Assembly (NCBI GenBank): GCA_026002855.1
Contig: BPGD01000001.1
Coordinates: 3,232,001 to 3,296,000 of the forward strand
Length of the DNA: 64,000 bases
Origin: Bryobacteraceae bacterium
GTDB taxonomy: Bacteria; Acidobacteriota; Terriglobia; Bryobacterales; Bryobacteraceae
Direction: 5' to 3'
Part shown: positions 1 through 64,000 of the stretch, piece after piece
How positions within the stretch are numbered: position 1 is the first letter of the stretch
Layout of the letters: the number at the start of each line of letters is the position of its first letter
Notes under the pieces: model-generated
Database searches by the model: none
What the model saw: only the letters and a program-made list of their open reading frames with translations
What the model was told of the DNA's origin: nothing
Translations under genes and position numbers: made by a program

Positions 1-1836
1 CTGAGCGCCGGCTTCGCCCATGGGGAACTTGCCGGACGGATGGCTGCGGAGGTGCTCCAGGGCGTGCGGCCCGCTGATGTGCCGCTGCGTCGCCACGGCA
101 ACATCCGCCTGGTTGTTGACGATGCCGTGGCGGCCCGCTGGGGCATCCCTCGTTCGGCGATTCCGGCAGGGGCCGACATCGTCAACCCGCCAGGCGGCTG
201 GCGGGCCTTGTCCAGCGCGGATCAGCGGCTGCTGGCCGCCGGCGCCGCGCTGGCGGTGTTGCAGATGCTCCTCATCGCCGTGCTGCTGGTCACCATGTGG
301 CAGCGGCGCAGGGCCGAACGGGAGCTGAAGGAAAGCCGCGAGATGCTGGAGCGCGCGCAGCGGATCGCCCGGATCGGTCTGTGGACGCGCAACGCGGCCA
401 CCGGTGCATTGCACTGGTCCGGCGAGGTCTACCGCATGTTCGGCGTGGATCCGGCCAGGGTCCGCGCATCCTTCGAGAGCTTCCTCTCCTTCGTGCACCC
501 CGAGGACCGGGCGCGCGTGGAAGAGACGGTGCGGTCGAGCGACCGGCAACGGCGCAGCCGCGTGCTCGAATTCCGCGTCGTGCGCCCGGACGGCGCCGTA
601 CGCTACGTCCGCAGCGTGGGCGAATGGACCACCGGACCGCGGGGCGAGCCCCTGGTGGCGGGCATGGTGCAGGACATCACCGAACTCAGGCAGCTCGAAG
701 AGCTTCTCGCCCAGGTCCAGCGCGTCGAAGCGGTCGGCACGCTGGCCGGAGGCGTTGCCCACGACTTCAACAACCTGCTCACCGTCATCAACGGCTACAG
801 CCAGTTGCTGGCCGGCGCGCTGAGTCCCGACGATCCCCGCCTGCTTCACGTCCGCGAAATCCAGCGCGCCGGCGAGCGCGCCTCCGAACTGACGCGTCAA
901 CTGCTCGCCTTCAGCCGCCGGCAGATCCTCTCGCCGCGCCTGCTCGATCTCAACGAAGTCATCCAGGACAGCGCCGGCCTGCTCAAGCCGCTTCTCGGTG
1001 AGAAGATCGAGCTGCGCCTGGAGCTGTCGACGTCGCTGAGCCCGATCCATGCCGACCCGGCGCAGCTCGGCCAGGTGCTCATCAACCTGGCGGCCAACGC
1101 GCGTGATGCGATGCCCGACGGCGGCACGCTGACCATCCGCACCGCAAATCTGACGCTTCAGGAATTTTCCCGCGCGGGCGAGGAAAAGATCCTGCCGGGC
1201 CGCTATGTCGAACTGATTGTCTCTGACAACGGCTGCGGGATGGACGAGGAGACGCGGCGGCGGGCATTTGAGCCTTTTTTCACCACCAAGCCCGTGGGGA
1301 AGGGAACCGGGCTCGGCTTGGCCTCCGTGTATGGCATCGTGCGGCAGAGCGGAGGATACATCACGCTGGCAAGCCGCTTGGGAGAAGGCGCCACGTTCAG
1401 GATCCTGTTCCCCGCCGCCGAAGGCGCCCTGGCCGGCAAAACGCCCGCGGCCGACACGCCCGGCTTCAGGGACTCCGGCCGGATCCTCGTCGTCGACGAC
1501 GAGCCGGAATTGGGCGAAGTCATGGCTCTGGCGCTGCGGCAGGCCGGCTACGACGTCCGCCTGGCGCTGAGCGGAACGGAAGCGCTGGCCCTGGCGGAGC
1601 GGGGCGGCGGCTGGCGGCCGGATCTGCTGCTGACGGAGCTGGATCTGCCTGGCCTGGATGGCGCCTCGCTGGCGCGCCGGCTTCAGGAGCTTGTGCCAGG
1701 ACTCCGCCTGCTCTTTCTTTCGCATCCCGACAAGTCGGCCGACTCGGCGGCCGGGCGGCCGGCCGCACCGCTGCTGGCCAAGCCGTTCACTCCCGCGGCG
1801 CTGACCGCGGCCGTCCGCGCCGCGCTGGGCCACTGA
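1..1836 (+). CDS. Hybrid sensor histidine kinase, 5'-truncated
   Basis: The frame is already open at base 1, so the N-terminus is outside the window; 611 residues are visible. The first ~70 resemble the C-terminal end of ABC_sub_bind-type periplasmic sensor domains (RWGIP motif). One transmembrane helix follows (residues ~77-100), then a PAS_3 domain (~118-220), a HisKA H-box with the phosphorylatable His254 (VAHDFNN), and a HATPase with N-box (NAARD-like NARDAMP), DNGCGMD and a GxGLGL lid. Residues 494-611 form a receiver starting VVDDEP with the conserved Lys (AKPF), but the position of the phosphoacceptor Asp is Glu546 (LLLTELDLP). It is an inner-membrane kinase acting on an unseen partner; ligand unknown. 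The receiver probably does not accept phosphate normally. Confidence 0.9.
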
Positions 1837-1842
1837 CGGGCG

Positions 1843-1861
1843 GCAGCCCCGTCAGGGCTGC
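1843..1861. terminator. Hairpin between convergent genes
   Basis: A perfect 7-bp stem, GCAGCCC with GGGCTGC around a 5-nt loop, lies between the stop of the kinase and the stop of the convergent VWFA pseudogene. There is no T-tract, so its role as a terminator is only suggested by position. Confidence 0.3.
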
Positions 1862-3803
1862 ACCTGAAAGCCCGCCCTCTGCTCGGCGGCGGCGCCGCCC
1901 CCTGAGGCCACGATGCGGAGTTCGTAGTCGCCCGGAGCGAGTTTTTTGAGCGGAATCATGCCAAAATACGGGAAAATGCCTGCCTGTATTTCTACCAGTT
2001 CCAGGTTGAAATAGACAAGAATTTTTCCGTCGGAAAGAATTTCCGCCATCACGGCCGGCCGCGCGCCAGGCTGCGTATAAGCGACGAAATAAAAGCCCGG
2101 CTCCCCGCGGCCGGCGTTGTCGAGGCGCGGCGTGACGGCGCCGCCCGCAAACCGCAGCGGGTCCGGGCCGCGGTCGTCCGCTTCGCCGTAGTTCGTCTCC
2201 GGCGGCAACGAAGGATCCACTCGCCGGACTATCACGATGCTGCTCAGCGCCGGCGCGTCCTGGCGAAGGGCGGGCACGAGGAAAGCGACGCGCTTTGTGC
2301 CGACGCGCCCGCCCGGCCGGTCCGCCACCGCGCTTTCCATCACGTAACGGCCCGGCGGCAGCGGGAAATGATCGTTATAAATGAAATCGCCGGCCTGAAA
2401 TGCCGTGAGTTTTTCAAGCGGACCGGAAAAGGGTACGTCGCGCGTGGCCTTGCGCACCGCCCGGCCGGCGGCGTCCCTGTCGACAACGAGAAAAGACGCG
2501 TGCATTACGTACGTGCTGGCCGCCTCATTGCGGCGCACGCTGAGGTTCCGGATGGGGATTTCGATCTGGAAGGCGCACTGCACGCGGCCCTGCGGCGCGG
2601 GGCCGAAGCGGAACATGCCGGCGCGGTAGTCCACGTCTTTGGGCATCGGATTCGCGCTCAGCGGCCGCAGCAGCGGGATTTCATGAGGGAACAGCAGCGC
2701 CTGCATGCCGGGGGCAGCGCGAAATAGCCGCTGCGCGCCTGCACCTGCACCCCGGGGCGTTTCACGCGAATCTCGATCCGGAGGAACCGGCCGTCCCAGT
2801 GCGTGTTCCGGGGCGAGTCGCTGAGCAGATAATAGGCTGCCGCGTCTTCCACCGCCTGCCGCAGCGGGGCGCGCAGATCGTTGGTGCCGGCGGCGGCCAC
2901 GCCGCCGGTTGCCGCCGCCGGCGCTTCCACAACCGGCGCGCTTCCCGCCCCCAGAACGGGCGGCTGCGACGGATCGTCTCCCGGAAGCACCGCAGCGGGG
3001 CGGAGCTCGCGGGCGTCCACCGTCTAGAAGGCCACGTTGTTGCGGTTCGCCTGTCCGACAAGGGCTTGCAGAAGCGGTCCCCCGGCCAGCTTCTCGCTGA
3101 AAAACACCGCCGTCTTGCGTCCTTCAATCCGCCGCAGCCCGAGCACCATCGAGAGCAGCCCCTGCACCGTGGCCGTTCCCTGCCGCTCGCGCACCATCTC
3201 GGCGGCGCGGGCCTCCATCTCAGCCAGAGCGTCAGCCATGGCCGCGGCAGCAGGGTCGCCGCTGCGGATCTCTTTCGTCGGCTGCCCGATCTGCGGAACG
3301 CCTGCGCCGCGGGCGCCGCGCGCGCCGGTGAGCCGCTCCACCGCCCACTTCATCAGATACGGCTCGCTGGCGAACGGCTGGACAATGCGGAAGGAGGGAT
3401 CGAGCTGGACCACCGCGTCATATTGGTTCGGCGGAATGCTGCGCTTCGCCAGATCCTCGACCGCCCCGCGCACGAGCGCCCGGCCATTGGCGCCAAGGCG
3501 GTCGAAGGCAGGCAGGATCAGCCGCACCTGGCGCGTGGGATCGAGCCGCCGCGGACGCTCCCCGAGCCGCGGCGCCGCTTTGATCACGTCGCCCCTTCAA
3601 TGCGGCGCAGGCTCCGGATTTGCTGGGGCATGCCGTCTTCGAGGACTTCCATTTCCTCCGACCGCAGGTCGGCAACCTGACGGCCGCGGCGGTCGCGCAC
3701 AACGAAATCCACCGGCACTTCCTCGGCCGTGGTTCGCAACGGAGGCGGCTCCTGCGCCGGCAGCAGGGCTTGCGCGAGAGCGGCCGCGGCAAAGCTGCTT
3801 CAT
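1852..3803 (-). pseudogene. Decayed VWFA-related (acidobacterial type) secreted protein
   Basis: Read on the minus strand, pieces in three frames line up with the acidobacterial VWFA-related family. There is a signal-peptide-like FAAAALAQALL, then VPVDFVVRDRRGRQVADL with an EDGMPQQIRS strand, the VWA body, a YYLLSD segment and a long C-terminal beta-rich part. The pieces are separated by a frameshift just after the ATG (~3795), a frameshift at ~3588, an in-frame TAG at 3024-3026 in the spot where the family has an aromatic residue (NNVAF-stop-TVDA), and a frameshift at ~2706. The ATG overlaps the stop of the upstream TPR gene (ATGA), so the two were once translationally coupled. With at least four lesions it cannot make the full protein. 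Some lesions could be sequencing errors, but their number makes real decay more likely. Confidence 0.85.
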
Positions 3804-4956
3804 TTTGAAATTCCCGCCCCGCCGCGCAGGACCTCGCGCTGGCGGGCGATTTTCTCGCGCATTTTGAGCTGCTACTCCGCGTCGACCGCCCGTCCGGCGC
3901 GCGCGTAGGCGTTGGCAAGCACGGTGTGACACTGGAGTCACTCCGGCGCCAGTCTCACCGCAGGCTCCGGCGCGTGAATGGATTCTTTGAACTCTCCCAG
4001 ATCGAGCAACAGCCGGCTGAGAATCTGGTGGGCAATGAAGTCCACCGGCACCAGTTGCACCGCCTGCCGCGCGGAAGGCAGGCCCCTGGTCGTCTCGCCC
4101 TGCTTCACCCAGTAATTGGCCAACTGGAGCCGCGCCTGCACATGGCCCGGCGTGACGGCGAGTTCTCTTTCCATCTCGGCGGCCGTGGCGCCGTCGTCGG
4201 CGGCCAGCAGATGCACGTAGCCGGCCGTGGAGTGGACGTTCGGGGGGCGGGGAACCTTTCAAGCAGCCGCTGCACGTTCTCCCGCGCCTCTTCGTGGCGG
4301 CCCTTCCCGGCGAGCAGCACGGCGCGGCCGGCCAGCTCCACCGCCTCCCGGTCTTCGGCCGGAACCTGGCCAGGCAACCAGACGAGCCGGAGCAGATTGA
4401 TGCCGGTGGCCTAAACGAGCAGTGGCGTCTCGGGCTTTTCCCGCGCAAACTCCTGCAACAGCACGTTGGCCAGATCGTGAGGGCCGGCGCGGTTCAGCTG
4501 GGCGACAAGGTGGAAGCGCGCCACCGTGTCCATCTCCGATCCGGCGGGCAACGGCTGTCGCGCCGTCTTGACTGCAAGCAGGTGTTTCAGCGCCAGATCA
4601 TACTTGCCGTTCTGATACTCGGTCAGCCCAAGCATTGCCAGCGCCGCGCCGTGCTGCGGGTCCAGAATCACCACCCGCGCGAAGGCTCGCTTGGCCCCGG
4701 CATGCTGGTCCTTGTCGTCATGAACCGGCCCCAGACACTACCAGGCTTCCGCGTTTCGCGGGACGAGCTTTACCACTTCGCCGCAAATGTGGATGGCCTC
4801 GTCGAGCAGCTCGGCCTGCCGCGCCGCCTCGCCACCTTTCATAAGCTGCTTGACGCGCGCCGCGGCAGCCGGGCGCGGCCTCAGTGGCGGAGACTTCGGC
4901 GGTGATTGACCGCCTGCCATCATTGCCAGCCATGCCGCCACCAGGAGCGCACGCAT
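3800..4956 (-). pseudogene. Decayed TPR-repeat protein
   Basis: It begins with a signal peptide (MRALLVAAWLAMMAGG) and continues as tetratricopeptide-like helices (e.g. ILDPQHGAALAMLGLTEYQN, residues of the TPR consensus W-LG-Y-A-P). The frame is broken by TAG at 4738-4740, TAG at 4411-4413, a frameshift at ~4250 in a run of C's, TGA at 3938-3940 and TAG at 3872-3874. Reading through these positions gives one continuous TPR protein of about 385 residues ending in TGA at 3800, which overlaps the start of the VWFA gene. TPR + VWFA pairs are common in acidobacteria as exported proteins. Both members are broken, so the whole operon has lost its function together. Confidence 0.82.
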
Positions 4957-5095
4957 CTCCTCTCACTATGCCCCCGGCGCAGGCCGCACGCCAGTGGGCC
5001 CTGTCAATGGATTCTGCATCGGACAACAGGGGCACGCACCCGAATCTCGGCTCACCCTCTTCGCACCGGAGCCTGTAACAAAACGTTAAGACTTC

Positions 5096-5124
5096 TTGTC
5101 TTGCCCCATGCGGAATGCTAAGCT
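5096..5124 (+). promoter_or_regulatory. Candidate sigma70-type promoter of the Oar-like gene
   Basis: TTGTCT (5096-5101) and TAAGCT (5119-5124) are 17 bp apart in a local AT-richer stretch. Transcription would begin near 5131, which argues for the ATG at 5152 rather than 5131 as the start codon. The match to consensus is only moderate. Confidence 0.3.
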
Positions 5125-5151
5125 CTCTTCATGCAGGGGTTGTCTACAATC

Positions 5152-8100
5152 ATGTCAACAAACACACGGATCTGTACGCTGTTCGCTCTTCTGGCCCTGT
5201 TGGCCCTGTCTGCCAACGGGCAAACGATCACTGGCGCCATCACTGGCACCGTGACGGATCCTTCGGGCGCGATCGTTCCGAATGCAACCGTCACGGCGAC
5301 CAACACGGCCACGAACCTGACGTATGAGACCCGGACGAACGAAGCCGGTGTCTACAATCTGCTGTTCCTCCCTGTGGGCGATTATACGGTCACGGTCGCT
5401 GCACAGGGCTTCAAACGTTCGACCCTGGGACCATTCAAGCTGGAAGTGAACCAGACGGCACGCGTGGACGTGCGCCTCGAAGTGGGCGACACGACGCAGA
5501 CCGTGGAAGTGCGCGACATTGCGCCCATCCTCCAGACGGAGTCCACCCAGACCGGCGACACGCTGACATCGCAGAAGCTGACGTCGCTGCCATTGAAGGG
5601 CCGCAACTTCGTGTCCATGACGCTGCTGATTCCCGGCGCCGTCTCGCCGAACCCGGAAGCGACCAACAGCCGCTTCGGCGCGCGTCCCTACGTCAACGGC
5701 AACCGTGAGCAGACCAACAACTTCATGCTCGACGGCATCGACATCAACGACTCCATCGACAACCGCGTCGGCTACTCGCCCAACGTGGATGCTCTCGAAG
5801 AAGTGAAAGTGCTCACCGGCAACATGGGTGCCGACTACGGCAACGCCGGCGGCGCCACGGTGATGCTCACCATGAAGAGCGGCACCAACCAGTTCAAGGG
5901 CAACGTCTTCGAGTTCCTCCGCAACGAAAAGCTTGACGCCAACGGTTTCTTCCGCAACCGCAACCCGAACACCGCGAAGCGGCTCGGCTACAAGCGAAAC
6001 ATCTTTGGCGGCACGCTTGGCGGCCCCATCCGCCGCGACCGCGCCTTCTTCTTCGTGAACTATGAAGGCACCGAGCAGCGCACCAGCGGCCCTGCTTCGG
6101 CCAGCGTGGCCCCGCAGGCCTGGCGCCAGGGTGACCTGAGCCAGTTCCCCAACGTCATCCGCGATCCCCAGGCCGGCGGCGCGCCCTTCCCGGGTAAGCA
6201 GATTCCTCAATCGCGCATCGTCAATCCCGTAGCCAGGAAGCTGTTCTCCAGCCCGGACCTCTACCCGCTGCCAAACCAGGCCGGTGCCGGCGCTTTGGGC
6301 GTCAGCGGCAATTATGCGTCTTCTTCGGCCAGCACCCTGAAGAACCATCAGGGCGACGCCAAGCTCGACTACCGGCTCAGCGACAAGGACAATCTCTCCG
6401 GCCGCATCAGCTGGGGTGAGTATGAGAGCTACGGCAGCCGCACGGCCCTGCCCGTGAACATGACCTCGGGCCAGCTCGGCCCCACGCGCTCGGGCGTCAT
6501 CAACTGGGTGCGCACCTTCTCGCCGACCATCGTCAACGAGGCCCGCGTGGGCTTCTCGCGCATCATCATCAAGGACACCACCGTCGACTGGTCCGGCAAG
6601 CTCGGTCCGAACGGCAACCAGGCGTTCGGCATCCCGGGCGGCCAGCCGGTGCCAGGGCTCAGCTCGGTGAGCCTCGGCAGCGGGCTCACCTCGGTGGGCG
6701 CCAGCGGCATTTTCTCCAACACCGCCGACAACAAATACACCTACTACGACAACCTCACCTGGCAAAAAGGCCGGCACCTGCTCAAGATGGGCGCGCAGTT
6801 CATGCGCTACCAGCAGAACCGCTATTACTCCGGCAACAACGGCGTGCTCGGCATCTTCAGCTACAACGGCACCTATACCGGGCTGGATTACGCCGACTTC
6901 CTGCTGGACCAGCTGGCCAGCAAGGGCCGTGGTTCGGCCACCGGCACCTGGGGCCACCGCTTCTGGCGCTCCGCCTTCTTCGTGCAGGACGACTGGAAAG
7001 CGGCTCCCAATTTCACCGTCAATATCGGCCTGCGATACGAATATATGCAGCCGATTTACGAAGTCGCCGACCGCCAGGTCAACATCGACACCTTCAACGG
7101 TGTGTTGCAGTACGCCGGCAAGAACGGCAACAGCCGCGCGCTTTACAAGCCTTACAAGAACCAGTGGATGCCGCGCATCGGATTCGCCTGGACGCCCGGC
7201 ATCCTGAGCAACAGGCTGGTGGTGCGCGCCGGCTGGGCCTATATGAGCTTCATGGAAGGCACGGGCGCCAACCTCCGCCTGCCGCTGAATCCGCCGTTCT
7301 TCATCGAGACCAACTTCAACTACGACGTCAACGCGCCCGGCTCGATCACCACCGGCTTCGCCGACGTCGTCACCTCCGACATCCGGCTCGACATGCCGCG
7401 CCCGGCCGGTACGGTTGTGCCGCAGCTCCAGGGCCGCGCCTGGCACCCGGACCTGCGCCCGCAGACGACCTCGCAGGTCAATTTCACCCTGGAATACCAG
7501 ATCGATAAATCGACGTCGATCTCGGCCGGCTACGTGGGTCAGAAAGGCACGCACCTGGTGGCCCCGGTCGAGGCCAACCAGCCGCTCCCCGGCACCGGCC
7601 CTGTCTCCACCTGGCCGAACCTGAACCTGCGCCGGCCGCTGATCAACAAGCTGCCGAACGTGGGCAACATCGCGCGGACCGAGTCCTCAGCCACCATGGA
7701 TTACCACTCGCTCCAGCTTTCCGCCCGCCGCCGTTACTCAGGCGGCCTGGAGATGCTGGCCAGCTACACCTTCGGCAAGACGCTCACGGACAACCTGGGC
7801 TACTACGGCAGCGCCTTTACACAGGGCGAAGGCGCATACTGGCAGAACGCCTATGACCGCCGTGCCAACCGCGGGCGCGCTTTCTTTGACGCCCGGCACA
7901 ACCTGAGCATCGGCGCCCTCTATGACCTGCCATTCGGCAAGGGCAAGAGGTTCGGATCGAACATGCCGAAAGCCGCCGAACTGCTCTTCGGTGGCTGGAA
8001 CATCAACACGATGGTCCTCGCCCACAGCGGCTTCCCGATCACCGTCCGCGCCATCGATCGGACCAGCCAGGCCGTTCGTGGCAATGTCCGCGCCAATTAC

Positions 8101-8496
8101 TTCCGCAAGCTCGTCAAGAACGAGTCGCTCGTCAATGTCGACAACTTCTTCGGCCTGCCGACGGACACGGCCGCACGCACCGCCTTCTTCTGCCCGGCGG
8201 GCGTCGATGACGGCAAGTGCCCCTACGGCAACCCCGGCGACGGCCTGTTCGGCACCGCCAGCATCGGCACCGAGCAGGCGCCGAGCTTCTTCTCAATGGA
8301 CTTCTCCATCGGCAAGAAGTTCTACGTGTCCGAGTCCCGCTACTTCGATTTCCGGACGGAGTTCTTCAACGCTCTCAACCACGTGAGCTGGGCTCCGCCT
8401 CCGGCCAACATCGGCTCGCCGGCGACCTTCGGCGCCGTCACCGCGCAGGTTCAGTCGCCGCGCAACATCCAGTTCGGACTGAAGTTCTACTTCTAG
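5152..8496 (+). CDS. TonB-dependent Oar-like outer-membrane protein
   Basis: The 1114-residue protein has a signal peptide (ICTLFALLALLALSANGQ) followed by a CarboxypepD_reg-like Ig-fold domain (~residues 25-110: GTVTDPSGAIVPNATV, then GVYNLLFLPVGDYTVTV). A plug domain follows (LKGRNF, NNFMLDGIDIND, DYGNAGGATVMLTMKSGTNQFKG), and then a long beta-barrel ending in aromatic FGLKFYF. This is the typical acidobacterial Oar/CarboxypepD-plug family, thought to import or move oligomers through the outer membrane with TonB energy. The start at 5152 is preferred because of AGGGG ~12 nt upstream and a proper signal peptide; ATG 5131 is the alternative. It stands alone and is closed by a strong terminator. 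The substrate cannot be told from sequence. Confidence 0.93.
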   Translation: MSTNTRICTLFALLALLALSANGQTITGAITGTVTDPSGAIVPNATVTATNTATNLTYETRTNEAGVYNLLFLPVGDYTVTVAAQGFKRSTLGPFKLEVNQTARVDVRLEVGDTTQTVEVRDIAPILQTESTQTGDTLTSQKLTSLPLKGRNFVSMTLLIPGAVSPNPEATNSRFGARPYVNGNREQTNNFMLDGIDINDSIDNRVGYSPNVDALEEVKVLTGNMGADYGNAGGATVMLTMKSGTNQFKGNVFEFLRNEKLDANGFFRNRNPNTAKRLGYKRNIFGGTLGGPIRRDRAFFFVNYEGTEQRTSGPASASVAPQAWRQGDLSQFPNVIRDPQAGGAPFPGKQIPQSRIVNPVARKLFSSPDLYPLPNQAGAGALGVSGNYASSSASTLKNHQGDAKLDYRLSDKDNLSGRISWGEYESYGSRTALPVNMTSGQLGPTRSGVINWVRTFSPTIVNEARVGFSRIIIKDTTVDWSGKLGPNGNQAFGIPGGQPVPGLSSVSLGSGLTSVGASGIFSNTADNKYTYYDNLTWQKGRHLLKMGAQFMRYQQNRYYSGNNGVLGIFSYNGTYTGLDYADFLLDQLASKGRGSATGTWGHRFWRSAFFVQDDWKAAPNFTVNIGLRYEYMQPIYEVADRQVNIDTFNGVLQYAGKNGNSRALYKPYKNQWMPRIGFAWTPGILSNRLVVRAGWAYMSFMEGTGANLRLPLNPPFFIETNFNYDVNAPGSITTGFADVVTSDIRLDMPRPAGTVVPQLQGRAWHPDLRPQTTSQVNFTLEYQIDKSTSISAGYVGQKGTHLVAPVEANQPLPGTGPVSTWPNLNLRRPLINKLPNVGNIARTESSATMDYHSLQLSARRRYSGGLEMLASYTFGKTLTDNLGYYGSAFTQGEGAYWQNAYDRRANRGRAFFDARHNLSIGALYDLPFGKGKRFGSNMPKAAELLFGGWNINTMVLAHSGFPITVRAIDRTSQAVRGNVRANYFRKLVKNESLVNVDNFFGLPTDTAARTAFFCPAGVDDGKCPYGNPGDGLFGTASIGTEQAPSFFSMDFSIGKKFYVSESRYFDFRTEFFNALNHVSWAPPPANIGSPATFGAVTAQVQSPRNIQFGLKFYF

Positions 8497-8519
8497 CCCG
8501 AAGCTGGAACCGTTTCTTC

Positions 8520-8560
8520 GCGCCCTCCCCCGGATTTGCGGGGGAGGGCGCTTTCATTTT
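8520..8560 (+). terminator. Rho-independent terminator after the Oar-like gene
   Basis: A perfect 12-bp GC-rich stem (8520-8531 with 8540-8551, GCGCCCTCCCCC) closes an 8-nt loop and is followed by a T-rich run (TTTCATTTT). It lies 24 nt after the TAG stop. It may also stop the leftward A/H operon, which ends at 8693. Confidence 0.85.
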
Positions 8561-8654
8561 CGGCAGGAATTCTCGATACCGCAGAGATAAAGGTGGCACA
8601 TTTCCGGTCAGGAAAATGCCTGTCGTATGGAAAATTGCCAAATGCTGCCTTCGT

Positions 8655-9215
8655 TCACTGTCATGAAATCCGGACCGTTTCTTTCCCGGATCTCATGGCT
8701 TTTCCGCCTGACGGTTCCTGTCCTGCTCCATCCGGATCAGTTCCACCGCGGCGCAGAGGCGTGTCACGAACTGTTCCGACTTCAGCGCCTCGCGCAGAAT
8801 GCTCACCGCCTCCCCGGTCCCAATGGCCGCGATGGCCTCTGCTGCCGCCGCCGTCAGATCATGCCCCCCGGCCCTCCTCTCCTCCAGGATCGCCTTCAAC
8901 TGCGGCAGCAGTTCCGAAGCGCGAAGTTGGCCCGCGGCCTGCACCGCGTAGAGGCGCACGGTCTCCACGGAGTCGCGCAGGAGATCCTCCAGCCGCCACG
9001 CTTCATCCTGAGTCAGGAACCGCCCGGCCAGACGCGCGGCTTCCAGACGGAGTGCAGGGTCTGGACTGCCCAGGGCGCTCAGCAGGACGGGCCTCCCGCT
9101 GAGATCGCCCTGTTCCAGCAGTAGTCTGGCCGCCGTCAGGCGGTTCCATTCGTCGGCGTCCTTCAGCATGGCCAGCAGCGGCTCACGCCTGCCGGTGATG
9201 CTTGCCAGGCTTTCG
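8655..9215 (-). repeat. A/H array repeat, copy 4 (H3 3' part)
   Basis: Nearly identical to 11118-11675: it covers the last ~170 codons of H3. Only about 40-50 bp beyond the H3 stop still match the start of an A gene (the region up to TTCATGAC), after which similarity stops. The array therefore ends in the beginning of a lost fourth A gene. Confidence 0.8.
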
Positions 9216-10165
9216 GCGGCCTGAAACCGTGCCACAGGGGAAGGATCCAGTTGGGCAACGGCGCGAAGTCCATAAGCTGCGTCTGCCAATCCGGCCAACC
9301 TTGCCGCGGAAATGGCGAACAATCGCTTGCTCTCGTCTTTGTCGGACAGCCAGACCAACACTGTTCGTCTCGCCTCGACGTCCCCGCAGACGGCCAGGTC
9401 TTCAAGCATGGCTCGGGCTCGCTTTTCATCCGACTCTTTCATGGCTTGCTCCCGCAACAAGTTCAGGCCCGCCGGGTTCCTCAGGCGGCAAAGCGCCGAT
9501 GCGGCTGTTCGCTGTAAACGGGCATCCGCGTGCTTCAGGAACATGGCAATGTCCGATACGGCCGCCGTCACCTGCATTCCAGCCAGCAGCTCCATGGCCA
9601 CCATCTGAATCTGGGAGTTCCCAGACCGAAGTAGCTTCCGAAGACCATCGGCGGTTCCAGGCTTTCCAGCGAGCTCCCACATGCGCGAGGTTGCTGCCAT
9701 CCGGACGAGCTCTGCCGGATCGTCCATCCCGGCAGCGACCATCTCCGCCGCATCCGGATGCTCCGACCTGGCCAACGCCTCCAGCAGCCACATGCGGGCC
9801 CGTACCGACGGGAATGAGTGCGAGTCGTTTGCTGCCCTCTCCCGCCAGTATGCTGCCAGCAATTTCTCCGCCATGCCCGGGTTTGAGCGAAAGCGCAGGG
9901 CATTGGCCGCGTCCATTCTTGTGCCAGCCCATGCATCGTTCAGTGCCTCCAGGAGCCACTTTTCGCTCACGGGATCGGACAGCCTCCGCATCATAAATGC
10001 GATCGTGAAGTGGCGTACCATGGCGTCGGAATGCTTCCTTGCCGCAGCCACGATTTGCCATTCAAGGGAGGACGTCTGCACCTGCGCGGCGGAGAGTGAA
10101 TTCAGCAGAATTCCCCGCATCAGAAGCACAGCTACGGCGACACAGTATTGCTGGGAACTCACCAT
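8693..10165 (-). CDS. Exported HEAT-repeat protein H3
   Basis: 490 residues. The start ATG overlaps the stop of A3 (ATGGTGA), so the two are translationally coupled. An N-terminal hydrophobic signal (MVSSQQYCVAVAVLLMRGIL) precedes roughly ten HEAT/PBS-lyase-like helical repeats such as DPSPVARFQAAESLASITG and LLQDS-type helices. The last ~170 residues are almost identical to H2 and the last ~70 to H1, whereas the N-terminal two thirds differ. HEAT solenoids bind protein partners; an enzymatic role is not suggested. It is the last gene of the A/H operon. A more distal frame extension (to 10228) is open but has no ribosome site. Confidence 0.85.
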   Translation of the reverse strand: MVSSQQYCVAVAVLLMRGILLNSLSAAQVQTSSLEWQIVAAARKHSDAMVRHFTIAFMMRRLSDPVSEKWLLEALNDAWAGTRMDAANALRFRSNPGMAEKLLAAYWRERAANDSHSFPSVRARMWLLEALARSEHPDAAEMVAAGMDDPAELVRMAATSRMWELAGKPGTADGLRKLLRSGNSQIQMVAMELLAGMQVTAAVSDIAMFLKHADARLQRTAASALCRLRNPAGLNLLREQAMKESDEKRARAMLEDLAVCGDVEARRTVLVWLSDKDESKRLFAISAARLAGLADAAYGLRAVAQLDPSPVARFQAAESLASITGRREPLLAMLKDADEWNRLTAARLLLEQGDLSGRPVLLSALGSPDPALRLEAARLAGRFLTQDEAWRLEDLLRDSVETVRLYAVQAAGQLRASELLPQLKAILEERRAGGHDLTAAAAEAIAAIGTGEAVSILREALKSEQFVTRLCAAVELIRMEQDRNRQAEKP

Positions 10166-11127
10166 GAGAGCACCAGGAAAGCCACTTCTGCCCAATCGTA
10201 GTGGTACCTTTGAATCTGCTGTGGCCATAGAAAATGACCGCGCATGGTCATCTCCTGGTGGCGGACCGCCTCGAACCCGGCCGGAATCCCATCCATCGTG
10301 CTCACAAAGAGATGATCGAAGAGCTGGCCAGTTGTCTCTGAGTATCCTGTTTTTGGCACTCCATCGGGCGGATCGAAAGCCGCCGGGTGGGAAACGGACT
10401 CCGTGTGAAGCGCCTCCGTCACAGCAATTTTGCTCTCGATATCCTGAAAAAACTGGTCTTTTACGAAATACGTAATGGATGTCAAATAAGCCACGAGTCT
10501 GCCGCTGCTGTCATACAGGCGGGTCGTCATGGCTGGGCCCCCACGTTCAGAAGCCGCGAGACTTCTGGTCTCCCTTACCGTGAATCTCACCGACGCCATC
10601 GCCGTCTGCCCGCCGACCGTGTAACTCACCTCCACCCAGGTGTCGCCGATGCTGGAACTCTCCTGCGTGCCCATCACGGCCGTGTTGGCAGACGCGCCGC
10701 TGCCGGCCAGCGACAGCTTCGGGCCCAGTTGCCAGACATACGCCCCTCCACCCGGGTATCCTGTCGCCGTCAGGGCCGTCGTCTCACCGGTCAGCACAAA
10801 GCCGTTCGAGCCCTGCCGTTTGGCGGGTTCCACCTGAATCGTCACCCTGGGCGCCACCGCGACCGTCGCCGCCACGCCGCCCGCTCCCACCAGGCCCGCG
10901 CACGAGCAGAACAGGCTGGCCACGCCCGTTACCGTGTAAGTTCCCATCCGCCCGTTGGTGGGCACCGCCACATACGACGTGAATCCGGAAGAAGTCACCG
11001 TGGATTGCGTCCCGTCGGGCGCGTACACGGTGGTCCGCGTCTGGTAGCTGCCGTGCCCGCACGTGCACAGACTGCTGTTGTCCGAGGTCGTCGAAAAATT
11101 GAGAGTGGCTGTTCTGCTCTCCGTCAT
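10159..11127 (-). CDS. Ig-like variable-tail protein A3
   Basis: 322 residues, family unknown to me. Residues ~10-200 are almost identical to A1 and A2: a beta-rich stretch with two Cys-x-Cys motifs (CTCGHG, CSCAG) and a TATGYPGGGAYVWQLG Ig-like strand pair. The last ~120 residues (from RETRSLAAS) differ from the other copies at about two of three positions but keep ITY..DQF, PDGVPK and a terminal VLSW. Unlike A1 it lacks a signal peptide: the frame begins MTESRTAT inside the repeat boundary. It sits 28 nt after H2 and overlaps H3. It could be inactive for export, or rely on another start. Confidence 0.75.
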   Translation of the reverse strand: MTESRTATLNFSTTSDNSSLCTCGHGSYQTRTTVYAPDGTQSTVTSSGFTSYVAVPTNGRMGTYTVTGVASLFCSCAGLVGAGGVAATVAVAPRVTIQVEPAKRQGSNGFVLTGETTALTATGYPGGGAYVWQLGPKLSLAGSGASANTAVMGTQESSSIGDTWVEVSYTVGGQTAMASVRFTVRETRSLAASERGGPAMTTRLYDSSGRLVAYLTSITYFVKDQFFQDIESKIAVTEALHTESVSHPAAFDPPDGVPKTGYSETTGQLFDHLFVSTMDGIPAGFEAVRHQEMTMRGHFLWPQQIQRYHYDWAEVAFLVLSW

Positions 11128-11675
11128 GAAGTCCAGGCAGTTTCGCTCCGCGATCTCACTGCTTTGGCGCCTGACGGTTCCTGTCCTGCTCCATCCGGAG
11201 CAGTTCCACCGCGGCGCAGAGGCGTGTCACGAACTGTTCCGACTTCAGCGCCTCGCGCAGAATGCTCACCGCCTCCCCGGTCCCAATGGCCGCGATGGCC
11301 TCTGCTGCCGCCGCCGTCAGATCATACCCCCCGGCCCTCCTCTCCTCCAGGATCGCCTTCAACTGCGGCAGCAGTTCCGAAGCGCGAAGTTGGCCCGCGG
11401 CCTGCACCGCGTAGAGACGCACGTTGTCCGGGGAGTCGCGCAGGAGATCCTCCAGCCGCCACGCTTCATCCTGAGTCAGGAACCGCCCGGCCAGACGCGC
11501 GGCTTCCAGACGGAGTGCAATGTCTGGACTGCTCAGGGCGTTCAGCAGGACGGGCCTCCCGCTGAGATCGCCCTGTTCCAGCAGTAGTCTGGCCGCCGTC
11601 AGGCGGTTCCATTCGTCAGCGTCCTTCAGCATGGCCAGCAGCGGCTCACGCCTGCCGGTGATGCTTGCCAGGCTG
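10565..11675 (-). repeat. A/H array repeat, copy 3 (A3 5' part + H2 3' part)
   Basis: About 1.1 kb that is nearly identical to copy 2 (13019-13811) over its first ~800 bp and to copy 4 (8655-9215) at its right end. It spans the C-terminal coding part of H2, the short gap and the N-terminal coding part of A3. Differences are scattered single bases, so the copies are recent or kept alike by gene conversion. Confidence 0.88.
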
Positions 11676-12610
11676 GTCGTGGCCGAGGTGCGGACAGCCA
11701 CAGATGGGTCGCGCTCGGCTGCCTGCCGTAAAGCCGGCACCGCCTCAACCAACCCTGCCAGGCCGATCCCGGAAGAAGCACGGGCGCGCTCCAGCGGATC
11801 CCTGTGTGACAGGCCCGTCATCAATAGGCTCCGGGCTTCGCCGTCGCCCAGATGAGCCAGGGCGATCAGCACGGATCGATTCTTCGCCCCTTCCCTTCGA
11901 AAGACCTGCCGGAGCAGATCAATTCCGGCCTGGCTATCCAACTCTGCAAGTAGAACCGCGGCCTCAGTACGCACTCCACCGTCAGGGTCGCTCAGCAGCC
12001 TCAGCAAGTAGCGGACGGCTTCTCGCCTCAACACATTTTTCAACGCCCGCATCGCCCAGATCCGGGTTTCCGGGTGCGCGGAGGCGAGCCCGCGTAGAAG
12101 CGCCGGGACAGCCGGTTTTCCCATGCGTTCCAGGGATCCAAGAGCCATAATCCTCACCATGGACGCCGGATCGTCCAGGCCGATTTTGACCGCCTCTGCG
12201 GCGTTGGGGTGGCCCGACTTTGCGATTGCGTCAAGAAGTAGGACGCGCGCAAAAATGGAGCCCTCCTCCATGCTTTCTTTCGATTCCTTCTCGCGCCGGT
12301 AGGCAGCCACCAACTCGGGCATCATGACGGCGGAAACACGCTCGCGGAGAGGGATCGCGGCCACGTACGAAGTGCCCGGCGATGCATTCTGTAAGGCGTC
12401 CAGCAGCATCTTTTCCGAGACCGGATCGGACAACCGCGCCAGCCTGCGCAGCGCCAACTCCCACCCACTCGCCGCTCGGCTGCCAACCGCCGTACGAACA
12501 ATCGCCCACTCCGACTCCGGCTCCCCCTGGTGGCCGAATGACAGTCCTGCTGCTCCCAGAAAGAAGCAGATGAGCGAACAAAGCCCACCTGGAAAGATGA
12601 CACGCCTCAT
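11156..12610 (-). CDS. Exported HEAT-repeat protein H2
   Basis: 484 residues. The start ATG overlaps the A2 stop (ATGA), and the N-terminus MRRVIFPGGLCSLICFFLGAAG is a good signal peptide. HEAT-like repeats run through the protein (e.g. DPSVAVRTSATTSLASITG). The C-terminal ~170 residues match H3 almost perfectly (LLAMLKDADEWNRLTAARLL to the end) and the last ~70 match H1. The N-terminal region is its own. It is placed between A2 and A3 in the leftward operon and is probably a periplasmic or surface scaffold. Confidence 0.85.
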   Translation of the reverse strand: MRRVIFPGGLCSLICFFLGAAGLSFGHQGEPESEWAIVRTAVGSRAASGWELALRRLARLSDPVSEKMLLDALQNASPGTSYVAAIPLRERVSAVMMPELVAAYRREKESKESMEEGSIFARVLLLDAIAKSGHPNAAEAVKIGLDDPASMVRIMALGSLERMGKPAVPALLRGLASAHPETRIWAMRALKNVLRREAVRYLLRLLSDPDGGVRTEAAVLLAELDSQAGIDLLRQVFRREGAKNRSVLIALAHLGDGEARSLLMTGLSHRDPLERARASSGIGLAGLVEAVPALRQAAERDPSVAVRTSATTSLASITGRREPLLAMLKDADEWNRLTAARLLLEQGDLSGRPVLLNALSSPDIALRLEAARLAGRFLTQDEAWRLEDLLRDSPDNVRLYAVQAAGQLRASELLPQLKAILEERRAGGYDLTAAAAEAIAAIGTGEAVSILREALKSEQFVTRLCAAVELLRMEQDRNRQAPKQ

Positions 12611-13578
12611 CTTGAAAGCACCGTGAATTTTATGGTTGCGAAGGCCGGTGTGTATTCCTGGATCTGCACTGGCTCCAACTGGACAGGCGACCCTCGGAGG
12701 TACCATCTCTGTTGCCGGACCACCCTGAAGTCGGATGGCAATGGCTCCGAGGAAATTGCGGATAGGCGATCCATTACCATTCCCAATTCGTTCGAGACGT
12801 CATTCTTGGGTGTACCATCCGGCAATTCAGGATCAAAGAATGCAGGAGGATTTGCTGTCACGGTATTCAGAATTTCGGTCGCCTGCATTCCGGCTAACCG
12901 GATGGTCTCGCCAAATTGATCCTGAAAAGCGTACGTGATCCATGTGACGTAACCGTAGCCAGACGGTGCAGCCACCGTGACGCCAGGTCCTCCGGCTGAA
13001 TTCGCTGCAAAGCGACGCGCCTCCCTTACCGTGAACCTCACCGACGCCATCGCCGTCTGCCCGCCGACCGTGTAACTCACCTCCACCCAGGTGTCGCCGA
13101 TGCTGGAACTCTCCTGCGTGCCCATCACGGCCGTGTTGGCAGACGCGCCGCTGCCGGCCAGCGACAGCTTCGGGCCCAGTTGCCAGACATACGCCCCTCC
13201 ACCCGGATATCCTGTCGCCGTCAGGGCCGTCGTCTCACCGGTCAGCACAAAGCCGTTCGAGCCCTGCCGCCTGGCGGGTTCCACCTGAATCGTCACCCTG
13301 GGCGCCACCGCGACCGTCGCCGCCACGCCGCCCGCCCCCACCAGGCCCGCGCACGAGCAGAACAGGCTGGCCGCGCCCGTTACCGTGTAAGTTCCCATCC
13401 GCCCGTTGGTGGGCACCGCCACATACGACGTGAATCCGGAAGAAGTCACCGTGGATTGCGTCCCGTCAGGCGCGTACACGGTGGTCCGCGTCTGGTAGCT
13501 GCCGTGCCCGCACGTGCACAGACTGCTGTTGTCCGAGGTCGTCGAAAAATTGAGAGTGGCTGTTCTGCTCTCCGTCAT
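12607..13578 (-). CDS. Ig-like variable-tail protein A2
   Basis: 323 residues. Its first ~200 residues are the same as A3 and, past residue ~10, the same as A1, including CTCGHG and CSCAG. The tail from REARRFAANS is the most different of the three (AFQDQFGETI, ELPDGTPKND, terminal TVLSR). No signal peptide; the start is MTESRTAT, 28 nt after H1. The frame stays open upstream for about 70 nt into the H1 3' end, so readthrough by frameshifting or coupled re-initiation is possible but unproven. Confidence 0.75.
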   Translation of the reverse strand: MTESRTATLNFSTTSDNSSLCTCGHGSYQTRTTVYAPDGTQSTVTSSGFTSYVAVPTNGRMGTYTVTGAASLFCSCAGLVGAGGVAATVAVAPRVTIQVEPARRQGSNGFVLTGETTALTATGYPGGGAYVWQLGPKLSLAGSGASANTAVMGTQESSSIGDTWVEVSYTVGGQTAMASVRFTVREARRFAANSAGGPGVTVAAPSGYGYVTWITYAFQDQFGETIRLAGMQATEILNTVTANPPAFFDPELPDGTPKNDVSNELGMVMDRLSAISSEPLPSDFRVVRQQRWYLRGSPVQLEPVQIQEYTPAFATIKFTVLSR

Positions 13579-13811
13579 GAAGTCCAGGCAGTTTCGCTCC
13601 GCGATCTCACTGCTTTGGCGCCTGACGGTTCCTGTCCTGCTCCATCCGGATCAGTTCCACCGCGGCGCAGAGGCGTGTCACGAACTGTTCCGACTTCAGC
13701 GCCTCGCGCAGAATGCTCACCGCCTCCCCGGTCCCAATGGCCGCGATGGCCTCTGCTGCCGCCGCCGTCAGATCATACCCCCCGGCCCTCCTCTCCTCCA
13801 GGATCGCCTTC
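13019..13811 (-). repeat. A/H array repeat, copy 2 (A2 5' part + H1 3' part)
   Basis: About 790 bp nearly identical to the left ~800 bp of copy 3. Identity to H2 ends abruptly near 13811, in the codons for KAILEE/RASELLP, whereas H2 and H3 stay alike for another ~320 bp. The break points differ between pairs, as expected from separate recombination or conversion tracts. Confidence 0.88.
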
Positions 13812-15070
13812 AGCTCCGGCAACAGCTCCGATGCGCGAATCTGCGCGGCAGCCTGCACGGCATGGAGGCGCATCGGATGATTGCCGGTCTCACGCATCAA
13901 GGGCACGAGACGGCTCCAGTCTGCTCTGCCCCATATGCGGCCGAGCACCTGGGAAGCCTCCAACCGGACCTGGAGGGATGTGCTTGACAGCGCTGCCTCA
14001 ATTACAGGCTTTCCGGTGAGGTCTCCCCGCTGCAACAAAGCGATTGCAGCCTGCACACGATTCCATTCATCCGGGTCGTTGAGCAGCATGTGCAACGGCT
14101 GGCGGAGGGTTGTCAGCTCGGCCAGGCTCAGCGCAGCAGCCATGCGCACCGGGGGGGAGGCGTCGCTTTCCACCCTCTGTCTCAAGGCTGCAACGGCCTC
14201 TCGTAGCCCCACACGTCCAATCAAGGAAGCTGCTTCGCGCCGTACGCTCTCCTCTGCGTCGGAGAGCTGGACCAGGAGCATCTGCTTCGCAGCAGGGTCA
14301 CCCGCCCGCGCCAGGCATTCGAGCGCCGGTGTGCGCGCACGGCCGCCGCGGCGCAATAACGGCCGAACTTGGGTTTCACCGCTTAAGTCGCCCAACTGGC
14401 ACAACGAGATTGACGCGGCCTCCCGGACCCGGGAGTCGGGATGATCGAGGACTCTCTTCAGATCCGCGGCCGTGCCCGCGTCGCCGATGATTCCAGCTAC
14501 CGTGGCCGCCGTCAGGAGTTGGTCGATGGAAGTGCTTTCTCTCAGCACTCGGCTCAAAGCACGCCCTGCTTCCGGGTGTTTCCGGAGCACTACAATCATC
14601 TGCGCGGCTGCACCGGATCGAACGCGGCTGTCCGGATCGGCCATCGCATCTGCGACGAACTGGGCCACGCCGCTGGCCCCAGACCGTGCCACGGCTTCCA
14701 CGAGCAGGAGCCGTATCCAGAAACCTGCGCCGGAATCTGATTGAAGTTCCTGGAAGTAGGCGGCCTCCAAGCGTTCCGCAAAACAAGCCTTGGGACGCCG
14801 CCGGAGCGCGTTTGCAGCCGCAGCACGGATTGCCGGTCTGGGGTCCTCCAAACCCTTGAGCAGCAACGCGCCACTCCTGGAATCCGACAGGCGCGCCAGC
14901 AATTCCATCGCAAATGCTCCGATGTGAAATTCGCCGTGCTGAATCGCCTGCTCGACCACCTGCCAGCTCTCATCCCCGCTCACTACGCTCCTGCTTTTCA
15001 CCGGCAGCAATGGAAGGCTGACCGAAATGATCAGAGCAACAGTCCTCACCCAGGAGCCCGGCTTCACCAT
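13607..15070 (-). CDS. Exported HEAT-repeat protein H1
   Basis: 487 residues starting MVKPGSWVRTVALIISVSLPLLP, a signal peptide, with the ATG overlapping the A1 stop by 7 nt (ATGGTGA). HEAT-type helices cover the whole mature protein (e.g. DPDSRVRSGAAAQM, HPDSRVREAASISLCQLGD). Only the last ~70 residues (ILEERRAGGYDLTAAAAEAI to the end) are shared with H2 and H3. It is the most diverged H member and lies next to the only A protein with a signal peptide, so A1-H1 may be the founding pair. Confidence 0.85.
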   Translation of the reverse strand: MVKPGSWVRTVALIISVSLPLLPVKSRSVVSGDESWQVVEQAIQHGEFHIGAFAMELLARLSDSRSGALLLKGLEDPRPAIRAAAANALRRRPKACFAERLEAAYFQELQSDSGAGFWIRLLLVEAVARSGASGVAQFVADAMADPDSRVRSGAAAQMIVVLRKHPEAGRALSRVLRESTSIDQLLTAATVAGIIGDAGTAADLKRVLDHPDSRVREAASISLCQLGDLSGETQVRPLLRRGGRARTPALECLARAGDPAAKQMLLVQLSDAEESVRREAASLIGRVGLREAVAALRQRVESDASPPVRMAAALSLAELTTLRQPLHMLLNDPDEWNRVQAAIALLQRGDLTGKPVIEAALSSTSLQVRLEASQVLGRIWGRADWSRLVPLMRETGNHPMRLHAVQAAAQIRASELLPELKAILEERRAGGYDLTAAAAEAIAAIGTGEAVSILREALKSEQFVTRLCAAVELIRMEQDRNRQAPKQ

Positions 15071-16161
15071 GACAGCACCTCATGGACGACTTCCGCGAAA
15101 GTGGAGGAATACCGTTGGACCTGAGTCGGCCACAGCATGGTGGACCGCAGAATCCAGTCCTGGTTCCGAATCGCAGAAAAGAACTCCGGTAACGGCTTTC
15201 CGCCGTTCTCGAGGCTGAGATAGTCGAAGAAGGTTCCGTTCATTTGCGAAAATCCCTGTTGCGGAACCCCGTCCGGCGGCGAGAACTGGACATTTGATTG
15301 AGACACTGAAACCGTCCGGAGTGTCTCGATGGCGACGATGCCTGCCAACTCTATATTGTTGTTGAATTGATCTCGCACAACGTATGTGATGTTTGTGAGA
15401 TAGCCGATAAGCTTGGCATTGGCATCGAATTGAAGTGTGGTCCCGCCCGGTCCGCCAAGGCTCAACGCGACAAGCCGTCTGGTCTCCCTTACCGTGAACC
15501 TCACCGATGCCACCGCCGTCTGCCCGCCGACCGTGTAACTCACCTCCACCCAGGTGTCGCCGATGCTGGAACTCTCCTGCGTGCCCATCACGGCCGTGTT
15601 GGCAGACGCGCCGCTGCCGGCCAGCGACAGCTTCGGGCCCAGTTGCCAGACATACGCCCCTCCACCCGGATATCCTGTCGCCGTCAGGGCCGTCGTCTCA
15701 CCGGTCAGCACAAAGCCGTTCGAGCCCTGCCGCCTGGCGGGTTCCACCTGAATCGTCACCCTGGGCGCCACCGCGACTGTCGCCGCCACGCCGCCCGCCC
15801 CCACCAGGCCCGCGCACGAGCAGAACAGGCTGGCCGCGCCCGTTACCGTGTAAGTTCCCATCCGCCCGTTGGTGGGCACCGCCACATACGACGTGAATCC
15901 GGAAGAAATCACCGTGGATTGCGTCCCGTCGGGCGCGTACACGGTGGTCCGCGTCTGGTAGCTGCCGTGCCCGCACGTGCACAGACTGCTGTTGTCCGAG
16001 GTCGTCGAAAAGCCGTAAACCATCGTCACGTCCTCGCTCAGCGCAGCGTCGTTGTACACGCTCACGTTGAAGATCATCTGGCATTGCGCCCCGGCGCGCG
16101 GCGCCCATGCCAGCAGACAGAACACGGCAGCCAACACGATAGACACCGGGCGGATCCTCAT
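15064..16161 (-). CDS. Ig-like variable-tail secreted protein A1
   Basis: 365 residues with a clear signal peptide (IVLAAVFCLLAWAPRAGAQ) and then a short unique stretch (QMIFNVSVYNDAALSEDVT) before the shared core with CTCGHG, CSCAG and GGGAYVWQLG. The tail from RETRRLVALS is particular to this copy (VVRDQFNNNIELAG, PPDGVPQQG, VLSW end). It is 13 nt downstream of the helical exported protein at 16175-16846 and overlaps H1. Function unknown; an adhesin-like or binding role is only a guess from the Ig-like fold. Confidence 0.82.
   Translation of the reverse strand: MRIRPVSIVLAAVFCLLAWAPRAGAQCQMIFNVSVYNDAALSEDVTMVYGFSTTSDNSSLCTCGHGSYQTRTTVYAPDGTQSTVISSGFTSYVAVPTNGRMGTYTVTGAASLFCSCAGLVGAGGVAATVAVAPRVTIQVEPARRQGSNGFVLTGETTALTATGYPGGGAYVWQLGPKLSLAGSGASANTAVMGTQESSSIGDTWVEVSYTVGGQTAVASVRFTVRETRRLVALSLGGPGGTTLQFDANAKLIGYLTNITYVVRDQFNNNIELAGIVAIETLRTVSVSQSNVQFSPPDGVPQQGFSQMNGTFFDYLSLENGGKPLPEFFSAIRNQDWILRSTMLWPTQVQRYSSTFAEVVHEVLSW
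15479..16013 (-). repeat. A/H array repeat, copy 1 (A1 core)
   Basis: About 535 bp nearly identical to the corresponding parts of A2 and A3. Similarity ends sharply at ~16013 (GTCGTCGAAAA), where A1 continues with its own signal-peptide-bearing N-terminus while A2/A3 continue into the H tail. Confidence 0.88.
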
Positions 16162-16174
16162 GGTTGCCGCCTCC

Positions 16175-16846
16175 TCACGGTTTTGTGCCGTAGATCACGA
16201 TCCGCCGTTTGACGTGCGTGCGGACGTGGTTCTCGATGCGGGCGAACGCCTCCTCCGGCAATGTCCGGCGCAGATCTTCGACCGCGGCCGACGACAACTG
16301 TTTTCGCTCCGCCAGCAGGGACGCGATGCGCTGGGACGTTTCCAGAGTCTTCGCACCCTGAGCGGCCTTTTCGAGGGCGCGCTCGTTCTCCTTCAGCGCG
16401 GCCTTCAGGCCGGCAAGAATCCTCTTCAAGGCGGCCTGATGATCGGGCTCCAGCCCAAGCGGACGCAACTGGGCCTCCTGCCGCTTCCGGTCCGGCTCGA
16501 GGGCGTTCTCCTCCAGCGCAATGGCGGCCAGGAAGTGCGCCCAGGCCAGATCGTCCGGAATGGCCTCTGGCGTCCGGTCTCCATCCACCAGCAAAGGCAG
16601 ATGAGAGGGGTGTTCGGCGTGCTGCGCCCACAGTCTCTCCTGAGGGAGAGCGGCGAAAAGAACCAGCAGCAGCCACGGGAATCGGCAATCTCTTCCACAG
16701 CGCCCGTGTCGCTTCGCGTCCGGGTGAGGCCCGCTCTGCCGGCCCTGTTTGGTGTCAGGCCCTGGCCAAGCCAGGCGGAACAGGGCGGCCGCACCAGCGA
16801 GGAAGCAGGAGGCACGCATCGGAAACCCCAAGGGCTTTGTCGCCAT
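16175..16846 (-). CDS. Exported helical protein heading the A/H operon
   Basis: 223 residues from the ATG at 16846, chosen because GAGGAGG lies 9 nt upstream. The frame is open further up to 16969 without a ribosome site. The N-terminus is hydrophobic (ASCFLAGAAALFRLAW) and a second hydrophobic patch (FPWLLLVLFAAL, then WAQ) could be the true signal sequence if translation starts later. The C-terminal ~120 residues are charged helices (LKRILAGLKAALKENERALEKAA, LLAERKQL) ending IVIYGTKP. I do not recognise the family. It precedes A1 by 13 nt and is likely co-transcribed. Confidence 0.65.
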   Translation of the reverse strand: MATKPLGFPMRASCFLAGAAALFRLAWPGPDTKQGRQSGPHPDAKRHGRCGRDCRFPWLLLVLFAALPQERLWAQHAEHPSHLPLLVDGDRTPEAIPDDLAWAHFLAAIALEENALEPDRKRQEAQLRPLGLEPDHQAALKRILAGLKAALKENERALEKAAQGAKTLETSQRIASLLAERKQLSSAAVEDLRRTLPEEAFARIENHVRTHVKRRIVIYGTKP

Positions 16847-17189
16847 GCGCTCGGTCCTCCTCTCGGCCAAGCCAGGTCTCCCGAATCCGTCCGCGGCGGT
16901 CTGCCGCTGCGGCATTCTGTGAAACAGGCTTTGGATCCTGTGTCCATCGCTTTTGTGCGGGCTGCCCAATAGGGCGTCCTTTTTTTTCGAAATCAGAACA
17001 GAGCATTGTTTTTCAATAAATTACAGGGGGGGTGAGGCGCGTCGGGTGCGCGTTGTTCCGAATTCGGAACCAACCACACACCCGCCATCGGCATTTTCGG
17101 CCGGATTTGGTTCAGGCGACAGGAATTGTCAGCCCGAAGCGGATCTGCGGGTTTCCCGGGCGATCCGCTCTTCGCTGACGGGCTAGACT
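16847..17189. other. Divergent intergenic region
   Basis: No gene is visible. It holds an AT-rich tract (16978-17026, with TTTTTTTT and TTTTTCAATAAATTA) and a 16-bp palindrome (separate entry) between the leftward A/H operon and the rightward methyltransferase gene. It is the obvious place for the operon promoter, though no clear -35/-10 pair stands out. Confidence 0.5.
17055..17070. promoter_or_regulatory. 16-bp perfect palindrome, candidate operator
   Basis: GTTCCGAATTCGGAAC is fully self-complementary. It sits in the divergent region upstream of both the A/H operon and the methyltransferase gene, where a dimeric repressor or activator could act. A 16-bp perfect palindrome is improbable by chance in a 340-bp spacer. 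Confidence 0.45.
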
Positions 17190-17732
17190 GTGGGAGTGAG
17201 TGCGCCGCGCATCCTCGACGTCGGCTGCGGGTTGAACAAACGGCCGGGCGCCATTGGACTGGACCGCAACCCGCGTACCGCGGCCGACGTGATCGCCGAT
17301 CTCGACCACTTCCCGTATCCGTTCCGCGATTCTGTATTCGACGAGCTCTACGCCACGCACGTCATCGAACACGTCTCCGACGTCATCCGCACAATGGAAG
17401 AGTTCCACCGTCTGGTCAGACCCGGCGGCCGCATCTTCATCACCACGCCGCACTACACGGACTTTTCAAGCTTCTGCGACCCCACCCACCGGTGGCACCT
17501 GAATTCGTTCAGCTTCCGCTACTTTGGCGCCGATCACGGCGGCTTCGGCTATTATTCGGCGGCGCGGCTGCGTGAGAGAAAAGTCCGGGTGCGGCTACTA
17601 GCTCTGTGGAGGTGGCTCGGCTTGGAATGGCTCGTCAACCGCTGGCCGCGTTTCCGGCTGTTCTGGGAGCACTACCTGTGCTTCGTGGTGCGCGGCAAGG
17701 TAATGGAGTTCGAGTTCGAAGCCGTCAAATGA
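17190..17732 (+). CDS. SAM-dependent methyltransferase (Methyltransf_11 type)
   Basis: 180 residues. The N-terminus has the SAM-binding motif LDVGCGLNKRPG (residues ~9-20), an acidic end of strand 2 (GLDRNP), and D-ADL plus HVIEHV for motifs II and IV, followed by LVRPGGRIFITTPHY. Start GTG 17190 gives MGVSAPRILDVGCG. The C-terminal half is aromatic and basic. Such small class I methyltransferases often sit with sugar genes; the substrate is unknown. yraN follows after 7 nt, so they are co-transcribed. Confidence 0.85.
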   Translation: MGVSAPRILDVGCGLNKRPGAIGLDRNPRTAADVIADLDHFPYPFRDSVFDELYATHVIEHVSDVIRTMEEFHRLVRPGGRIFITTPHYTDFSSFCDPTHRWHLNSFSFRYFGADHGGFGYYSAARLRERKVRVRLLALWRWLGLEWLVNRWPRFRLFWEHYLCFVVRGKVMEFEFEAVK

Positions 17733-17739
17733 AGCGCTG

Positions 17740-18183
17740 ATGTGGCTGAAGGGCGTCTGCCGGCTCTGCGACGGCCTGCGGGACTGGGCCCGGCGGCGTC
17801 GCTGGAACGAGGAGCGCGCGCTCGGCCGCCGGGCCGAGGACGTGGCCCACCGGTATCTGGAAGCGGAAGGGCTCACGGTGGTCGACCGGAACTGGACGCT
17901 GCCGGACCGCGGCGCGGAGGTCGACCTGGTGGCCTGGGACGGCGACACGGTGGTCTTCGTCGAGGTCAAAAGCCGCCGGGAGCCGCTGGCCGGCGACCCG
18001 CAGCGGGCCATCGACCGTGACAAGCGCCGCCGCATCGTGCGCGCCGCCCGGATCTTCCTGCGCCGCTGGCGCATTCCGCCAGAACGGGCGCGCTTTGACG
18101 TCGTCACCGTCGTCTTCGAACCGTACCAGGTGCGGCACTACCGCGACGCCTGGTCGATGAGGGATTGGGATCGGCTATCCTGA
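17740..18183 (+). CDS. YraN family protein (UPF0102)
   Basis: 147 residues with the UPF0102 signature: GRRAEDVAHRYLEAEGLTVVDRNW, then GAEVDLVAWDGDTVVFVEVKSR, which has the E-x-D-x(n)-EVK arrangement of a PD-(D/E)XK nuclease-like fold. The family is widely conserved, and its role is thought to be in DNA metabolism without firm proof. Length is slightly over the usual ~120 because of an N-terminal Arg-rich extension. It lies between the methyltransferase and galT. Confidence 0.88.
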   Translation: MWLKGVCRLCDGLRDWARRRRWNEERALGRRAEDVAHRYLEAEGLTVVDRNWTLPDRGAEVDLVAWDGDTVVFVEVKSRREPLAGDPQRAIDRDKRRRIVRAARIFLRRWRIPPERARFDVVTVVFEPYQVRHYRDAWSMRDWDRLS

Positions 18184-18220
18184 GGGATGCTCACTGAGCT
18201 TTCAGTAGGGTGAATCAGGA

Positions 18221-19225
18221 GTGCCGGAACTACGCAAGGACCCGATTACTGGCCGCTGGGTGATCATTTCCACCGACCGGGCGCGGCGCCCGATGGACTT
18301 TGTCCGCGAACGCACGCCGCCGCCAGCAGCCTCGCGCATCTGCCCGTTCTGTCCGGGCATGGAGACGAAGACGCCGCCGGAGATCCTCGCCTACCGCGAG
18401 TCCGGCGCGCCGAACACGCCCGGCTGGACACTGCGGGTGGTGGCCAACAAGTTTCCCGCCCTGCGCGTGGAAGGCGAGCTGAACAAGCAGGGCGAGGGGC
18501 TCTACGACCGCATGAACGGTATCGGCGCGCACGAAGTGATCATCGAAACGCCCGAACACTCGGCTACGCTCAGCGAGATGAGCGAGAAGCACGTGGCTGA
18601 CGTCTTCTTCGCCTTCCGCGACCGCATGGTGGACCTGCGGCGCGACGTGCGGCTGCGTTACGTCATCGCCTTCAAGAACCACGGCGCGGCGGCCGGGGCG
18701 ACGCTCGAGCATCCGCACAGCCAGCTCATCGCGCTCCCCGTGGTGCCCAAGCGCGTGCAGGAGGAGCTGGAGGGCGCGCGCCGCTACTATAGCTTCCGCG
18801 AGCGCTGCATCTATTGCGACATCCTCCAGCAGGAGGGCCAGACGCGGGAGCGGATCGTGTTTGAGTCCGACCACTTTGTCGTCATCGCTCCGTTCGCCTC
18901 CCGCTTCCCGTTCGAAACGTGGATCGTGCCTCGCCGCCACAACGCTCATTTCGAGGCGAGCGAGCCCGCCGTCATCCAGAACCTCGGCTGGGTGGTGCGC
19001 ACGGTGCTTCGCAAGCTGGACAAGGCGCTCGAACAGCCGCCGTACAATTTCATGCTGCATACGGCGCCGTTGCAGGACGGGCCTCTCGACCACTACCACT
19101 GGCACCTCGAAGTGATCCCGAAGCTGACCAAGGTGGCCGGCTTTGAGTGGGGCACAGGGTTCTACATCAATCCCACGCCGCCGGAGGAGGCGGCCCAGTT
19201 CCTCGTGGAGGTGGGCCTGCCCTGA
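18221..19225 (+). CDS. galT: Galactose-1-phosphate uridylyltransferase
   Basis: 334 residues, normal for the family. It exchanges UMP between UDP-glucose and galactose-1-phosphate in the Leloir pathway (cytoplasm). Diagnostic features: N-terminal ELRKDPITGRWVIISTDRARRP, the CPFC metal site, the active-site His-Pro-His at residues 164-166 (EHPHSQ) and the C-terminal HYHWHLEVIP. Start GTG at 18221 follows an AGGA. No other galactose genes are next to it; the second domain keeps IYCD rather than a second CxxC. Confidence 0.93.
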   Translation: MPELRKDPITGRWVIISTDRARRPMDFVRERTPPPAASRICPFCPGMETKTPPEILAYRESGAPNTPGWTLRVVANKFPALRVEGELNKQGEGLYDRMNGIGAHEVIIETPEHSATLSEMSEKHVADVFFAFRDRMVDLRRDVRLRYVIAFKNHGAAAGATLEHPHSQLIALPVVPKRVQEELEGARRYYSFRERCIYCDILQQEGQTRERIVFESDHFVVIAPFASRFPFETWIVPRRHNAHFEASEPAVIQNLGWVVRTVLRKLDKALEQPPYNFMLHTAPLQDGPLDHYHWHLEVIPKLTKVAGFEWGTGFYINPTPPEEAAQFLVEVGLP

Positions 19226-19253
19226 TCCCCGCTCCGTGCGGCCGGGCGCCGGC

Positions 19254-19568
19254 TCAGGCGGCGGCATAGAGCCGCTGATCGCCGATCAGACAGCCCGCGC
19301 CGCGCGCCGGGGCGGGAGCTTCCAGCAGGCAGCGGCGGCCCTCCGCCCATCCCTCCACGCGGATATACGGCCCGTGGCGGCGCACCTGCCAGACGGCCTG
19401 CGCGCCACGGGACCAGACGAGCGCGCGCGGGTCATGCTCCACGCCCACGATCATCTGCCAGCCGCCTTCGCCGTTGATAAAAGCGGTCCAGCCCTCTTCG
19501 CTGCCTCCCGCCGCGGCCGCTGCCTGCGCGGCCTCCATCAGTTGCGCTGCCCGCTCGTAGAGCTCCAT
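19254..19568 (-). CDS. Hypothetical protein, ~104 aa
   Basis: MELYERAAQLMEAAQAAAA forms an N-terminal helix, followed by Trp-rich strands (GWTAFINGEGGWQMIVG, AVWQVRR). No known family recognised. It is the last gene of the leftward run SDR-EamA-NSAR-GNAT-mazG, 50 nt after the SDR gene, and codon use resembles its neighbours. Confidence 0.55.
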   Translation of the reverse strand: MELYERAAQLMEAAQAAAAAGGSEEGWTAFINGEGGWQMIVGVEHDPRALVWSRGAQAVWQVRRHGPYIRVEGWAEGRRCLLEAPAPARGAGCLIGDQRLYAAA

Positions 19569-19618
19569 CCACCTGCCTCATCGGCGCCCACGGCGGCCCC
19601 TTGAGCCGGAGTGTGATC

Positions 19619-20347
19619 TCAGCGGAGCCCGAGTCCGCCGTCCACCTGAAGGACCTGCCCGGTGATGAACGCGCTCGACCTGAGAAAGAACACCACCGCG
19701 TCGGCGATCTCTTCGCCCGTGCCCGGCCGGCCCGCCGGCGTCGTGCGCGCCATCCGCTGGATTTCCGGGTCATCGCGTTCCTCGAAAGGAATCACGCCCG
19801 GCGCAACGCTATTGACGCTGATCGACGGCGCCAGCGCCCGCGCCAGGCCGCGCGTCAGCGCCACCACGCCCGCCTTGGAGGCGCAGTAGTGGACATGCTC
19901 CGGCCAGGCAAGAAACGCGCCCATGGAACTGATGTTGACGATCCGTCCCTCGCCGCCCGGATTGCCGCGCATAAGCCGCGCCGCCTGCTGCGCGCAGAAA
20001 AACACCGCCTTGAGATTCACCGAGTGAATCCAGTCCCAGTCGTGTTCGGTCATCTCTTCCACGCTTCGGCGCGTGAAGCGCGCCGCGTTGTTCACCAGCC
20101 CGTAGAGAGCGCCCTCCCGCTCGCCAATCTGCTCGAACAGCGCACGGATTTCGTCCACGCTTTCCAGGTTGGCGCGATACAGCGGCGCGCCTCCGCACAG
20201 GGCGGCCGTCTGGCGGGCCTCCTGTTCGGAAGTCCCGTAGTGGATCAGGACGCGCGCCCCTTCCGCGTGCAGGCGCAGCGCAATGGCGCGCCCGATGCGC
20301 CGCGCCGCGCCGGTCACCAGAATGGCCTTCCCGCTCAGCTCGTTCAT
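19619..20347 (-). CDS. SDR family NAD(P)-dependent oxidoreductase
   Basis: 242 residues, classical short-chain dehydrogenase/reductase. The cofactor motif is TGAARRIGRAIA near residue 12, with NNAA, the catalytic Ser in NISSMGAF, and YCASK with Tyr and Lys. The TGAARRIG variant resembles pteridine reductase/FolM-like members and would suit NADPH, but FabG-like activity is equally possible. It follows the EamA gene by 41 nt. Confidence 0.88.
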   Translation of the reverse strand: MNELSGKAILVTGAARRIGRAIALRLHAEGARVLIHYGTSEQEARQTAALCGGAPLYRANLESVDEIRALFEQIGEREGALYGLVNNAARFTRRSVEEMTEHDWDWIHSVNLKAVFFCAQQAARLMRGNPGGEGRIVNISSMGAFLAWPEHVHYCASKAGVVALTRGLARALAPSISVNSVAPGVIPFEERDDPEIQRMARTTPAGRPGTGEEIADAVVFFLRSSAFITGQVLQVDGGLGLR

Positions 20348-20388
20348 GGCAGTCCTCTTTCAGATTCACGCAGCGCCGGCGCCGATGC

Positions 20389-21273
20389 CTAGCCGCGCCC
20401 GGTGATCCACACGCCGCCAAGAACCAGCAATCCGCCGGCCGCCACCGGCGCGGTAATGGGTTCGCCCAGAAACACGAGCCCGGTCAGAGCGGCGATCACC
20501 GGTTGCAGATAGCTGAAGGCAGCCACGCGCGAGGCGGGCAGGTGATCGAGGGCGTAATAAAAAATCAGATAGCACACAATCGACGCAAGCACCGTCATGT
20601 AAGCCAGCGCCGCCCAGCCGCCCGCGCCCACGCGGGCGAAGTCAAAGTCCCGCCACTGGCTGACAAGCAGCGGCGCGCCGGCCAGCGCGCCTGCCATATA
20701 GCCGAGCGTGTTCACCGTGAGGGAGTCGTGCCGCCGCGTCAGTTCCTTGCTGAAGACCGTGTAGAGCGAGAAGCAGAAGGCGGCTGCCAGCACCAGCAGG
20801 TCGCCGGCGAGCGACGCCCCGCGAGCGCCCGCGTCGCCCAGATGCAGGACGGCGACGCCGGCCACGGCCATCAGCATGCCGGCGGCCTTGCGGGCGGTGA
20901 CGGTTTCCTGGCCGCGCGCCGCCGCCAGCAGCATCACCTGGAGCGGCGTCGTGGCAATGATCAGCGCCGCATGAGCCACGCTCGTGCGCGCCATGCCCAG
21001 AATGAAGAACACCTGGTTCAGCGTGATGCCAAAGACGCCCAGCAGGGCGAGCGCGGCCAGCTCGCGCGGCTGCCACGGGCCGCTGCTGCGGCGCCGTCCG
21101 CGCATCCACCCGTAGACGGGCAACAGCAGCAGGGCCGCCAGCGCCGCCCGCAGCGGGCCAATCAGCAGCGCCGGAAAATGCCGCAGCGCCACGCGCGCCA
21201 CCGCATAGTTGGCGCCCCAGATGAGCGTCATCAGCAGGACGAGCGCGGTCACCGCGCGGGGCACGGGTTTCAC
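20389..21273 (-). CDS. EamA/DMT family transporter
   Basis: 294 residues with about ten transmembrane helices in two EamA repeats (first from TALVLLMTLIWGANYAVA, second around LLVLAAAFCFSLYTVFSKEL, ending VFLGEPITAPVAAGGLLVLGGVWI). The GTG start overlaps the stop of the NSAR gene (GTGA), so it is coupled to it. Members export amino acids or metabolites; the neighbours (NSAR, GNAT) hint at an amino-acid derivative. Confidence 0.88.
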   Translation of the reverse strand: MKPVPRAVTALVLLMTLIWGANYAVARVALRHFPALLIGPLRAALAALLLLPVYGWMRGRRRSSGPWQPRELAALALLGVFGITLNQVFFILGMARTSVAHAALIIATTPLQVMLLAAARGQETVTARKAAGMLMAVAGVAVLHLGDAGARGASLAGDLLVLAAAFCFSLYTVFSKELTRRHDSLTVNTLGYMAGALAGAPLLVSQWRDFDFARVGAGGWAALAYMTVLASIVCYLIFYYALDHLPASRVAAFSYLQPVIAALTGLVFLGEPITAPVAAGGLLVLGGVWITGRG

Positions 21274-22391
21274 GATGCGCGGAACTTCTCCTCGCGCACG
21301 CGCACGGATCGAAGAAAATCCATGTCGAGCGCGTAGCCGAAGCCTGGCTCGCCGCCGAGCACGATGGTTCCCCGCGGCGTCACTTCCACCGGCGGCTGGA
21401 TGATGTCCCTTTGCCAGTAGCGGCGGCTGGCCGAGACGTCCCCGGGCAGGGTGAAGTTGGGCAGCGAGGCCAGCGCGATGTTGTGCGCGCGGCCAACGCC
21501 GCTTTCCAGCATCCCGCCGCACCAGACCGGCACGCCGTTGGCCTGGCAAAGGTCGTGGACCGCCTTCGCTTCCGCAAAACCGCCCACGCGGCCGAGCTTG
21601 ATGTTGATGATGCGGCAGGCGCCGAGCCGGATGGCCTGCTCGGCGTGGTGCGCGGTGCGGATGCATTCGTCCAGGCAGATAGGCGTCTCCAGCCGCTCCT
21701 GGAGCCGCGCGTGGTCGATGATGTCGTCGTGAGCCAGCGGCTGCTCGATCATCATGAGCCGGAACCGGTCGAGCTGTTTCAGACGCTCGGTATCGGCCAG
21801 CGTGTAGGCGCTGTTGGCGTCCGCCATCAGCAGGATGTCCGGGAACTCGCGCCGGACGGCCTCGACGGCGTTGACGTCCCAGCCGGGCTTGATCTTGATC
21901 TTGATCCGCTGGTAGCCGGCCGCAAGCTCGGTGCGGATCTTTTCAAGCAGCTCTTCCACCGTGTTCTGGATGCCGATGGAGACGCCGCAGGGGATCTCCC
22001 GGCGCGCGCCCCCCCCGATCGTCTTCCACAGCGGCTCGCCCCGCAGCCGCGCCTCCAGGTCCCAGCAGGCGGCCTCGAGCGCCCCGCGGGCCATGCGGTG
22101 GCCGCGGAGGCCGGCGGCGAACTTCGCCGCTCCGGCGGCGGACTCGAGCTGCTGGCCGAGCGCGGCCGGAATGACATAGTCGCGCAGGATGAGCCAGGCG
22201 CCTTCGGTCCACTCTTCGTTGTAAAAGGGGTGCTCGCCGCAGGTGGCCTCGCCCCAGCCGGACACGCCCCCGCTGCAAACCTCGACAAGAATGATCTTCC
22301 GGCGCGTGGTGCGCCCGAAACTCGTCTCAAAGAAATGCACCAGCGGCATTTCCAGCCAGTGCAGCCGGATCTGTTCTATTCGGAAGGCCAT
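21270..22391 (-). CDS. N-succinylamino acid racemase / o-succinylbenzoate synthase (enolase superfamily)
   Basis: 373 residues, full length. The muconate-lactonizing subgroup active site is complete: Lys164-x-Lys166 (KIKIKPGWD), metal ligands Asp191 (MADANSAY), Glu216 (MIEQP), Asp241 (CLDEC), and Lys265 (NIKLGRVGG). The GGMLESGVGRA and SLPNFTLPGD motifs are those of the NSAR/OSBS family. The upstream gene, overlapping by 16 nt, is a COG3375-like GNAT. In Geobacillus and others that pair performs D-to-L conversion of amino acids through N-succinyl intermediates. This favours racemase over menaquinone synthesis, since no men genes are near. The final desuccinylase is not in the window. Confidence 0.88.
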   Translation of the reverse strand: MAFRIEQIRLHWLEMPLVHFFETSFGRTTRRKIILVEVCSGGVSGWGEATCGEHPFYNEEWTEGAWLILRDYVIPAALGQQLESAAGAAKFAAGLRGHRMARGALEAACWDLEARLRGEPLWKTIGGGARREIPCGVSIGIQNTVEELLEKIRTELAAGYQRIKIKIKPGWDVNAVEAVRREFPDILLMADANSAYTLADTERLKQLDRFRLMMIEQPLAHDDIIDHARLQERLETPICLDECIRTAHHAEQAIRLGACRIINIKLGRVGGFAEAKAVHDLCQANGVPVWCGGMLESGVGRAHNIALASLPNFTLPGDVSASRRYWQRDIIQPPVEVTPRGTIVLGGEPGFGYALDMDFLRSVRVREEKFRAS

Positions 22392-23131
22392 TGTTCAAGG
22401 AGATAAATTCCGGAATCAGCCGTTCTTTCAAAACCGGTAACGGCCAGCCCTCGGTCTAAATACTGTATGAATTTTTCACTGGCTTCGGTCTGAATTTCAC
22501 GGGCTTTTTGTGGATTTGATGCGCGGATTTCCGCAATATTGGCCGGGATGGCCACCTGCGCCGCCACGGGGCCGCGCTCCGGCCGGCGCCCCTCGACGAT
22601 GGCCGCCACGCGCGGGCTGTCCAGATGCCATTCGGCCACGCAGCGGTCTGTCGGCAGGCCGCCGTGCAGCGGCGAGGACGTCGTGCCGTACTGGTTCAGC
22701 ACGTATCGGCGCACGATCGCCCCCAGACGCTCGATGTTGAAGAAGGCGTTCTTCAGCTCCAGCGGGTCGAACGTCCACTCGATGAGGCGGATGCCGCGAC
22801 TCAGCGCCTCCTCCCGCTGCGCCAGCTTCAGCCGGCGGCCCACGCCAAGGTTGCGGTATTCGGGCAGCACGCCCATCATGTGGCTGTGCAGGTAGGGCGT
22901 TCCCTGCTTCAGCCCGGGCACGGCCAGCAGGAAGCCGACCATCCGGGGGCCGTCGAAGGCGCCCAGCGTCTGGCCGCCCACCTTCTGCGCCACCACGAAC
23001 AGCCGCAGCGGCAGCAGCTCGATGTCGGCGAAACCCCAGATCTCTTTCTGGAGCCGCACGGCCTCGTTCAGCTCGTCGAGCCCGCTCAGCTTCCGGATTT
23101 CGATCCTTCGCGCGTCTTGGCCCTCTGCCAA
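22376..23131 (-). CDS. GNAT acyltransferase, COG3375-like (probable amino acid N-succinyltransferase)
   Basis: 251 residues. The N-terminal half has the GNAT core (LHSHMMGVLPEYRNLGVGRRLKLAQREEAL carries the acyl-CoA loop, R-x-x-G-x-G-like RNLGVGR). The family extends with EWTFDPLELKNAFFNIERLGAIVRRY, typical of COG3375. Start is TTG at 23131, inside the end of mazG (46-nt overlap); a later start is possible. Its tight overlap with the NSAR gene supports a role making N-succinyl amino acids from succinyl-CoA. Confidence 0.82.
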   Translation of the reverse strand: MAEGQDARRIEIRKLSGLDELNEAVRLQKEIWGFADIELLPLRLFVVAQKVGGQTLGAFDGPRMVGFLLAVPGLKQGTPYLHSHMMGVLPEYRNLGVGRRLKLAQREEALSRGIRLIEWTFDPLELKNAFFNIERLGAIVRRYVLNQYGTTSSPLHGGLPTDRCVAEWHLDSPRVAAIVEGRRPERGPVAAQVAIPANIAEIRASNPQKAREIQTEASEKFIQYLDRGLAVTGFERTADSGIYLLEQWPSE

Positions 23132-23913
23132 AGCTCTTCCATCTCCTCGAGTGTCGTCTGGTGGAAACCGCGCCCGCGTTCGGCAAGGCCGTTTTCGACC
23201 TCGGCGAAGCGGCTGCGGAATTTCGCATTGGTGCGCCGCAGCGCCTGTTCCGGGTCGACGCCGAGAAACCGGGCGAGGTTGACCACGGTGAACAGCAGAT
23301 CGCCGATTTCTTCTTCGATCCGATGCTGCCCGGCGCCCTCGCGCGCCCTTTCCAGCTCGGCGATTTCTTCGCGCATTTTTTCGAAAACGCCGCCGATATC
23401 AGGCCAGTCAAAGCCCGCCGCGGCGGCTTTTTTCGAAAGATGCGCCGCCTCCATCAGCGCCGGCTGGTTGCGCAGGACGCCGTCAAGCAGTCCGCGCTTC
23501 TCCTCGCCGCGCTGCCGTTTTTCCTCGTCCTTGATCTCGTTCCAGCGTTTCAGCACCTGCTCGGCGGTCCGGGCGTCGCCGCCGGCAAACACGTGCGGGT
23601 GGCGGCGCACGAGCTTTTCATTGATCGCGTCGAGCGCGTCGGCGATGGTGAAGTGGCCCGCCTCGGCGGCCATCTGCGCGTAAAACACGGCCTGGAGAAT
23701 CAGGTCGCCCAGCTCTTCGGCCAGCGCGCTCCAGTCGCGGCGGTCGATGGCGTCCAGCACCTCGTACGTCTCTTCCAGCGTGTACGGCTTGATCGAGTCA
23801 AACGTCTGCTGACGGTCCCAGGGGCAGCCGCCTTCGCCGCGCAGGCGGGCCATGATCCCGACGAGACGCTCGAACTTTTCGCCCGCGCTGCCGCGGGCCG
23901 CATCGTCCTGCAT
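23086..23913 (-). CDS. mazG: Nucleoside triphosphate pyrophosphohydrolase
   Basis: 275 residues with two MazG domains. The first has CPWDRQQTFDSIKPYTLEETYEVLDAI and EELGDLILQ; the second has EEEIGDLLFTVVNLARFL, each with the EExxE/ExxD metal-binding pattern. It hydrolyses (d)NTPs to NMP and pyrophosphate and cleans aberrant nucleotides or ppGpp. ATG 23913 is chosen from family alignment; an upstream open frame is not conserved. First gene of the leftward operon, divergent from the hydrolase at 23996. Confidence 0.92.
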   Translation of the reverse strand: MQDDAARGSAGEKFERLVGIMARLRGEGGCPWDRQQTFDSIKPYTLEETYEVLDAIDRRDWSALAEELGDLILQAVFYAQMAAEAGHFTIADALDAINEKLVRRHPHVFAGGDARTAEQVLKRWNEIKDEEKRQRGEEKRGLLDGVLRNQPALMEAAHLSKKAAAAGFDWPDIGGVFEKMREEIAELERAREGAGQHRIEEEIGDLLFTVVNLARFLGVDPEQALRRTNAKFRSRFAEVENGLAERGRGFHQTTLEEMEELWQRAKTREGSKSGS

Positions 23914-23995
23914 GGAGGGGGAAAAGACCAGCCTAACACAGCATCGCCGGCCGCAGCGCTTGGCACCGCCGGGCGTCAGCCGTATGCTCTTCAAC

Positions 23996-24712
23996 ATGAG
24001 GCATGTTGCACTCCTTTTCCTGGCCGCGGCCGCCGCGGCCGCTGCCACGCATCCACACGTTGAGTTCAGCACCGCCGCGGGCCCGCTGCGGCTCACGGCC
24101 ATCCGCCATGCGTCCTTCCTGCTGGAGGCCGGCGGCAAGGTGATCCACGTCGATCCCTGGAGCCAGGCCGACTACGCCGGGCTGCCCAAGGCCGATATCC
24201 TGCTGATCACGGACATCCACGGCGACCACTTCGACCTGAAAGCCATCGATCAGGTGCGCCGTCCCGACACCCTGATCATCGCTCCGCCCGCTGTGGCCGA
24301 AAAGCTCCAGGGCGTGCGCGTGCTGCGCAACGGGGAAAGTGCCGATGCCGGCCCCTTCCACATTGAGGCCGTGCCCATGTACAACCTCAGGCGCGGTCCC
24401 GCCGAAGGCCAGGTCTACCACCCCAGGGGGCGCGGCAACGGGTATGTCCTCACTTATGGCGGCTTCCGGCTCTACATCTCCGGCGACACCGAAGGCACGC
24501 CGGAGATGCGCTCATTGCAGAACATCAGCGCCGCGCTCATCTGCATGAACTTGCCCTATACGATGCCCCCGGAGGAGGCGGCCGAGGCTGTAAAAGCGTT
24601 TCGGCCCGGGGTGGTGATCCCCTATCATTACCGCGGATCGGATCTCACGGTCTTCGCCCGGGCGCTGGAAGGCACCGGGATCGAAGTGAAGCTGCTGGAC
24701 TGGTATCACTGA
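23996..24712 (+). CDS. Exported metallo-beta-lactamase-fold hydrolase (UlaG-like)
   Basis: 238 residues with a signal peptide (MRHVALLFLAAAAAAAATHP). The metal motif is TDIHGDHFD, where the usual first His of HxHxDH is Asp. Later ligand regions are VPMYN, ISGDTEGTPEM and VIPYHY. This matches the MBL-fold 'metal-dependent hydrolase' group that is often periplasmic; substrate unknown. An alternative start lies 12 nt upstream (ATG 23984). It is divergent from mazG. Confidence 0.85.
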   Translation: MRHVALLFLAAAAAAAATHPHVEFSTAAGPLRLTAIRHASFLLEAGGKVIHVDPWSQADYAGLPKADILLITDIHGDHFDLKAIDQVRRPDTLIIAPPAVAEKLQGVRVLRNGESADAGPFHIEAVPMYNLRRGPAEGQVYHPRGRGNGYVLTYGGFRLYISGDTEGTPEMRSLQNISAALICMNLPYTMPPEEAAEAVKAFRPGVVIPYHYRGSDLTVFARALEGTGIEVKLLDWYH

Positions 24713-24810
24713 AACATCAGTGAGCGCAGCGTCCAGCGGCAGGCCTGTAGTAAACTGGGAGGCGGAATCGGGATTCTTGCATCCTAATTCACATTTGACA
24801 GGAGATTGAG

Positions 24811-25842
24811 ATGCCCCTCGTATCCATGCGGCAGTTGCTGGATGAGGCCGCCAAAAAAGGCTACGGCATTGGCGCCTTCAACGTGAACAACATGGAGCAG
24901 ATCCAGGCGATCATGGAAGCGGCGCGGGAGACCGAGTCGCCGGTGATCATCCAGGCATCGCGCGGTGCGCGCGCCTACAGCCAGGACCGCTTCCTCTACC
25001 ACCTGATGTTGGCTGCGGCGGAGCTGTATCCGGAGATCCCCGTGGCCTTCCACCTCGACCACGGCAACAGCCCCGCCACCTGCCGCTCGGCGATCGAGAT
25101 GGGCTTCACCTCGGTGATGATGGACGGCTCGCTGCTCGAAGACGGCAAGACGCCGGCCCCCTACGACTACAACGTTCGCGTGACGAAGGAAGTGGTCGAG
25201 ATGGCCCATGCCAGGGGCGTTACCGTCGAGGCTGAGCTGGGCACTCTGGGCGGCATTGAGGATGGTCACGGCGCCGGCGGCACGGGCCTCGAACATCTCA
25301 CCGATCCCAACCAGGCTGAGCAGTTCGTCAAGGAGACCGGCTGCGATGCGCTGGCCGTCGCCATCGGCACTTCGCACGGCGCCTACAAGTTCAGCAAGAA
25401 GCCCGACGGCAGCGTCCTGAAAATGGACCGCCTCATCGAGATCCATCAGCGGATCCCGAACACGCACCTGGTGATGCACGGCTCCTCGTCGGTGCCCAAG
25501 GAGCTTCAGGACATCATCAACCAGTACGGCGGCAAGCTGAAGCCGACCTGGGGCGTCCCCATCGAAGAGATCCAGCTCGGCATCAAGCATGGCGTGCGCA
25601 AGATCAACGTGGATACCGACAACCGCCTCGCCATGACCGGCGCCATCCGCAAGGTGCTCTGGGAGAACCCCGAGAAGTTCGACCCGCGCGACTACCTCAA
25701 GCCCGCCCGCGAGGCGATGAAGAAGGTGGTCATGGAGCGGATGATCCAGTTCGGCCAGGCAGGTCACGCAAAAGAGATCATCCCGATTCCGCTGCAAGAG
25801 ATGGCCGAAATGTACCGCAAGGGCCAGCTCGTCACTTGCTGA
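24811..25842 (+). CDS. fba: Class II fructose-bisphosphate aldolase
   Basis: 343 residues. Zn-dependent cleavage of fructose-1,6-bisphosphate into DHAP and glyceraldehyde-3-phosphate in glycolysis/gluconeogenesis. Motifs: [10 protein letters not shown] at the start, the catalytic and Zn site HLDHG, Zn-ligand region [24 protein letters not shown] and the phosphate loop [19 protein letters not shown] precedes the ATG. Length fits the cbbA/fbaA type common outside enterobacteria. Confidence 0.95.
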
Positions 25843-25873
25843 GTTTCGTTCATCACGCTCCGGCGCGGAGGAT

Positions 25874-25903
25874 TTGACAACCGCCGCGCCGCCTTGCTAC
25901 AAA
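25874..25903 (+). promoter_or_regulatory. Promoter of tRNA-Asn
   Basis: TTGACA (25874-25879) is a perfect -35, followed after 18 bp by TACAAA (25898-25903). Transcription would start a few bases before the tRNA at 25919. Confidence 0.65.
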
Positions 25904-25918
25904 GGAAATACCCGCTGC

Positions 25919-25993
25919 TCCTCAGTAGCTCAATGGTAGAGCATCCGGCTGTTAACCGGAGGGTTGCAGGTTCGAGTCCTGCCTGAGGAGCCA
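25919..25993 (+). tRNA. tRNA-Asn(GTT)
   Basis: Full cloverleaf: 7-bp acceptor TCCTCAG/CTGAGGA, D arm GCTC..GAGC, anticodon stem TCCGG/CCGGA with loop CTGTTAA (anticodon GTT), T arm GCAGG-TTCGAGT-CCTGC, discriminator G and encoded CCA. All DNA to the right of it looks accessory, so it may mark an integration boundary. Confidence 0.95.
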
Positions 25994-26321
25994 ATCGTTT
26001 TCTACGCGAACGTCCCTCCCCGCCCGTTAACGCCTCTCTCCGTCCGTAACCGCGCAACTGGCCGTGTTTTCGCCACTTCCGCGTCTCTGGGTTGCACCGC
26101 GTGTTCGGGCTGCCGCGCCGACATGCGCCCCCGCAACGTTTGCCGGAGGCCGTTTTCTCCCCGTCTCTGGGCTCAACCAGGAATTGGTTAACACCATCGC
26201 GGGGGTTGTTCAACCCCAGGCCGGACGTTCCGAAACCGGGCGGCGAATGTAGTTAGCAGACGCGGCCGTCTGACATGGCTGTCACGCCTGCCGGATCACC
26301 TGCTGGGGAGCACTGAAGACA
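25994..26321. other. Non-coding DNA right of the tRNA
   Basis: No convincing gene. The right half carries the first copy of an 80-bp direct repeat (26182-26266). No second copy of the tRNA 3' end was noticed downstream in this window, so an att duplicate is not shown. Confidence 0.5.
26182..26266 (+). repeat. 80-bp direct repeat, left copy
   Basis: Matches 27181-27261 at about four of five positions: AATTGG, then CATCGCGGG, a palindromic GGGGTTG-TT-CAACCCC, CCGGACGTTCCGAAACCGG and GCGAATGTAGTTA ending at ACGCGGC. The two copies bracket the beta-propeller gene at ~1 kb spacing. Confidence 0.75.
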
Positions 26322-27134
26322 TCAGCGAATTCCGATTGAAGTGTAGCGGCGTGCCCGTTGGTGATTCGCAGAGTCGAATTCGAGCAGCCAAAGGTCGCCG
26401 CCTGGAGTGGTGAGACCACTGGCAGGGCGCCAAGGCGCCGGGCTTGAAGCAGCAGTTGAGACGGCGCCATCGGGGGCGATGCGGACGACTTGGCGGCGCT
26501 GAGGAACCGCCGCGTAAACATTGCCGGCTTGATCCGCCCAGACGCCCATGATTTCGCCCTGCGGGCGCGCATGAAGGGCAGTGACCTTGCCCAGAGGGTT
26601 GATCCGGTGGACGATACCGCGGTCGGCGAAGAGCAGATCGCAGGTTGACGTAATTCCGAGCCAGCCTGGTCTCATGTTACCCAACTGCACGAAAATCGTT
26701 GCGGGCTGGCCGGGGCGGGCGCGCTTGACTGCGGTGGTTATACCCTCACGGGTCGTCCAGTAGAACGTGCCATCCGTGCAACGAACAAAAGAGAAATCGC
26801 CGTAGTCCTCGCGGAAACCTTGGCGGGCCGCGATTAGGTCCGCGATCTCGCCGGTTGGACTGCGCTTCCACACTCGATGGCCCCAGCGGTTTGTGCGTTC
26901 GCCTTCATACCAGAGGTGTTCGCCGTAGAGGTTTCCTGCGGCATCTAGCCAGAGTTCGTGGGTGTGGACGTCTGCGACTACGATCGAGCGATTGCCATCG
27001 GGGGCAATGCGCCACACGTGAACGTTGTCCGAGTAGAAGATATTGCCGACGGAGTCCGCTACGATGCCGATGGCGGGGTGCGCGTAGAGAACAGCTCCAA
27101 GAAACAGCGTGAAGAGCAGGATGGCGCACGGCAT
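26322..27134 (-). CDS. Secreted NHL/beta-propeller repeat protein
   Basis: 270 residues. Signal peptide (PCAILLFTLFLGAVLYA), then repeated propeller strands of the NHL type: GIVADSVGNIFYSDNVHVWRI, ELWLDAAGNLYGEHLWYEG, GVWADQAGNVYAAVPQRRQVVRI, each with D-x-x-GN-(I/L/V)Y. Acidobacteria carry many of these; they are usually extracellular binding modules. Only about five blades are visible, so it may be a short or truncated member. Start ATG 27134 is chosen for the signal peptide. It lies between direct repeats, which suggests it moved as a cassette. Confidence 0.75.
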   Translation of the reverse strand: MPCAILLFTLFLGAVLYAHPAIGIVADSVGNIFYSDNVHVWRIAPDGNRSIVVADVHTHELWLDAAGNLYGEHLWYEGERTNRWGHRVWKRSPTGEIADLIAARQGFREDYGDFSFVRCTDGTFYWTTREGITTAVKRARPGQPATIFVQLGNMRPGWLGITSTCDLLFADRGIVHRINPLGKVTALHARPQGEIMGVWADQAGNVYAAVPQRRQVVRIAPDGAVSTAASSPAPWRPASGLTTPGGDLWLLEFDSANHQRARRYTSIGIR

Positions 27135-27180
27135 GGGTTCGGCCCAGGCCTCCAGTTTAGCGTCGCCATCTGTGACGAGC

Positions 27181-27261
27181 AATTGGCCTGCATCGCGGGG
27201 TTGTCTGACCCCATCCCGGACGTTCCGAAACCGGACCGCGAATATAGTTAACGGACGCGGC
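27181..27261 (+). repeat. 80-bp direct repeat, right copy
   Basis: Counterpart of 26182-26266, with a weaker palindrome (GGGGTTGTCTGACCCC) and GCGAATATAGTTAACGGACGCGG. The TATAGT could serve as the -10 of the recombinase module that starts 90 bp further on. Confidence 0.75.
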
Positions 27262-27348
27262 AGAACGCCGAGTCGATCCCATCCACCAGACGGCGGCTCG
27301 ACCGCGCAGCGGAGATCGTCGTGGGTGGTCTTCTGAAGGAGACCGCTC

Positions 27349-27486
27349 ATGCGCGAACGCGACGCTGCGCTCGATCAAGCCATCCGCGAGGTCGCCGCCA
27401 TCCTGGGCGACGCCCTGGTGCGCCTGCTCCTCCACACGCCTGTTGACTTCCCGGAGACAGAGAGCCCTCATGTGAGTGCTGGTTAA
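27349..27486 (+). CDS. Small ORF heading the recombinase module
   Basis: 45 residues, MRERDAALDQAIREVAAILG onwards, ending SPHVSAG. AAGGAG lies 8 nt before the ATG. Small proteins of this kind precede DUF2924 and a large serine recombinase in many proteobacterial and acidobacterial islands, which supports it as a real gene; its role is unknown. The stop overlaps the region of the DUF2924 start. Confidence 0.7.
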   Translation: MRERDAALDQAIREVAAILGDALVRLLLHTPVDFPETESPHVSAG

Positions 27487-27490
27487 CGCC

Positions 27491-28015
27491 ATGAAGACAG
27501 AAACCCAAATCCGCGAGGAGATCGAGGCTCTCCGCAACCTGACCACCGCGCAACTCAAAGAGAAGTACCGCGAGGTCTTCGGCGAGGAGTCCCGATCCAA
27601 TCACAAGCAGTTCCTCTTTCGCCGAATCGCCTGGCGCATCCAGGCGAACGCGTGGGGCGGCCTGTCTGAGCGCGCCCGCCGCCGCGCGCTCGAGATCGCG
27701 GACGACGCCGATCTCCGCATCCGGGCGCCCAAGAACTTCCTGCGGGAGCCAGTTGACGATGGCCGCACAGCGGAAGCGCGAATGAAGCCCTCGCTTGATC
27801 CACGGTTGCCGTTGCCCGGCACGCCGCTCATACGCCGCTATCAGGGCAAGGACATCATCGTCCACGTCCGGCCCGATGGCGGGTTCGAATGCAACGGGCG
27901 AATCTACACGTCGCTGAGCCGCGCGGTGACCGAGGCCACGGGCACGCGCTGGAACGGCTTCGCGTTCTATGGGTTGGGACACCGGCCGGGGGTCAAACAT
28001 GCCAAGCAAGAGTAA
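27491..28015 (+). CDS. DUF2924 protein of the recombinase module
   Basis: 174 residues: IREEIEALRNLTTAQLKEKYREVFGEE with NHKQFLFRRIAWRIQ, the DUF2924 signature, and a C-terminal QGKDIIVHVRPDGGFECNGRIYTSLSRAVTEATGTRWNG that resembles a small DNA-binding or RAMA-like domain. Start ATG 27491; GTG 27476 is an in-frame alternative. It overlaps the recombinase by 17 nt, and the two families nearly always travel together, so it is probably a recombinase accessory factor. Confidence 0.88.
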   Translation: MKTETQIREEIEALRNLTTAQLKEKYREVFGEESRSNHKQFLFRRIAWRIQANAWGGLSERARRRALEIADDADLRIRAPKNFLREPVDDGRTAEARMKPSLDPRLPLPGTPLIRRYQGKDIIVHVRPDGGFECNGRIYTSLSRAVTEATGTRWNGFAFYGLGHRPGVKHAKQE

Positions 28016-29534
28016 CGGCAACGGGAACGGCGGTCCTGCGACTGTCCGGTGTGCCATCTACACCCGGAAGTCCACGGACGAGGGGCTGAATCAGGACTTC
28101 AACTCACTCGACGCGCAAAGGGACGCCGGCGAGGCCTACATCCGCAGCCAGGCCGGCGAGGGATGGACACTCTTGCCGGATCAGTACGATGACGGCGGCT
28201 ACACCGGGGCAAACATGGACCGCCCGGCGCTGCGCCGCCTGCTGGCGGACATCCAGGCCAAGAAGATCGATTGCGTCGTGGTCTACAAGGTGGACCGGCT
28301 CAGCCGCTCCATCCGCGACTTCGGCCGGATCATGGAGATCCTGGAGAAGCACGGCGCGACGTTCGTGTCGGTCACGCAGCAGTTCAATACGACCACTTCC
28401 CTCGGCCGCCTCACGCTGAACATCCTGCTTTCCTTCGCGCAATTCGAGCGGGAGATCATCTCCGAGCGGACCCGCGACAAGCAGATCCTGGCGCGCAAGC
28501 GCGGCAAGTGGACCGGCGGCCATGTGCCGCTCGGGTACGACCTCGTGGACGGCTGCCTCGTGATCAACGAAGAAGAGGCTGCCCGTGTGCGGCAGGTCTT
28601 CGAGTGGTACCTGGAAGGCCACTCCGTCCATGGCATCGTGGCGAAATGCGAGGGCCTCGGTTGGCGCAACAAGCAGTGGGCAACCAAGGAGGGCAGGACG
28701 TTCGGCGGTCATCCGCTGCGGAAGTGCCATATCTACACGATGCTGGCAAACCCGCTCTACGCCGCGCGCATCCGCGCCGCCGACGAGATCGTCGCCGCCA
28801 ATCACCCCCGCATCGTCGACGACAACACCTTCGGCCTGGTCCAGCAGAAGCTGAAGGAAAACACGCGGAATCCCGGCGGCGGGCGCGGGCCAAGGGTGGA
28901 AGCCCTGCTGCGCGGCCTTCTCTACTGCGCGGCCTGCGGGTCGCCGATGTCGCCGAGCTACTCGTCGAGCAAGAACCGGCGCTACCGGTACTACGTCTGC
29001 CTCCGCACCATGCAGCGGAACGGTGACGGTTGTACAACGCGCGCCGTGTCCGCGCCGGTGGTGGAGGAGGCGGTCATTGAAAGCGTCCGGCGGTTCGCCG
29101 CGCAGCCCAAGGTCGTGGAAGCGATCGCCCGGGCGGCGCGCCAGCGGCTGAGCGAAGAATTGGCCCGACATCGCGAAGAGTTGAAAGGCCTCAATGTCCG
29201 CGTGCGGAATGCCAAGTCGCAACTCGCGCGCGCGAAGAACCTCGACGCCGACCGGGAGGCCGCGCTCCGCGGGATCGTTTCGTCGGGAGAGGCCAAAGCG
29301 GAGCAACTCCGCAGCTTGGTGGAGCGCGGCGAACGGCTGCGGTTCGATGACCGGATGGTGCGCCAGCGTATGGCTACGTTTGACGAGGTTTGGAAGACCA
29401 TGACCATCCAGCAGCAGGCGGCGCTGCTGCGCCAATTGATCGAACGGGTCGGCTACGACGCCCGCGGCGACAAGGTGAAGGTCACCTACCACTCGAACGG
29501 CATCCGGGAGTTCTCGAAAGGAGCGACGAAGTGA
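27999..29534 (+). CDS. Large serine recombinase
   Basis: 511 residues. N-terminal resolvase domain: CAIYTRKSTDEG with catalytic Ser25, DGGYTGANMDRPALRRLL, VVYKVDRLSRS, SFAQFEREIISERTRDK. A recombinase domain follows (VPLGYDLVDG.. ARVRQVFEWYLEG), then a zinc ribbon (LYCAACGSPM .. YYVC) and a C-terminal coiled coil (RLSEELARHREELKGL). It inserts or excises the island by site-specific recombination. Start ATG 27999 from family alignment. Length and order appear intact, so the gene looks functional. Confidence 0.94.
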   Translation: MPSKSNGNGNGGPATVRCAIYTRKSTDEGLNQDFNSLDAQRDAGEAYIRSQAGEGWTLLPDQYDDGGYTGANMDRPALRRLLADIQAKKIDCVVVYKVDRLSRSIRDFGRIMEILEKHGATFVSVTQQFNTTTSLGRLTLNILLSFAQFEREIISERTRDKQILARKRGKWTGGHVPLGYDLVDGCLVINEEEAARVRQVFEWYLEGHSVHGIVAKCEGLGWRNKQWATKEGRTFGGHPLRKCHIYTMLANPLYAARIRAADEIVAANHPRIVDDNTFGLVQQKLKENTRNPGGGRGPRVEALLRGLLYCAACGSPMSPSYSSSKNRRYRYYVCLRTMQRNGDGCTTRAVSAPVVEEAVIESVRRFAAQPKVVEAIARAARQRLSEELARHREELKGLNVRVRNAKSQLARAKNLDADREAALRGIVSSGEAKAEQLRSLVERGERLRFDDRMVRQRMATFDEVWKTMTIQQQAALLRQLIERVGYDARGDKVKVTYHSNGIREFSKGATK

Positions 29535-29950
29535 AGGACCGCTGCGAAGACGAGATCCCACTCAAGTGGCCGGCGCGGCAGGCGGCGGGCAGGCCGAAGA
29601 AGACCGCGGCTCCGGCGCCGCCGCGCATTCCCCGGATCACCCGCCTGATGGCGCTGGCGATCAAGTTCCAGGAAATGATCGACCGTGGCGAGGTGAAGGA
29701 CTACGCGGAATTGGCGCGCCTGGGATTCGTGACAGGGGCGCGGGTCACACAGATCATGAACCTTACGCTGCTCGCTCCCCAGATCCAAGAGGCGCTATTG
29801 ATGCCCATGGAAGTAGGACACCACACGATTTCTGAACACCATTTGCGGCGCACCCTTCGATTGATGGACTGGAGGGAGCAGGCGGCTGCCCTTCGCCTCG
29901 ACCTGGGAAAGCGGCAAACGCTACTCACCAACATACCCTTCTGCAATTGA
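29531..29950 (+). CDS. HTH protein of the recombinase module
   Basis: 139 residues; GTG start overlaps the recombinase stop (GTGA). After a basic Pro-rich N-terminus comes RITRLMALAIKFQEMIDRGEVKDYAELARLGFVTGARVTQIMNLTLLAPQIQEALL, a KorB/ParB-type helix-turn-helix in which ARVTQIMNL is the recognition helix. Such proteins regularly follow DUF2924 and the recombinase; a directionality factor or repressor role is likely but unproven. Confidence 0.85.
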   Translation: MKDRCEDEIPLKWPARQAAGRPKKTAAPAPPRIPRITRLMALAIKFQEMIDRGEVKDYAELARLGFVTGARVTQIMNLTLLAPQIQEALLMPMEVGHHTISEHHLRRTLRLMDWREQAAALRLDLGKRQTLLTNIPFCN

Positions 29951-29986
29951 CTTGGCATCGCTCTTGCAGCGGCCCATCACTCCAGA

Positions 29987-30949
29987 TCAATAGTGTCGGA
30001 TCAAAGCCGCATATAGTTCGGCGCGAACGCCAGTCGCCTTTTTCAGAAGGCTCTCGATTCCGGACTGCAAGCTTGTCCGATCCTGCCCCGTACTCAACAG
30101 CGCGTTGATTGCGTCTCGGTCAGGTAGAAAGACTGGATTTCTGACCGCTTCAAGAAGCTCGTTCCGGAGAGCCTGAACTGTCGGCACACTAGGTGGATAT
30201 TTCGGGCCAATCCCTGTAATCACAACGGCATTAGCCTCCATCGACAAATATTTGTTGGCTTCTTGGCGCAGCCAATCTGACATCTCTACCTCTGAAGATT
30301 CAAGGATCGCTTCGTCCGCGATATAGCCCGATTCGCCAGGAAGTGGCTTGTGCCCAACGAAAAACAATCTAACCAAGCCGGGACGTGCCTGGGACTGCAC
30401 TACGAACCCGTCTTGAGAGGCGCCGGGCGTGAGTCTTCGATTTGTGTCGCTATCTAGCGCGTCTCGGCCGAAGAATACACGCTCCAACGGGGGCTTGGAA
30501 CGCTCTATATTGTAAACACGCCAATACTCGGGTGCGCGGGCAGCGCCTATGGGTCCAAGCGCATCAAGCCAGAAGATCTGAATCCACTGTTTTGCGTCAG
30601 GCGCGTTCGTGATCCTGTACTCGTACGTAAAGCCATCGGGACCACTACGAACGCTACAGTTGACGATTGGCCGAACGTGAACTCGTCGTGTGATTGCAAT
30701 TGTGATTGCCTCCGCTCCCCGTCTTCTCGCCCCTTCTACAACCAAATTGCCGGCCTCATCGAGCCAAACCCTGTCGTTCGGAGATCGAGCAAGATCCGGC
30801 TGCTTCGTCCCCAACACCCGTGGAACGACCCGGAGCTGCGATTCTGATTGCTTCTGATCTTGGGCCATCAAGGAAGTGCTCAAGATCAGCGCCACAGCAA
30901 CTCTTGCGAAACAGTTTCCAACCGCGAGGTGCTTAATCGTCTGTAACAT
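29987..30949 (-). CDS. Exported hypothetical protein
   Basis: 320 residues with a signal peptide (CFARVAVALILSTSLMAQ). Start ATG 30949 is preferred because GGAGGG lies 7 nt before it. The mature part has beta-rich segments (RPIVNCSVRSGPDGFTYEYRITNA, QIFWLDALGP) and a helical C-terminus. No family recognised. It follows the metallopeptidase-like gene by about 40 nt, so the two may act together outside the cytoplasm. Confidence 0.7.
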   Translation of the reverse strand: MLQTIKHLAVGNCFARVAVALILSTSLMAQDQKQSESQLRVVPRVLGTKQPDLARSPNDRVWLDEAGNLVVEGARRRGAEAITIAITRRVHVRPIVNCSVRSGPDGFTYEYRITNAPDAKQWIQIFWLDALGPIGAARAPEYWRVYNIERSKPPLERVFFGRDALDSDTNRRLTPGASQDGFVVQSQARPGLVRLFFVGHKPLPGESGYIADEAILESSEVEMSDWLRQEANKYLSMEANAVVITGIGPKYPPSVPTVQALRNELLEAVRNPVFLPDRDAINALLSTGQDRTSLQSGIESLLKKATGVRAELYAALIRHY

Positions 30950-30990
30950 CTCCATTCCCTCCAGTGGCTTCCTTTTGCCAGATATCCACA

Positions 30991-31788
30991 TCAGTCCACG
31001 AAACGAAGATGGTAGTGATCAGAATGGACAAGAATCCCTCCTGGTCCTGCACCGCCTCCGTTCGCCAATGCTATGTTATAGGCTGTCTGAAGATAGTTGT
31101 TGCAACTAAAAGGGAGATCGACATTTAATCCGAGTTTATGTTCAGCGTGGGGGGACTGCCAGTACTGGCCGCCGTACCGGGGACCAAGGTCGAATACACC
31201 GCCCCAATTCAAGCTCATGTCGTTTACGCACAGCCGCTGGGCGGTTTGCTGACGGTATTGCTGCGCGATTGTCTGCATTTTCGCGACAGTCGGAACGGAA
31301 ACATTGAAACCATACCAGTCTGGGTGCTCGGGCTGCGCACCGCCAGGTTTGTAATACAAGTCCTGGTTCTCGTATAGCTGTACGCAACAGTACCCATTGT
31401 TCGCCCATGCCCCAACCCAAAACTCCTGATTGTATGTAGTTGCGGCAGCATAGATGACTATTGGGTGCATCCCTGCTACGGTAGGCGCGTAGAACTGAAG
31501 CGGGGGGGAGCAACCGTCACCGCTCGTGCGAAACGAGCTTGGTTGGATGCTGCCCTTGGGGCGAGCAGAGTCGTCGTGCCAATGATAGCCGCTCATCGGA
31601 AACACCTCCGGCTGAAGCACAACGTCGAGATTCGATGCAGGGGGTTGGCCGGGAAGGTTCTCCCAGTAAAAACAGAGCTGAAACTGCACAACCTCTCCTG
31701 GTCTGACCTCTATCGGTTGAGCGTAGTTCCTCACGCTCAGCAAAAGAACCGCCGCCGCCAAGATCGCACTTGTTCGTACTCTTACCAT
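30991..31788 (-). CDS. Secreted LAS-type metallopeptidase-like protein
   Basis: 265 residues with signal peptide (SAILAAAVLLLSVRNYAQ). The C-terminal third has SPHAEHKLGLNVDLPF and later HSDHYHLRF. The spacing His-x6-Asp with a following His-x-His is the zinc ligand set of LAS peptidases (MepA/M15 type, e.g. HRLGxxVD and HxH). The N-terminal ~170 residues are an Ig-like or carbohydrate-binding-like region rich in Trp/Tyr. It may cut peptidoglycan cross-links or other peptides in the envelope. AGGAGG precedes the ATG. Family assignment is by motif only. Confidence 0.6.
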   Translation of the reverse strand: MVRVRTSAILAAAVLLLSVRNYAQPIEVRPGEVVQFQLCFYWENLPGQPPASNLDVVLQPEVFPMSGYHWHDDSARPKGSIQPSSFRTSGDGCSPPLQFYAPTVAGMHPIVIYAAATTYNQEFWVGAWANNGYCCVQLYENQDLYYKPGGAQPEHPDWYGFNVSVPTVAKMQTIAQQYRQQTAQRLCVNDMSLNWGGVFDLGPRYGGQYWQSPHAEHKLGLNVDLPFSCNNYLQTAYNIALANGGGAGPGGILVHSDHYHLRFVD

Positions 31789-32559
31789 GGTCTCAAGCCT
31801 CCTTTCCAGCTCATGAACATTGATCCACGATGCTCGGAGCGTCTTACCCGACCTTCGCGCATGGTCGGGCTCCAGCCCCATCATCGTAACCGGTGTCCCC
31901 TGGAAGTGTATGCCGTACTTGCCGTAATTGCCGTTGTTGCCGCAGTGAGGCGACTTTTTCTCCGCCGAACGCAAATGCGGGGTCTGTTTTGCTGGGTCTT
32001 CGCCATCGAGGACACGACGAGCCAGGCTTCGAGGCGGGTTCCTTCCCATGGACCTCTGCTATGAGCAGGAGGAGTGAGTTGCATCGTTGCATCCCCGCCG
32101 GTGCCAGGTGCCAGCAAGAAACCACGGCCAACAGCTCCGCCACCACAGCGGGAGGACGTTTCGACGGCACGTCCTCGGAACGCCATAGACCGGGCGACCG
32201 AACCGGCGCGGGAGGGTCGCCACAGCTAGTAGACGGACTGCGCCGTCCTGGCCCGGCTCGGCTTCGTGACGCGGGCGCGGGTCACGCAGATCATGAACCT
32301 ATGCCTGATTTGCGCCGGACATTCAGGAGGAAATTCTTCTCGGTTTCGCGGACGAACACAGGGGCGAAGCTACGCTGCGGCGGATCCTCCGCTTCACGTT
32401 TTGGCCCGAGCAGCGCACCCGATGGGGAGGTCGGCGGTTGCCGTGGGTGCCGTAACAGCCTTCGACACGAGTGTTGCGCGCGTAATATCATGGCCATCTT
32501 GGACCCATTGCGCCGAAGCAGAGGCTTTTGTTCCTGTTTGGCCGGTGTGGTTCGGGCGA
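31789..32559. other. Scrambled intergenic stretch
   Basis: 770 bp without an intact gene. It holds short tandem GCCGT(A/T)xTT units (~31911-31940), the remnant of an HTH gene (32236-32425, separate entry) and otherwise nothing recognisable. It looks like a junction between two insertion events. Confidence 0.55.
32236..32425 (+). pseudogene. Remnant of a second recombinase-module HTH gene
   Basis: Codons give DCAVLARLGFVTRARVTQIMN, matching the HTH protein at 29531-29950, then after a frameshift (~32305) APDIQEEILLGFADEH and LRRILRFTFWPEQRTRW, which are the rest of this family's C-terminus. The N-terminus and the rest of its module are missing. It records an earlier, related integration event. 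Confidence 0.8.
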
Positions 32560-33174
32560 ATGGCCATGGGCGCATACAATCCGCCAGTTGTCTTTACCCG
32601 GCTTCCGGCTTTCACGTTGGCTGGCCTTCTTCCGCCGTACTGCGGCAGCGATCCAACACAGCAGCAACTATTGGCGCCCTATCCAACAACGGTGGACGTG
32701 GTCACTCAGCACATGGGTGGGACCCCTGCCAGGAGCCAGATTCTCCAAGGATTTCTCGCGTTTCGCCAAGCACTCAACCAGGCCGGGCTCTGTGACGGAT
32801 TCCAATGGCTTGATGGCAGCTTCGCCGAGCTGATTGAGTTGCGAGAGCGCCGTGACCCACGGGATCTCGACATCGTCACCTTTTTCCGGCGCCCACCGCA
32901 TGTGCGAAGCGATGCCGACTGGCTGGCATTTTTCAACGCAAATACAGCGCTTTTCGATCCGGCTGCGAACAAGCAGCAGTTTCTCTGCGACACGTATTTT
33001 GTAGACCTGGACCTGGACCCGATGAGCGTCGTGGCTCAGGCCCGTTATTGGTATGGTCTCTTTTCGCACCGGAGGGTGACCGGCGAGTGGAAGGGCATGT
33101 TGGAGGTTCCTCTTCAGGTCACGGCGGCTGATGCCGCGGCCGGAGCACTCCTGGCTCCAGGAGGCGCCCGATGA
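32560..33174 (+). CDS. Nucleotidyltransferase-like protein (DUF6932-like)
   Basis: 204 residues. The pattern FQWLDGSFAE (Gly86-Ser87) followed by DPRDLDIVTFF (Asp102-x-Asp104) is the GS...DxD metal site of the Pol-beta nucleotidyltransferase superfamily. The rest (NKQQFLCDTYFVDLDLDP, YGLFSHRRVTGEWKGMLEV) recalls the DUF6932 family from memory. Start ATG 32560 lacks a good ribosome site, so the N-terminus is uncertain. The stop overlaps the next gene's ATG (ATGA). Substrate unknown; such enzymes occur in toxin-antitoxin and defence loci. Confidence 0.65.
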   Translation: MAMGAYNPPVVFTRLPAFTLAGLLPPYCGSDPTQQQLLAPYPTTVDVVTQHMGGTPARSQILQGFLAFRQALNQAGLCDGFQWLDGSFAELIELRERRDPRDLDIVTFFRRPPHVRSDADWLAFFNANTALFDPAANKQQFLCDTYFVDLDLDPMSVVAQARYWYGLFSHRRVTGEWKGMLEVPLQVTAADAAAGALLAPGGAR

Positions 33175-34127
33175 TTCGCAAGATTGAACGGGATCAGTTG
33201 GCCGCCGAGATTGCTTCTCTCGAAGCGATGCTTAAAACTCTGCCTACGAACGACCCTGTCGGACGCCTCGGCTTTGAATCCCGCCTGGGGGAGCTACGGG
33301 CGCGACTGGAAGCCGTGACTACTGACGAGGAGCGGCGGGCTGCTGTGGCCCTCTATTTCGGCGGCGAGCCTGTCATCGGCAGCAGAGGAATCCGCGCCGA
33401 TTTCGGCTCAGCGATGATCGCCACTTATCAGGACCTCGTCGCCAAGGTTTGGGCGACTCTTCAGGGCGGCGCTTTGCCGCTCCGGGGCCAGATTAAAGAC
33501 CGGGACGCCGCGCAGCTTCACATCACGAGTCTGGTTCACGGCTCGGTCGGGTTTCTGCTGGAAGAGATCGACGAGCGGGGGGAGCCACTCTTTCCGTCAC
33601 CCGTTAAGGAGGCCACGCACAAGATCACCGAATACATGGAGCAGTTCACGGCCGAGGATGACCAGCCGTTCAACAGGATGTTGGAGGAAATCAATCCCCG
33701 CATCTTTGCGTCACTCCGGGACTTCTTCAAGTGGGTGCACAAGGAGCACGCGATCTTTCGACTGGTGGAGGGCGAAACGGACAGGAGCTTCGATGAGGGC
33801 GCCATCGAGCGGGCGTACACCCGCGCCGAGGCAACCGAGATCGAGGAAGAAGACATCCCTGTCGAGGGTGAACTGATCGGGGTCGTGCCATACGCCCGGC
33901 GTTTCGAGTTCCGAACTTCTCCCGGCAACGAACTGATTTCGGGAAAGGTGGCGGAAGGCTTCAGCGAGGCGTATCTTGAGCGGATTCACCGCGAGAGGAT
34001 CGTCGGTCAGAAGTGGCAAGCTGTCCTCCGGAAACGAGAGACCAAGAAGCCTGGGAGGCGGATCGAGAGCTTTATCCTGCTTGAAATCAGGGAGCTACAT
34101 CAACCCAGGGAGAGAAGTGAGAATTAG
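33171..34127 (+). CDS. Hypothetical partner of the nucleotidyltransferase-like protein
   Basis: 318 residues. An N-terminal coiled coil (ERDQLAAEIASLEAMLKTL, RLGELRARLEAV) precedes an alpha/beta body and an acidic linker (EATEIEEEDIPVEGELIG), ending in a basic region (RKRETKKPGRRIESFILLEI). No family recognised. The 4-nt ATGA overlap shows it is translated with the preceding gene, and the type I restriction operon begins just downstream. Confidence 0.7.
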   Translation: MIRKIERDQLAAEIASLEAMLKTLPTNDPVGRLGFESRLGELRARLEAVTTDEERRAAVALYFGGEPVIGSRGIRADFGSAMIATYQDLVAKVWATLQGGALPLRGQIKDRDAAQLHITSLVHGSVGFLLEEIDERGEPLFPSPVKEATHKITEYMEQFTAEDDQPFNRMLEEINPRIFASLRDFFKWVHKEHAIFRLVEGETDRSFDEGAIERAYTRAEATEIEEEDIPVEGELIGVVPYARRFEFRTSPGNELISGKVAEGFSEAYLERIHRERIVGQKWQAVLRKRETKKPGRRIESFILLEIRELHQPRERSEN

Positions 34128-34131
34128 GCAC

Positions 34132-34160
34132 TTGACCTATCACGTGATTAGTCACATAAT
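34132..34160 (+). promoter_or_regulatory. Promoter and operator of the hsd operon
   Basis: TTGACC (34132-34137) and CATAAT (34155-34160) are exactly 17 bp apart. Between and over them lie two overlapping palindromes, ATCACGTGAT (34139-34148) and GTGA-4-TCAC (34144-34155), well placed for repression by the HTH domain of the first protein. The expected start of transcription (~34167) coincides with the ATG, so the mRNA may be leaderless. Confidence 0.6.
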
Positions 34161-34166
34161 CGATTC

Positions 34167-36062
34167 ATGCCTAATGGCTCACCTTCCGCCTTCGCTGCTG
34201 TTGTCAGGGATATACGCGACCGCCTGAACCTATCCCAAGAGAAATTCGCCGCTCAGCTCCGTGTGTCTCTGCCCACCGTGAACCGCTGGGAAAAAGGGAA
34301 AACCGAGCCAGATGGGGCCGTGCGGCACGCGGTGACCGAGTTCGTCAAGTCTCTGGGGCCGGAGTTTGCCGATCTCTACGCACGCCTGACCGGGAAGGAG
34401 GCTGTCCACGTCGCCCCCGCGCCGCCGGTTCGACGAGGACGGCGCAAACGGGCGGCCGAGCCGGCGGCTCCCTCCAACGGCAACGGTCAGGTCATGGACA
34501 ATCGCTCCATGGAGACGCTGCTGTGGAAGGCGGCCTGTTCCATCCGGGGCGAGAAAGACGCGCCAAAGTTCAAGGACTACATCCTGCCGCTGGTGTTCAT
34601 TAAGCGGTTGTCGGACGTCTTCGAGGACGAGGTCGCCCGCCTGACCGAGGAATTCGGCGATGAGGAAACGGCGCGCGCTGTGATTGAAGCCGATCCATCG
34701 CTGGTCCGCTTCTACATCCCTCCCGAGGCAACCTGGCCGGTGGTCAGCGGCCGCAAGAAGTTCGACTGGCCCGAGGACCGCAAGCCCCGAACCCTCGGCG
34801 AGCAGCTCACCACGACGATCCGCGCCATTGCCAAGGCGAATCCCAGCCTTCAGGGCGTCATCGACATCGTCGACTACAACGAGACGCGCAACGGCGAACG
34901 CGAAATCAGCGACGAGGCGCTGGCGCGCCTGATCGAGACGCTCAGCGATCCCCGCTACCGGCTCGGCCTCCACGACGTGGAGCCGGATTTCCTGGGCCGC
35001 GCCTACGAGTACCTCCTGCGGAAGTTCGCCGAGGGCCAGGGGCAAAGCGCCGGCGAGTTTTTCACGCCGAAGGAGGTCGGCTGGCTGATGGCGCGGCTGA
35101 TGGACCCCAAGCAAGGCGAGGAGGTCTACGATCCCTGCTGCGGCTCCGGCGGGTTGCTGGTGAAGTGCCAGTTGGTGCTCAAGGAGCGGGAGCAGAAGAT
35201 CGACCGCCCGCTCAAGCTGCACGGCCAGGAACTGACCGGCTCGTCTTTCGCGATCGCCCGGATGAACATGGTGCTGCACGACATGACCGGCGAGATCGTG
35301 CGCGGCAACACCATGAGCAATCCGAAGTTCCTGGAGGAGGGACGGCTGAAGCGGTTCGACATCGTGGTGACCAATCCGATGTGGAACCAGGACAACTTCG
35401 ACCCGAAGAGCTACGAGAACGATCCCTATGAACGGTTCGAGACACGCGGCGGCTATGCGCCGGCGTCGAGCGCGGACTGGGCTTGGCTCCAGCATGTGGC
35501 GGCGTCCATGAAGGATCGCGGCCGGGCCGCGGTGGTGATCGACACGGGCGCCGCCAGCCGCGGCAGCGGCAGCCAGGGCGAGAACAAGGAAAAAACCATC
35601 CGCCGCTGGTTTGTCGAGCAGGACCTGGTGGAAGGCGTCATTCTGCTTCCGGACAATCTCTTTTACAACACGACTGCCGCGGGCTTGATCATTGTCCTGA
35701 ACGCGGCGAAGCCCAAGAGCCGCCGCGGGCAGGTGCTGCTCGCGAACGCCAGTGCGGAATTCCGGAAAGGACGCCCGAAGAACGAGCTCACCGAGGAGGG
35801 TATCCGCAGGGTTGTGCAGTGTTTCCGCGAGTGGAAGGATCAGGAGGGGTTGTGCCGGGTGGTCAGCCAGCAGCAGATCGCCGAGGCGGACTACAACCTG
35901 TCGCCGTCGAGGTTCGTTCGCAGCGCGGCTGCTGCCCAGAATGGAGATATTCAGAGCATTCTTGGCGAACTGGCGGCCCTGCGCAAAGAGGAGCAGGCGC
36001 TCGATGCCACTCTCGCAGCGACGTTTGCCGGCCTGGGTTTTCAATGGGAGATCGAGCGATGA
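34167..36062 (+). CDS. hsdM: Type I restriction-modification methyltransferase subunit with N-terminal HTH
   Basis: 631 residues. Residues ~5-65 are an XRE/Cro helix-turn-helix (LNLSQEKFAAQLRVSLPTVNRWEKGKTEPD), joined by a basic linker (RRGRRKRAAEP) to a full HsdM: N-terminal helical domain, SAM motif DPCCGSGG (Asp322) and the catalytic motif NPMW at Asn403, a variant of NPPF/Y. N6-adenine methylation of the target recognised by HsdS protects host DNA. An HTH fused to HsdM is unusual and would couple enzyme level to its own transcription. The ATG has no Shine-Dalgarno; see the promoter. Overlaps hsdS by ATGA. Confidence 0.92.
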   Translation: MPNGSPSAFAAVVRDIRDRLNLSQEKFAAQLRVSLPTVNRWEKGKTEPDGAVRHAVTEFVKSLGPEFADLYARLTGKEAVHVAPAPPVRRGRRKRAAEPAAPSNGNGQVMDNRSMETLLWKAACSIRGEKDAPKFKDYILPLVFIKRLSDVFEDEVARLTEEFGDEETARAVIEADPSLVRFYIPPEATWPVVSGRKKFDWPEDRKPRTLGEQLTTTIRAIAKANPSLQGVIDIVDYNETRNGEREISDEALARLIETLSDPRYRLGLHDVEPDFLGRAYEYLLRKFAEGQGQSAGEFFTPKEVGWLMARLMDPKQGEEVYDPCCGSGGLLVKCQLVLKEREQKIDRPLKLHGQELTGSSFAIARMNMVLHDMTGEIVRGNTMSNPKFLEEGRLKRFDIVVTNPMWNQDNFDPKSYENDPYERFETRGGYAPASSADWAWLQHVAASMKDRGRAAVVIDTGAASRGSGSQGENKEKTIRRWFVEQDLVEGVILLPDNLFYNTTAAGLIIVLNAAKPKSRRGQVLLANASAEFRKGRPKNELTEEGIRRVVQCFREWKDQEGLCRVVSQQQIAEADYNLSPSRFVRSAAAAQNGDIQSILGELAALRKEEQALDATLAATFAGLGFQWEIER

Positions 36063-37318
36063 CCGAGATTCGTGGAGACTGGCCGCTCACCACCCTGGGC
36101 GAAGAGTTCGAGATTCAGCAGGGCAAGTCGCTGTCCCCGAACTCCCGGCGTGGTCAAAAGCCCCGCCCGTTCCTTCGGACCTCGAATGTGCTCTGGGGAC
36201 GTGTTGATCTGACAACGGTAGACCAGATGGATTTTACGGACGAAGAGTTCAGCCGATTGAGTCTAGTGGACGGCGATCTGCTGGTCTGTGAAGGCGGGGA
36301 TATCGGCAGGGCCGCTGTCTATCGCGGGCCTTCGGCCCATTACGCCTATCAGAACCATCTTCATCGATTGCGAGCCAAGACCGATGAGATCATCCCTGAC
36401 TTCGTGGTGCATTGGTTGCGCGCAGCCTTCACGCAGCTGGGTCTCTATGAAGGTGTAGGAAACAAGACAACGATTCCCAATCTTTCGAGGGCAAGGCTTT
36501 CACAACTGCAAGTCCCCAAACCTGATCCGGACGAGCAGAGGCAGGTTGCCGGCATACTTGGAAACCTCCAACTGGCTATCGAAGTTGAGGCGGCGATCTG
36601 CAACAAGCTGGCCGCGCTGAAGTCGGCGACGATGGCGAAGCTGTTCCGGGAGGGGCTGCGCGGCGAGCCGCTCAAGCAGACCGAGATCGGCGAGATTCCG
36701 GAGAGTTGGGAAGTGGTGCGCCTCGGGGATGTCGCTCGTATTACGACCGGAACGACGCCCTCAACTGACGAGCCTGAGTACTATGCGGGAGACATTCCTT
36801 TCGTGAAGACTGCGGAAATCGATGGTCAAATCATCCTCGGGAGCTCAGTTCATGTATCACACAAAGCCGTGAGCGACTACCGACTCAAGCTCTATCCGCC
36901 AGGAACAGTCTTTCTCGCCATGTATGGGCAGGGCAAGACCCGGGGCAGATCTGCCCTTCTTGGAGTGGCGGCAGCGACAACCCAGAATACGGCAGCGATT
37001 GAGTGCTTCGAGCGACTCGTCCCAACGTACCTGTGGCACTGGTTGGATTCTCGGTACGATGACCTTCGCGGCATGGGTAACCTGGGCCATCTTTCCCACC
37101 TGAACCTCGGATATGTCAAAGATCTTTTGATCCCGCTGCCTAGCGTCAGCGAGCAAGAGGAGATCGGCAGTGCCATTGATCTGATTCGGCGTCGGCTGCA
37201 GGTGACGAAAGACAAAGTGAGAATCCTGGACCAGCTGTTCCGTGCGATGCTGGCATCGCTCATGACCGGCGCGATCCGCGTTAAGGACCTCAACCTTGCG
37301 GAGGTCAGCCATGTCTAG
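36059..37318 (+). CDS. hsdS: Type I restriction-modification specificity subunit
   Basis: 419 residues with two target-recognition domains: the first from WPLTTLGEEFEIQQGKSL to the helix EQRQVAGILGNLQLAIEVEAAICNKLAALKSATMAKLF, the second from IPESWEVVRLGDVARITTGTTPS to VSEQEEIGSAIDLIRRRLQV...LDQLFRAMLASLMTG. The two conserved helices form the spacer that sets distance between half-sites. It determines the DNA sequence recognised by both HsdM and HsdR. Overlaps hsdR by 8 nt. Confidence 0.93.
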   Translation: MTEIRGDWPLTTLGEEFEIQQGKSLSPNSRRGQKPRPFLRTSNVLWGRVDLTTVDQMDFTDEEFSRLSLVDGDLLVCEGGDIGRAAVYRGPSAHYAYQNHLHRLRAKTDEIIPDFVVHWLRAAFTQLGLYEGVGNKTTIPNLSRARLSQLQVPKPDPDEQRQVAGILGNLQLAIEVEAAICNKLAALKSATMAKLFREGLRGEPLKQTEIGEIPESWEVVRLGDVARITTGTTPSTDEPEYYAGDIPFVKTAEIDGQIILGSSVHVSHKAVSDYRLKLYPPGTVFLAMYGQGKTRGRSALLGVAAATTQNTAAIECFERLVPTYLWHWLDSRYDDLRGMGNLGHLSHLNLGYVKDLLIPLPSVSEQEEIGSAIDLIRRRLQVTKDKVRILDQLFRAMLASLMTGAIRVKDLNLAEVSHV

Positions 37319-40187
37319 CATCGCGAGCGAGCGGGCTACGGTCCAGAACCCGCTGGTCGAATACGTCCAGGAGATCGGCTGGGCCTATGTCTCCCCGGAC
37401 CAGGCGCTCACGCTCCGGCGCGGCGAAAGCGGAACGCTCTTCTACCAGACGCTGCGCGACAAGCTCATCAGCCTGAACCCCGGCGTGGTGACCGTCTCGA
37501 ACGTCGACGACGTCATCGCGCGCATCGAAAGCGTCCGCAACAACATCGAGGGCAATGCCGAGGTGCTGGCCTGGCTGCGCGGCGAGCGGTCGGTGTACGT
37601 GGAATCGGAAAAGCGGCAGCGGAACGTCACGCTGATCGACTTCGCCCACCCCGCGGAGAGCGTCTTCCAGGTGACCGACGAGTGGCAGTACACGAACGGC
37701 AAGTACCGGAACCGCGCCGACGTCGTGTTTGTGATCAACGGCATCCCGGTGGCGCTGGTGGAAACCAAGAGTGCCGCGAAAAAGGAAGGCATCGAGGAAG
37801 GCCTCGCCCAGATCCGGCGTTACCACCGCGAGACGCCTGAGCTGGTAACCGCGCCGCAGATCTTCGACGTGACGCACCTGATCGACTTCTACTACGGCGT
37901 AACGTGGAATCTGGACCGGAAGAGCCTCTTCAATTGGAAGGACGAAGAAAAGGGCAACTTTGAGCGCAAGGTGAAGCGCTTCTTCGCGCGTGAGCGGTTC
38001 CTGCGGTTTCTGGAATCCTGGATCGTCTTTTACAAGAAGGACGACGAGCTGCGAAAGATCGTGCTGCGGCAGCACCAGACGCGCGCGGTCGAGAAGGTGG
38101 TGGAGCGCGCGCTCGACCCCGAAAAGCGGACCGGCCTCGTCTGGCACACCCAGGGTTCGGGCAAGACCTTCACCATGATCAAGGCTGCCGACCTGATCCT
38201 GCGGCATCCGGCGTTTGAGAAGCCGACGGTGATCATGCTGGTGGACCGCAACGAGCTCGAGAGCCAACTCTTCGCGAATCTGGCGGCCTATGGTTTGGCG
38301 CCCGAGATCGCACGCTCGAAGCAGCACCTGCGGGAATTGCTGAAGTCGGACTACCGGGGCCTGATCGTATCTATGATTCACAAGTTCGACAGGGCCGACG
38401 CCGATCTGTGCAAGCGGGAGAACGTGTTTGTCCTGGTGGACGAGGCGCACCGCACCACCAGTGGCGACCTGGGCAACTATTTGGTGGCGGCCGTGCCGAA
38501 TGCGACCATGATCGGGTTCACGGGCACGCCCATCGACCGGATCGCCTACGGCAAAGGAACGTTCAAAGTTTTCGGCAAGGACGACGAGAAGGGCTACCTC
38601 GATAAGTACTCGATCGCGGAGTCGATCGAAGATGGGACCACGCTGCCGCTGAACTACACGCTGGCGCCCAACGACATCCGCGTCCCGCGGGAGCAATTGG
38701 AAAAGGAGTTTCTGGATCTGGCCGAGGCGCAGGGGATCAGCGACATCGAGGAGCTGAACAAGATCCTGGACCGCGCGGTGAACCTGAAGACGTTCCTGAA
38801 GGCCGCCGATCGCGTGGACAAGGTGGCGCGGTTCGTCGCGCAGCACTTCCGCGAGAATGTCGAGCCGCTGGGTTACAAAGCGTTTCTGGTAGCGGTGGAC
38901 CGTGAAGCCTGCGCGCAGTACAAGAGGGCCCTGGATAAGTACCTGCCTCCGGAATACTCGACCGTGGTGTACACGTCGGCGCACAACGACGATGAGATTC
39001 TGGCGCAATACAAGCTGAGCGAGGACGAAGAGAAGCGCGTCCGCCGGGCCTTCATCAAGCGCGATACGCTGCCCAAGATCCTGATCGTGACCGAGAAGCT
39101 GCTCACGGGCTTCGACGCGCCGGTGCTGTACTGCATGTATCTGGACAAGCCCATGCGCGACCATACGCTGCTTCAGGCGATCGCGCGCGTGAACCGGCCT
39201 TACGAGGATGAGGAAGGCATCAAAAAACCGGCCGGCTACGTGCTCGATTTCGTGGGCATCTTCGAGAAGCTGGAAAGCGCGCTGGCGTTCGACTCCGATG
39301 TGGTGGGCAGCGCGATCCAGAACATCGACGTGCTCAAGACGCGCTTCTTGGTACTGATGGAACAGTCGAGGCCATTCCTGGAGCTTTGCGCGGGGCCGAT
39401 CGACGACAGGGCCGTGGAGCGGGCAATCGAGGTCTTTGAGGACAAGGAACGCCGGGAGGGCTTCTACAGGCTGTTCCAGGAGCTGGAGACGCTGTACGAG
39501 ATCATCTCGCCGGATGTCTTCCTGCGACCCTATATCGAGGATTACGGGAAGCTGTCCGCCCTGTACCAGATCGTCGTGAATGCGTTCTCGAAGAGGGTGG
39601 CGCTGATCCGGGACCTGATGAAGAAGACCGAGGACCTGGTGAAGCGGTCGGCGGTTGGCACGGGGCTGGACACGGTGATGAAGCCGGTCCGCATCGATGA
39701 AAACACGCTGAAGGCGCTGAAGTCCTCCGACGGCGGCGAGCCGCCGAAGGTGATCAACCTCGGTAAGAGCCTGCTCGCCACCATTCAGGAAGAGGGAGAG
39801 CAGCAGCCGTTTCTGATTCCAATCAGCGAGCGGACAGAGGCGATTCTGGAGGCCTACGACGATCGGCAGTTGAGCACCCAATCGGCGCTTGAACAGTTGG
39901 CGCGGCTGATGCAGGAGTACCTCCTGGCCAAGAGGGAGCGGGAGAAGACCGGGTTCGATATCAACACGTTCACGCTATTCTGGCTGCTGAAACAGGCCGG
40001 GGCTCCCGACCCGGGCGAGCTGGCACCCAAGGTGGAGGACGCATTCCGGAAGTACCCCAATTATCGCGACAACGTCGTCGAGGAGAGGCAATTGAAGGCC
40101 GAGCTGTATAAACTGGTCCTGCCGGCCGTAGGCAGGGATGCAATGGTCACGGTGGTGAAACGCATGCTGGAGTTGCCGCGGTCGTGA
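37311..40187 (+). CDS. hsdR: Type I restriction endonuclease subunit
   Basis: 958 residues. The N-terminal PD-(D/E)XK nuclease has Asp137 and Glu151-x-Lys153 (ADVVFVINGIPVALVETKS). SF2 translocase motifs are Walker A GSGKT (282-286), DEAH (377-380), FTGTP and VTEKLLTGFDAP, ARVNRP. It cuts DNA after translocation at unmethylated sites. GGAGG lies 7 nt before the ATG. All catalytic residues are present, so the system appears active. Confidence 0.94.
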   Translation: MSSIASERATVQNPLVEYVQEIGWAYVSPDQALTLRRGESGTLFYQTLRDKLISLNPGVVTVSNVDDVIARIESVRNNIEGNAEVLAWLRGERSVYVESEKRQRNVTLIDFAHPAESVFQVTDEWQYTNGKYRNRADVVFVINGIPVALVETKSAAKKEGIEEGLAQIRRYHRETPELVTAPQIFDVTHLIDFYYGVTWNLDRKSLFNWKDEEKGNFERKVKRFFARERFLRFLESWIVFYKKDDELRKIVLRQHQTRAVEKVVERALDPEKRTGLVWHTQGSGKTFTMIKAADLILRHPAFEKPTVIMLVDRNELESQLFANLAAYGLAPEIARSKQHLRELLKSDYRGLIVSMIHKFDRADADLCKRENVFVLVDEAHRTTSGDLGNYLVAAVPNATMIGFTGTPIDRIAYGKGTFKVFGKDDEKGYLDKYSIAESIEDGTTLPLNYTLAPNDIRVPREQLEKEFLDLAEAQGISDIEELNKILDRAVNLKTFLKAADRVDKVARFVAQHFRENVEPLGYKAFLVAVDREACAQYKRALDKYLPPEYSTVVYTSAHNDDEILAQYKLSEDEEKRVRRAFIKRDTLPKILIVTEKLLTGFDAPVLYCMYLDKPMRDHTLLQAIARVNRPYEDEEGIKKPAGYVLDFVGIFEKLESALAFDSDVVGSAIQNIDVLKTRFLVLMEQSRPFLELCAGPIDDRAVERAIEVFEDKERREGFYRLFQELETLYEIISPDVFLRPYIEDYGKLSALYQIVVNAFSKRVALIRDLMKKTEDLVKRSAVGTGLDTVMKPVRIDENTLKALKSSDGGEPPKVINLGKSLLATIQEEGEQQPFLIPISERTEAILEAYDDRQLSTQSALEQLARLMQEYLLAKREREKTGFDINTFTLFWLLKQAGAPDPGELAPKVEDAFRKYPNYRDNVVEERQLKAELYKLVLPAVGRDAMVTVVKRMLELPRS

Positions 40188-40540
40188 GGAAAACGAAGGA
40201 GGAAGCCAAGGCGCGCATGCGGGAAGAGATCCGGCAATGGGCAGAGAAGATCGGGGTCAGGCCGAAGCGGGTCCAGATCCAGCGCATGACGCGGAAGTGG
40301 GCTTCGTGCTCGGAGACGGGCCGCGTTTGTTTCAGCATCGACCTGCTGGACGAAGCGCCCGAGTTTCGTGAGGTTGTGATTGTGCATGAGCTTCTGCATC
40401 TCCAGGTGCCGAACCACGGCAAGCTGTTCAAGAGCCTGATGAACGCGTACTTGCCGGGATGGGAGGCGCGAGTGCAGGGGCGGGCTGGCCGTATTTGTGG
40501 CTCCGCGCGGGCGCGCGAGACAGGAGGACGAAACCAATGA
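40184..40540 (+). CDS. YgjP-like metallopeptidase of the hsd operon
   Basis: 118 residues; the GTG start overlaps the hsdR stop (GTGA). Zinc motif HELLH (His68, Glu69, His72) with a third His78 in VPNHGKLF is that of the YgjP/WLM (DUF45, M48-like) group; MTRKWASCSETGRVCFS precedes it as in the family. These proteins are found at the end of many type I RM operons, with unknown substrate. Confidence 0.9.
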   Translation: MRKTKEEAKARMREEIRQWAEKIGVRPKRVQIQRMTRKWASCSETGRVCFSIDLLDEAPEFREVVIVHELLHLQVPNHGKLFKSLMNAYLPGWEARVQGRAGRICGSARARETGGRNQ

Positions 40541-41592
40541 ACTTGACCGATGAGCAAAAGGCCCTGCTGAAGTCCGTGGTTGCGGTCTACGAGTCCGGGG
40601 ACAAGTCGCAGTTCATCGTTGTCCGGACGATGACGTCATCTTCTCTGGTGTACTCGGGAGGCCATGCGCCCATCGAAATCACTGCCGACGATGCGGATTT
40701 TGAACAGCTTGAGCGTGAAGGGTTGCTGACCCTCACACGGAACTCGCAGGGCTCGCTGTGCGGCAAACCGACAAAGGCGGGGATCGATGCAGTCAGGGCA
40801 GATTTCGCGAAAACCCCCAAGCCATTTGAGTTCGTGGGCGACGGAGATCCACGTACGATTCAGACGGTTGTATCTTTCCTGGAGAGAAACAACCTCGCCT
40901 TCGAAGCCAAGGCGATTCAGCACGCGACTCAACTGGCGGTTCACGACGGACCGGACACCGTCTGTGTGAACGTATTCAAGAGCGGGAAGATCGTCGTGCA
41001 GGGCAGTCCTAGCAGACTTCTCGACCTCCTGAACGAGATGAAAGACGCGCTCGCCGGAGGCGTCGCCCCGGGCACCGTCTTGCCCTTTGAGATCGAACGC
41101 TTTCCGGAGCGAATTCGAGAGAAGATTCCGGATTGTGATCCGGTCATAGTCCGCTTCGTTGAGGAGGCGATCACCTGCTTCAAGTCGAATGCCCTATTGG
41201 CGACGGCCTTTATGCTGGGCGCCGCTTCCGAACGTGCAATCAATCTGTTGATCGAGTGCTACGCGGACGCCATCGCCGACGAGGGCAATCGGGGCAAATT
41301 CCGCAGCCGAATCAACGGCAGGATCATCTCGGCGCGGTACGACGAGTTCAAGAAGTCGTACGCGGGGTGCAAGAGCAGACCGACCAACGGCGTGCTAGCT
41401 CAAGACTTGGATACCGTGATCGGCGGGACTTTTCAGTTCTGCCGGATCACGCGGAATGAGGTCGGCCATCCCCAGATTGTCCCCGACTTGGACGCGGGCG
41501 TGATCCTAGCTAATCTCGCACACTTCGTGACGTACATCGAGCGCATCTACGCGCTGATGCGCCACTTCCAAAGCGGCGGGGTCGTCGTGTAG
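40537..41592 (+). CDS. HEPN-motif protein at the end of the hsd operon
   Basis: 351 residues, ATGA-coupled to the YgjP gene. The C-terminal ~150 residues are helical (FVEEAITCFKSNALLATAFMLGAASERAINLLI) and carry RNEVGH (Arg306 to His311), the R-x4-6-H signature of HEPN ribonuclease toxins and Abi_C-like proteins. The N-terminal part has a small mixed domain, perhaps a winged helix (FEQLEREGLLTLTRNSQG). Placed in a defence operon, it could act as a back-up abortive-infection effector if restriction fails. No nuclease activity is shown by sequence alone. Confidence 0.7.
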   Translation: MNLTDEQKALLKSVVAVYESGDKSQFIVVRTMTSSSLVYSGGHAPIEITADDADFEQLEREGLLTLTRNSQGSLCGKPTKAGIDAVRADFAKTPKPFEFVGDGDPRTIQTVVSFLERNNLAFEAKAIQHATQLAVHDGPDTVCVNVFKSGKIVVQGSPSRLLDLLNEMKDALAGGVAPGTVLPFEIERFPERIREKIPDCDPVIVRFVEEAITCFKSNALLATAFMLGAASERAINLLIECYADAIADEGNRGKFRSRINGRIISARYDEFKKSYAGCKSRPTNGVLAQDLDTVIGGTFQFCRITRNEVGHPQIVPDLDAGVILANLAHFVTYIERIYALMRHFQSGGVVV

Positions 41593-41742
41593 CTTCAGCG
41601 GGGCGAAATTGCCGCCGTAGATTCGCCTCTTATTCGCCTGCTAGAATCGATTTCGGCTGTGCTCTAGGCCGCTCGCCTGACGCTGCTTCGACGGGGCTCG
41701 ACCTGCGGCCACGAAAAACCCAACTCATGGAGGAGATCGCAC

Positions 41743-42906
41743 ATGGCACTCAAGCTGAAGTACTTTTCTAACCCGGACATGCTGAGGCAATTTCAGCCCG
41801 GCATTCTGATCCGGATCGTGCAAACCGCCGGAAATTTCTTCACCTCGAAGGGCTTTCCCATCCCGTCTCTTAACGACGGAGATCAGATCGACTACGAGGC
41901 CCTGGCCGGCATCCTCGCCGACCCGGATGAGGGGATGCCCGGCGATCTGGTTGACGGGCTGCACCTGATCAGCGAGTTGGGCAACGAGGCGTGCTTCGAC
42001 GACCTCCTTCAGATGGCGGGCGAGGCGGAGATTCCGGTCGACGAGGAGGTGACGCCACAGGACCTGGCCGCGTTGATCTGGCTGGCCAAACCCCGCCTGC
42101 TCCAGCAGATGGCCCAAGAGAGCAATTTCGAACGCCGGAAGACCTTCGAGAGTTTTGCTCCGGCGGACCCGGCAATGGTCATCGACCCTGCGGCGTTGCC
42201 CGAGGATCTGGGGGCATTGGAGGCGGCGCTGCGGGAATACTTCCGCGGGAAGAAGAAAGGGCGCCGGTGCCGTGTGTTCCGCAAGAACATGCCCGATGCC
42301 GTTCACTTCTATGTCCAGCACGGCCAGGCGTGCCGCCGGGAACCCAGCGTGAAGGGGGAGGAATCGACCTGCACCTTCTTCCGGCCCGAACGGACGGACA
42401 TGGTCATTTTGGACACGGCCCATCCGGAGTTGCGGATCAACAGCGCCTCGGCGCCGGACATGCGCCGGTACCGGGAACTGTTCGGATTGCATCTGTTCGG
42501 GAGCGCCGAGACGTTCCGCTACGCCGACAAGTACAACCTGGAGCCGCTGCGGAGACTGGGGGTGGCCTCGCTTGAGTGCAGCGATTTCCCGGGCCTGGAA
42601 TCGGCCCGCCTCACGGAGTTGGAGATGGATTGGGGCGGCGCACTCAACAACACGAGCGTCGAGAAAGCCGACGATGTGTTCGCGGCGCTGGAGATCCGCC
42701 AAGCCGGAATTCCGGATCAGCCGGCGCTCAAGAAAGCCAAGATCAAGGTGAAGCTGAAGGGCATCAAGAAGCCACGCGTGCTGTCGCTGGTGGCGGGGAA
42801 CAAGTCGGGGTATCCGCGCGGCGAGGAGGCGGCGATCTTCGAGGAATGGCTGCGGGCCCGCGAGTTCATCGTGTACGGGAAGCGGGCCTATGAGGAAGCT
42901 GCTTAG
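41743..42906 (+). CDS. Unidentified protein, first of a two-gene unit
   Basis: 387 residues; GGAGGAG lies ahead of the ATG. No known family recognised. The N-terminal ~120 residues are helical and acidic; a basic stretch GKKKGRRCRVF then starts an alpha/beta region with DMVILDTAHPELRINSASAPDMRRYRELFG, and the C-terminal third has LKKAKIKVKLKGIKKPRVLSL. It could bind DNA or a ligand. It overlaps the next gene by 17 nt and starts 150 bp after the hsd operon, with its own promoter likely in 41593-41742. Confidence 0.75.
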   Translation: MALKLKYFSNPDMLRQFQPGILIRIVQTAGNFFTSKGFPIPSLNDGDQIDYEALAGILADPDEGMPGDLVDGLHLISELGNEACFDDLLQMAGEAEIPVDEEVTPQDLAALIWLAKPRLLQQMAQESNFERRKTFESFAPADPAMVIDPAALPEDLGALEAALREYFRGKKKGRRCRVFRKNMPDAVHFYVQHGQACRREPSVKGEESTCTFFRPERTDMVILDTAHPELRINSASAPDMRRYRELFGLHLFGSAETFRYADKYNLEPLRRLGVASLECSDFPGLESARLTELEMDWGGALNNTSVEKADDVFAALEIRQAGIPDQPALKKAKIKVKLKGIKKPRVLSLVAGNKSGYPRGEEAAIFEEWLRAREFIVYGKRAYEEAA

Positions 42907-43804
42907 ACTTTGGCGCGCCCTTGAGGGTATTCCAGGGCTGCTGGCGGTGCCGGAGGTGTGGCGGCAGGAGTGTGGCGAGGATTTCGATTACGCCAAACCC
43001 TATCTCCGGCCGACCGACAGAATTGGAGGGCGGTATCCCTGTCCGAACTCTCTCAGTGGATGCCCGCGCCGGATCATCGACTACGGCGAAGACGAGTTCG
43101 CCGCCATTTGCCAGGATGAGCATCAGCGATGCGAGCGGGTGCCGCTGACGAGGCGAAAAGCCCTGATCCACCGGCTCGATGTGGGAGGGCTGCTTCAGCC
43201 GGTGCTCCAAGCCGCGGCGATTCGGCCGCAGTCCCTGGCCCAACATTCGCCGGGCGTGTGGGCGGCAGGTCTATCCGAGCAGCCCCACACGCGTAACTTC
43301 CCCGTGTATTTTCTGCTCGCCCACTCTGGCAGCACTCACCGAACGGCGGTGGAGCGTCTCCTGCTCGACATCCCGGATTCCTTCTTGCTCGTTCTGCCGA
43401 CGAACCAGTTCCGGACCGTGGAGACAGAAGGCCGGCTGCGAGATCGACGGGTGGAATGTCTCTGCCTCGAAGACCAAGTGCTCGTGGATGATCGGGGTGG
43501 GTTCCGATGGGCGGGCGTGGTGGAGACCCGGCGCGCCGCCGGCGATGCTGGGCCGGTGCCGCGGTCCGTGGGTGGGCAGGAGGCGGTGCGGGCGTTGCGA
43601 GACTACCTCGTCTTGAAAGGTCTCTCCCAAGCTGAATTCAGTGTGCAGGCCGGCGTCGATGAGCGAACGCTGAGGAGCTTTTTCAAGAAGGGGAAGATGC
43701 GCCGGTCCTCCCTTGACGGTGTGGCAAGAGCGATGGGGTTGACCTTGGAGCAGCTCTTGCGCGGCGAACTGCCCGCGTCCTTGAACGCCTCCCGCCGTCG
43801 CTGA
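42890..43804 (+). CDS. Unidentified protein with Cys pairs and C-terminal HTH
   Basis: 304 residues. Near residues 50-85 two Cys pairs appear (YPCPNSLSGCP and ICQDEHQRC), suggesting a zinc site. The middle is alpha/beta (FPVYFLLAHSGSTHRTAVERLLLDIPDSFLLVLPTNQF). Residues ~235-290 are an XRE-type HTH (YLVLKGLSQAEFSVQAGVDERTLRSFFKKGKM). A sensor-plus-DNA-binding layout, coupled to the gene before it. Family not recognised. Confidence 0.75.
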   Translation: MRKLLRLWRALEGIPGLLAVPEVWRQECGEDFDYAKPYLRPTDRIGGRYPCPNSLSGCPRRIIDYGEDEFAAICQDEHQRCERVPLTRRKALIHRLDVGGLLQPVLQAAAIRPQSLAQHSPGVWAAGLSEQPHTRNFPVYFLLAHSGSTHRTAVERLLLDIPDSFLLVLPTNQFRTVETEGRLRDRRVECLCLEDQVLVDDRGGFRWAGVVETRRAAGDAGPVPRSVGGQEAVRALRDYLVLKGLSQAEFSVQAGVDERTLRSFFKKGKMRRSSLDGVARAMGLTLEQLLRGELPASLNASRRR

Positions 43805-43808
43805 ATTT

Positions 43809-43835
43809 TCCGGATTTCTTCCGGATTTCTTCCGG
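43809..43835. repeat. 11-bp tandem repeat
   Basis: TCCGGATTTCT is repeated twice plus a third partial copy (TCCGG). It lies between the stop of the HTH protein at 43804 and the phage-like element, and may be a binding site for one of the nearby HTH proteins. Confidence 0.5.
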
Positions 43836-43869
43836 TTCCGTGTATTTCGGAGAAACGCCAAGTCGGGCA

Positions 43870-43917
43870 ATCTCGATGCAGGGGTTGCGGGTAACAGCCC
43901 GCAGCGAGCATCGAGAT
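43870..43917 (+). promoter_or_regulatory. Two-stem hairpin over the start codon of the excisionase-like gene
   Basis: Outer arms ATCTCGATGC (43870-43879) and GCATCGAGAT (43908-43917) pair perfectly; inside, TGCGGG/CCCGCA (43886-43891, 43898-43903) closes a 6-nt loop. The right outer arm runs into the ATG at 43916. In RNA it would hide the start codon; in DNA it is an operator-sized inverted repeat. Confidence 0.55.
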
Positions 43918-44131
43918 GAAACATAGCACATCCCAACGACTCCTTAACGAACGCCAAGTGGCGGATTCCTGCGCCATCAGCGTGCTGACGCTGCGGAAAT
44001 GGCGAGGCGAGGGGCGCGGTCCGCGTTACGTCAAGATCGGCACGCTGGTCCGGTATCGCCCCGAGGACGTCGATGCATGGATTCAGAGCCATGAGTCACA
44101 GCGTGCCGAGTGCGCGGAGGTGGCGCAATGA
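43916..44131 (+). CDS. Excisionase/AlpA-like HTH protein
   Basis: 71 residues, MerR-like HTH_17 fold: RLLNERQVADSCAISVLTLRKWRGEGRGPRYVKIGTLVRYRPEDVDAWI. Such proteins act as excisionases or early regulators in prophages and islands. First gene of the rightward phage-like operon; its stop overlaps the next start (ATGA). Confidence 0.85.
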   Translation: MKHSTSQRLLNERQVADSCAISVLTLRKWRGEGRGPRYVKIGTLVRYRPEDVDAWIQSHESQRAECAEVAQ

Positions 44132-44469
44132 GCCGCCCGGCGTCGACCCGCGACCTCCGGCCGTCCGAGCGCGCGTTCACGGCGGCGATGTCGGATCTCG
44201 GCTTCGGACGCTTCGAATATCTCCGCATCGAGCGCGGCGAGCTAGTCCTTAATCCGTGGCCGACAGCAGTCCGAGATGTGAAGTTCGGCTCGCAGGATCC
44301 GGGCACTGCAAAGATCCCGCCGGCTGAGTTCGAACTGAAGCCCCAAGTGGCGGAGCTGTTCGAGTACATCAGGGCAGTGGACGCCGGCGAGATCCGGACG
44401 CTCGAGGTTAAGCACGGGCTGCCCTTCTCCATGGAAATCGAGATGGCCGGGGGGCGTCGCCATGCCTGA
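44128..44469 (+). CDS. Hypothetical early protein
   Basis: 113 residues: SERAFTAAMSDLGFGRFEYLRIERGELVLNPWPTAVRDVKFG, then a helical C-terminus. No family recognised. It overlaps the genes on both sides, so it belongs to the same early operon. Confidence 0.65.
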   Translation: MSRPASTRDLRPSERAFTAAMSDLGFGRFEYLRIERGELVLNPWPTAVRDVKFGSQDPGTAKIPPAEFELKPQVAELFEYIRAVDAGEIRTLEVKHGLPFSMEIEMAGGRRHA

Positions 44470-44974
44470 ACCGAAATGGGAACAGGTTCTGCCCTTTGCC
44501 ATGCGCGCCGTTCAGGTGCGCGGTGCGGCGGCAGTGGCCACTGGGCGGGTGACACCCGCCGATCGCGAGGACCTCGAGCAGGAAGCGTTCCTGGGGCTCT
44601 GGATGGCCTTGCGGCACTATGATCCATCGCGCGCGAGCATCCGGACTTTCCTCGAGCGCGTGGCGGATAAGCGCTTCGCCTCCCTGCTGCGGCGCCGCCG
44701 GAAGCCCCTTGTGATCGAGCGTCTCGACAGCCAACGGTTCGCTACCGCTGACGGTATCCCGGCGGCCCAGTTCCATGTCGATTTCGAGCGCGTCCTCGCG
44801 CTGCTCGGCGAAGCCGACCGCACGCTGGCGCTGCTGCTCATCGATTACGGCCCCACAGAAATCAGCCGGATGCTCGGCATCGCCCGGTCCACCGTGTATG
44901 CCCGCATGGCGCGGCTGCGCCGGGCGTTCCGCGAGGCTGGCTACGGCCCGGCGGCTACGGGAGGCGCGCGGTGA
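44462..44974 (+). CDS. Small sigma70-family factor
   Basis: 170 residues. Sigma region 2 is visible in DREDLEQEAFLGLWMALRHYDPSRASIRTFLERVADKRFASLLRR and region 4 in TEISRMLGIARSTVYARMARLRRAF (HTH). No anti-sigma gene is adjacent. Inside a phage-like operon it probably redirects host polymerase to element promoters. The ATG overlaps the previous stop by 8 nt; the stop overlaps the ParB start (GTGA). Confidence 0.82.
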   Translation: MPEPKWEQVLPFAMRAVQVRGAAAVATGRVTPADREDLEQEAFLGLWMALRHYDPSRASIRTFLERVADKRFASLLRRRRKPLVIERLDSQRFATADGIPAAQFHVDFERVLALLGEADRTLALLLIDYGPTEISRMLGIARSTVYARMARLRRAFREAGYGPAATGGAR

Positions 44975-45918
44975 ACCACGCTCAGGCAATCATCGAGATT
45001 CCCTGCGACCAGATCCGCATCGGAGAACGCCACCGGAAGGACATGGGTGATCTGGAAGTCCTGGCCGCCAGCATCGCCACCGAAGGACTTCTTCAGCCCG
45101 TCGGGATCACCGAAGAGAACCTCCTGGTGTTCGGCGAGCGCCGTTTGCGCGCCGTCCGGGACGTATTGAAGCAAGCCACGATCGCTGCGCGCATCGTGAG
45201 GGTCTCGAGCATCCTGGCCGGCGAGTATGCGGAGAACGAGATCCGGAAAGACTTCACCCCCTCCGAGCGCGTCGCCATCGGGAAAGCCATCGAAGCGGAG
45301 ATAGGAAACCGCCAGGGACAAAGGTCAGATCGGGGACTTCCGCTCAATTGCGCGGAAGTCACGCCAGGGGTGGAAACCCGGCAGATCGCGGCCGACAAGG
45401 CTGGCTTCGACAGCAAAGACACCTATGAGCGCGCCAAGAAGGTCGTCGAGAAAGCCGTTGACGAAGTGGTCGCGCAGATGGACGCCGGCGACCTGTCGAT
45501 CAGCGCCGCCGCAGTGATCGCCGAGCAACCTCCGGAGGCGCAGCGCGAGATCGTCCAAATGCCAGCGGCCGTGCGCCGCCAGATCGTGCGCCAACTGCGC
45601 GAGGCCACCGAACTCCCTTCCACCGCCGAAGCGCGGCGCATCGCTCGCGAGACGGGCATGCTTGTGGCCGACCGCACGGGGCGGTACCGCTCGGGCCTCT
45701 CGGACGAGGAACGTAAGGCGCTCAAGGAAGATCTTGACTCGATCTGGGCGGTGACGCGCGCCGTCCTGGCTCTGGCCGAGACGCCGCTCGATCCTGTTGA
45801 ACTCGCTTCGCGGCTTGAGTACTGGCACTGCCCGGGCATCCGGGCCAAATCGCCGGTCGCCCTCGACTGGCTCCACCGCTTTGAGGAGGCAATCCGTGAC
45901 AAGACCCAGATTTCATGA
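44971..45918 (+). CDS. ParB-domain DNA-binding protein
   Basis: 315 residues. N-terminal ParB/Srx domain: QIRIGERHRKDMGDLEVLAASIATEGLLQPVGITEENLLVFGERRLRAV (box II GERRLRA, where chromosomal ParB has GERR). Then KDFTPSERVAIGKAIE and a central HTH-like TRQIAADKAGFDSKDTYERAKKVVE. The C-terminus is helical. It may be a partition factor or a transcription regulator of the element; no parA is seen. Confidence 0.85.
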   Translation: MNHAQAIIEIPCDQIRIGERHRKDMGDLEVLAASIATEGLLQPVGITEENLLVFGERRLRAVRDVLKQATIAARIVRVSSILAGEYAENEIRKDFTPSERVAIGKAIEAEIGNRQGQRSDRGLPLNCAEVTPGVETRQIAADKAGFDSKDTYERAKKVVEKAVDEVVAQMDAGDLSISAAAVIAEQPPEAQREIVQMPAAVRRQIVRQLREATELPSTAEARRIARETGMLVADRTGRYRSGLSDEERKALKEDLDSIWAVTRAVLALAETPLDPVELASRLEYWHCPGIRAKSPVALDWLHRFEEAIRDKTQIS

Positions 45919-46408
45919 CTCGGAACTCTCGCGCCGGATCGACGAGGTAATCCTGGCGCACCTGGAGACCCGCGAGCCCACGGCTGACGAGGTCAGCGCG
46001 GAGGTGCTGGAGCGCTACGGTGACCTGGTAGACGAGTATGGCCGCGAACTGGCCGTGGCGCAGGTGCGGTCGATCATCAGCGACCGCATGAAGAAGACGC
46101 TGGCGACGCAAAAAGGGCGCGCGCTGCAACTGCGGCTGGACATGCGCTTCGGAGGCCTGGAGCCCGAGTCGGCGCTCACCTTCCGCGATGACAGCGGCGC
46201 CATCCGCTACGTGGCCACGGCGCGGGCGACCGAGGATCATCACCGGCGCTACATGGCGTTGCTCAAGGAGCAGATTGAAGCCGACACGGCCCGGCTGAAG
46301 GTCGCCGAGTGGTTCTACGCCTGGCTCGAACCTGTCTTCGCTGCGCATCCGGGCATCACGACAGCCGAGGCGATTGCATTGCTCGCCTCGGAAGCTCAGC
46401 CGGTGTAA
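45896..46408 (+). CDS. Hypothetical phage-like protein
   Basis: 170 residues from GTG 45896, with GAGGAGG upstream and 23 nt overlap with the ParB gene. Helical: RRIDEVILAHLETREPTADEVSAEVLERYGDLVDEYGRELAVAQVRSIISDRM. No family recognised; position suggests an early replication accessory protein. Confidence 0.7.
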   Translation: MTRPRFHDSELSRRIDEVILAHLETREPTADEVSAEVLERYGDLVDEYGRELAVAQVRSIISDRMKKTLATQKGRALQLRLDMRFGGLEPESALTFRDDSGAIRYVATARATEDHHRRYMALLKEQIEADTARLKVAEWFYAWLEPVFAAHPGITTAEAIALLASEAQPV

Positions 46409-46420
46409 GGAGTGGCGGCC

Positions 46421-46645
46421 ATGGACAAACGACTCACTCAGGATGAACTGCTACAGGCGGAGCTGGATTCGGAGGACGCCCAACTCGAGGCGCGGCTGAT
46501 CCGCCAGCAGCGGCAGCGGCAGGCGCTCGCCCGGCTACGCGAAATCTGCGAGCCGTATCTGCGCGAGAACCCGAATCTGACCATCGGCGAAGCGCTGGAA
46601 CTGGACCGGAGGGCGAGGCCATGGGCCTATCGAAAACCGAACTGA
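46421..46645 (+). CDS. Small coiled-coil protein
   Basis: 74 residues, DELLQAELDSEDAQLEARLIRQQRQRQALARLREICEPYL, a charged helix. GGAG stands 9 nt before the ATG. It overlaps the nuclease gene by 25 nt. Unknown role. Confidence 0.65.
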   Translation: MDKRLTQDELLQAELDSEDAQLEARLIRQQRQRQALARLREICEPYLRENPNLTIGEALELDRRARPWAYRKPN

Positions 46646-47679
46646 AAGTACCGATGACGCACGATGCCTCTCTCATGCTGACCACCTACTCCATGTGGAA
46701 CCAGTTTCGGAACTGCCGCAAGGCGGCCGAACTGCGCTACCTCCAGCATCTGGTTTCCATCGAGCGGGACCGCAACCTGCACTTCGGATCGCTGATTCAC
46801 GAGTGCCTGGAACTCTGGCACCGCCAGCGCGATCTGGCGCGGGTGCTTGATCTCATCGACCGGCGCTGTGCGGCCCGCGCGCAGGACGAGGATCAGAAAC
46901 GCGACTGGCATTTGGCCACCGCGATGATGCGGGCCTATGCGGAGCGTTACGCCGAAGAAGAGTTCGAGATTGTGGCCCTCGAGCACGTCTTCGAGGGGCC
47001 GATTGTGAACCCGGCCACGGGCGCCGCCTCGCGCAGTTTCCGCCTGGCGGGCAAAGTCGACGGGATTGTTCGCATCGGCCAAGAGTATTTCATTCTGGAA
47101 CACAAAACCGCCTCGCAGATTGATTCCGATTACCTCGAACGGCTTTGGACCGACTTTCAGATCACGCTCTACGCGCACTACGTCGAGCAGACGATGGGCA
47201 TCCCTGTTACCGGGATTCTCTACAACGTGCTCGTCAAAGCGCGGCTTCAACAGTTCAGGGGCGAGACCGAGGAAGAGTTCGAGGCGCGCCGCGCGGAACT
47301 GCTCGCCAAGTCAAAGACGGGGCGCACGACGGCGCGGCGGCGCGAGCCGGAGTCCGACGACGACTTCCAGCGGCGGCTGGCCGAGAAGTATGCCGATCCG
47401 GCGATGTTTCACCGCGAGATGCTCTACCTCTCGCGCGACCGCTTCGACATCCTTCGGAGCGAGCTCTGGGAGCTCACGCAAGCCTTCCTTGACGCCCGCC
47501 GGCGCGGCGTCTTCTACCAGAACACTTCGTTCTGCTTCAACTACCAGCGGCCCTGCCCGTACTTCGCCCTCTGCCGTTCGAACGGCAATCCCAACGTAAT
47601 TGAGAACTTCTACCAGCGCGCCGAGCCCAACGAGGAACTCCGCGTTCTCGCGGCCGGTGCGAGTGAACCCGCCTTTTGA
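46621..47679 (+). CDS. RecB/Cas4-like PD-(D/E)XK exonuclease
   Basis: 352 residues. Nuclease core: FGSLIHECLELW, KVDGIVRIGQEYFILEHKTAS (Asp and Glu-x-Lys), and DFQITLYAHYV (QxxxY motif). Cys32, Cys305, Cys312 and Cys318 are arranged as in Fe-S RecB-family nucleases (one N-terminal Cys, three C-terminal, ending CPYFALC). Phage members process DNA ends for recombination along with a Sak4-type annealase and SSB, which is what follows here. Confidence 0.85.
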   Translation: MGLSKTELKVPMTHDASLMLTTYSMWNQFRNCRKAAELRYLQHLVSIERDRNLHFGSLIHECLELWHRQRDLARVLDLIDRRCAARAQDEDQKRDWHLATAMMRAYAERYAEEEFEIVALEHVFEGPIVNPATGAASRSFRLAGKVDGIVRIGQEYFILEHKTASQIDSDYLERLWTDFQITLYAHYVEQTMGIPVTGILYNVLVKARLQQFRGETEEEFEARRAELLAKSKTGRTTARRREPESDDDFQRRLAEKYADPAMFHREMLYLSRDRFDILRSELWELTQAFLDARRRGVFYQNTSFCFNYQRPCPYFALCRSNGNPNVIENFYQRAEPNEELRVLAAGASEPAF

Positions 47680-47696
47680 AACCCAAGGAGACTTCC

Positions 47697-49496
47697 ATGC
47701 CCATTCTTCCCACGACGAAAACCCCGCCCAAGCCCAGCCTGTCGGATCTGACCGTGCTGTGTTACGGACAGACCAAGATCGGCAAGTGTCTTGGGGGCAA
47801 CTCTCTGCTGGTTAACCCGCTCAACGGCCGCCTGGTGAGGATGGAGTCGCTCGTTCGCCACCAGCCCGGGCCAGTGTTGACGATGAGGGAAGCCGGGCTG
47901 CTCGCATCGCAGACGCCCTCGGCTTTTGTCGAAAACGAGCCCGAGCAACTCTACCTGGTGAAAACTCAAACCGGCCGCTGGATCGAGGCTACGGCGAACC
48001 ACCCGTTTTTGACCCGGGAAGGTTGGAAGCCGTTGTCGGAGCTGGGCCTGGGCGACCGCGTCGCTGTCGTTGCCCAATATCCGCTACTCGCCTGCCATGG
48101 CGACACCGACGATGAACTGGTCAAGATCCTGGCGTACTTGATCGCGGATGGCAGTCTCGCCAACCATGGCGCCATCTTTACCAAAACCGATCCGATGGTG
48201 CGGATGGACTTCGAGGCGGCGGTTGAAGCCAAGGGCGATGAGTGCGTGGAGTTTGTCAATCAGAAGGGCATCACGCATGTGCGCATCCGCGGCAAGCGCG
48301 GCCACCGCAACAATGTGATCGGCCATTTGCGGCGGTTTGGACTAACGGGCCTGCGGTCGCGCGAGAAATTCATTCCCGACTTTATCTTCGGGCTGACGCG
48401 CCGCAAGCAGAAGCTGTTTTTGAACCGGTTGTTCACCTGTGATGGCTCGGTCGAGGCTTCGGGCCGGATCAGTTTTAGTTCGACTTCGGTGCGCATGGTG
48501 GAGCAGGTGCAGCATCTGCTGGCCCGCTACGGTATCGTTTCCCTGATTCGGGACCGGTTTTTGAATGGCAGCCTTTACGGCGCCGAGCTTCTGATCGCGG
48601 CCAAGGAGGATGTGCTCCGTTTCATCGACCAGATCGGTTTTTACGGAGAAAAAGCCGTCAAGGCGGAGGCCGTTCGGCAGAACCTTTACCAAGTGAGGGC
48701 CGCCGAAACGCAACTCGACCGGGTCGGGCCGGTCCTGTTTGACCGGGTGAAGTCGATCCAGCCCTCGCGGGTCGCGCCCGTGTTCGACCTCACGGTTGAG
48801 GAGACGCACAATTTCGTGGCCAACGATTTTGTCGTCCACAATTCCACCTTCTGCTCTCAAGCCGACGGCGCGGTCTTTCTCGCCACCGAGCCGGGCTTGA
48901 ACGCCCTCGAGGTCTTCCAAGTACCCATCCTTTCCTGGGAGGATCTGCTGGCCGCCTGCGCCGAAATCGGTGAGGGCAAGCACCCGTTCAAGACTGTCGT
49001 CATCGACACGATCGACAACGCCTACAAGTTCTGCACCGAGTACATCCTGCGCAAGTACAAGGTCGAGCACGAATCCGACCTCGCCTACGGCAAGGGCTAT
49101 GCGATCGTCAACAACGAGTTCCAGCGCGTGCTCACGAAGCTCGCTTTCCTGCCCTACGGGCTGTACCTGATCTCGCACGCCAAGGAGATCGAGGTCGAAA
49201 CGCGCACGGGCCGCTACACGCGCATCGTGCCGACGCTGCCCGAGAAGGCGCGCAAGATCGTGCTCGGCATGGTCGACATGGTCCTTTACTGCGACCTCGA
49301 TGTGTCGGCTGACGCCGACGGCGAGTCCGTCGTCCGGCGCGTGATCCGCACCAAGCCAAGCCTCTACTACGAAGCCGGGGACCGCACCGGGCGGCTGCCC
49401 GAAACGATCGACCTAGACTACCGCAAGTTCCTCGAAGCCTTCCAGGCGGCCGGCGCGCCGGCGAAACCGCAGGCGGGCCCCAAGCAGGCCAAGTAA
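47697..49496 (+). CDS. Sak4-like RecA-fold ATPase interrupted by an intein
   Basis: 599 residues as translated; 247 after intein removal. The host protein begins LTVLCYGQTKIGK (Walker A, Gly24-Lys30), is interrupted by an intein (residues 31-382), and resumes at Ser383-Thr384 to complete GK-ST. Walker B is FKTVVIDTIDNAYKF. Related phage ATPases (Sak4, COG-type AAA_24) aid single-strand annealing and are paired with DUF669 SSB-like proteins, as here. AAGGAG is 7 nt before the ATG. Without splicing the ATP site cannot form, so activity depends on it. Confidence 0.92.
   Translation: MPILPTTKTPPKPSLSDLTVLCYGQTKIGKCLGGNSLLVNPLNGRLVRMESLVRHQPGPVLTMREAGLLASQTPSAFVENEPEQLYLVKTQTGRWIEATANHPFLTREGWKPLSELGLGDRVAVVAQYPLLACHGDTDDELVKILAYLIADGSLANHGAIFTKTDPMVRMDFEAAVEAKGDECVEFVNQKGITHVRIRGKRGHRNNVIGHLRRFGLTGLRSREKFIPDFIFGLTRRKQKLFLNRLFTCDGSVEASGRISFSSTSVRMVEQVQHLLARYGIVSLIRDRFLNGSLYGAELLIAAKEDVLRFIDQIGFYGEKAVKAEAVRQNLYQVRAAETQLDRVGPVLFDRVKSIQPSRVAPVFDLTVEETHNFVANDFVVHNSTFCSQADGAVFLATEPGLNALEVFQVPILSWEDLLAACAEIGEGKHPFKTVVIDTIDNAYKFCTEYILRKYKVEHESDLAYGKGYAIVNNEFQRVLTKLAFLPYGLYLISHAKEIEVETRTGRYTRIVPTLPEKARKIVLGMVDMVLYCDLDVSADADGESVVRRVIRTKPSLYYEAGDRTGRLPETIDLDYRKFLEAFQAAGAPAKPQAGPKQAK
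47787..48842 (+). mobile_element. Intein with LAGLIDADG homing endonuclease
   Basis: 352 residues. All splicing blocks are present: Cys at the first position (CLGGNSLL), block B TANHP (Thr99, His102), block F VFDLTVEETHNFVANDFVVHN ending His-Asn, then Ser as the +1 residue. Two LAGLIDADG motifs (LAYLIADG with Asp151 and NRLFTCDG with Asp249) keep the catalytic acids, so the endonuclease may still be active. Insertion after the Lys of a Walker A motif is a known intein hot spot. Confidence 0.93.
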
Positions 49497-49519
49497 CCCC
49501 CACGACAGGAGACAACACG

Positions 49520-49978
49520 ATGAGCAGACACTCGATTGATCTTTCGCAGTTCGATGACGACTTCCGCGCCGAGCAGCCCGAGGAGCGCGGCGATTTCGAG
49601 AGCGTGCCCGACGGCAAGTACCAGGTCACAGTCGAAAAGGTCGAGTTGACCGAGGCGCAGTCCTCGGGCAACCCGATGATCAAGTGGACGCTGCGGATTC
49701 TCGCGCCGAAGTTCGTCAACCGGCTGATGTGGCGCAACAGCGTCATCATGCAGAACACGCTCAAGTACGTGAAGACCGACCTGCACCTGTGCGGGCTTGA
49801 TCTCGAACGGCTCTCGGATCTGCCGAAGCATCTGAACCGCCTGCTCGACGTGAAGCTCGAAGTGACCAAGCGCACCAAGAACGACAGCGAGAACATCTAC
49901 TTCAACCGCCGCATCGAGACGAGCCAGAGCGCAGCCAAGTTCCGGCGGGAGGCCGATGACGCCCTTGTGCCGTTCTGA
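49520..49978 (+). CDS. DUF669 protein (phage SSB-like)
   Basis: 152 residues: DLSQFDDDFRAEQPEERGDFESVPDGKYQVTVEKVEL, MIKWTLRIL, then KRTKNDSENIYFNRRI, the DUF669 pattern. It partners the Sak4-like ATPase and probably binds single-stranded DNA. AGGAG precedes the ATG. Overlaps the ERCC4 gene by 23 nt. Confidence 0.87.
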   Translation: MSRHSIDLSQFDDDFRAEQPEERGDFESVPDGKYQVTVEKVELTEAQSSGNPMIKWTLRILAPKFVNRLMWRNSVIMQNTLKYVKTDLHLCGLDLERLSDLPKHLNRLLDVKLEVTKRTKNDSENIYFNRRIETSQSAAKFRREADDALVPF

Positions 49979-50414
49979 CGCGGGGCGGCCCACCATTGTC
50001 ATCGACTCGCGGGAGCAGGAGCCATACTCGTTCGATCCCCGGTTGGCGAGCACCGTGCGGCGGGCGCTCAGGGCCGGGGACTACTCCCTCGACGGGCTCG
50101 AGGACCAGGTGGCCGTGGAGCGCAAGACGCTCGATGACTTCGTTTCGACCGTGATCCACCGAAGGCGGCGCTTCCGGGCGGAGCTCGGCAAGCTCAGCCG
50201 CTACCGCGCCGCCTGCGTGGTGGTCGAGGCCGAACTTCTTGACGTGCTCGGCAAGCGTTATCGCGGCGAGGCCCGGCCGGCCGCGGTCGTGGGTTCGACG
50301 CTCTCGATCCTGCTCGACTACGGCTTGCCGGTCATGTTCTGCGGCAACCGCCAGGCGGCGCGCCATTTCACGCAAGGCTTTCTGCTGGCGGCTTGGAAGA
50401 GGTGGGGCCAATGA
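49956..50414 (+). CDS. ERCC4-type nuclease
   Basis: 152 residues with the XPF/MUS81 nuclease signature: TIVIDSREQEPYSF and QVAVERKTLDDFVST (ERK-x3-D motif V-E-R-K). It would cut branched DNA. Start ATG 49956 follows GGGAGG. ATGA overlap with recD2. Confidence 0.88.
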   Translation: MTPLCRSDAGRPTIVIDSREQEPYSFDPRLASTVRRALRAGDYSLDGLEDQVAVERKTLDDFVSTVIHRRRRFRAELGKLSRYRAACVVVEAELLDVLGKRYRGEARPAAVVGSTLSILLDYGLPVMFCGNRQAARHFTQGFLLAAWKRWGQ

Positions 50415-52588
50415 CGGGTCAGCGCGAATCGATCCGCGGCATCGTCGACGCGGTCTTCTACTCCGGACCCACTTTCAGCGCGGGCCGCCTGGTGACGCCC
50501 GATGGGGGCGAGGTGAAGTTCGCGGGCAAAGTCTATGTCCGCGAGCACGACGCCGTCAGACTTGAAGGCCGCTGGGTGACGCATCCCAAGTACGGGCGCC
50601 AGTTCGAGGCCGAGTTTCTGGGACATGACCTGGAACTCGATCCCGAGGGGCTTGCCCGCTTCCTCGCCAACCATCCCGACATCAAGGGCATCGGCCCGGC
50701 CAAGGCGAAGTTGATCGCCGATCGCTTCGGCACGGACTTCGACGCGGCCATCCGGAACGAGCCTGAGTCGGTGGCGGCTGTGGCCAAGGCGCCCATCGAG
50801 GCCATCGGCGAACTACGCCGGATCTGGATTGCGAACCGCGATTTCAACCATGCGATGTCGCACCTGGCCGCCTACGGCTTGACGCATCACCAGGTGACGA
50901 CGCTCGTCGGGAAGTTCGGCAGCCAGGTGGTGGCGATACTCGAACGCGATCCCTATGTGCTGATGCGCGAGATTCCGAGCTTCGGCTTCAAGCGCGTCGA
51001 CAAGATCGCCCGCAAGATGGGTACGCCCAAGGACCTGCCATCGCGGATTCGTGCGGGGATTCAATACTGCGTGCTCGCGGCGCTCGATGACGGCGACTGC
51101 TGGGTCGAGTACGAGGATCTGCTCGACCGCGCCAATACGTTGCTCGTCATGGACACGCTCGACAGCCGCGAGGTGATCGAGCGGCATCTGGAGGCGCTGA
51201 TCGCCGAAGGGGTGCTGGTCTCGCAGGCCTCCGAGCGGCTGGTGGTGGCTGATCCCGAGATCCACCGCATGGAAACGGAGCTGGCGGCTGTCTTTAAGGA
51301 GTCGCGCAGGCGCAGCCCGCATGCAGTGACCGATCTCGATGCACTGCTTGACGCGGAGGGCGGCGAGTTGACTCCCGAACAGCGGGAGGCCGTCAGGAAT
51401 GCACTCACCTTTTCCATTTCCCTCATGACTGGCGGCGCGGGCAGCGGCAAGACGTATGCGGTGTCGACCATCACAACCATCTCAGAGCAGCTCGAGAAGA
51501 AAGTCGTACTCGCCGCTCCGACTGGCAAGGCCGCCAAACGCCTCGAAGAGGTCGTGGGCCACGAGGCCAGTACGATCCACCGGTTGCTCGGCTTCAACGG
51601 CCACAGCTACGCGCGGGATGCGCTGAATCCGATCGAGGCCGACATCGTGGTCATCGACGAGGTCTCCATGGTTGATGTCGCGCTCGCCTGGCGGTTGTTC
51701 CAGGCCGTCGACCGGACCAAGACCGCCGTGGTCCTGGTCGGCGATCACAATCAGTTGCCGCCCGTGGGCCCGGGCAACCTGCTGCGCGACCTGGTCAAGT
51801 CTCGGGTAGTTCCGACGACAATCCTGACCCGGATCATCCGCCAGGCGGGCGTGCTCAAGGAGAACTCGACCGCGATCCTCTCAGGCGAGGTGCGGCCGAC
51901 AGCGGATGTGCAGGAAGGTGCGCGCCGGCCCTGGTACGTCATCGACCGCTTCAGCGACCGCGAGGACGTGCGGCGGATGTTGCTGCTGTTGTTCGAGGAA
52001 ATCCTGGCCGAACGGCTCGGCTACGACCTGCTGCGCGATGTGCAGGTGCTGACGCCCACTCATAAAGGACCGCTGGGCACGGTGGAGTTGAACATCGCGC
52101 TCCAGCGGCTCTTGCAAAAGAAACTGCGCGGCTTCGACGTGCCGGACGACGCGCCCGGGCACAGGCCCGTCTTCTACGCCGGCGACAAGGTTCTCCGGAC
52201 GCGGAACGACTACGAACTCGGCGTCATGAACGGCGCGGTGGGCTACGTGGTTGAAGCCGCGGCCAAGGGCAAGCTCACTGTCGAGTTCGACGGCGCCGTG
52301 GTCGAGATCGAGCCCGGATCGGATGCGGCCAGCCGCCTTCAGCTTGCCTATGCCTGCTCGGTGCACAAGGTCCAGGGCTCGGAATTTCCGTGCGCCATCG
52401 TCGTCGCTCACAAGTCGCACTCCTTCATGCACCACCGCAACCTGCTCTACACCGCGGTGACGCGCGCCAGGGAGTCTGTCATCCTGCTCGGCGACCGCTG
52501 GGGCATCCAGAAATGCGCTGCCCGCCGCCAGGTGGACCGGCGCAACACCCTCCTTTCTTTCCTGCTTCGACCGGAGGCACGCCCATGA
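50411..52588 (+). CDS. RecD2-like SF1 DNA helicase
   Basis: 725 residues. N-terminal OB region (IVDAVFYSGPTFSAGRLVTPDGGEVKFAGK), helix-hairpin-helix (HPDIKGIGPAKAKLIADRFG), Walker A GGAGSGKT (341-348), VIDEVSMVD, VGDHNQLPPVGPGNLL, and the C-terminal SH3/UvrD-like LAYACSVHKVQGSEF with TAVTRARE. A 5'-3' helicase for replication or recombination of the element; RecB and RecC are absent, as is usual for RecD2. Confidence 0.92.
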   Translation: MTGQRESIRGIVDAVFYSGPTFSAGRLVTPDGGEVKFAGKVYVREHDAVRLEGRWVTHPKYGRQFEAEFLGHDLELDPEGLARFLANHPDIKGIGPAKAKLIADRFGTDFDAAIRNEPESVAAVAKAPIEAIGELRRIWIANRDFNHAMSHLAAYGLTHHQVTTLVGKFGSQVVAILERDPYVLMREIPSFGFKRVDKIARKMGTPKDLPSRIRAGIQYCVLAALDDGDCWVEYEDLLDRANTLLVMDTLDSREVIERHLEALIAEGVLVSQASERLVVADPEIHRMETELAAVFKESRRRSPHAVTDLDALLDAEGGELTPEQREAVRNALTFSISLMTGGAGSGKTYAVSTITTISEQLEKKVVLAAPTGKAAKRLEEVVGHEASTIHRLLGFNGHSYARDALNPIEADIVVIDEVSMVDVALAWRLFQAVDRTKTAVVLVGDHNQLPPVGPGNLLRDLVKSRVVPTTILTRIIRQAGVLKENSTAILSGEVRPTADVQEGARRPWYVIDRFSDREDVRRMLLLLFEEILAERLGYDLLRDVQVLTPTHKGPLGTVELNIALQRLLQKKLRGFDVPDDAPGHRPVFYAGDKVLRTRNDYELGVMNGAVGYVVEAAAKGKLTVEFDGAVVEIEPGSDAASRLQLAYACSVHKVQGSEFPCAIVVAHKSHSFMHHRNLLYTAVTRARESVILLGDRWGIQKCAARRQVDRRNTLLSFLLRPEARP

Positions 52589-55317
52589 GCCCTTCCGTGG
52601 ATGTCCAGGCCTACTACCGCCAGATCACTGAGTTCGACATTGGTGAGATCGCACGCGAGCTTCTTGGCGGCCGAATCGTCGAGGCCAACTCGCGCACGCT
52701 GTTCTGCGATTGCCCGAATCACAAGAGCCAGTCGCGCCGCTCGCTCCATGTGATGCTTGACAAGCAGGGCTGGTACTGCTTCGGCTGCGGCGTGGGCGGC
52801 GACGTGCTGCAACTGGTCGAGTTCGTCCGCTTCGGTCGAGTGACCCGCAGCCAGTCGGGGCCGATGCCGGAATCGCACAGACTGGCGCGTGATTTTCTGG
52901 CCGCCCGTGTGGGCTTGCCGCCGCTGGCTCAGATTGTCGCAAGTTCGCCGGAGGAAGCCGAGGCCGAACACCGCCTCACGCTGCGCGTGCGCGAGGCGCT
53001 GACCGCGCTGGCTGAGATCTACCACCAGCGGCTTGTGAGCAACGCCGAAGTCCTTGCGTGGTTCCGCGCGAAGTATGGCATCCGTGAGGAGACCATCGAG
53101 CGGCTCAAGATCGGCTATGCCGAGGATGGCTCGCCAACTGCCGCGCGTCTGCTCATAGATGGGCCCGCTGCATTCACGCCACGCGAACTGACAGCCACTT
53201 CCGCTTTCCGACCCACGGCGCAGGATGGCGTCATGCCTTTCTTCGACCGCCGCGTCGTTTTCCCCTACTGGAGCCGCGGCCATGTCGTCTTCCTGATCGG
53301 CCGCCGAACGCCGTGGACGCCCGACCAGCCCTGGGAGAGGTCGAAATACAAGAAGCTCGCCGTGCGCAACGACCGCAACCGCAGCCACGTCGCCTCCTGC
53401 ATTCGCAACGACGTTCTTTACAACGAAGACGTCCTGCTCACGCGCCCCGAACGCGTCATTATCACCGAAGGCGTGACCGATTGCATTTCGCTCATCGAGC
53501 ACGGCTTTGCCGCCGTCTCGCCCGTCACCGTGCAGATCCGCGAAGCGGACTGGGAACGGCTGTTGCCGAAGCTCGCCGGCGTCAAGACCGTCTACATCTG
53601 CCAGGACAACGAGGTTTCCGAAGCTGGACTTCAAGGCGCAATGAAGACGGCCCGCCGGCTGGCCGGGCACGGCGTCACCACGCGCGTGGCCGTTCTGCCG
53701 CTCGGCGAGAAACAGATCGCCGCGCGCGCCCGGCTCGCCGAGTTGCCGGAAGAGAGTCCGGAGGCTGACGCTCTGCGCGCCGATGCCAAGATCGACGTCA
53801 ACGAGTACTTCGCCTCGGGCAAGACCGCGGCCGACTTCGAGGCCATTCTCGCCGCCGCGCAGACACCGCTCGAGATGGCGATTGGGAAGTTGCAGCCGGA
53901 CGTGCAGGACCTGGCGAAATTGCTCGACCCGATCCTGGCCGAGGTCCATCAACTGGATCCGATCGAGCAGCCGCGCTATCTGAAGCTCATTCAGGAGAAA
54001 TGCGGCAAAGGCCGGCTGCCCATCTCGGCCCTGCGGCAGCAGATGAAGGTCATTCGCATCGACCGCGGACGCAACGGCAAGGGCCGGCATCCCGGAGCGC
54101 AACCCTTGCGGGCAGTCAATGATAGTGCGGCCTCCTGGCGCAACGATCTTCTGCTGAACCTGAACGGCACGGTGAAACCCGTGCTCGCCAACGCGATCAC
54201 CGCGCTGCGCGGAGCACAGGAGTGGTCGGGCGCGCTCGCCTACAACGAGTTTTCGAGCTGCACCGTCCTGCGCAAGCCCGCGCCCTGGATGAAGCCCAGC
54301 GTGGACGTCCATGAGGAATGGACCCCGAACCACGACGTGCTCGCCACCGAGTGGCTGCACCACCAGGGCATCTTCGTACCTGTCGACGTGACCGGCCAGG
54401 CCATCGAAGCCGTCGCCCGGGAATCTCCCTTCCACCCCGTGCGGAGCTATCTCAAGGAACTCACCTGGGACGGCACGCCGCGCCTGGAATCGTGGCTCTC
54501 AGAATACCTCGGCGTCGATCCCTCGCCTTATGCGGCAGCGGTCGGCTCGCGCTGGCTGATCTCGGCCGTGGCGCGCGTATTCGAGCCGGGCTCGAAGGCC
54601 GACTGCTGCCTGATCCTCGAGGGCGAACAGGGCATCCGCAAGTCGACCGCCCTGCGCATTCTGGCCGAGCCGTGGTTCACCGATGAGATCGCCGACCTGG
54701 GGTCGAAAGACGCCGCGCTCCAGACCCGGGGCGTGTGGGTGATCGAGATCGCCGAACTCGATTCGATGTCGCGCTCTGAGATTGGCCGGATCAAGGCGTT
54801 CATGAGCCGCGCGGTCGACCGTTTCCGGCCACCGTACGGCAAGCGCCTCATTACCTCTCCGCGCCAATGCGTCTTCGCCGGCAGCGTGAATCACGGGACG
54901 TACCTGCGGGATGAAACAGGCGGGCGCCGCTTCTGGCCGGTCGAGTGCAAGGCCGCGGTGATCGACACGGATGGTCTGGCCGTCATCCGGGATCAACTGT
55001 GGGCCGAGGCCACTTACCTCTACTTCGAAGGCAAGCCGTGGTGGCTCGATTCGGTCGAGCTCAACCGCGAGGCGGCCGAGGAACAGGCCGAACGCTACGA
55101 GGGCGATCCATGGGATGAGTTGATCCTCAAGTGGATCGAGGGCCGGGAGTCGGTGTCGATCCCGGAGATCCTCGCGCAGTGCATCGAGAAGAAGACCGAG
55201 ATGTGGACGCAGATGGACCGCAACCGCGTGGCCAGGTCTCTGAGGGCGAACGGGTGGAAGCAGTACAAGGCCCGAGAAGGTGAGCGCCGTGAATGGAGGT
55301 ACCGGCGCCTGTGGTAA
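52585..55317 (+). CDS. Primase-helicase fusion (CHC2/TOPRIM + VapE-like ATPase)
   Basis: 910 residues. Zinc finger near residue 45 (FCDCPNHKS .. WYCFGCGVGGDVLQLVEF), DnaG-like TOPRIM (VIITEGVTDCISLIEHG and VYICQDNE), then a VapE/COG5545 virulence-type ATPase: Walker A GEQGIRKST (680-688), and RQCVFAGSVNHGTYLRDETGGRRFWPV. It would prime and unwind element DNA. The ATGA overlap couples it to recD2. The repeat cluster that looks like an origin begins 3 nt after its stop. Confidence 0.9.
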   Translation: MSPSVDVQAYYRQITEFDIGEIARELLGGRIVEANSRTLFCDCPNHKSQSRRSLHVMLDKQGWYCFGCGVGGDVLQLVEFVRFGRVTRSQSGPMPESHRLARDFLAARVGLPPLAQIVASSPEEAEAEHRLTLRVREALTALAEIYHQRLVSNAEVLAWFRAKYGIREETIERLKIGYAEDGSPTAARLLIDGPAAFTPRELTATSAFRPTAQDGVMPFFDRRVVFPYWSRGHVVFLIGRRTPWTPDQPWERSKYKKLAVRNDRNRSHVASCIRNDVLYNEDVLLTRPERVIITEGVTDCISLIEHGFAAVSPVTVQIREADWERLLPKLAGVKTVYICQDNEVSEAGLQGAMKTARRLAGHGVTTRVAVLPLGEKQIAARARLAELPEESPEADALRADAKIDVNEYFASGKTAADFEAILAAAQTPLEMAIGKLQPDVQDLAKLLDPILAEVHQLDPIEQPRYLKLIQEKCGKGRLPISALRQQMKVIRIDRGRNGKGRHPGAQPLRAVNDSAASWRNDLLLNLNGTVKPVLANAITALRGAQEWSGALAYNEFSSCTVLRKPAPWMKPSVDVHEEWTPNHDVLATEWLHHQGIFVPVDVTGQAIEAVARESPFHPVRSYLKELTWDGTPRLESWLSEYLGVDPSPYAAAVGSRWLISAVARVFEPGSKADCCLILEGEQGIRKSTALRILAEPWFTDEIADLGSKDAALQTRGVWVIEIAELDSMSRSEIGRIKAFMSRAVDRFRPPYGKRLITSPRQCVFAGSVNHGTYLRDETGGRRFWPVECKAAVIDTDGLAVIRDQLWAEATYLYFEGKPWWLDSVELNREAAEEQAERYEGDPWDELILKWIEGRESVSIPEILAQCIEKKTEMWTQMDRNRVARSLRANGWKQYKAREGERREWRYRRLW

Positions 55318-55320
55318 GTA

Positions 55321-55673
55321 GGTCCACGTCCTGTCTTAGGTCCACGTGTGGTCCACGTCCAGGTCCACGCATGCAGGCGCTGGAATCGGTTCACCAGAAA
55401 CGACTTAGCGCATAGGTCCACGTGGTCCACGTCTGCTGCTGTTAATTACTTAGCGAAAATACGCACACAAAGCCAGGGGAAAGAAATGTGAATGCATTTT
55501 TTTATAGAAAGAGAGAGAACACCCATGGTCCCCATGGACCCCGTGGACCTAAATCGGTAAACCACCTGTCATCAACAACTTGCAGCGAAGCCGTCTCCAG
55601 CCGAGACGTGGACCTGGTCCACGTCTCTTCGTGGACCTCCCTGTTTGTCTCTACCAGCCTGGACACTTGGACC
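55321..55673. repeat. Iteron cluster, candidate replication origin
   Basis: GGTCCACGT occurs at 55321, 55339, 55350, 55362 (last base C), 55415 and 55424 in direct orientation. After an AT-rich core (55441-55510) come inverted or variant copies at 55532, 55541, 55606, 55629 and 55665, and a direct one at 55616. The symmetric layout around the AT-rich core, right behind the primase gene, is typical of an iteron origin. The initiator is not identified; the primase-VapE protein or the next hypothetical protein are candidates. Confidence 0.7.
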
Positions 55674-55688
55674 ACCGACCAGCCGCAG

Positions 55689-56327
55689 ATGTTCGCTCGC
55701 GATGTGCAGATCGATGACATGGCCTACCGGCGGCTGGATCCGGAATACTACGCCTGGCTTCGCTCGCGCATGAACCTGGCCAAGCTGGCCGCTGGCGCGG
55801 GGCGGCTCAGCCGGGAGGCGTTCAACGAGCTGCGCGAGAAGTTCAATGCCGTGCACGAGTGGGCCGTCGCTCACTTCGGCGAAGAGGCTCTCCGTGACGC
55901 CGTTCGCCATCTCGATACGCGCAGCTACGCGCCGCCCGTCGCGGAACCAGACAAGCCGGTTCGCCCCGCGCGCGTTGCTGAGAACTCAGCGGCTGAGGCA
56001 GTGGCCATGGTCGATGCGATCCGAGACCGGGCGCTCGCGCTGGGCTGGACGCAAGATAGTCTTTACGGAACCCGTGGCTCGATGCGTGCGCTGTTTGGAA
56101 AAGCCCGCGGGCTCGCGAACCTGCTCAGAGCCACCGACCGGATCGGCGAGGTCACCCGGCAATCCATCGAGATCATCCTTCCGAACGGCGTGCGCCAGCG
56201 CTTCTATAACCCGGACGTCGAGCACCCCTGGATTCGAACCCTAGCGAGAGAACAATGCGGGCATGGTGAGGGAAAATCATTGTCCCGGCCAGACACATGC
56301 GCGACCGGCAGCGAATATAGTCCTTGA
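55689..56327 (+). CDS. Hypothetical protein after the iteron cluster
   Basis: 212 residues from ATG 55689. The frame is open back to 55488, but that part merely translates the repeats, so the later start is preferred. MAYRRLDPEYYAWLRSRMNLAKLAAGAGRLSREAFNELREKFNAVHEWA is helical, and the middle (ALGWTQDSLYGTRGSMRALFG) recalls small phage proteins. The C-terminal ~25 residues read into a repeat element. Unknown function. Confidence 0.7.
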   Translation: MFARDVQIDDMAYRRLDPEYYAWLRSRMNLAKLAAGAGRLSREAFNELREKFNAVHEWAVAHFGEEALRDAVRHLDTRSYAPPVAEPDKPVRPARVAENSAAEAVAMVDAIRDRALALGWTQDSLYGTRGSMRALFGKARGLANLLRATDRIGEVTRQSIEIILPNGVRQRFYNPDVEHPWIRTLAREQCGHGEGKSLSRPDTCATGSEYSP

Positions 56328-56452
56328 GCAGTGGAAATTCATGCCGAAACAAATCCCGCCCAGCTTCGAGATGAGATTACCGCGGCGGGAAACCGTGAGA
56401 GAAATCCTCGCCGCGGCCGGACAATTCAGACGCGGGGCGAGTATATAGTACG
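56285..56452 (+). repeat. Two imperfect copies of a ~40-bp element
   Basis: GGCCAGACA..GACCGGCAGCGAATATAGT (56287-56321) and GGCCGGACA..GACGCGGGGCGAGTATATAGT (56415-56449) resemble each other and the right halves of the direct repeats at 26220 and 27215. The TATAGT in each could be a -10 box. Confidence 0.5.
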
Positions 56453-56585
56453 TGGAAGCTCGGCACGGCTGACATACCGCGGGGCGGACGTCGCGTGAGG
56501 GAGTTCCGAAACAAGCGTGATCGAGCGCCGGGACGCTCGTGAATCTCTTTCCCGCCGATTCCACACTCGAGGACTATCCGCGACG

Positions 56586-56927
56586 ATGGTGGCCACAATA
56601 CCCGTCTACCGTGCCGATGGTCGGCTCTACGATCACGTCACCGAGCGGGGCTTGGCGCGACTGGAAGCCGCCGGGCTCATCGCCCGCGTCGTGCGCCACC
56701 GCAAAGGACACATCAACCGCGCAATCCTCGTCTCCCGCCCTGGCGAAGAGCCGCTGCGGCGCACGGCGTACCTGGGCACGCGCTACAGCTTCAGAGACCA
56801 CCTCGAGCATGGCCTCTGTTGGGATTTGAAGCGGCTGGGCGGCGCGCGCTGGGGCACGAACTACGCGCCCGACGAGGTGCGGCCGATCTTCCTGCAAGTG
56901 GTGACCGATTGCCTGGTGCGGGCGTGA
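56586..56927 (+). CDS. Small hypothetical DNA-binding-like protein
   Basis: 113 residues: DGRLYDHVTERGLARLEAAGLIARVVRHRKGHINRAIL looks like a winged helix, followed by GTRYSFRDHLEHGLCWDLKRLGG. Start ATG 56586 chosen over the longer open frame. A similar short protein is common in phage early regions; not named. Confidence 0.6.
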   Translation: MVATIPVYRADGRLYDHVTERGLARLEAAGLIARVVRHRKGHINRAILVSRPGEEPLRRTAYLGTRYSFRDHLEHGLCWDLKRLGGARWGTNYAPDEVRPIFLQVVTDCLVRA

Positions 56928-56929
56928 GC

Positions 56930-56952
56930 CATCTTCGGAAATTCCGAAGATG
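56930..56952. promoter_or_regulatory. 23-bp near-perfect inverted repeat
   Basis: CATCTTCGGAA and TTCCGAAGATG (11 bp each) flank one central A, 2 nt after the upstream stop and overlapping the HNH start codon. It could be a terminator-like hairpin without T-tract or an operator. Confidence 0.5.
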
Positions 56953-57888
56953 CGAGGCAATGGCGACCATCCAGCGGGCCTAGCGCGCACAGCGCAGCGG
57001 CCGACCCGGTGCGTTGCTCTGGACGGTAGCCCAACTGATGGCCTGAACGTAACGCAGAGTTCCAACACGGACTGCAATCCAGTGCCGACATGCAGACACT
57101 GCAAGTGTGCCGGTTCAGTCGAGACTTGGGGCCGGTACGCTCGCAGTGGACGGCTGAAAGCCCTCTGCCCGGGTTGTGACGCGGCCAAGGAAGCAGCGCG
57201 GCAGCGGAATCAGATCGCCAAAGAGGCAGGCTATGACGGCTGGTGGGCCACGCCGGAGTATAAGCGTCAACAGCGTGAAGCTGATGCTGTCAAGGAAGGC
57301 AGAACGCTGCCTCCGTACCTAACGCAGCCCGAACGTTATCGGCAGGGAGCAATGCTGCAAGCCGAACGGCTCGCTGACCAGGTCCGGAGGCGTTGGGCAG
57401 TGGAGTGGTTGGCGCCGTTCCGGCTGTCTGAGAGGGAGTTGTACCAAACCGATCCTGATTTCCGCGAACAGGCGAAGGCGAAGTATCGCAGCAGCTATTC
57501 CCGCCGGCGGATGTCCGAACGGGCGCGCGTCAAGCGATACAAGGCTGCGCATTGGGATCGAAAGCTGGCGCAGGACGAAAGACGCACGATGCGTCTCCTG
57601 GATCACTCCGACGGGACGGCTACGGCAGCGGCGATCGCAAAACTGAAACAGGACGCCACGCGTTGCGCGTACTGCGACTGCCAGCTCGGGGAAAAGCAGA
57701 CGGACCACATGATCCCACTGGTGCTCGGTGGCGCGCACTCTCTTCGCAACATCGTCATCGTGTGCCCTGACTGCAACGCGCGGAAAGCCCGCCTGGACTA
57801 CGCGGAGTGGATCGAGCGTGTCGAACCGCAGCATCGGGCGCGCGTGGTTGCTCTGTTCCTGGAGAGGTTTTCCCGCATTGCCGCCTGA
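56950..57888 (+). CDS. HNH endonuclease
   Basis: 312 residues. An N-terminal zinc ribbon (CRHCKCAG .. LCPGCDAAKEAARQRN), a basic helical middle (QAKAKYRSSYSRRRMSERARVKRY) and a C-terminal HNH domain: CAYCDCQLGEKQTDHMIPLVLGGAHSLRNIVIVCPDCNARK, where DH and N are the active site and two CxxC pairs bind zinc. Start uncertain (56950 or later). Possibly a homing or packaging-associated nuclease. Confidence 0.85.
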   Translation: MRGNGDHPAGLARTAQRPTRCVALDGSPTDGLNVTQSSNTDCNPVPTCRHCKCAGSVETWGRYARSGRLKALCPGCDAAKEAARQRNQIAKEAGYDGWWATPEYKRQQREADAVKEGRTLPPYLTQPERYRQGAMLQAERLADQVRRRWAVEWLAPFRLSERELYQTDPDFREQAKAKYRSSYSRRRMSERARVKRYKAAHWDRKLAQDERRTMRLLDHSDGTATAAAIAKLKQDATRCAYCDCQLGEKQTDHMIPLVLGGAHSLRNIVIVCPDCNARKARLDYAEWIERVEPQHRARVVALFLERFSRIAA

Positions 57889-58146
57889 ATCAATTCCTGG
57901 GACCTGAAAAAAGACTTTCGGCGGCGGGTGGTTGGGTGGCGCGATTTCGCTTGCGTCACGGTTGAAAAAAGGTGGTCACTCGGGTTGTCACCTGTGTTCA
58001 TCTCGCCCCGCGCGCCGGCTGCTGTCGCTTTGTCGTCAAAGAGATCCGGGCTGTCTTTGTTGCGTTGCCGCCCGAGGGCGAGCGGCTGGTTGTCGTTTTC
58101 CGCGGTTGTCGGTTGTCACCCGGCGCTCTGAGTTCAGCACAAGACC
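57889..58146. other. Non-coding gap with repeated GGTTGTCACC
   Basis: The decamer GGTTGTCACC occurs at 57983 and 58111, with related GGTTGTC nearby and GGTGGTCAC at 57971. No gene is convincing. It precedes a rightward cluster and may hold operators for it. Confidence 0.4.
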
Positions 58147-58506
58147 ATGGCTGATTCTCCCTCCCTCCAGCCGCGATCGTTGGGCAAGATTGCGGTCCCG
58201 ACGCCAGGAACGCCTGTCCGGGTGACCTCCGATGCCTCGATCCGGGCCCACCGGATCCGGTTCGCCGTCGTCATCGGCGAGACGGGACGCGTGTTCCTCG
58301 GCATAGCGGGCATGAACAAGGCCACCGGGGCCGGCGTGGTGAAGGAGTTCTGGCCCACGGGCGCAGGCGGTGGCGTGGCCGATGAGTTTGTGATCGAGTC
58401 TGCTGCTGGCGAACTGCGGCCGTCGGATTACTACGTCGACGCCAACACGGCGGGCGAGGGGGTGATCGTCGCCTACTGGGTCTGGGTTCCGAGCTATGCC
58501 AGTTGA
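58147..58506 (+). CDS. Small beta-rich phage-like protein
   Basis: 119 residues, KIAVPTPGTPVRVTSDASIRAHRIRFAVVIGETGRVFLGIAGMNKATGAGVVKEFWPTG, with the look of a virion or decoration-type beta protein, though I cannot name the family. It overlaps the methyltransferase start by 11 nt. Confidence 0.65.
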   Translation: MADSPSLQPRSLGKIAVPTPGTPVRVTSDASIRAHRIRFAVVIGETGRVFLGIAGMNKATGAGVVKEFWPTGAGGGVADEFVIESAAGELRPSDYYVDANTAGEGVIVAYWVWVPSYAS

Positions 58507-59956
58507 TCGCGTGACGCCGGCGATGGCGAGGCGGATCGAGTTGTGGCCTCTCAAGCGGCTGGCGCCTTATCAGCGAAACCCGAGGACGCACTCCGAGGAG
58601 CAGGTGACGCAGATCGCGGCGTCGATCGCCGAGTTCGGCTTCTGCAATCCGATCCTTGTCGACTCGCGGGACGGCATCATCGCCGGACACGGCCGGCTGC
58701 TGGCGGCAAAGAAACTGGGCCTCGCCGAGGTGCCGGTGATCGTGTTGGATCATCTGGACGAGACCCAGCGCCGCGCCTACTTGCTGGCCGACAACCGGCT
58801 CTCGGAACTCGCCGGGTGGGACAGCGAACTGCTGGCGCGCGAGTTGAAGGAACTGGCCGAGGTCGGGTTTGACGCCACGCTGGCCGGGTTCGATCAGAAA
58901 GAGATCGACGACTTCCTGGCGTCGCTCGAGCGGGACGCCGAGCCGGAGTCCAACGAGGTCGAAGATGAGGTCCCGAAGGTGCCCGCCGAGGCGGTCACGC
59001 GGCCCGGCGACCTGTGGCTGATCGGACCACACCGACTGATCTGCGGCGACTGCCGGGATCGGGGCCTCATCGCGCGGTTGTTCGATGGAGCGAAGGCCAA
59101 CGTCGTCATCACGTCGCCGCCCTACGCCACGCAGCGGCAGTACGATCCAGCAAGCGGCTTCGAGCCAGTGCCGCCGGAGAAGTACATCGCCTGGTTCAAG
59201 GACGTCGCCGCGGCGATCGAATCGGTGCTCGCGTCCGACGGATCTTACCTCTTGAACATCAAAGCCCACGCCGAGGAGGGCGAGCGGCACACCTATGTGA
59301 TGGACCTGGTGCTCGCCCACAAGCGGCAGTGGGGCTGGCGGTTCGTCGATGAGTTCTGCTGGCGCAAGACCGATGACGGCGTGCCGGGCGGCTGGTCGAA
59401 CCGCTTCAAGAACGCCTGGGAGCCGATCTACCACTTCTCGCGCGAGCGCAAGATCAAGTTCCGGCCGCGCGAGGTGGCGCACTGGTCCGATGACTGTTTC
59501 GACTACTCGCCCGGCAATCCGAAGTCGACTTCGGGCAGCGGGCTGCTCGGCACGGGGCCGCGCGGCGCGGCGGCCGACAAGGGCAAGAACCATGCGGCCT
59601 GGCAGACGACGCGCCGCAACGCGAACGACCTTGAGGGCCGGCACGGCGGGCTGGCACGCCCGTCGAATGTGATCGAGGCGAAGACCGAGTCCTCGCAGGG
59701 GAATCATTCGGCGCCGTTTCCGCGCGCGATCCCGGAGTTCTTCATCAAGGCGTTCTCGGACGCAGGCGACGTGATCTTCGATCCGTTCTCGGGCAGCGGC
59801 ACGACTCTGGTCGCCGCCGGGCTGCTCGATCGGTCTGGCTTCGGCGTCGAGATCAGCCCGGCCTACTGCGATGTGATCCTGCGCCGATTGCAAGAGACCT
59901 TGAAGCTCACGCCCGTGCATGCGGTGACGGGCAAACCATTTCAATCCAACACGTGA
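58496..59956 (+). CDS. ParB-domain DNA methyltransferase 1
   Basis: 486 residues. N-terminal ParB-like domain (LAPYQRNPRTHSEEQVTQIAASIAEFGFCNPILVDSRDGIIAGHGRLLAAKKLG) and an N4/N6 methyltransferase with TSPPY (Ser207-Tyr210) before DPFSGSGT (429-436), the beta-class order. SPPY often means N4-cytosine, but N6-adenine is possible. Solitary methyltransferases of this build are usual in phages and protect them from host restriction. Confidence 0.9.
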   Translation: MPVDRVTPAMARRIELWPLKRLAPYQRNPRTHSEEQVTQIAASIAEFGFCNPILVDSRDGIIAGHGRLLAAKKLGLAEVPVIVLDHLDETQRRAYLLADNRLSELAGWDSELLARELKELAEVGFDATLAGFDQKEIDDFLASLERDAEPESNEVEDEVPKVPAEAVTRPGDLWLIGPHRLICGDCRDRGLIARLFDGAKANVVITSPPYATQRQYDPASGFEPVPPEKYIAWFKDVAAAIESVLASDGSYLLNIKAHAEEGERHTYVMDLVLAHKRQWGWRFVDEFCWRKTDDGVPGGWSNRFKNAWEPIYHFSRERKIKFRPREVAHWSDDCFDYSPGNPKSTSGSGLLGTGPRGAAADKGKNHAAWQTTRRNANDLEGRHGGLARPSNVIEAKTESSQGNHSAPFPRAIPEFFIKAFSDAGDVIFDPFSGSGTTLVAAGLLDRSGFGVEISPAYCDVILRRLQETLKLTPVHAVTGKPFQSNT

Positions 59957-59970
59957 AGGAGCCAAACACC

Positions 59971-60411
59971 ATGCCTGAAGTTGCCACGCCGAACCAGGCC
60001 GAACGCGAGTTCGAGACCGGGACGGACGAATCGTTCAAGAACACGAGCGCCACCGCCGGGGCCGCGCACAGCGAGAACCAGCGCGTGACGTTCGCCAACA
60101 TCAAGCGGACCTATGACGTCTACCAGGACCTCGACATCCAGGCCGCGCGGCAAGCTCTGACCGAGCAAACGCGGCTGAACCAGATCGCCTCGCAGGCGCT
60201 TCAGAACGCGGTCGAGACGGCCAATCTGGTCTCCAAGCAGGCCGTGCGCCATGGCGACATCGCCATCGACGGCCAATGGAATCCAATCCAGGCCGGCGCC
60301 GGTGACTCCCTGACCGCCCGCGCGGTCTCGATTGATGACGCATCGCTCAAGGCCATCGGATCCGTCGTCGCAGCGGCGGTGGCCAACGCTCTCGCTGAGA
60401 AGAAAGGTTGA
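59971..60411 (+). CDS. Hypothetical protein
   Basis: 146 residues, AAGGAG 9 nt upstream. EREFETGTDESFKNTSATAGAAHSENQRVTFANIKRTYDVYQDLDIQ and a C-terminal Ala-rich helix (IGSVVAAAVANALAEKKG). Similar in build to phage RebB-like or killing-trait accessory proteins. A stray copy of its last codons lies beyond the next gene (61000-61062). Confidence 0.65.
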   Translation: MPEVATPNQAEREFETGTDESFKNTSATAGAAHSENQRVTFANIKRTYDVYQDLDIQAARQALTEQTRLNQIASQALQNAVETANLVSKQAVRHGDIAIDGQWNPIQAGAGDSLTARAVSIDDASLKAIGSVVAAAVANALAEKKG

Positions 60412-60422
60412 TATTCGCGGGC

Positions 60423-60992
60423 ATGAGGTCGCCCTCCGCCTTCTTCTCGCTCACTGCAGAGGAAGTCGCTCGCTTTCGTGCCCGATTGAACGACGCGCAC
60501 TCTGGCTCGGGCTGCCTTGAATGGCAGGGGTGCTGCCTACCGAAAGGCTACGGGAAGGTTCGAGTCAGAGGGCGCGATTTTCTGGCTCATCGAGTGGCCT
60601 ACTTCATCGCCACAGGCACAGACCCGGGGAATCTCTGTGTTCTGCATCGATGCGACAATCCACGGTGCTGCAACCCCGACCATCTATTCCTGGGGACAGT
60701 CGCCGAGAACAATGCGGACATGAAACGCAAGGGTCGACAAGCGCGCGGTGAAAGACTACCCCAATGCAAGTTCTCTGATTCGACCGTCGCCCAGTTACGC
60801 ACCCTCGAGCCAAGACTGGGCATACCGAGATCACGGTTAGCAAGGTACTTCGGGATATCGCCCTCTCACGCCAGCGCGATTCTCCGATGGAGACACCGGA
60901 CTGCCCCGACCTTTGGTCAAGCCACCACGCACTGCAATGAATACCCACCTGGGGCGGGACAGTATCCTCTCGGCCGGAACGCGGATTCATAA
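60423..60992 (+). CDS. Free-standing HNH homing-type endonuclease
   Basis: 189 residues. CLEWQGCCLPKGYGKVRVRGRDFLAHRVAYFIATG..LCVLHRCDNPRCCNPDHLFLGTVAENNADM is the phage HNH_3 (His-Me finger) type with Cys-rich zinc loop, followed by a C-terminal HTH (LGIPRSRLARYFGISPSHASAIL). GC content is lower than its neighbours, as expected for an intruding homing gene. It separates 59971-60411 from a duplicated tail of the same kind. Confidence 0.87.
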   Translation: MRSPSAFFSLTAEEVARFRARLNDAHSGSGCLEWQGCCLPKGYGKVRVRGRDFLAHRVAYFIATGTDPGNLCVLHRCDNPRCCNPDHLFLGTVAENNADMKRKGRQARGERLPQCKFSDSTVAQLRTLEPRLGIPRSRLARYFGISPSHASAILRWRHRTAPTFGQATTHCNEYPPGAGQYPLGRNADS

Positions 60993-60999
60993 ACCTCTA

Positions 61000-61062
61000 T
61001 CGTTGCGGATCGGCGCGGTGGTGGCTGCTGACGTGGCCGACGCGCTGGCCGGCCGCAAGTAG
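61000..61062 (+). pseudogene. Orphan C-terminal tail like that of 59971-60411
   Basis: The codons before TAG at 61060 read RIGAVVAADVADALAGRK, closely matching AIGSVVAAAVANALAEKK at the end of the gene 600 bp upstream. No start codon or ribosome site precedes it. It looks like the displaced 3' end of a related gene on the far side of the HNH insertion. Confidence 0.6.
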
Positions 61063-61137
61063 TGTTTCTCCTCCAGGCGCATGCATGGGCGGTTCCGCAC
61101 TCCTCCTCGGGGCCGCCCCTTTTTTTCCGAAGAAGCG

Positions 61138-61407
61138 ATGATTCGCGAACTGCGGCTCTGGTGGCGGCTGCGGCCGCTGGTCAATCAGTTCCAGGAGCTT
61201 ACGAAGATGAAGTTCTCCATCAATGTTGCCATTCAGACGTTGGCGCTGGTGGCGCAGGGCTTGAACGCCTCGATCGACCTGCTGCCTGGGCGCGGCAAGT
61301 TCTGGGCCATGGTCGGGCTGTCGGCGGTGCAGGGTCTCACGGCCGTGCTCGCCCATTTCGCCAATCCCGACGGCACGCCCGCGCAGGCGCCTTACATCAA
61401 ACAGTGA
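61138..61407 (+). CDS. Small membrane-associated protein (holin-like?)
   Basis: 89 residues; hydrophobic segments INVAIQTLALVAQGLNASIDLL and FWAMVGLSAVQGLTAVLAHFA. Start ATG 61138. Overlaps the methyltransferase by GTGA. A lysis role is a guess from size and place. Confidence 0.6.
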   Translation: MIRELRLWWRLRPLVNQFQELTKMKFSINVAIQTLALVAQGLNASIDLLPGRGKFWAMVGLSAVQGLTAVLAHFANPDGTPAQAPYIKQ

Positions 61408-62663
61408 AGCCCGACCTCCACATCGAGCGCTGGCCGCTGGAGCGGCTGATTCCCTACGCAAAGAATCCCCGCACGCACACCGAGGAGCAGGTCGCGCAGA
61501 TCGCAGCGTCGATCGCTGAGTTCGGGTTCGTCAATCCCGTCCTCGTCGGGGCCGACGGAGTCATCATCGCCGGCCACGCGCGCGTGATGGCGGCGCGCAA
61601 GCTTGGGATGGCCGAAGCGCCGGTGATCGTGCTCGATCACTTGAGCGAGGCGCAGCGCCGTGCGCTCGTGATCGCCGACAACAAGCTGGCGATGAACGCC
61701 GGGTGGGATGAGGAGATGCTGCGGGTGGAGCTGGAGGCCTTGCGCGAGGATGACTTCAACCTCGACCTGCTGGGCTTCGAAGACGCGGAGATCGAAGCGC
61801 TACTCGCGGAGCCTGATGAGGTCGTCACCGGCAACACCGATGAGGATGCTGTCCCCGAGACGTCCGAGACGGCGGTGACGGTGCCCGGCGACGTGTGGGT
61901 GCTTGGAGACCACCGCCTGTTGTGCGGCGATGCCACGCAGATGGAAGCGGTGGAGAAGGTGCTCGCAGGCGGGCTGGCCGACACGGCCTGGACAGACCCT
62001 CCCTATGGGGTGAACTACGGCGCGACGATGAAGGACAAGCTTCGAAAGAAGCATCGCCGGATCGCCAACGATAACCTCGGACCCGCGTTCGAACCCTTCC
62101 TGCGCGACGCCTGCGCCAACATCCTCGCCGTCACGAAGGGCGCCGTCTACATCTGCATGTCGTCCTCTGAGCTGCACACACTACACAAAGCATTCACGGC
62201 TGCAGGCGGACATTGGTCGACGTTCCTCATCTGGGCCAAGAACACGTTCACTATGGGCCGCGCCGATTACCAGCGGCAGTATGAGCCGATCCTCTACGGC
62301 TGGAAAGAAGGCGCGGGCCACTACTGGTGCGGCGCCCGCGACCAGGGCGATGTGTGGTTCGTGAAGAAGCCCGTCGCCAACGACCTGCACCCGACCATGA
62401 AACCGGTGGAGTTGGTCGAGCGCGCGATCCGTAACTCGAGCAAGAGCGGCGACACGGTGCTCGATCCCTTCGCCGGGTCGGGCTCGACGCTCATTGCCTG
62501 CGAGAAGGCTCACCGCCAAGCGCGGCTGATCGAGTTGGAGCCCACCTACTGCGATGTCATCATCCGGCGCTTTGAAGAGTTCTCCGGCAAGCATGCCGTG
62601 CTTGAATCCGACGGACGAGGGTTCGCGGAGGTCGCTCTGGAACGAGGAGCGGTGGCGGCGTGA
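61404..62663 (+). CDS. ParB-domain DNA methyltransferase 2
   Basis: 419 residues, same build as the enzyme at 58496 but only distantly alike in the catalytic part: ParB-like LIPYAKNPRTHTEEQVAQIAASIAEFGFVNPVLV, TDPPY (Asp198-Tyr201), and LDPFAGSGSTLIA. DPPY indicates N6-adenine methylation. GTG start overlaps the previous stop. Confidence 0.92.
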   Translation: MKPDLHIERWPLERLIPYAKNPRTHTEEQVAQIAASIAEFGFVNPVLVGADGVIIAGHARVMAARKLGMAEAPVIVLDHLSEAQRRALVIADNKLAMNAGWDEEMLRVELEALREDDFNLDLLGFEDAEIEALLAEPDEVVTGNTDEDAVPETSETAVTVPGDVWVLGDHRLLCGDATQMEAVEKVLAGGLADTAWTDPPYGVNYGATMKDKLRKKHRRIANDNLGPAFEPFLRDACANILAVTKGAVYICMSSSELHTLHKAFTAAGGHWSTFLIWAKNTFTMGRADYQRQYEPILYGWKEGAGHYWCGARDQGDVWFVKKPVANDLHPTMKPVELVERAIRNSSKSGDTVLDPFAGSGSTLIACEKAHRQARLIELEPTYCDVIIRRFEEFSGKHAVLESDGRGFAEVALERGAVAA

Positions 62664-62664
62664 G

Positions 62665-62817
62665 GTGGCGCGGTGCGAACGGGAGATGGCCGAAGCCGAG
62701 GCGCTGCTGCGAGCCGGACATCCCGACGTCACGGGCCTGTGTCTGGCGCTGCACGACTGGGCGCAGGAGCTTCGGATCTTGCACCGGGAGCGGGAGCAAT
62801 GGATGAACGGATCCTGA
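62665..62817 (+). CDS. Small helical protein
   Basis: 50 residues from GTG 62665 (an in-frame ATG lies at 62593 inside the methyltransferase). CEREMAEAEALLRAGHPDVTGLCLALHDWAQELRIL is helical. The stop is just past the start of the next gene, so the three are coupled. Unknown. Confidence 0.5.
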   Translation: MARCEREMAEAEALLRAGHPDVTGLCLALHDWAQELRILHREREQWMNGS

Positions 62818-63053
62818 CGGCCATTGTGCCGGCCATCGGTCTGGTCTCGGGTCTGATCGCCACTTACGTCAGCCTCCAGAACCGGGCGCTGCTGGCCGAG
62901 GTGCGCAAGGAGCTGGCCGAACTCGAGAGCCGGATCATTTTGCGCCTGAATGGCCTCTACGTGAGGCGGTCCGAGTGTGAGTTGCACAACGCGCTGCTGG
63001 AAGAACGGATTGAGGGGATCGTACGGCAGAAGAGAGAAGCCGCCAGCGACTGA
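62799..63053 (+). CDS. Small membrane protein with coiled coil
   Basis: 84 residues: one transmembrane helix (LTAIVPAIGLVSGLIATYV) followed by a coiled coil (ALLAEVRKELAELESRIILRL). This is the build of phage lysis or superinfection accessory proteins, but no family is assigned. It ends the rightward gene run. Confidence 0.65.
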   Translation: MDERILTAIVPAIGLVSGLIATYVSLQNRALLAEVRKELAELESRIILRLNGLYVRRSECELHNALLEERIEGIVRQKREAASD

Positions 63054-63081
63054 GGCTGGCGGCGGAGAGGCGAGGCCGGTG

Positions 63082-63627
63082 CTATTGAGGTTTGATCCGA
63101 TACACCCGGGCGCCTTCGGCGGTCTTGAGAGACTCGACCGCGAGGCCCATCTTCTTGCCGAGCGCGCCGGAGAGGAAGCCGCGCACCGAATGCGCCATCC
63201 AGCCTGTCGCGGACATGATGTCGGCGAGCGTGGCGCCCTCGGGGCGGCGCAGGAGTTCCAGCACGATGGCTTTCTTCGAGCCTTCGCGCGCGTCCGCAGG
63301 CGGCGTGGCCACCTTGGTTGGCCTGCCCTGCTTCGGCACGACAGTGGCAGCCTGCGAGGCGGCCGTAGGCGTCAGGGCCTGGACCGCCCTCCAGATCCGC
63401 GCGACGGCCGTCTTGCGGTCGGTGAACTTCTTCACCGGCTTGAGGTCGCCGAAGGGCGGCACGCCGGCGAAACCGTTCCAGATCTCGACCAGCCGCTCGG
63501 TGGGCCAGTTGGCGGCGAGTTTCGACAGTTCCTTCTCGCTCGAGAATCGCGCCTGGTCCTCGGGCACCGCTTCTCCGGCCAGGTAGGCGGCGATCGTGTT
63601 GTCGTGGTCGATGGCAAACGTGGTCAT
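63082..63627 (-). CDS. DUF3489 protein
   Basis: 181 residues. The C-terminal ~70 are a winged-helix: SKKAIVLELLRRPEGATLADIMSATGWMAHSVRGFLSGALGKKMGLAVES, the DUF3489 signature. The N-terminal region (WNGFAGVPPFGDLKPVKKFTDRKTAVARIWRAVQAL) is typical of these island proteins. DUF3489 commonly accompanies DUF2924/recombinase islands; likely DNA-binding regulator. Confidence 0.88.
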   Translation of the reverse strand: MTTFAIDHDNTIAAYLAGEAVPEDQARFSSEKELSKLAANWPTERLVEIWNGFAGVPPFGDLKPVKKFTDRKTAVARIWRAVQALTPTAASQAATVVPKQGRPTKVATPPADAREGSKKAIVLELLRRPEGATLADIMSATGWMAHSVRGFLSGALGKKMGLAVESLKTAEGARVYRIKPQ

Positions 63628-63641
63628 GTCGGTTATCCTTT

Positions 63642-63875
63642 CTATCGGGTCATGCCGCCGAGCTTGCCGTCGGCGGTGATGTGCAACTGTTTCAGGTAGC
63701 CACTGGCCAGGCGGACCCAGCCATGCGGCGTCGAGATTTCATGGCGGGCGGCGATGCGGCTCAGCTTGATGCGGTGCGTCGCGCCGGGCAGTTCCTTTTT
63801 GAGGTGGCCCCAGCGGTCGAGCTTCCAGCCGTGGCGGGTGGCCCAGGCGATCAGTTCTTCGCGCGTGATGGCCAT
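63642..63875 (-). CDS. Hypothetical protein next to DUF3489
   Basis: 77 residues: ITREELIAWATRHGWKLDRWGHLKKELPG, then HRIKLSRIAARHEI. Probably a small DNA- or RNA-binding protein. 14 nt upstream of the DUF3489 gene in the same leftward operon. Confidence 0.7.
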   Translation of the reverse strand: MAITREELIAWATRHGWKLDRWGHLKKELPGATHRIKLSRIAARHEISTPHGWVRLASGYLKQLHITADGKLGGMTR

Positions 63876-63879
63876 CGAG

Positions 63880-64000
63880 TCAGTCCTCCTGGCGGCGGTC
63901 GATCAGGCCGCTGGCATCCTCAACCGACTGCCGGATGTCGTTCCAGCAGCCGCGGCAGAACTGGACCTTGTCGAGCAGCAGCCCCTCGCGATTGGTCAAC
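63880..64000 (-). CDS. Partial gene with CxxC motif, runs off the window
   Basis: Only the last 39 residues are visible: KVQFCRGCWNDIRQSVEDASGLIDRRQED. The CxxC pair suggests a zinc ribbon. It is in the same operon as the two genes to its left. Confidence 0.6.
   Translation of the reverse strand, partial: LTNREGLLLDKVQFCRGCWNDIRQSVEDASGLIDRRQED

What the first reader, a model, noticed from the sequence alone, without database searches (positions are those of the whole stretch)
8655..16161. Three-unit A/H array with conserved joints and variable cargo
The H 3' end plus the next A 5' end (0.5-1.1 kb) is nearly identical from unit to unit, while the A C-terminus and H N-terminus differ strongly. 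A tail and the H that follows change together, as if 'A-tail + H-head' cassettes are swapped or diversified between homogenised borders. This recalls polymorphic secreted protein/partner systems and could be a diversification device for surface proteins.
Basis: partly seen in the sequence, partly recalled or inferred. Interest (0 to 1): 0.75.

Follow-up and report, generated by a model that had tools for sequence, protein, structure and literature searches.

The report
Swappable protein tails with matched partners
An acidobacterium carries three linked copies of a two-gene unit whose ends are almost identical but whose middles are far older and different, which looks like a cartridge system for swapping the working end of an exported protein together with its matching partner protein, perhaps for conflict between bacteria.

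Summary
On the minus strand, B (16175-16969) is followed by three A/H units (8693-16161). Between units the A core (534 nt) is 98% identical and the last 244 nt of H 93-98%, but the A tail plus H head only 47-57%. Synonymous distance is 0.02-0.09 in the borders and near saturation in the cargo, against 0.23-0.35 between species for A's own N-terminus. So drift after duplication is excluded: the cargo is older than the array.

In related G003, at the same site, A continues to about residue 128, then has an unrelated tail; two of four congeners lack the system. In the family the same N domain carries several unrelated tails, one an M23 peptidase. The window's tail type was followed by a HEAT-repeat gene at 6 of 6 places examined. 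Tail and partner families co-segregate (22 shared pairs, 4.7 expected), with exceptions.

Best reading: a lineage-specific polymorphic effector/immunity-like family. A1 is the exportable slot; A2 and A3 lack signal peptides and resemble orphan cassettes, here with homology on both sides. Toxicity, immunity and delivery are inferred.

The parts
16175..16969 (-). B: small protein with hydrophobic N-terminal stretch (by eye) that precedes A; start uncertain, ATG at 16816 used here
   Evidence: both profiles hit side by side at 17 loci, several of them broken; no Pfam match, no PDB relative below E 0.041
15064..16161 (-). A1: signal-peptide-like start (by eye) + constant N domain (to about 128) + Ig-like core + variable tail (from about residue 230)
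13607..15070 (-). H1: HEAT-repeat partner, signal-peptide-like start (by eye)
   Evidence: Pfam HEAT_2 1.5e-34
12607..13578 (-). A2: 5'-truncated A without signal peptide, own tail
11156..12610 (-). H2: HEAT-repeat partner, start in ATGA overlap with A2
   Evidence: HEAT_2 2.5e-37 (longer frame); overlap
10159..11127 (-). A3: 5'-truncated A without signal peptide, own tail
8693..10165 (-). H3: HEAT-repeat partner
   Evidence: HEAT_2 9.6e-35 (longer frame)
15478..16011 (-). upstream border, unit 1 (A core)
   Evidence: 525 and 524 of 534 to units 2 and 3
13015..13548 (-). upstream border, unit 2 (A core)
10564..11097 (-). upstream border, unit 3 (A core)
13607..13850 (-). downstream border, unit 1 (H 3' end)
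   Evidence: 232 and 228 of 244 to units 2 and 3
11156..11670 (-). downstream border, unit 2 (about 0.5 kb shared with unit 3; last 244 nt also with unit 1)
8693..9207 (-). downstream border, unit 3
13851..15477 (-). cargo 1: A1 tail + H1 head
   Evidence: 47-49% DNA identity to units 2 and 3
11671..13014 (-). cargo 2: A2 tail + H2 head (end approximate)
9208..10563 (-). cargo 3: A3 tail + H3 head (end approximate)
13549..13606 (-). joint H1/A2: H downstream flank with a new ATG in place of A's first codons
   Evidence: identical to the joint at 11098-11155
11098..11155 (-). joint H2/A3

Best explanation
B-A-H belongs to a lineage-specific polymorphic effector/partner family that works like a polymorphic toxin-immunity locus. 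A is an exported carrier with a constant N-terminal domain and an exchangeable C-terminal tail. H is the cognate, also exported, HEAT-repeat partner, most likely an immunity or restraint protein that binds the tail outside the cytoplasm. B is an accessory of A. Unit 1 is the exportable slot. Units 2 and 3 lack the signal peptide of A and act as orphan cassettes that keep their partner genes. Because the A core and the H 3' end are kept near-identical, recombination or gene conversion through both borders could replace 'A tail + H head' in one step and keep both genes in frame. SHOWN: mosaic structure, sharp borders, age contrast, different cargo at the same site in a related species, N-domain/tail mixing across genomes, tail-partner co-segregation. 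INFERRED: toxicity, neutralisation, delivery route, B's role, signal peptides (by eye), and that swapping is ongoing.
For: Borders versus cargo: dS 0.02-0.09 versus near saturation. A1 residues 1-128 versus G003 dS 0.23, residues 52-128 0.35, so the border copies were equalised or copied after the species split while the cargo is far older. G003: match ends at about A residue 128, unrelated tail after it. Same N domain with unrelated tails: M23 peptidase (L080, Pfam 4.7e-14), B-A fusion (L086), Cys-rich tails (L079, L081, L082, L009), long tails (L083, L087). Window core+tail on a different N-terminus at two G569 loci, each overlapping a HEAT gene, and a decayed tail followed by a HEAT frame in G553. 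Co-segregation: 19 hand-collected loci, 32 tail-related pairs, 25 partner-related, 22 both; mean 4.7 under shuffling, 0 of 100,000 reach 22; one locus per array (13 loci): 9, 6 and 5, mean 0.70, 9 of 100,000 reach 5. Separate three-unit array in G570 with the same constant/variable split. Partners of the M23, M15, window and L083/L087 tails start with signal-peptide-like stretches; partners of the Cys-rich and L086 tails do not, G570c being unclear (by eye), as expected if the partner sits where the tail acts.
Against: The window tail matches no toxin or enzyme: none in Pfam (A1-A3) or NCBIfam (A1 only), nothing in PDB below E 0.078; its model (pLDDT 74.7) resembles only generic beta-sandwich domains such as adaptin ears, no Foldseek hit at E <= 0.001. 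A and B match no known delivery family. The M15-tailed protein is linked through B only; its A N domain is not detected. Co-segregation: 10 pairs are tail-related only and 3 partner-related only; the own-genome Cys-tail partner is unlike the other Cys-tail partners, G570c's is only weakly like them, and G618 has a HEAT partner with a tail unlike the window's. HEAT partners are therefore not exclusive to the window tail. Shuffles ignore relatedness, loci were picked by hand, and the window tails in that test include their near-identical core. No strains of the window's species were available.
Confidence: 0.6

Rival explanations
1. A and H are a secreted adhesin or matrix protein and its dedicated folding or assembly partner. 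The array diversifies a binding specificity; no toxicity is involved.
For: The A1 model is all-beta and its Foldseek matches are multidomain Ig, cadherin, integrin and adhesin chains, at low TM-score (0.32 or less by query length among the 22 hits at E <= 0.001); the tail looks like a generic beta-sandwich; in G569 the pair sits beside a large FG-GAP-like protein (domain name recalled); HEAT proteins are general binding scaffolds.
Against: The same N domain carries an M23 peptidase and B precedes an M15 peptidase, more like effectors; partner families are mostly unrelated to each other yet track the tail; for two tail classes the partner lacks a signal-peptide-like start, odd for a chaperone of an exported protein.
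Confidence: 0.23
2. The array is a passive outcome: recent unequal exchanges copied the A core and H end, the cargo came from a few old imports, and A2/A3 are remnants. There is no selected swapping device. This does not exclude an effector function of A1/H1.
For: A2 and A3 have lost the signal peptide; the two joints are identical over 100 bases, as one recent duplication would give; other copies in the family are broken (G002, G553, own 4.409 Mb copy); in G570 all three units keep signal-peptide-like starts, so signal-less store copies are not general.
Against: All six frames are open; two separate arrays (window, G570) show the same constant/variable split; the H border has a different length for H1 than for H2/H3, which needs at least two events.
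Confidence: 0.3
3. A and H are cell-wall remodelling enzymes and inhibitors of the cell itself, not weapons.
For: M15 and M23 enzymes commonly serve self-remodelling (recalled).
Against: Absence from 2 of 4 congeners and interchangeable tails do not fit a housekeeping role; the window tail has no enzyme match.
Confidence: 0.08

Closest known systems
CDI cdiA-CT/cdiI with orphan modules (PMC4927057, passages read)
   Same: constant N part, swapped C-terminal part, partner gene directly downstream, tandem orphan pairs, many of which keep homology to the upstream full-length gene
   Different: no CdiA or TPS match in A or B; A1 is 365 aa; here the partner's 3' end is shared too, so homology lies on both sides of the cassette
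SitBAI of Myxococcus (PMC5562445, passages read)
   Same: order accessory-effector-immunity, accessory with type I signal sequence, SitA1 and SitA2 with similar N-termini and unrelated C-termini
   Different: SitA is a lipoprotein delivered by outer-membrane exchange; A1 shows no lipobox by eye; relation of B to SitB not tested
Polymorphic toxin systems in general, including Imm-HEAT (PMC3482391, passages read)
   Same: constant N-terminus, exchangeable C-terminus, linked immunity gene; HEAT repeats listed among immunity domains; lineage-specific N-terminal domains described
   Different: in the passages shown Imm-HEAT is paired with Ntox34 and Tox-REase-7; I saw no entry for this N domain or tail there, but did not read the whole text or its supplements
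Orphan Rhs-CT/RhsI modules (as described within PMC4927057)
   Same: downstream orphan module can recombine with the full-length gene
   Different: RHS_repeat matches lie in one family of partners, not in A

Membership tests
polymorphic toxin-immunity system | constant N-terminal part with unrelated C-terminal parts | tested here: met
polymorphic toxin-immunity system | partner gene directly downstream that tracks the C-terminal type | tested here: met
   with exceptions: own-genome Cys-tail locus, G570c (weak), G618
polymorphic toxin-immunity system | C-terminal part is a toxin or enzyme domain | tested here: inconclusive
   M23 in L080, M15 in L023 by B linkage; none for the window tail
polymorphic toxin-immunity system | partner neutralises its cognate toxin | not testable with these tools
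   needs experiment
polymorphic toxin-immunity system | N-terminal domain or signal of a known delivery pathway | tested here: inconclusive
   no Pfam match above cut-off for A or B, none in NCBIfam for A1; only a signal-peptide-like start by eye
CDI | CdiA TPS secretion domain and CdiB | tested here: not met
   no such Pfam match in A or B
SitBAI | SitA lipoprotein signal (lipobox) | tested here: not met
   A1 start shows no lipobox consensus by eye; no program run
SitBAI | accessory gene homologous to sitB | not tested
   SitB sequence not fetched

The most novel reading that the evidence does not exclude
A double-bordered cassette exchanger: silent, signal-less A/H units form a library, and gene conversion through two homogenised borders (A core, H 3' end) rewrites tail and partner head of the exportable unit together. 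The partner is then a hybrid with a constant C-terminal end, unlike CDI and Rhs loci where the immunity gene is replaced whole. It would be a bacterial analogue of antigenic-variation cassettes applied to an effector family for which I found no description.
Probability: 0.35. Interest if true: 0.82.

Novelty: new variant of a known kind. Interest (0 to 1): 0.66.

Why it matters
How acidobacteria compete is little known (general knowledge, not searched). This locus points to a family with its own carrier domain and accessory gene, seen in 12 of 257 genomes of the order with the carrier profile and 28 of 257 with the B profile, at E <= 0.01. It also offers a clear case in which homology on both sides of a cassette would let effector tail and partner head move together, which can be tested by sequencing strains of one species.

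Tried and rejected
Drift after tandem duplication: rejected by the synonymous-site contrast. Anti-phage defence: of six proteins scanned with PADLOC only H1 matched, a HEAT-ARM repeat model. Naming the tail by structure: the A1 model (pLDDT 71.0) gave generic matches, the tail-only model no hit at E <= 0.001. PDB sequence searches with L083, the tail profile, the G003 A protein and the B profile gave nothing below E 0.034. The L083 and L087 tails look to me like lytic transglycosylases by motif (recalled), but no library supports it (L083; L087), so I do not name them. The weak Nis1 match of A1 (E 0.0097, below its cut-off, residues 32-111) was set aside. Searches with the core+tail profile matched 3 of 396 phylum genomes and 7 of 237 family genomes; hits outside G000 and G569 fall mainly on the Ig-like core, some reaching into the tail, except G553, which hits the tail end only. 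Of the seven tail hits, six were examined (three window units, two G569, one G553; all followed by a HEAT gene or frame); the G639 hit (E 0.0028) was fetched but not examined. Papers: 7 of 10 searches (one search listed 10 of 20); none listed a paper on this family, judged from titles and abstract starts. Passages only were read of PMC3482391, PMC5562445, PMC4927057 and PMC7400221.

Rows dropped before the pairing count: G003 C67 (contig ends in A), G002 C163 and G018 C135 (A frame broken), own 4.409 Mb copy (transposase at the tail), and B-only or distant loci L022, L024, L088-L098. G618 and G464 C1001, whose A frames are also broken, were kept with the downstream piece. Of the 46 B matches, mostly weak, were not read around. 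The output was cut; L082-L084 were shown again.

Full report
1. What is there. The window lies at G000 C1:3232001-3296000. On the minus strand the order is B, A1, H1, A2, H2, A3, H3. Each A gene overlaps the following H gene: ATGGTGA in units 1 and 3, ATGA in unit 2. H proteins are HEAT-repeat proteins (HEAT_2 1.5e-34, 2.5e-37, 9.6e-35). A proteins match no family above cut-off. A1 has a signal-peptide-like start by eye; A2 and A3 begin inside the mature protein with a short unrelated leader. That leader seems to derive from sequence that follows H: the flank after H3 still matches the joint at 29 of 40 bases, while the two joints match each other at 100 of 100.

2. Mosaic pattern (pairs 1-2, 1-3, 2-3). 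A core: 525, 524, 523 of 534. H 3' end: 232, 228, 238 of 244. Cargo: 739/1582, 767/1575, 906/1589. The 2-3 figure is higher because H2 and H3 share about 0.5 kb of 3' end, H1 only about 0.24 kb. Synonymous distances: A core 0.02-0.04, H end 0.02-0.09; A tail saturated (pS 0.80-0.83); H head dS 2.3 and 2.6 for pairs 1-2 and 1-3; for pair 2-3 0.99 overall, 2.4 upstream of the shared end. For comparison, between this genome and the related G003, dS is 0.23 for A1 residues 1-128 (0.35 for 52-128), 0.43 for the neighbouring methyltransferase and 0.73 for B. So the borders are younger than the species split and the cargos much older: the cargo cannot have arisen by drift inside this array.

3. The same site in relatives. 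The methyltransferase beside the array is present in all four congeners at 93-97%. G003 and G002 keep B and the A N-terminus next to it; alignment stops at window position 15781 (A residue about 128) and 15765 (about 133). G003 continues with an unrelated tail to its contig end; the G002 A frame ends early. G001 and G004 gave no match to A, B or H in their whole assemblies (also none to the A and B profiles). Full-length H relatives are absent from all four congeners; G003 has one weak match elsewhere (E 2.8e-4).

4. The family. A profile of the A N domain finds 12 of 257 genomes of the order at E <= 0.01, and one (the window's own) of 396 drawn from the phylum at E <= 0.001; a B profile finds 28 of 257. 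At 17 places both hit side by side, several of them broken. Reading the surroundings gives the repeated order B, A, partner. Tails differ: window type; M23 peptidase (L080); short Cys-rich (L079, L081 twice, L082 three times, own L009); long tails shared by L083 and L087; a B-A fusion with another tail (L086). In L023 B precedes an M15-peptidase protein (PF08291 3.3e-16), whose N-terminus is not detectably the A domain. Partners differ too: HEAT; RHS-repeat-like; another family shared by L083 and L087; unmatched ones.

5. Tail and partner travel together. In an all-against-all comparison of 19 hand-collected loci, 22 of 25 partner-related pairs are also tail-related (32 tail-related pairs in all, so 10 are tail-only and 3 partner-only). 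Random re-pairing gives 4.7 on average and never reaches 22 in 100,000 trials; with one locus per array (13 loci) 5 shared against 0.70, reached 9 times in 100,000. Limits: relatedness is not modelled, the window tails include their near-identical core, the own-genome Cys-tail partner is unlike those of its tail relatives, and G618 has a HEAT partner with a tail not detectably like the window's. The window core+tail occurs on a different N-terminus at two G569 loci, each overlapping a HEAT gene, and a decayed tail followed by a HEAT frame is seen in G553.

6. A second array. G570 C317 has one B and three A-partner units. A 5' parts are mostly 82-98% identical; units a and c stay similar for longer than b, after which tails and partners differ. 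Here all three A proteins keep a signal-peptide-like start (by eye), so loss of the signal peptide is not a general feature of such arrays.

7. Mechanism proposed. The logic matches polymorphic toxins: a constant 5' gene body and a 3' cassette that brings its own immunity gene (PMC3482391, passages). CDI orphan modules often keep homology to the upstream gene and are proposed to recombine with it (PMC4927057, passages). The difference here is homology on both sides, inside A and inside H, which would allow replacement of tail plus partner head without loss of the other units. H2 and H3 keep signal-peptide-like starts although A2 and A3 do not, so they could serve as partners against tails met before. 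Toxicity, neutralisation and delivery are inference. SitBAI (PMC5562445, passages) is the nearest three-gene parallel I know but has a lipoprotein effector.

8. Structure. The A1 model is all-beta apart from the signal-peptide-like helix (pLDDT 71.0, pTM 0.47). The tail alone (pLDDT 74.7, pTM 0.68) is a beta-sandwich without a close PDB match. This leaves a binding or non-enzymatic role of the window tail open and is the main reason why the toxin reading stays at moderate confidence.

9. Verdict. Observation confirmed; exchange interpretation supported, with the strain test run only on congeners; function likely effector/immunity-like, unproven. On checking, confidence in the best explanation was lowered from 0.62 to 0.60 and the adhesin rival raised from 0.22 to 0.23, because the exceptions to co-segregation are now counted.

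Noticed in passing
L009 (G000 C1:4279000-4292000) and L008 (G000 C1:4400000-4412000): The own genome has two further, near-identical B-A loci about 120 kb apart. In the 4.409 Mb copy A ends early just before a transposase-like gene; the 4.289 Mb copy has the full Cys-rich tail and two similar partner genes.
   Followed up: partly
L108:1334-2000: In G553 a decayed window-type tail is followed by a HEAT-repeat frame (HEAT_2 1.3e-15).
   Followed up: yes
L132, L134, L135, L137: More distant A-like proteins with other tails; L135 and L137 have partners that look alike by eye, L134 and L135 have B-like genes upstream by eye, and L134's partner matches HEAT_2 weakly (0.0047, below cut-off). The system is probably wider than the profiles used here.
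   Followed up: no
L091-L094: B homologues followed by a second A-like family without an obvious variable tail or partner; possibly a non-polymorphic form.
   Followed up: no
window 5131-8496: Large TonB-type outer-membrane protein with a carboxypeptidase-regulatory-like N-terminus (names recalled, not searched), plus strand, convergent with the array.
   Followed up: no
L031: A record titled Arcobacter has the same length as G002 C163 and holds the A relative found there; G002 is placed in the window's own genus and aligns to the window at 79% over 6.8 kb, so the title looks mislabelled.
   Followed up: no
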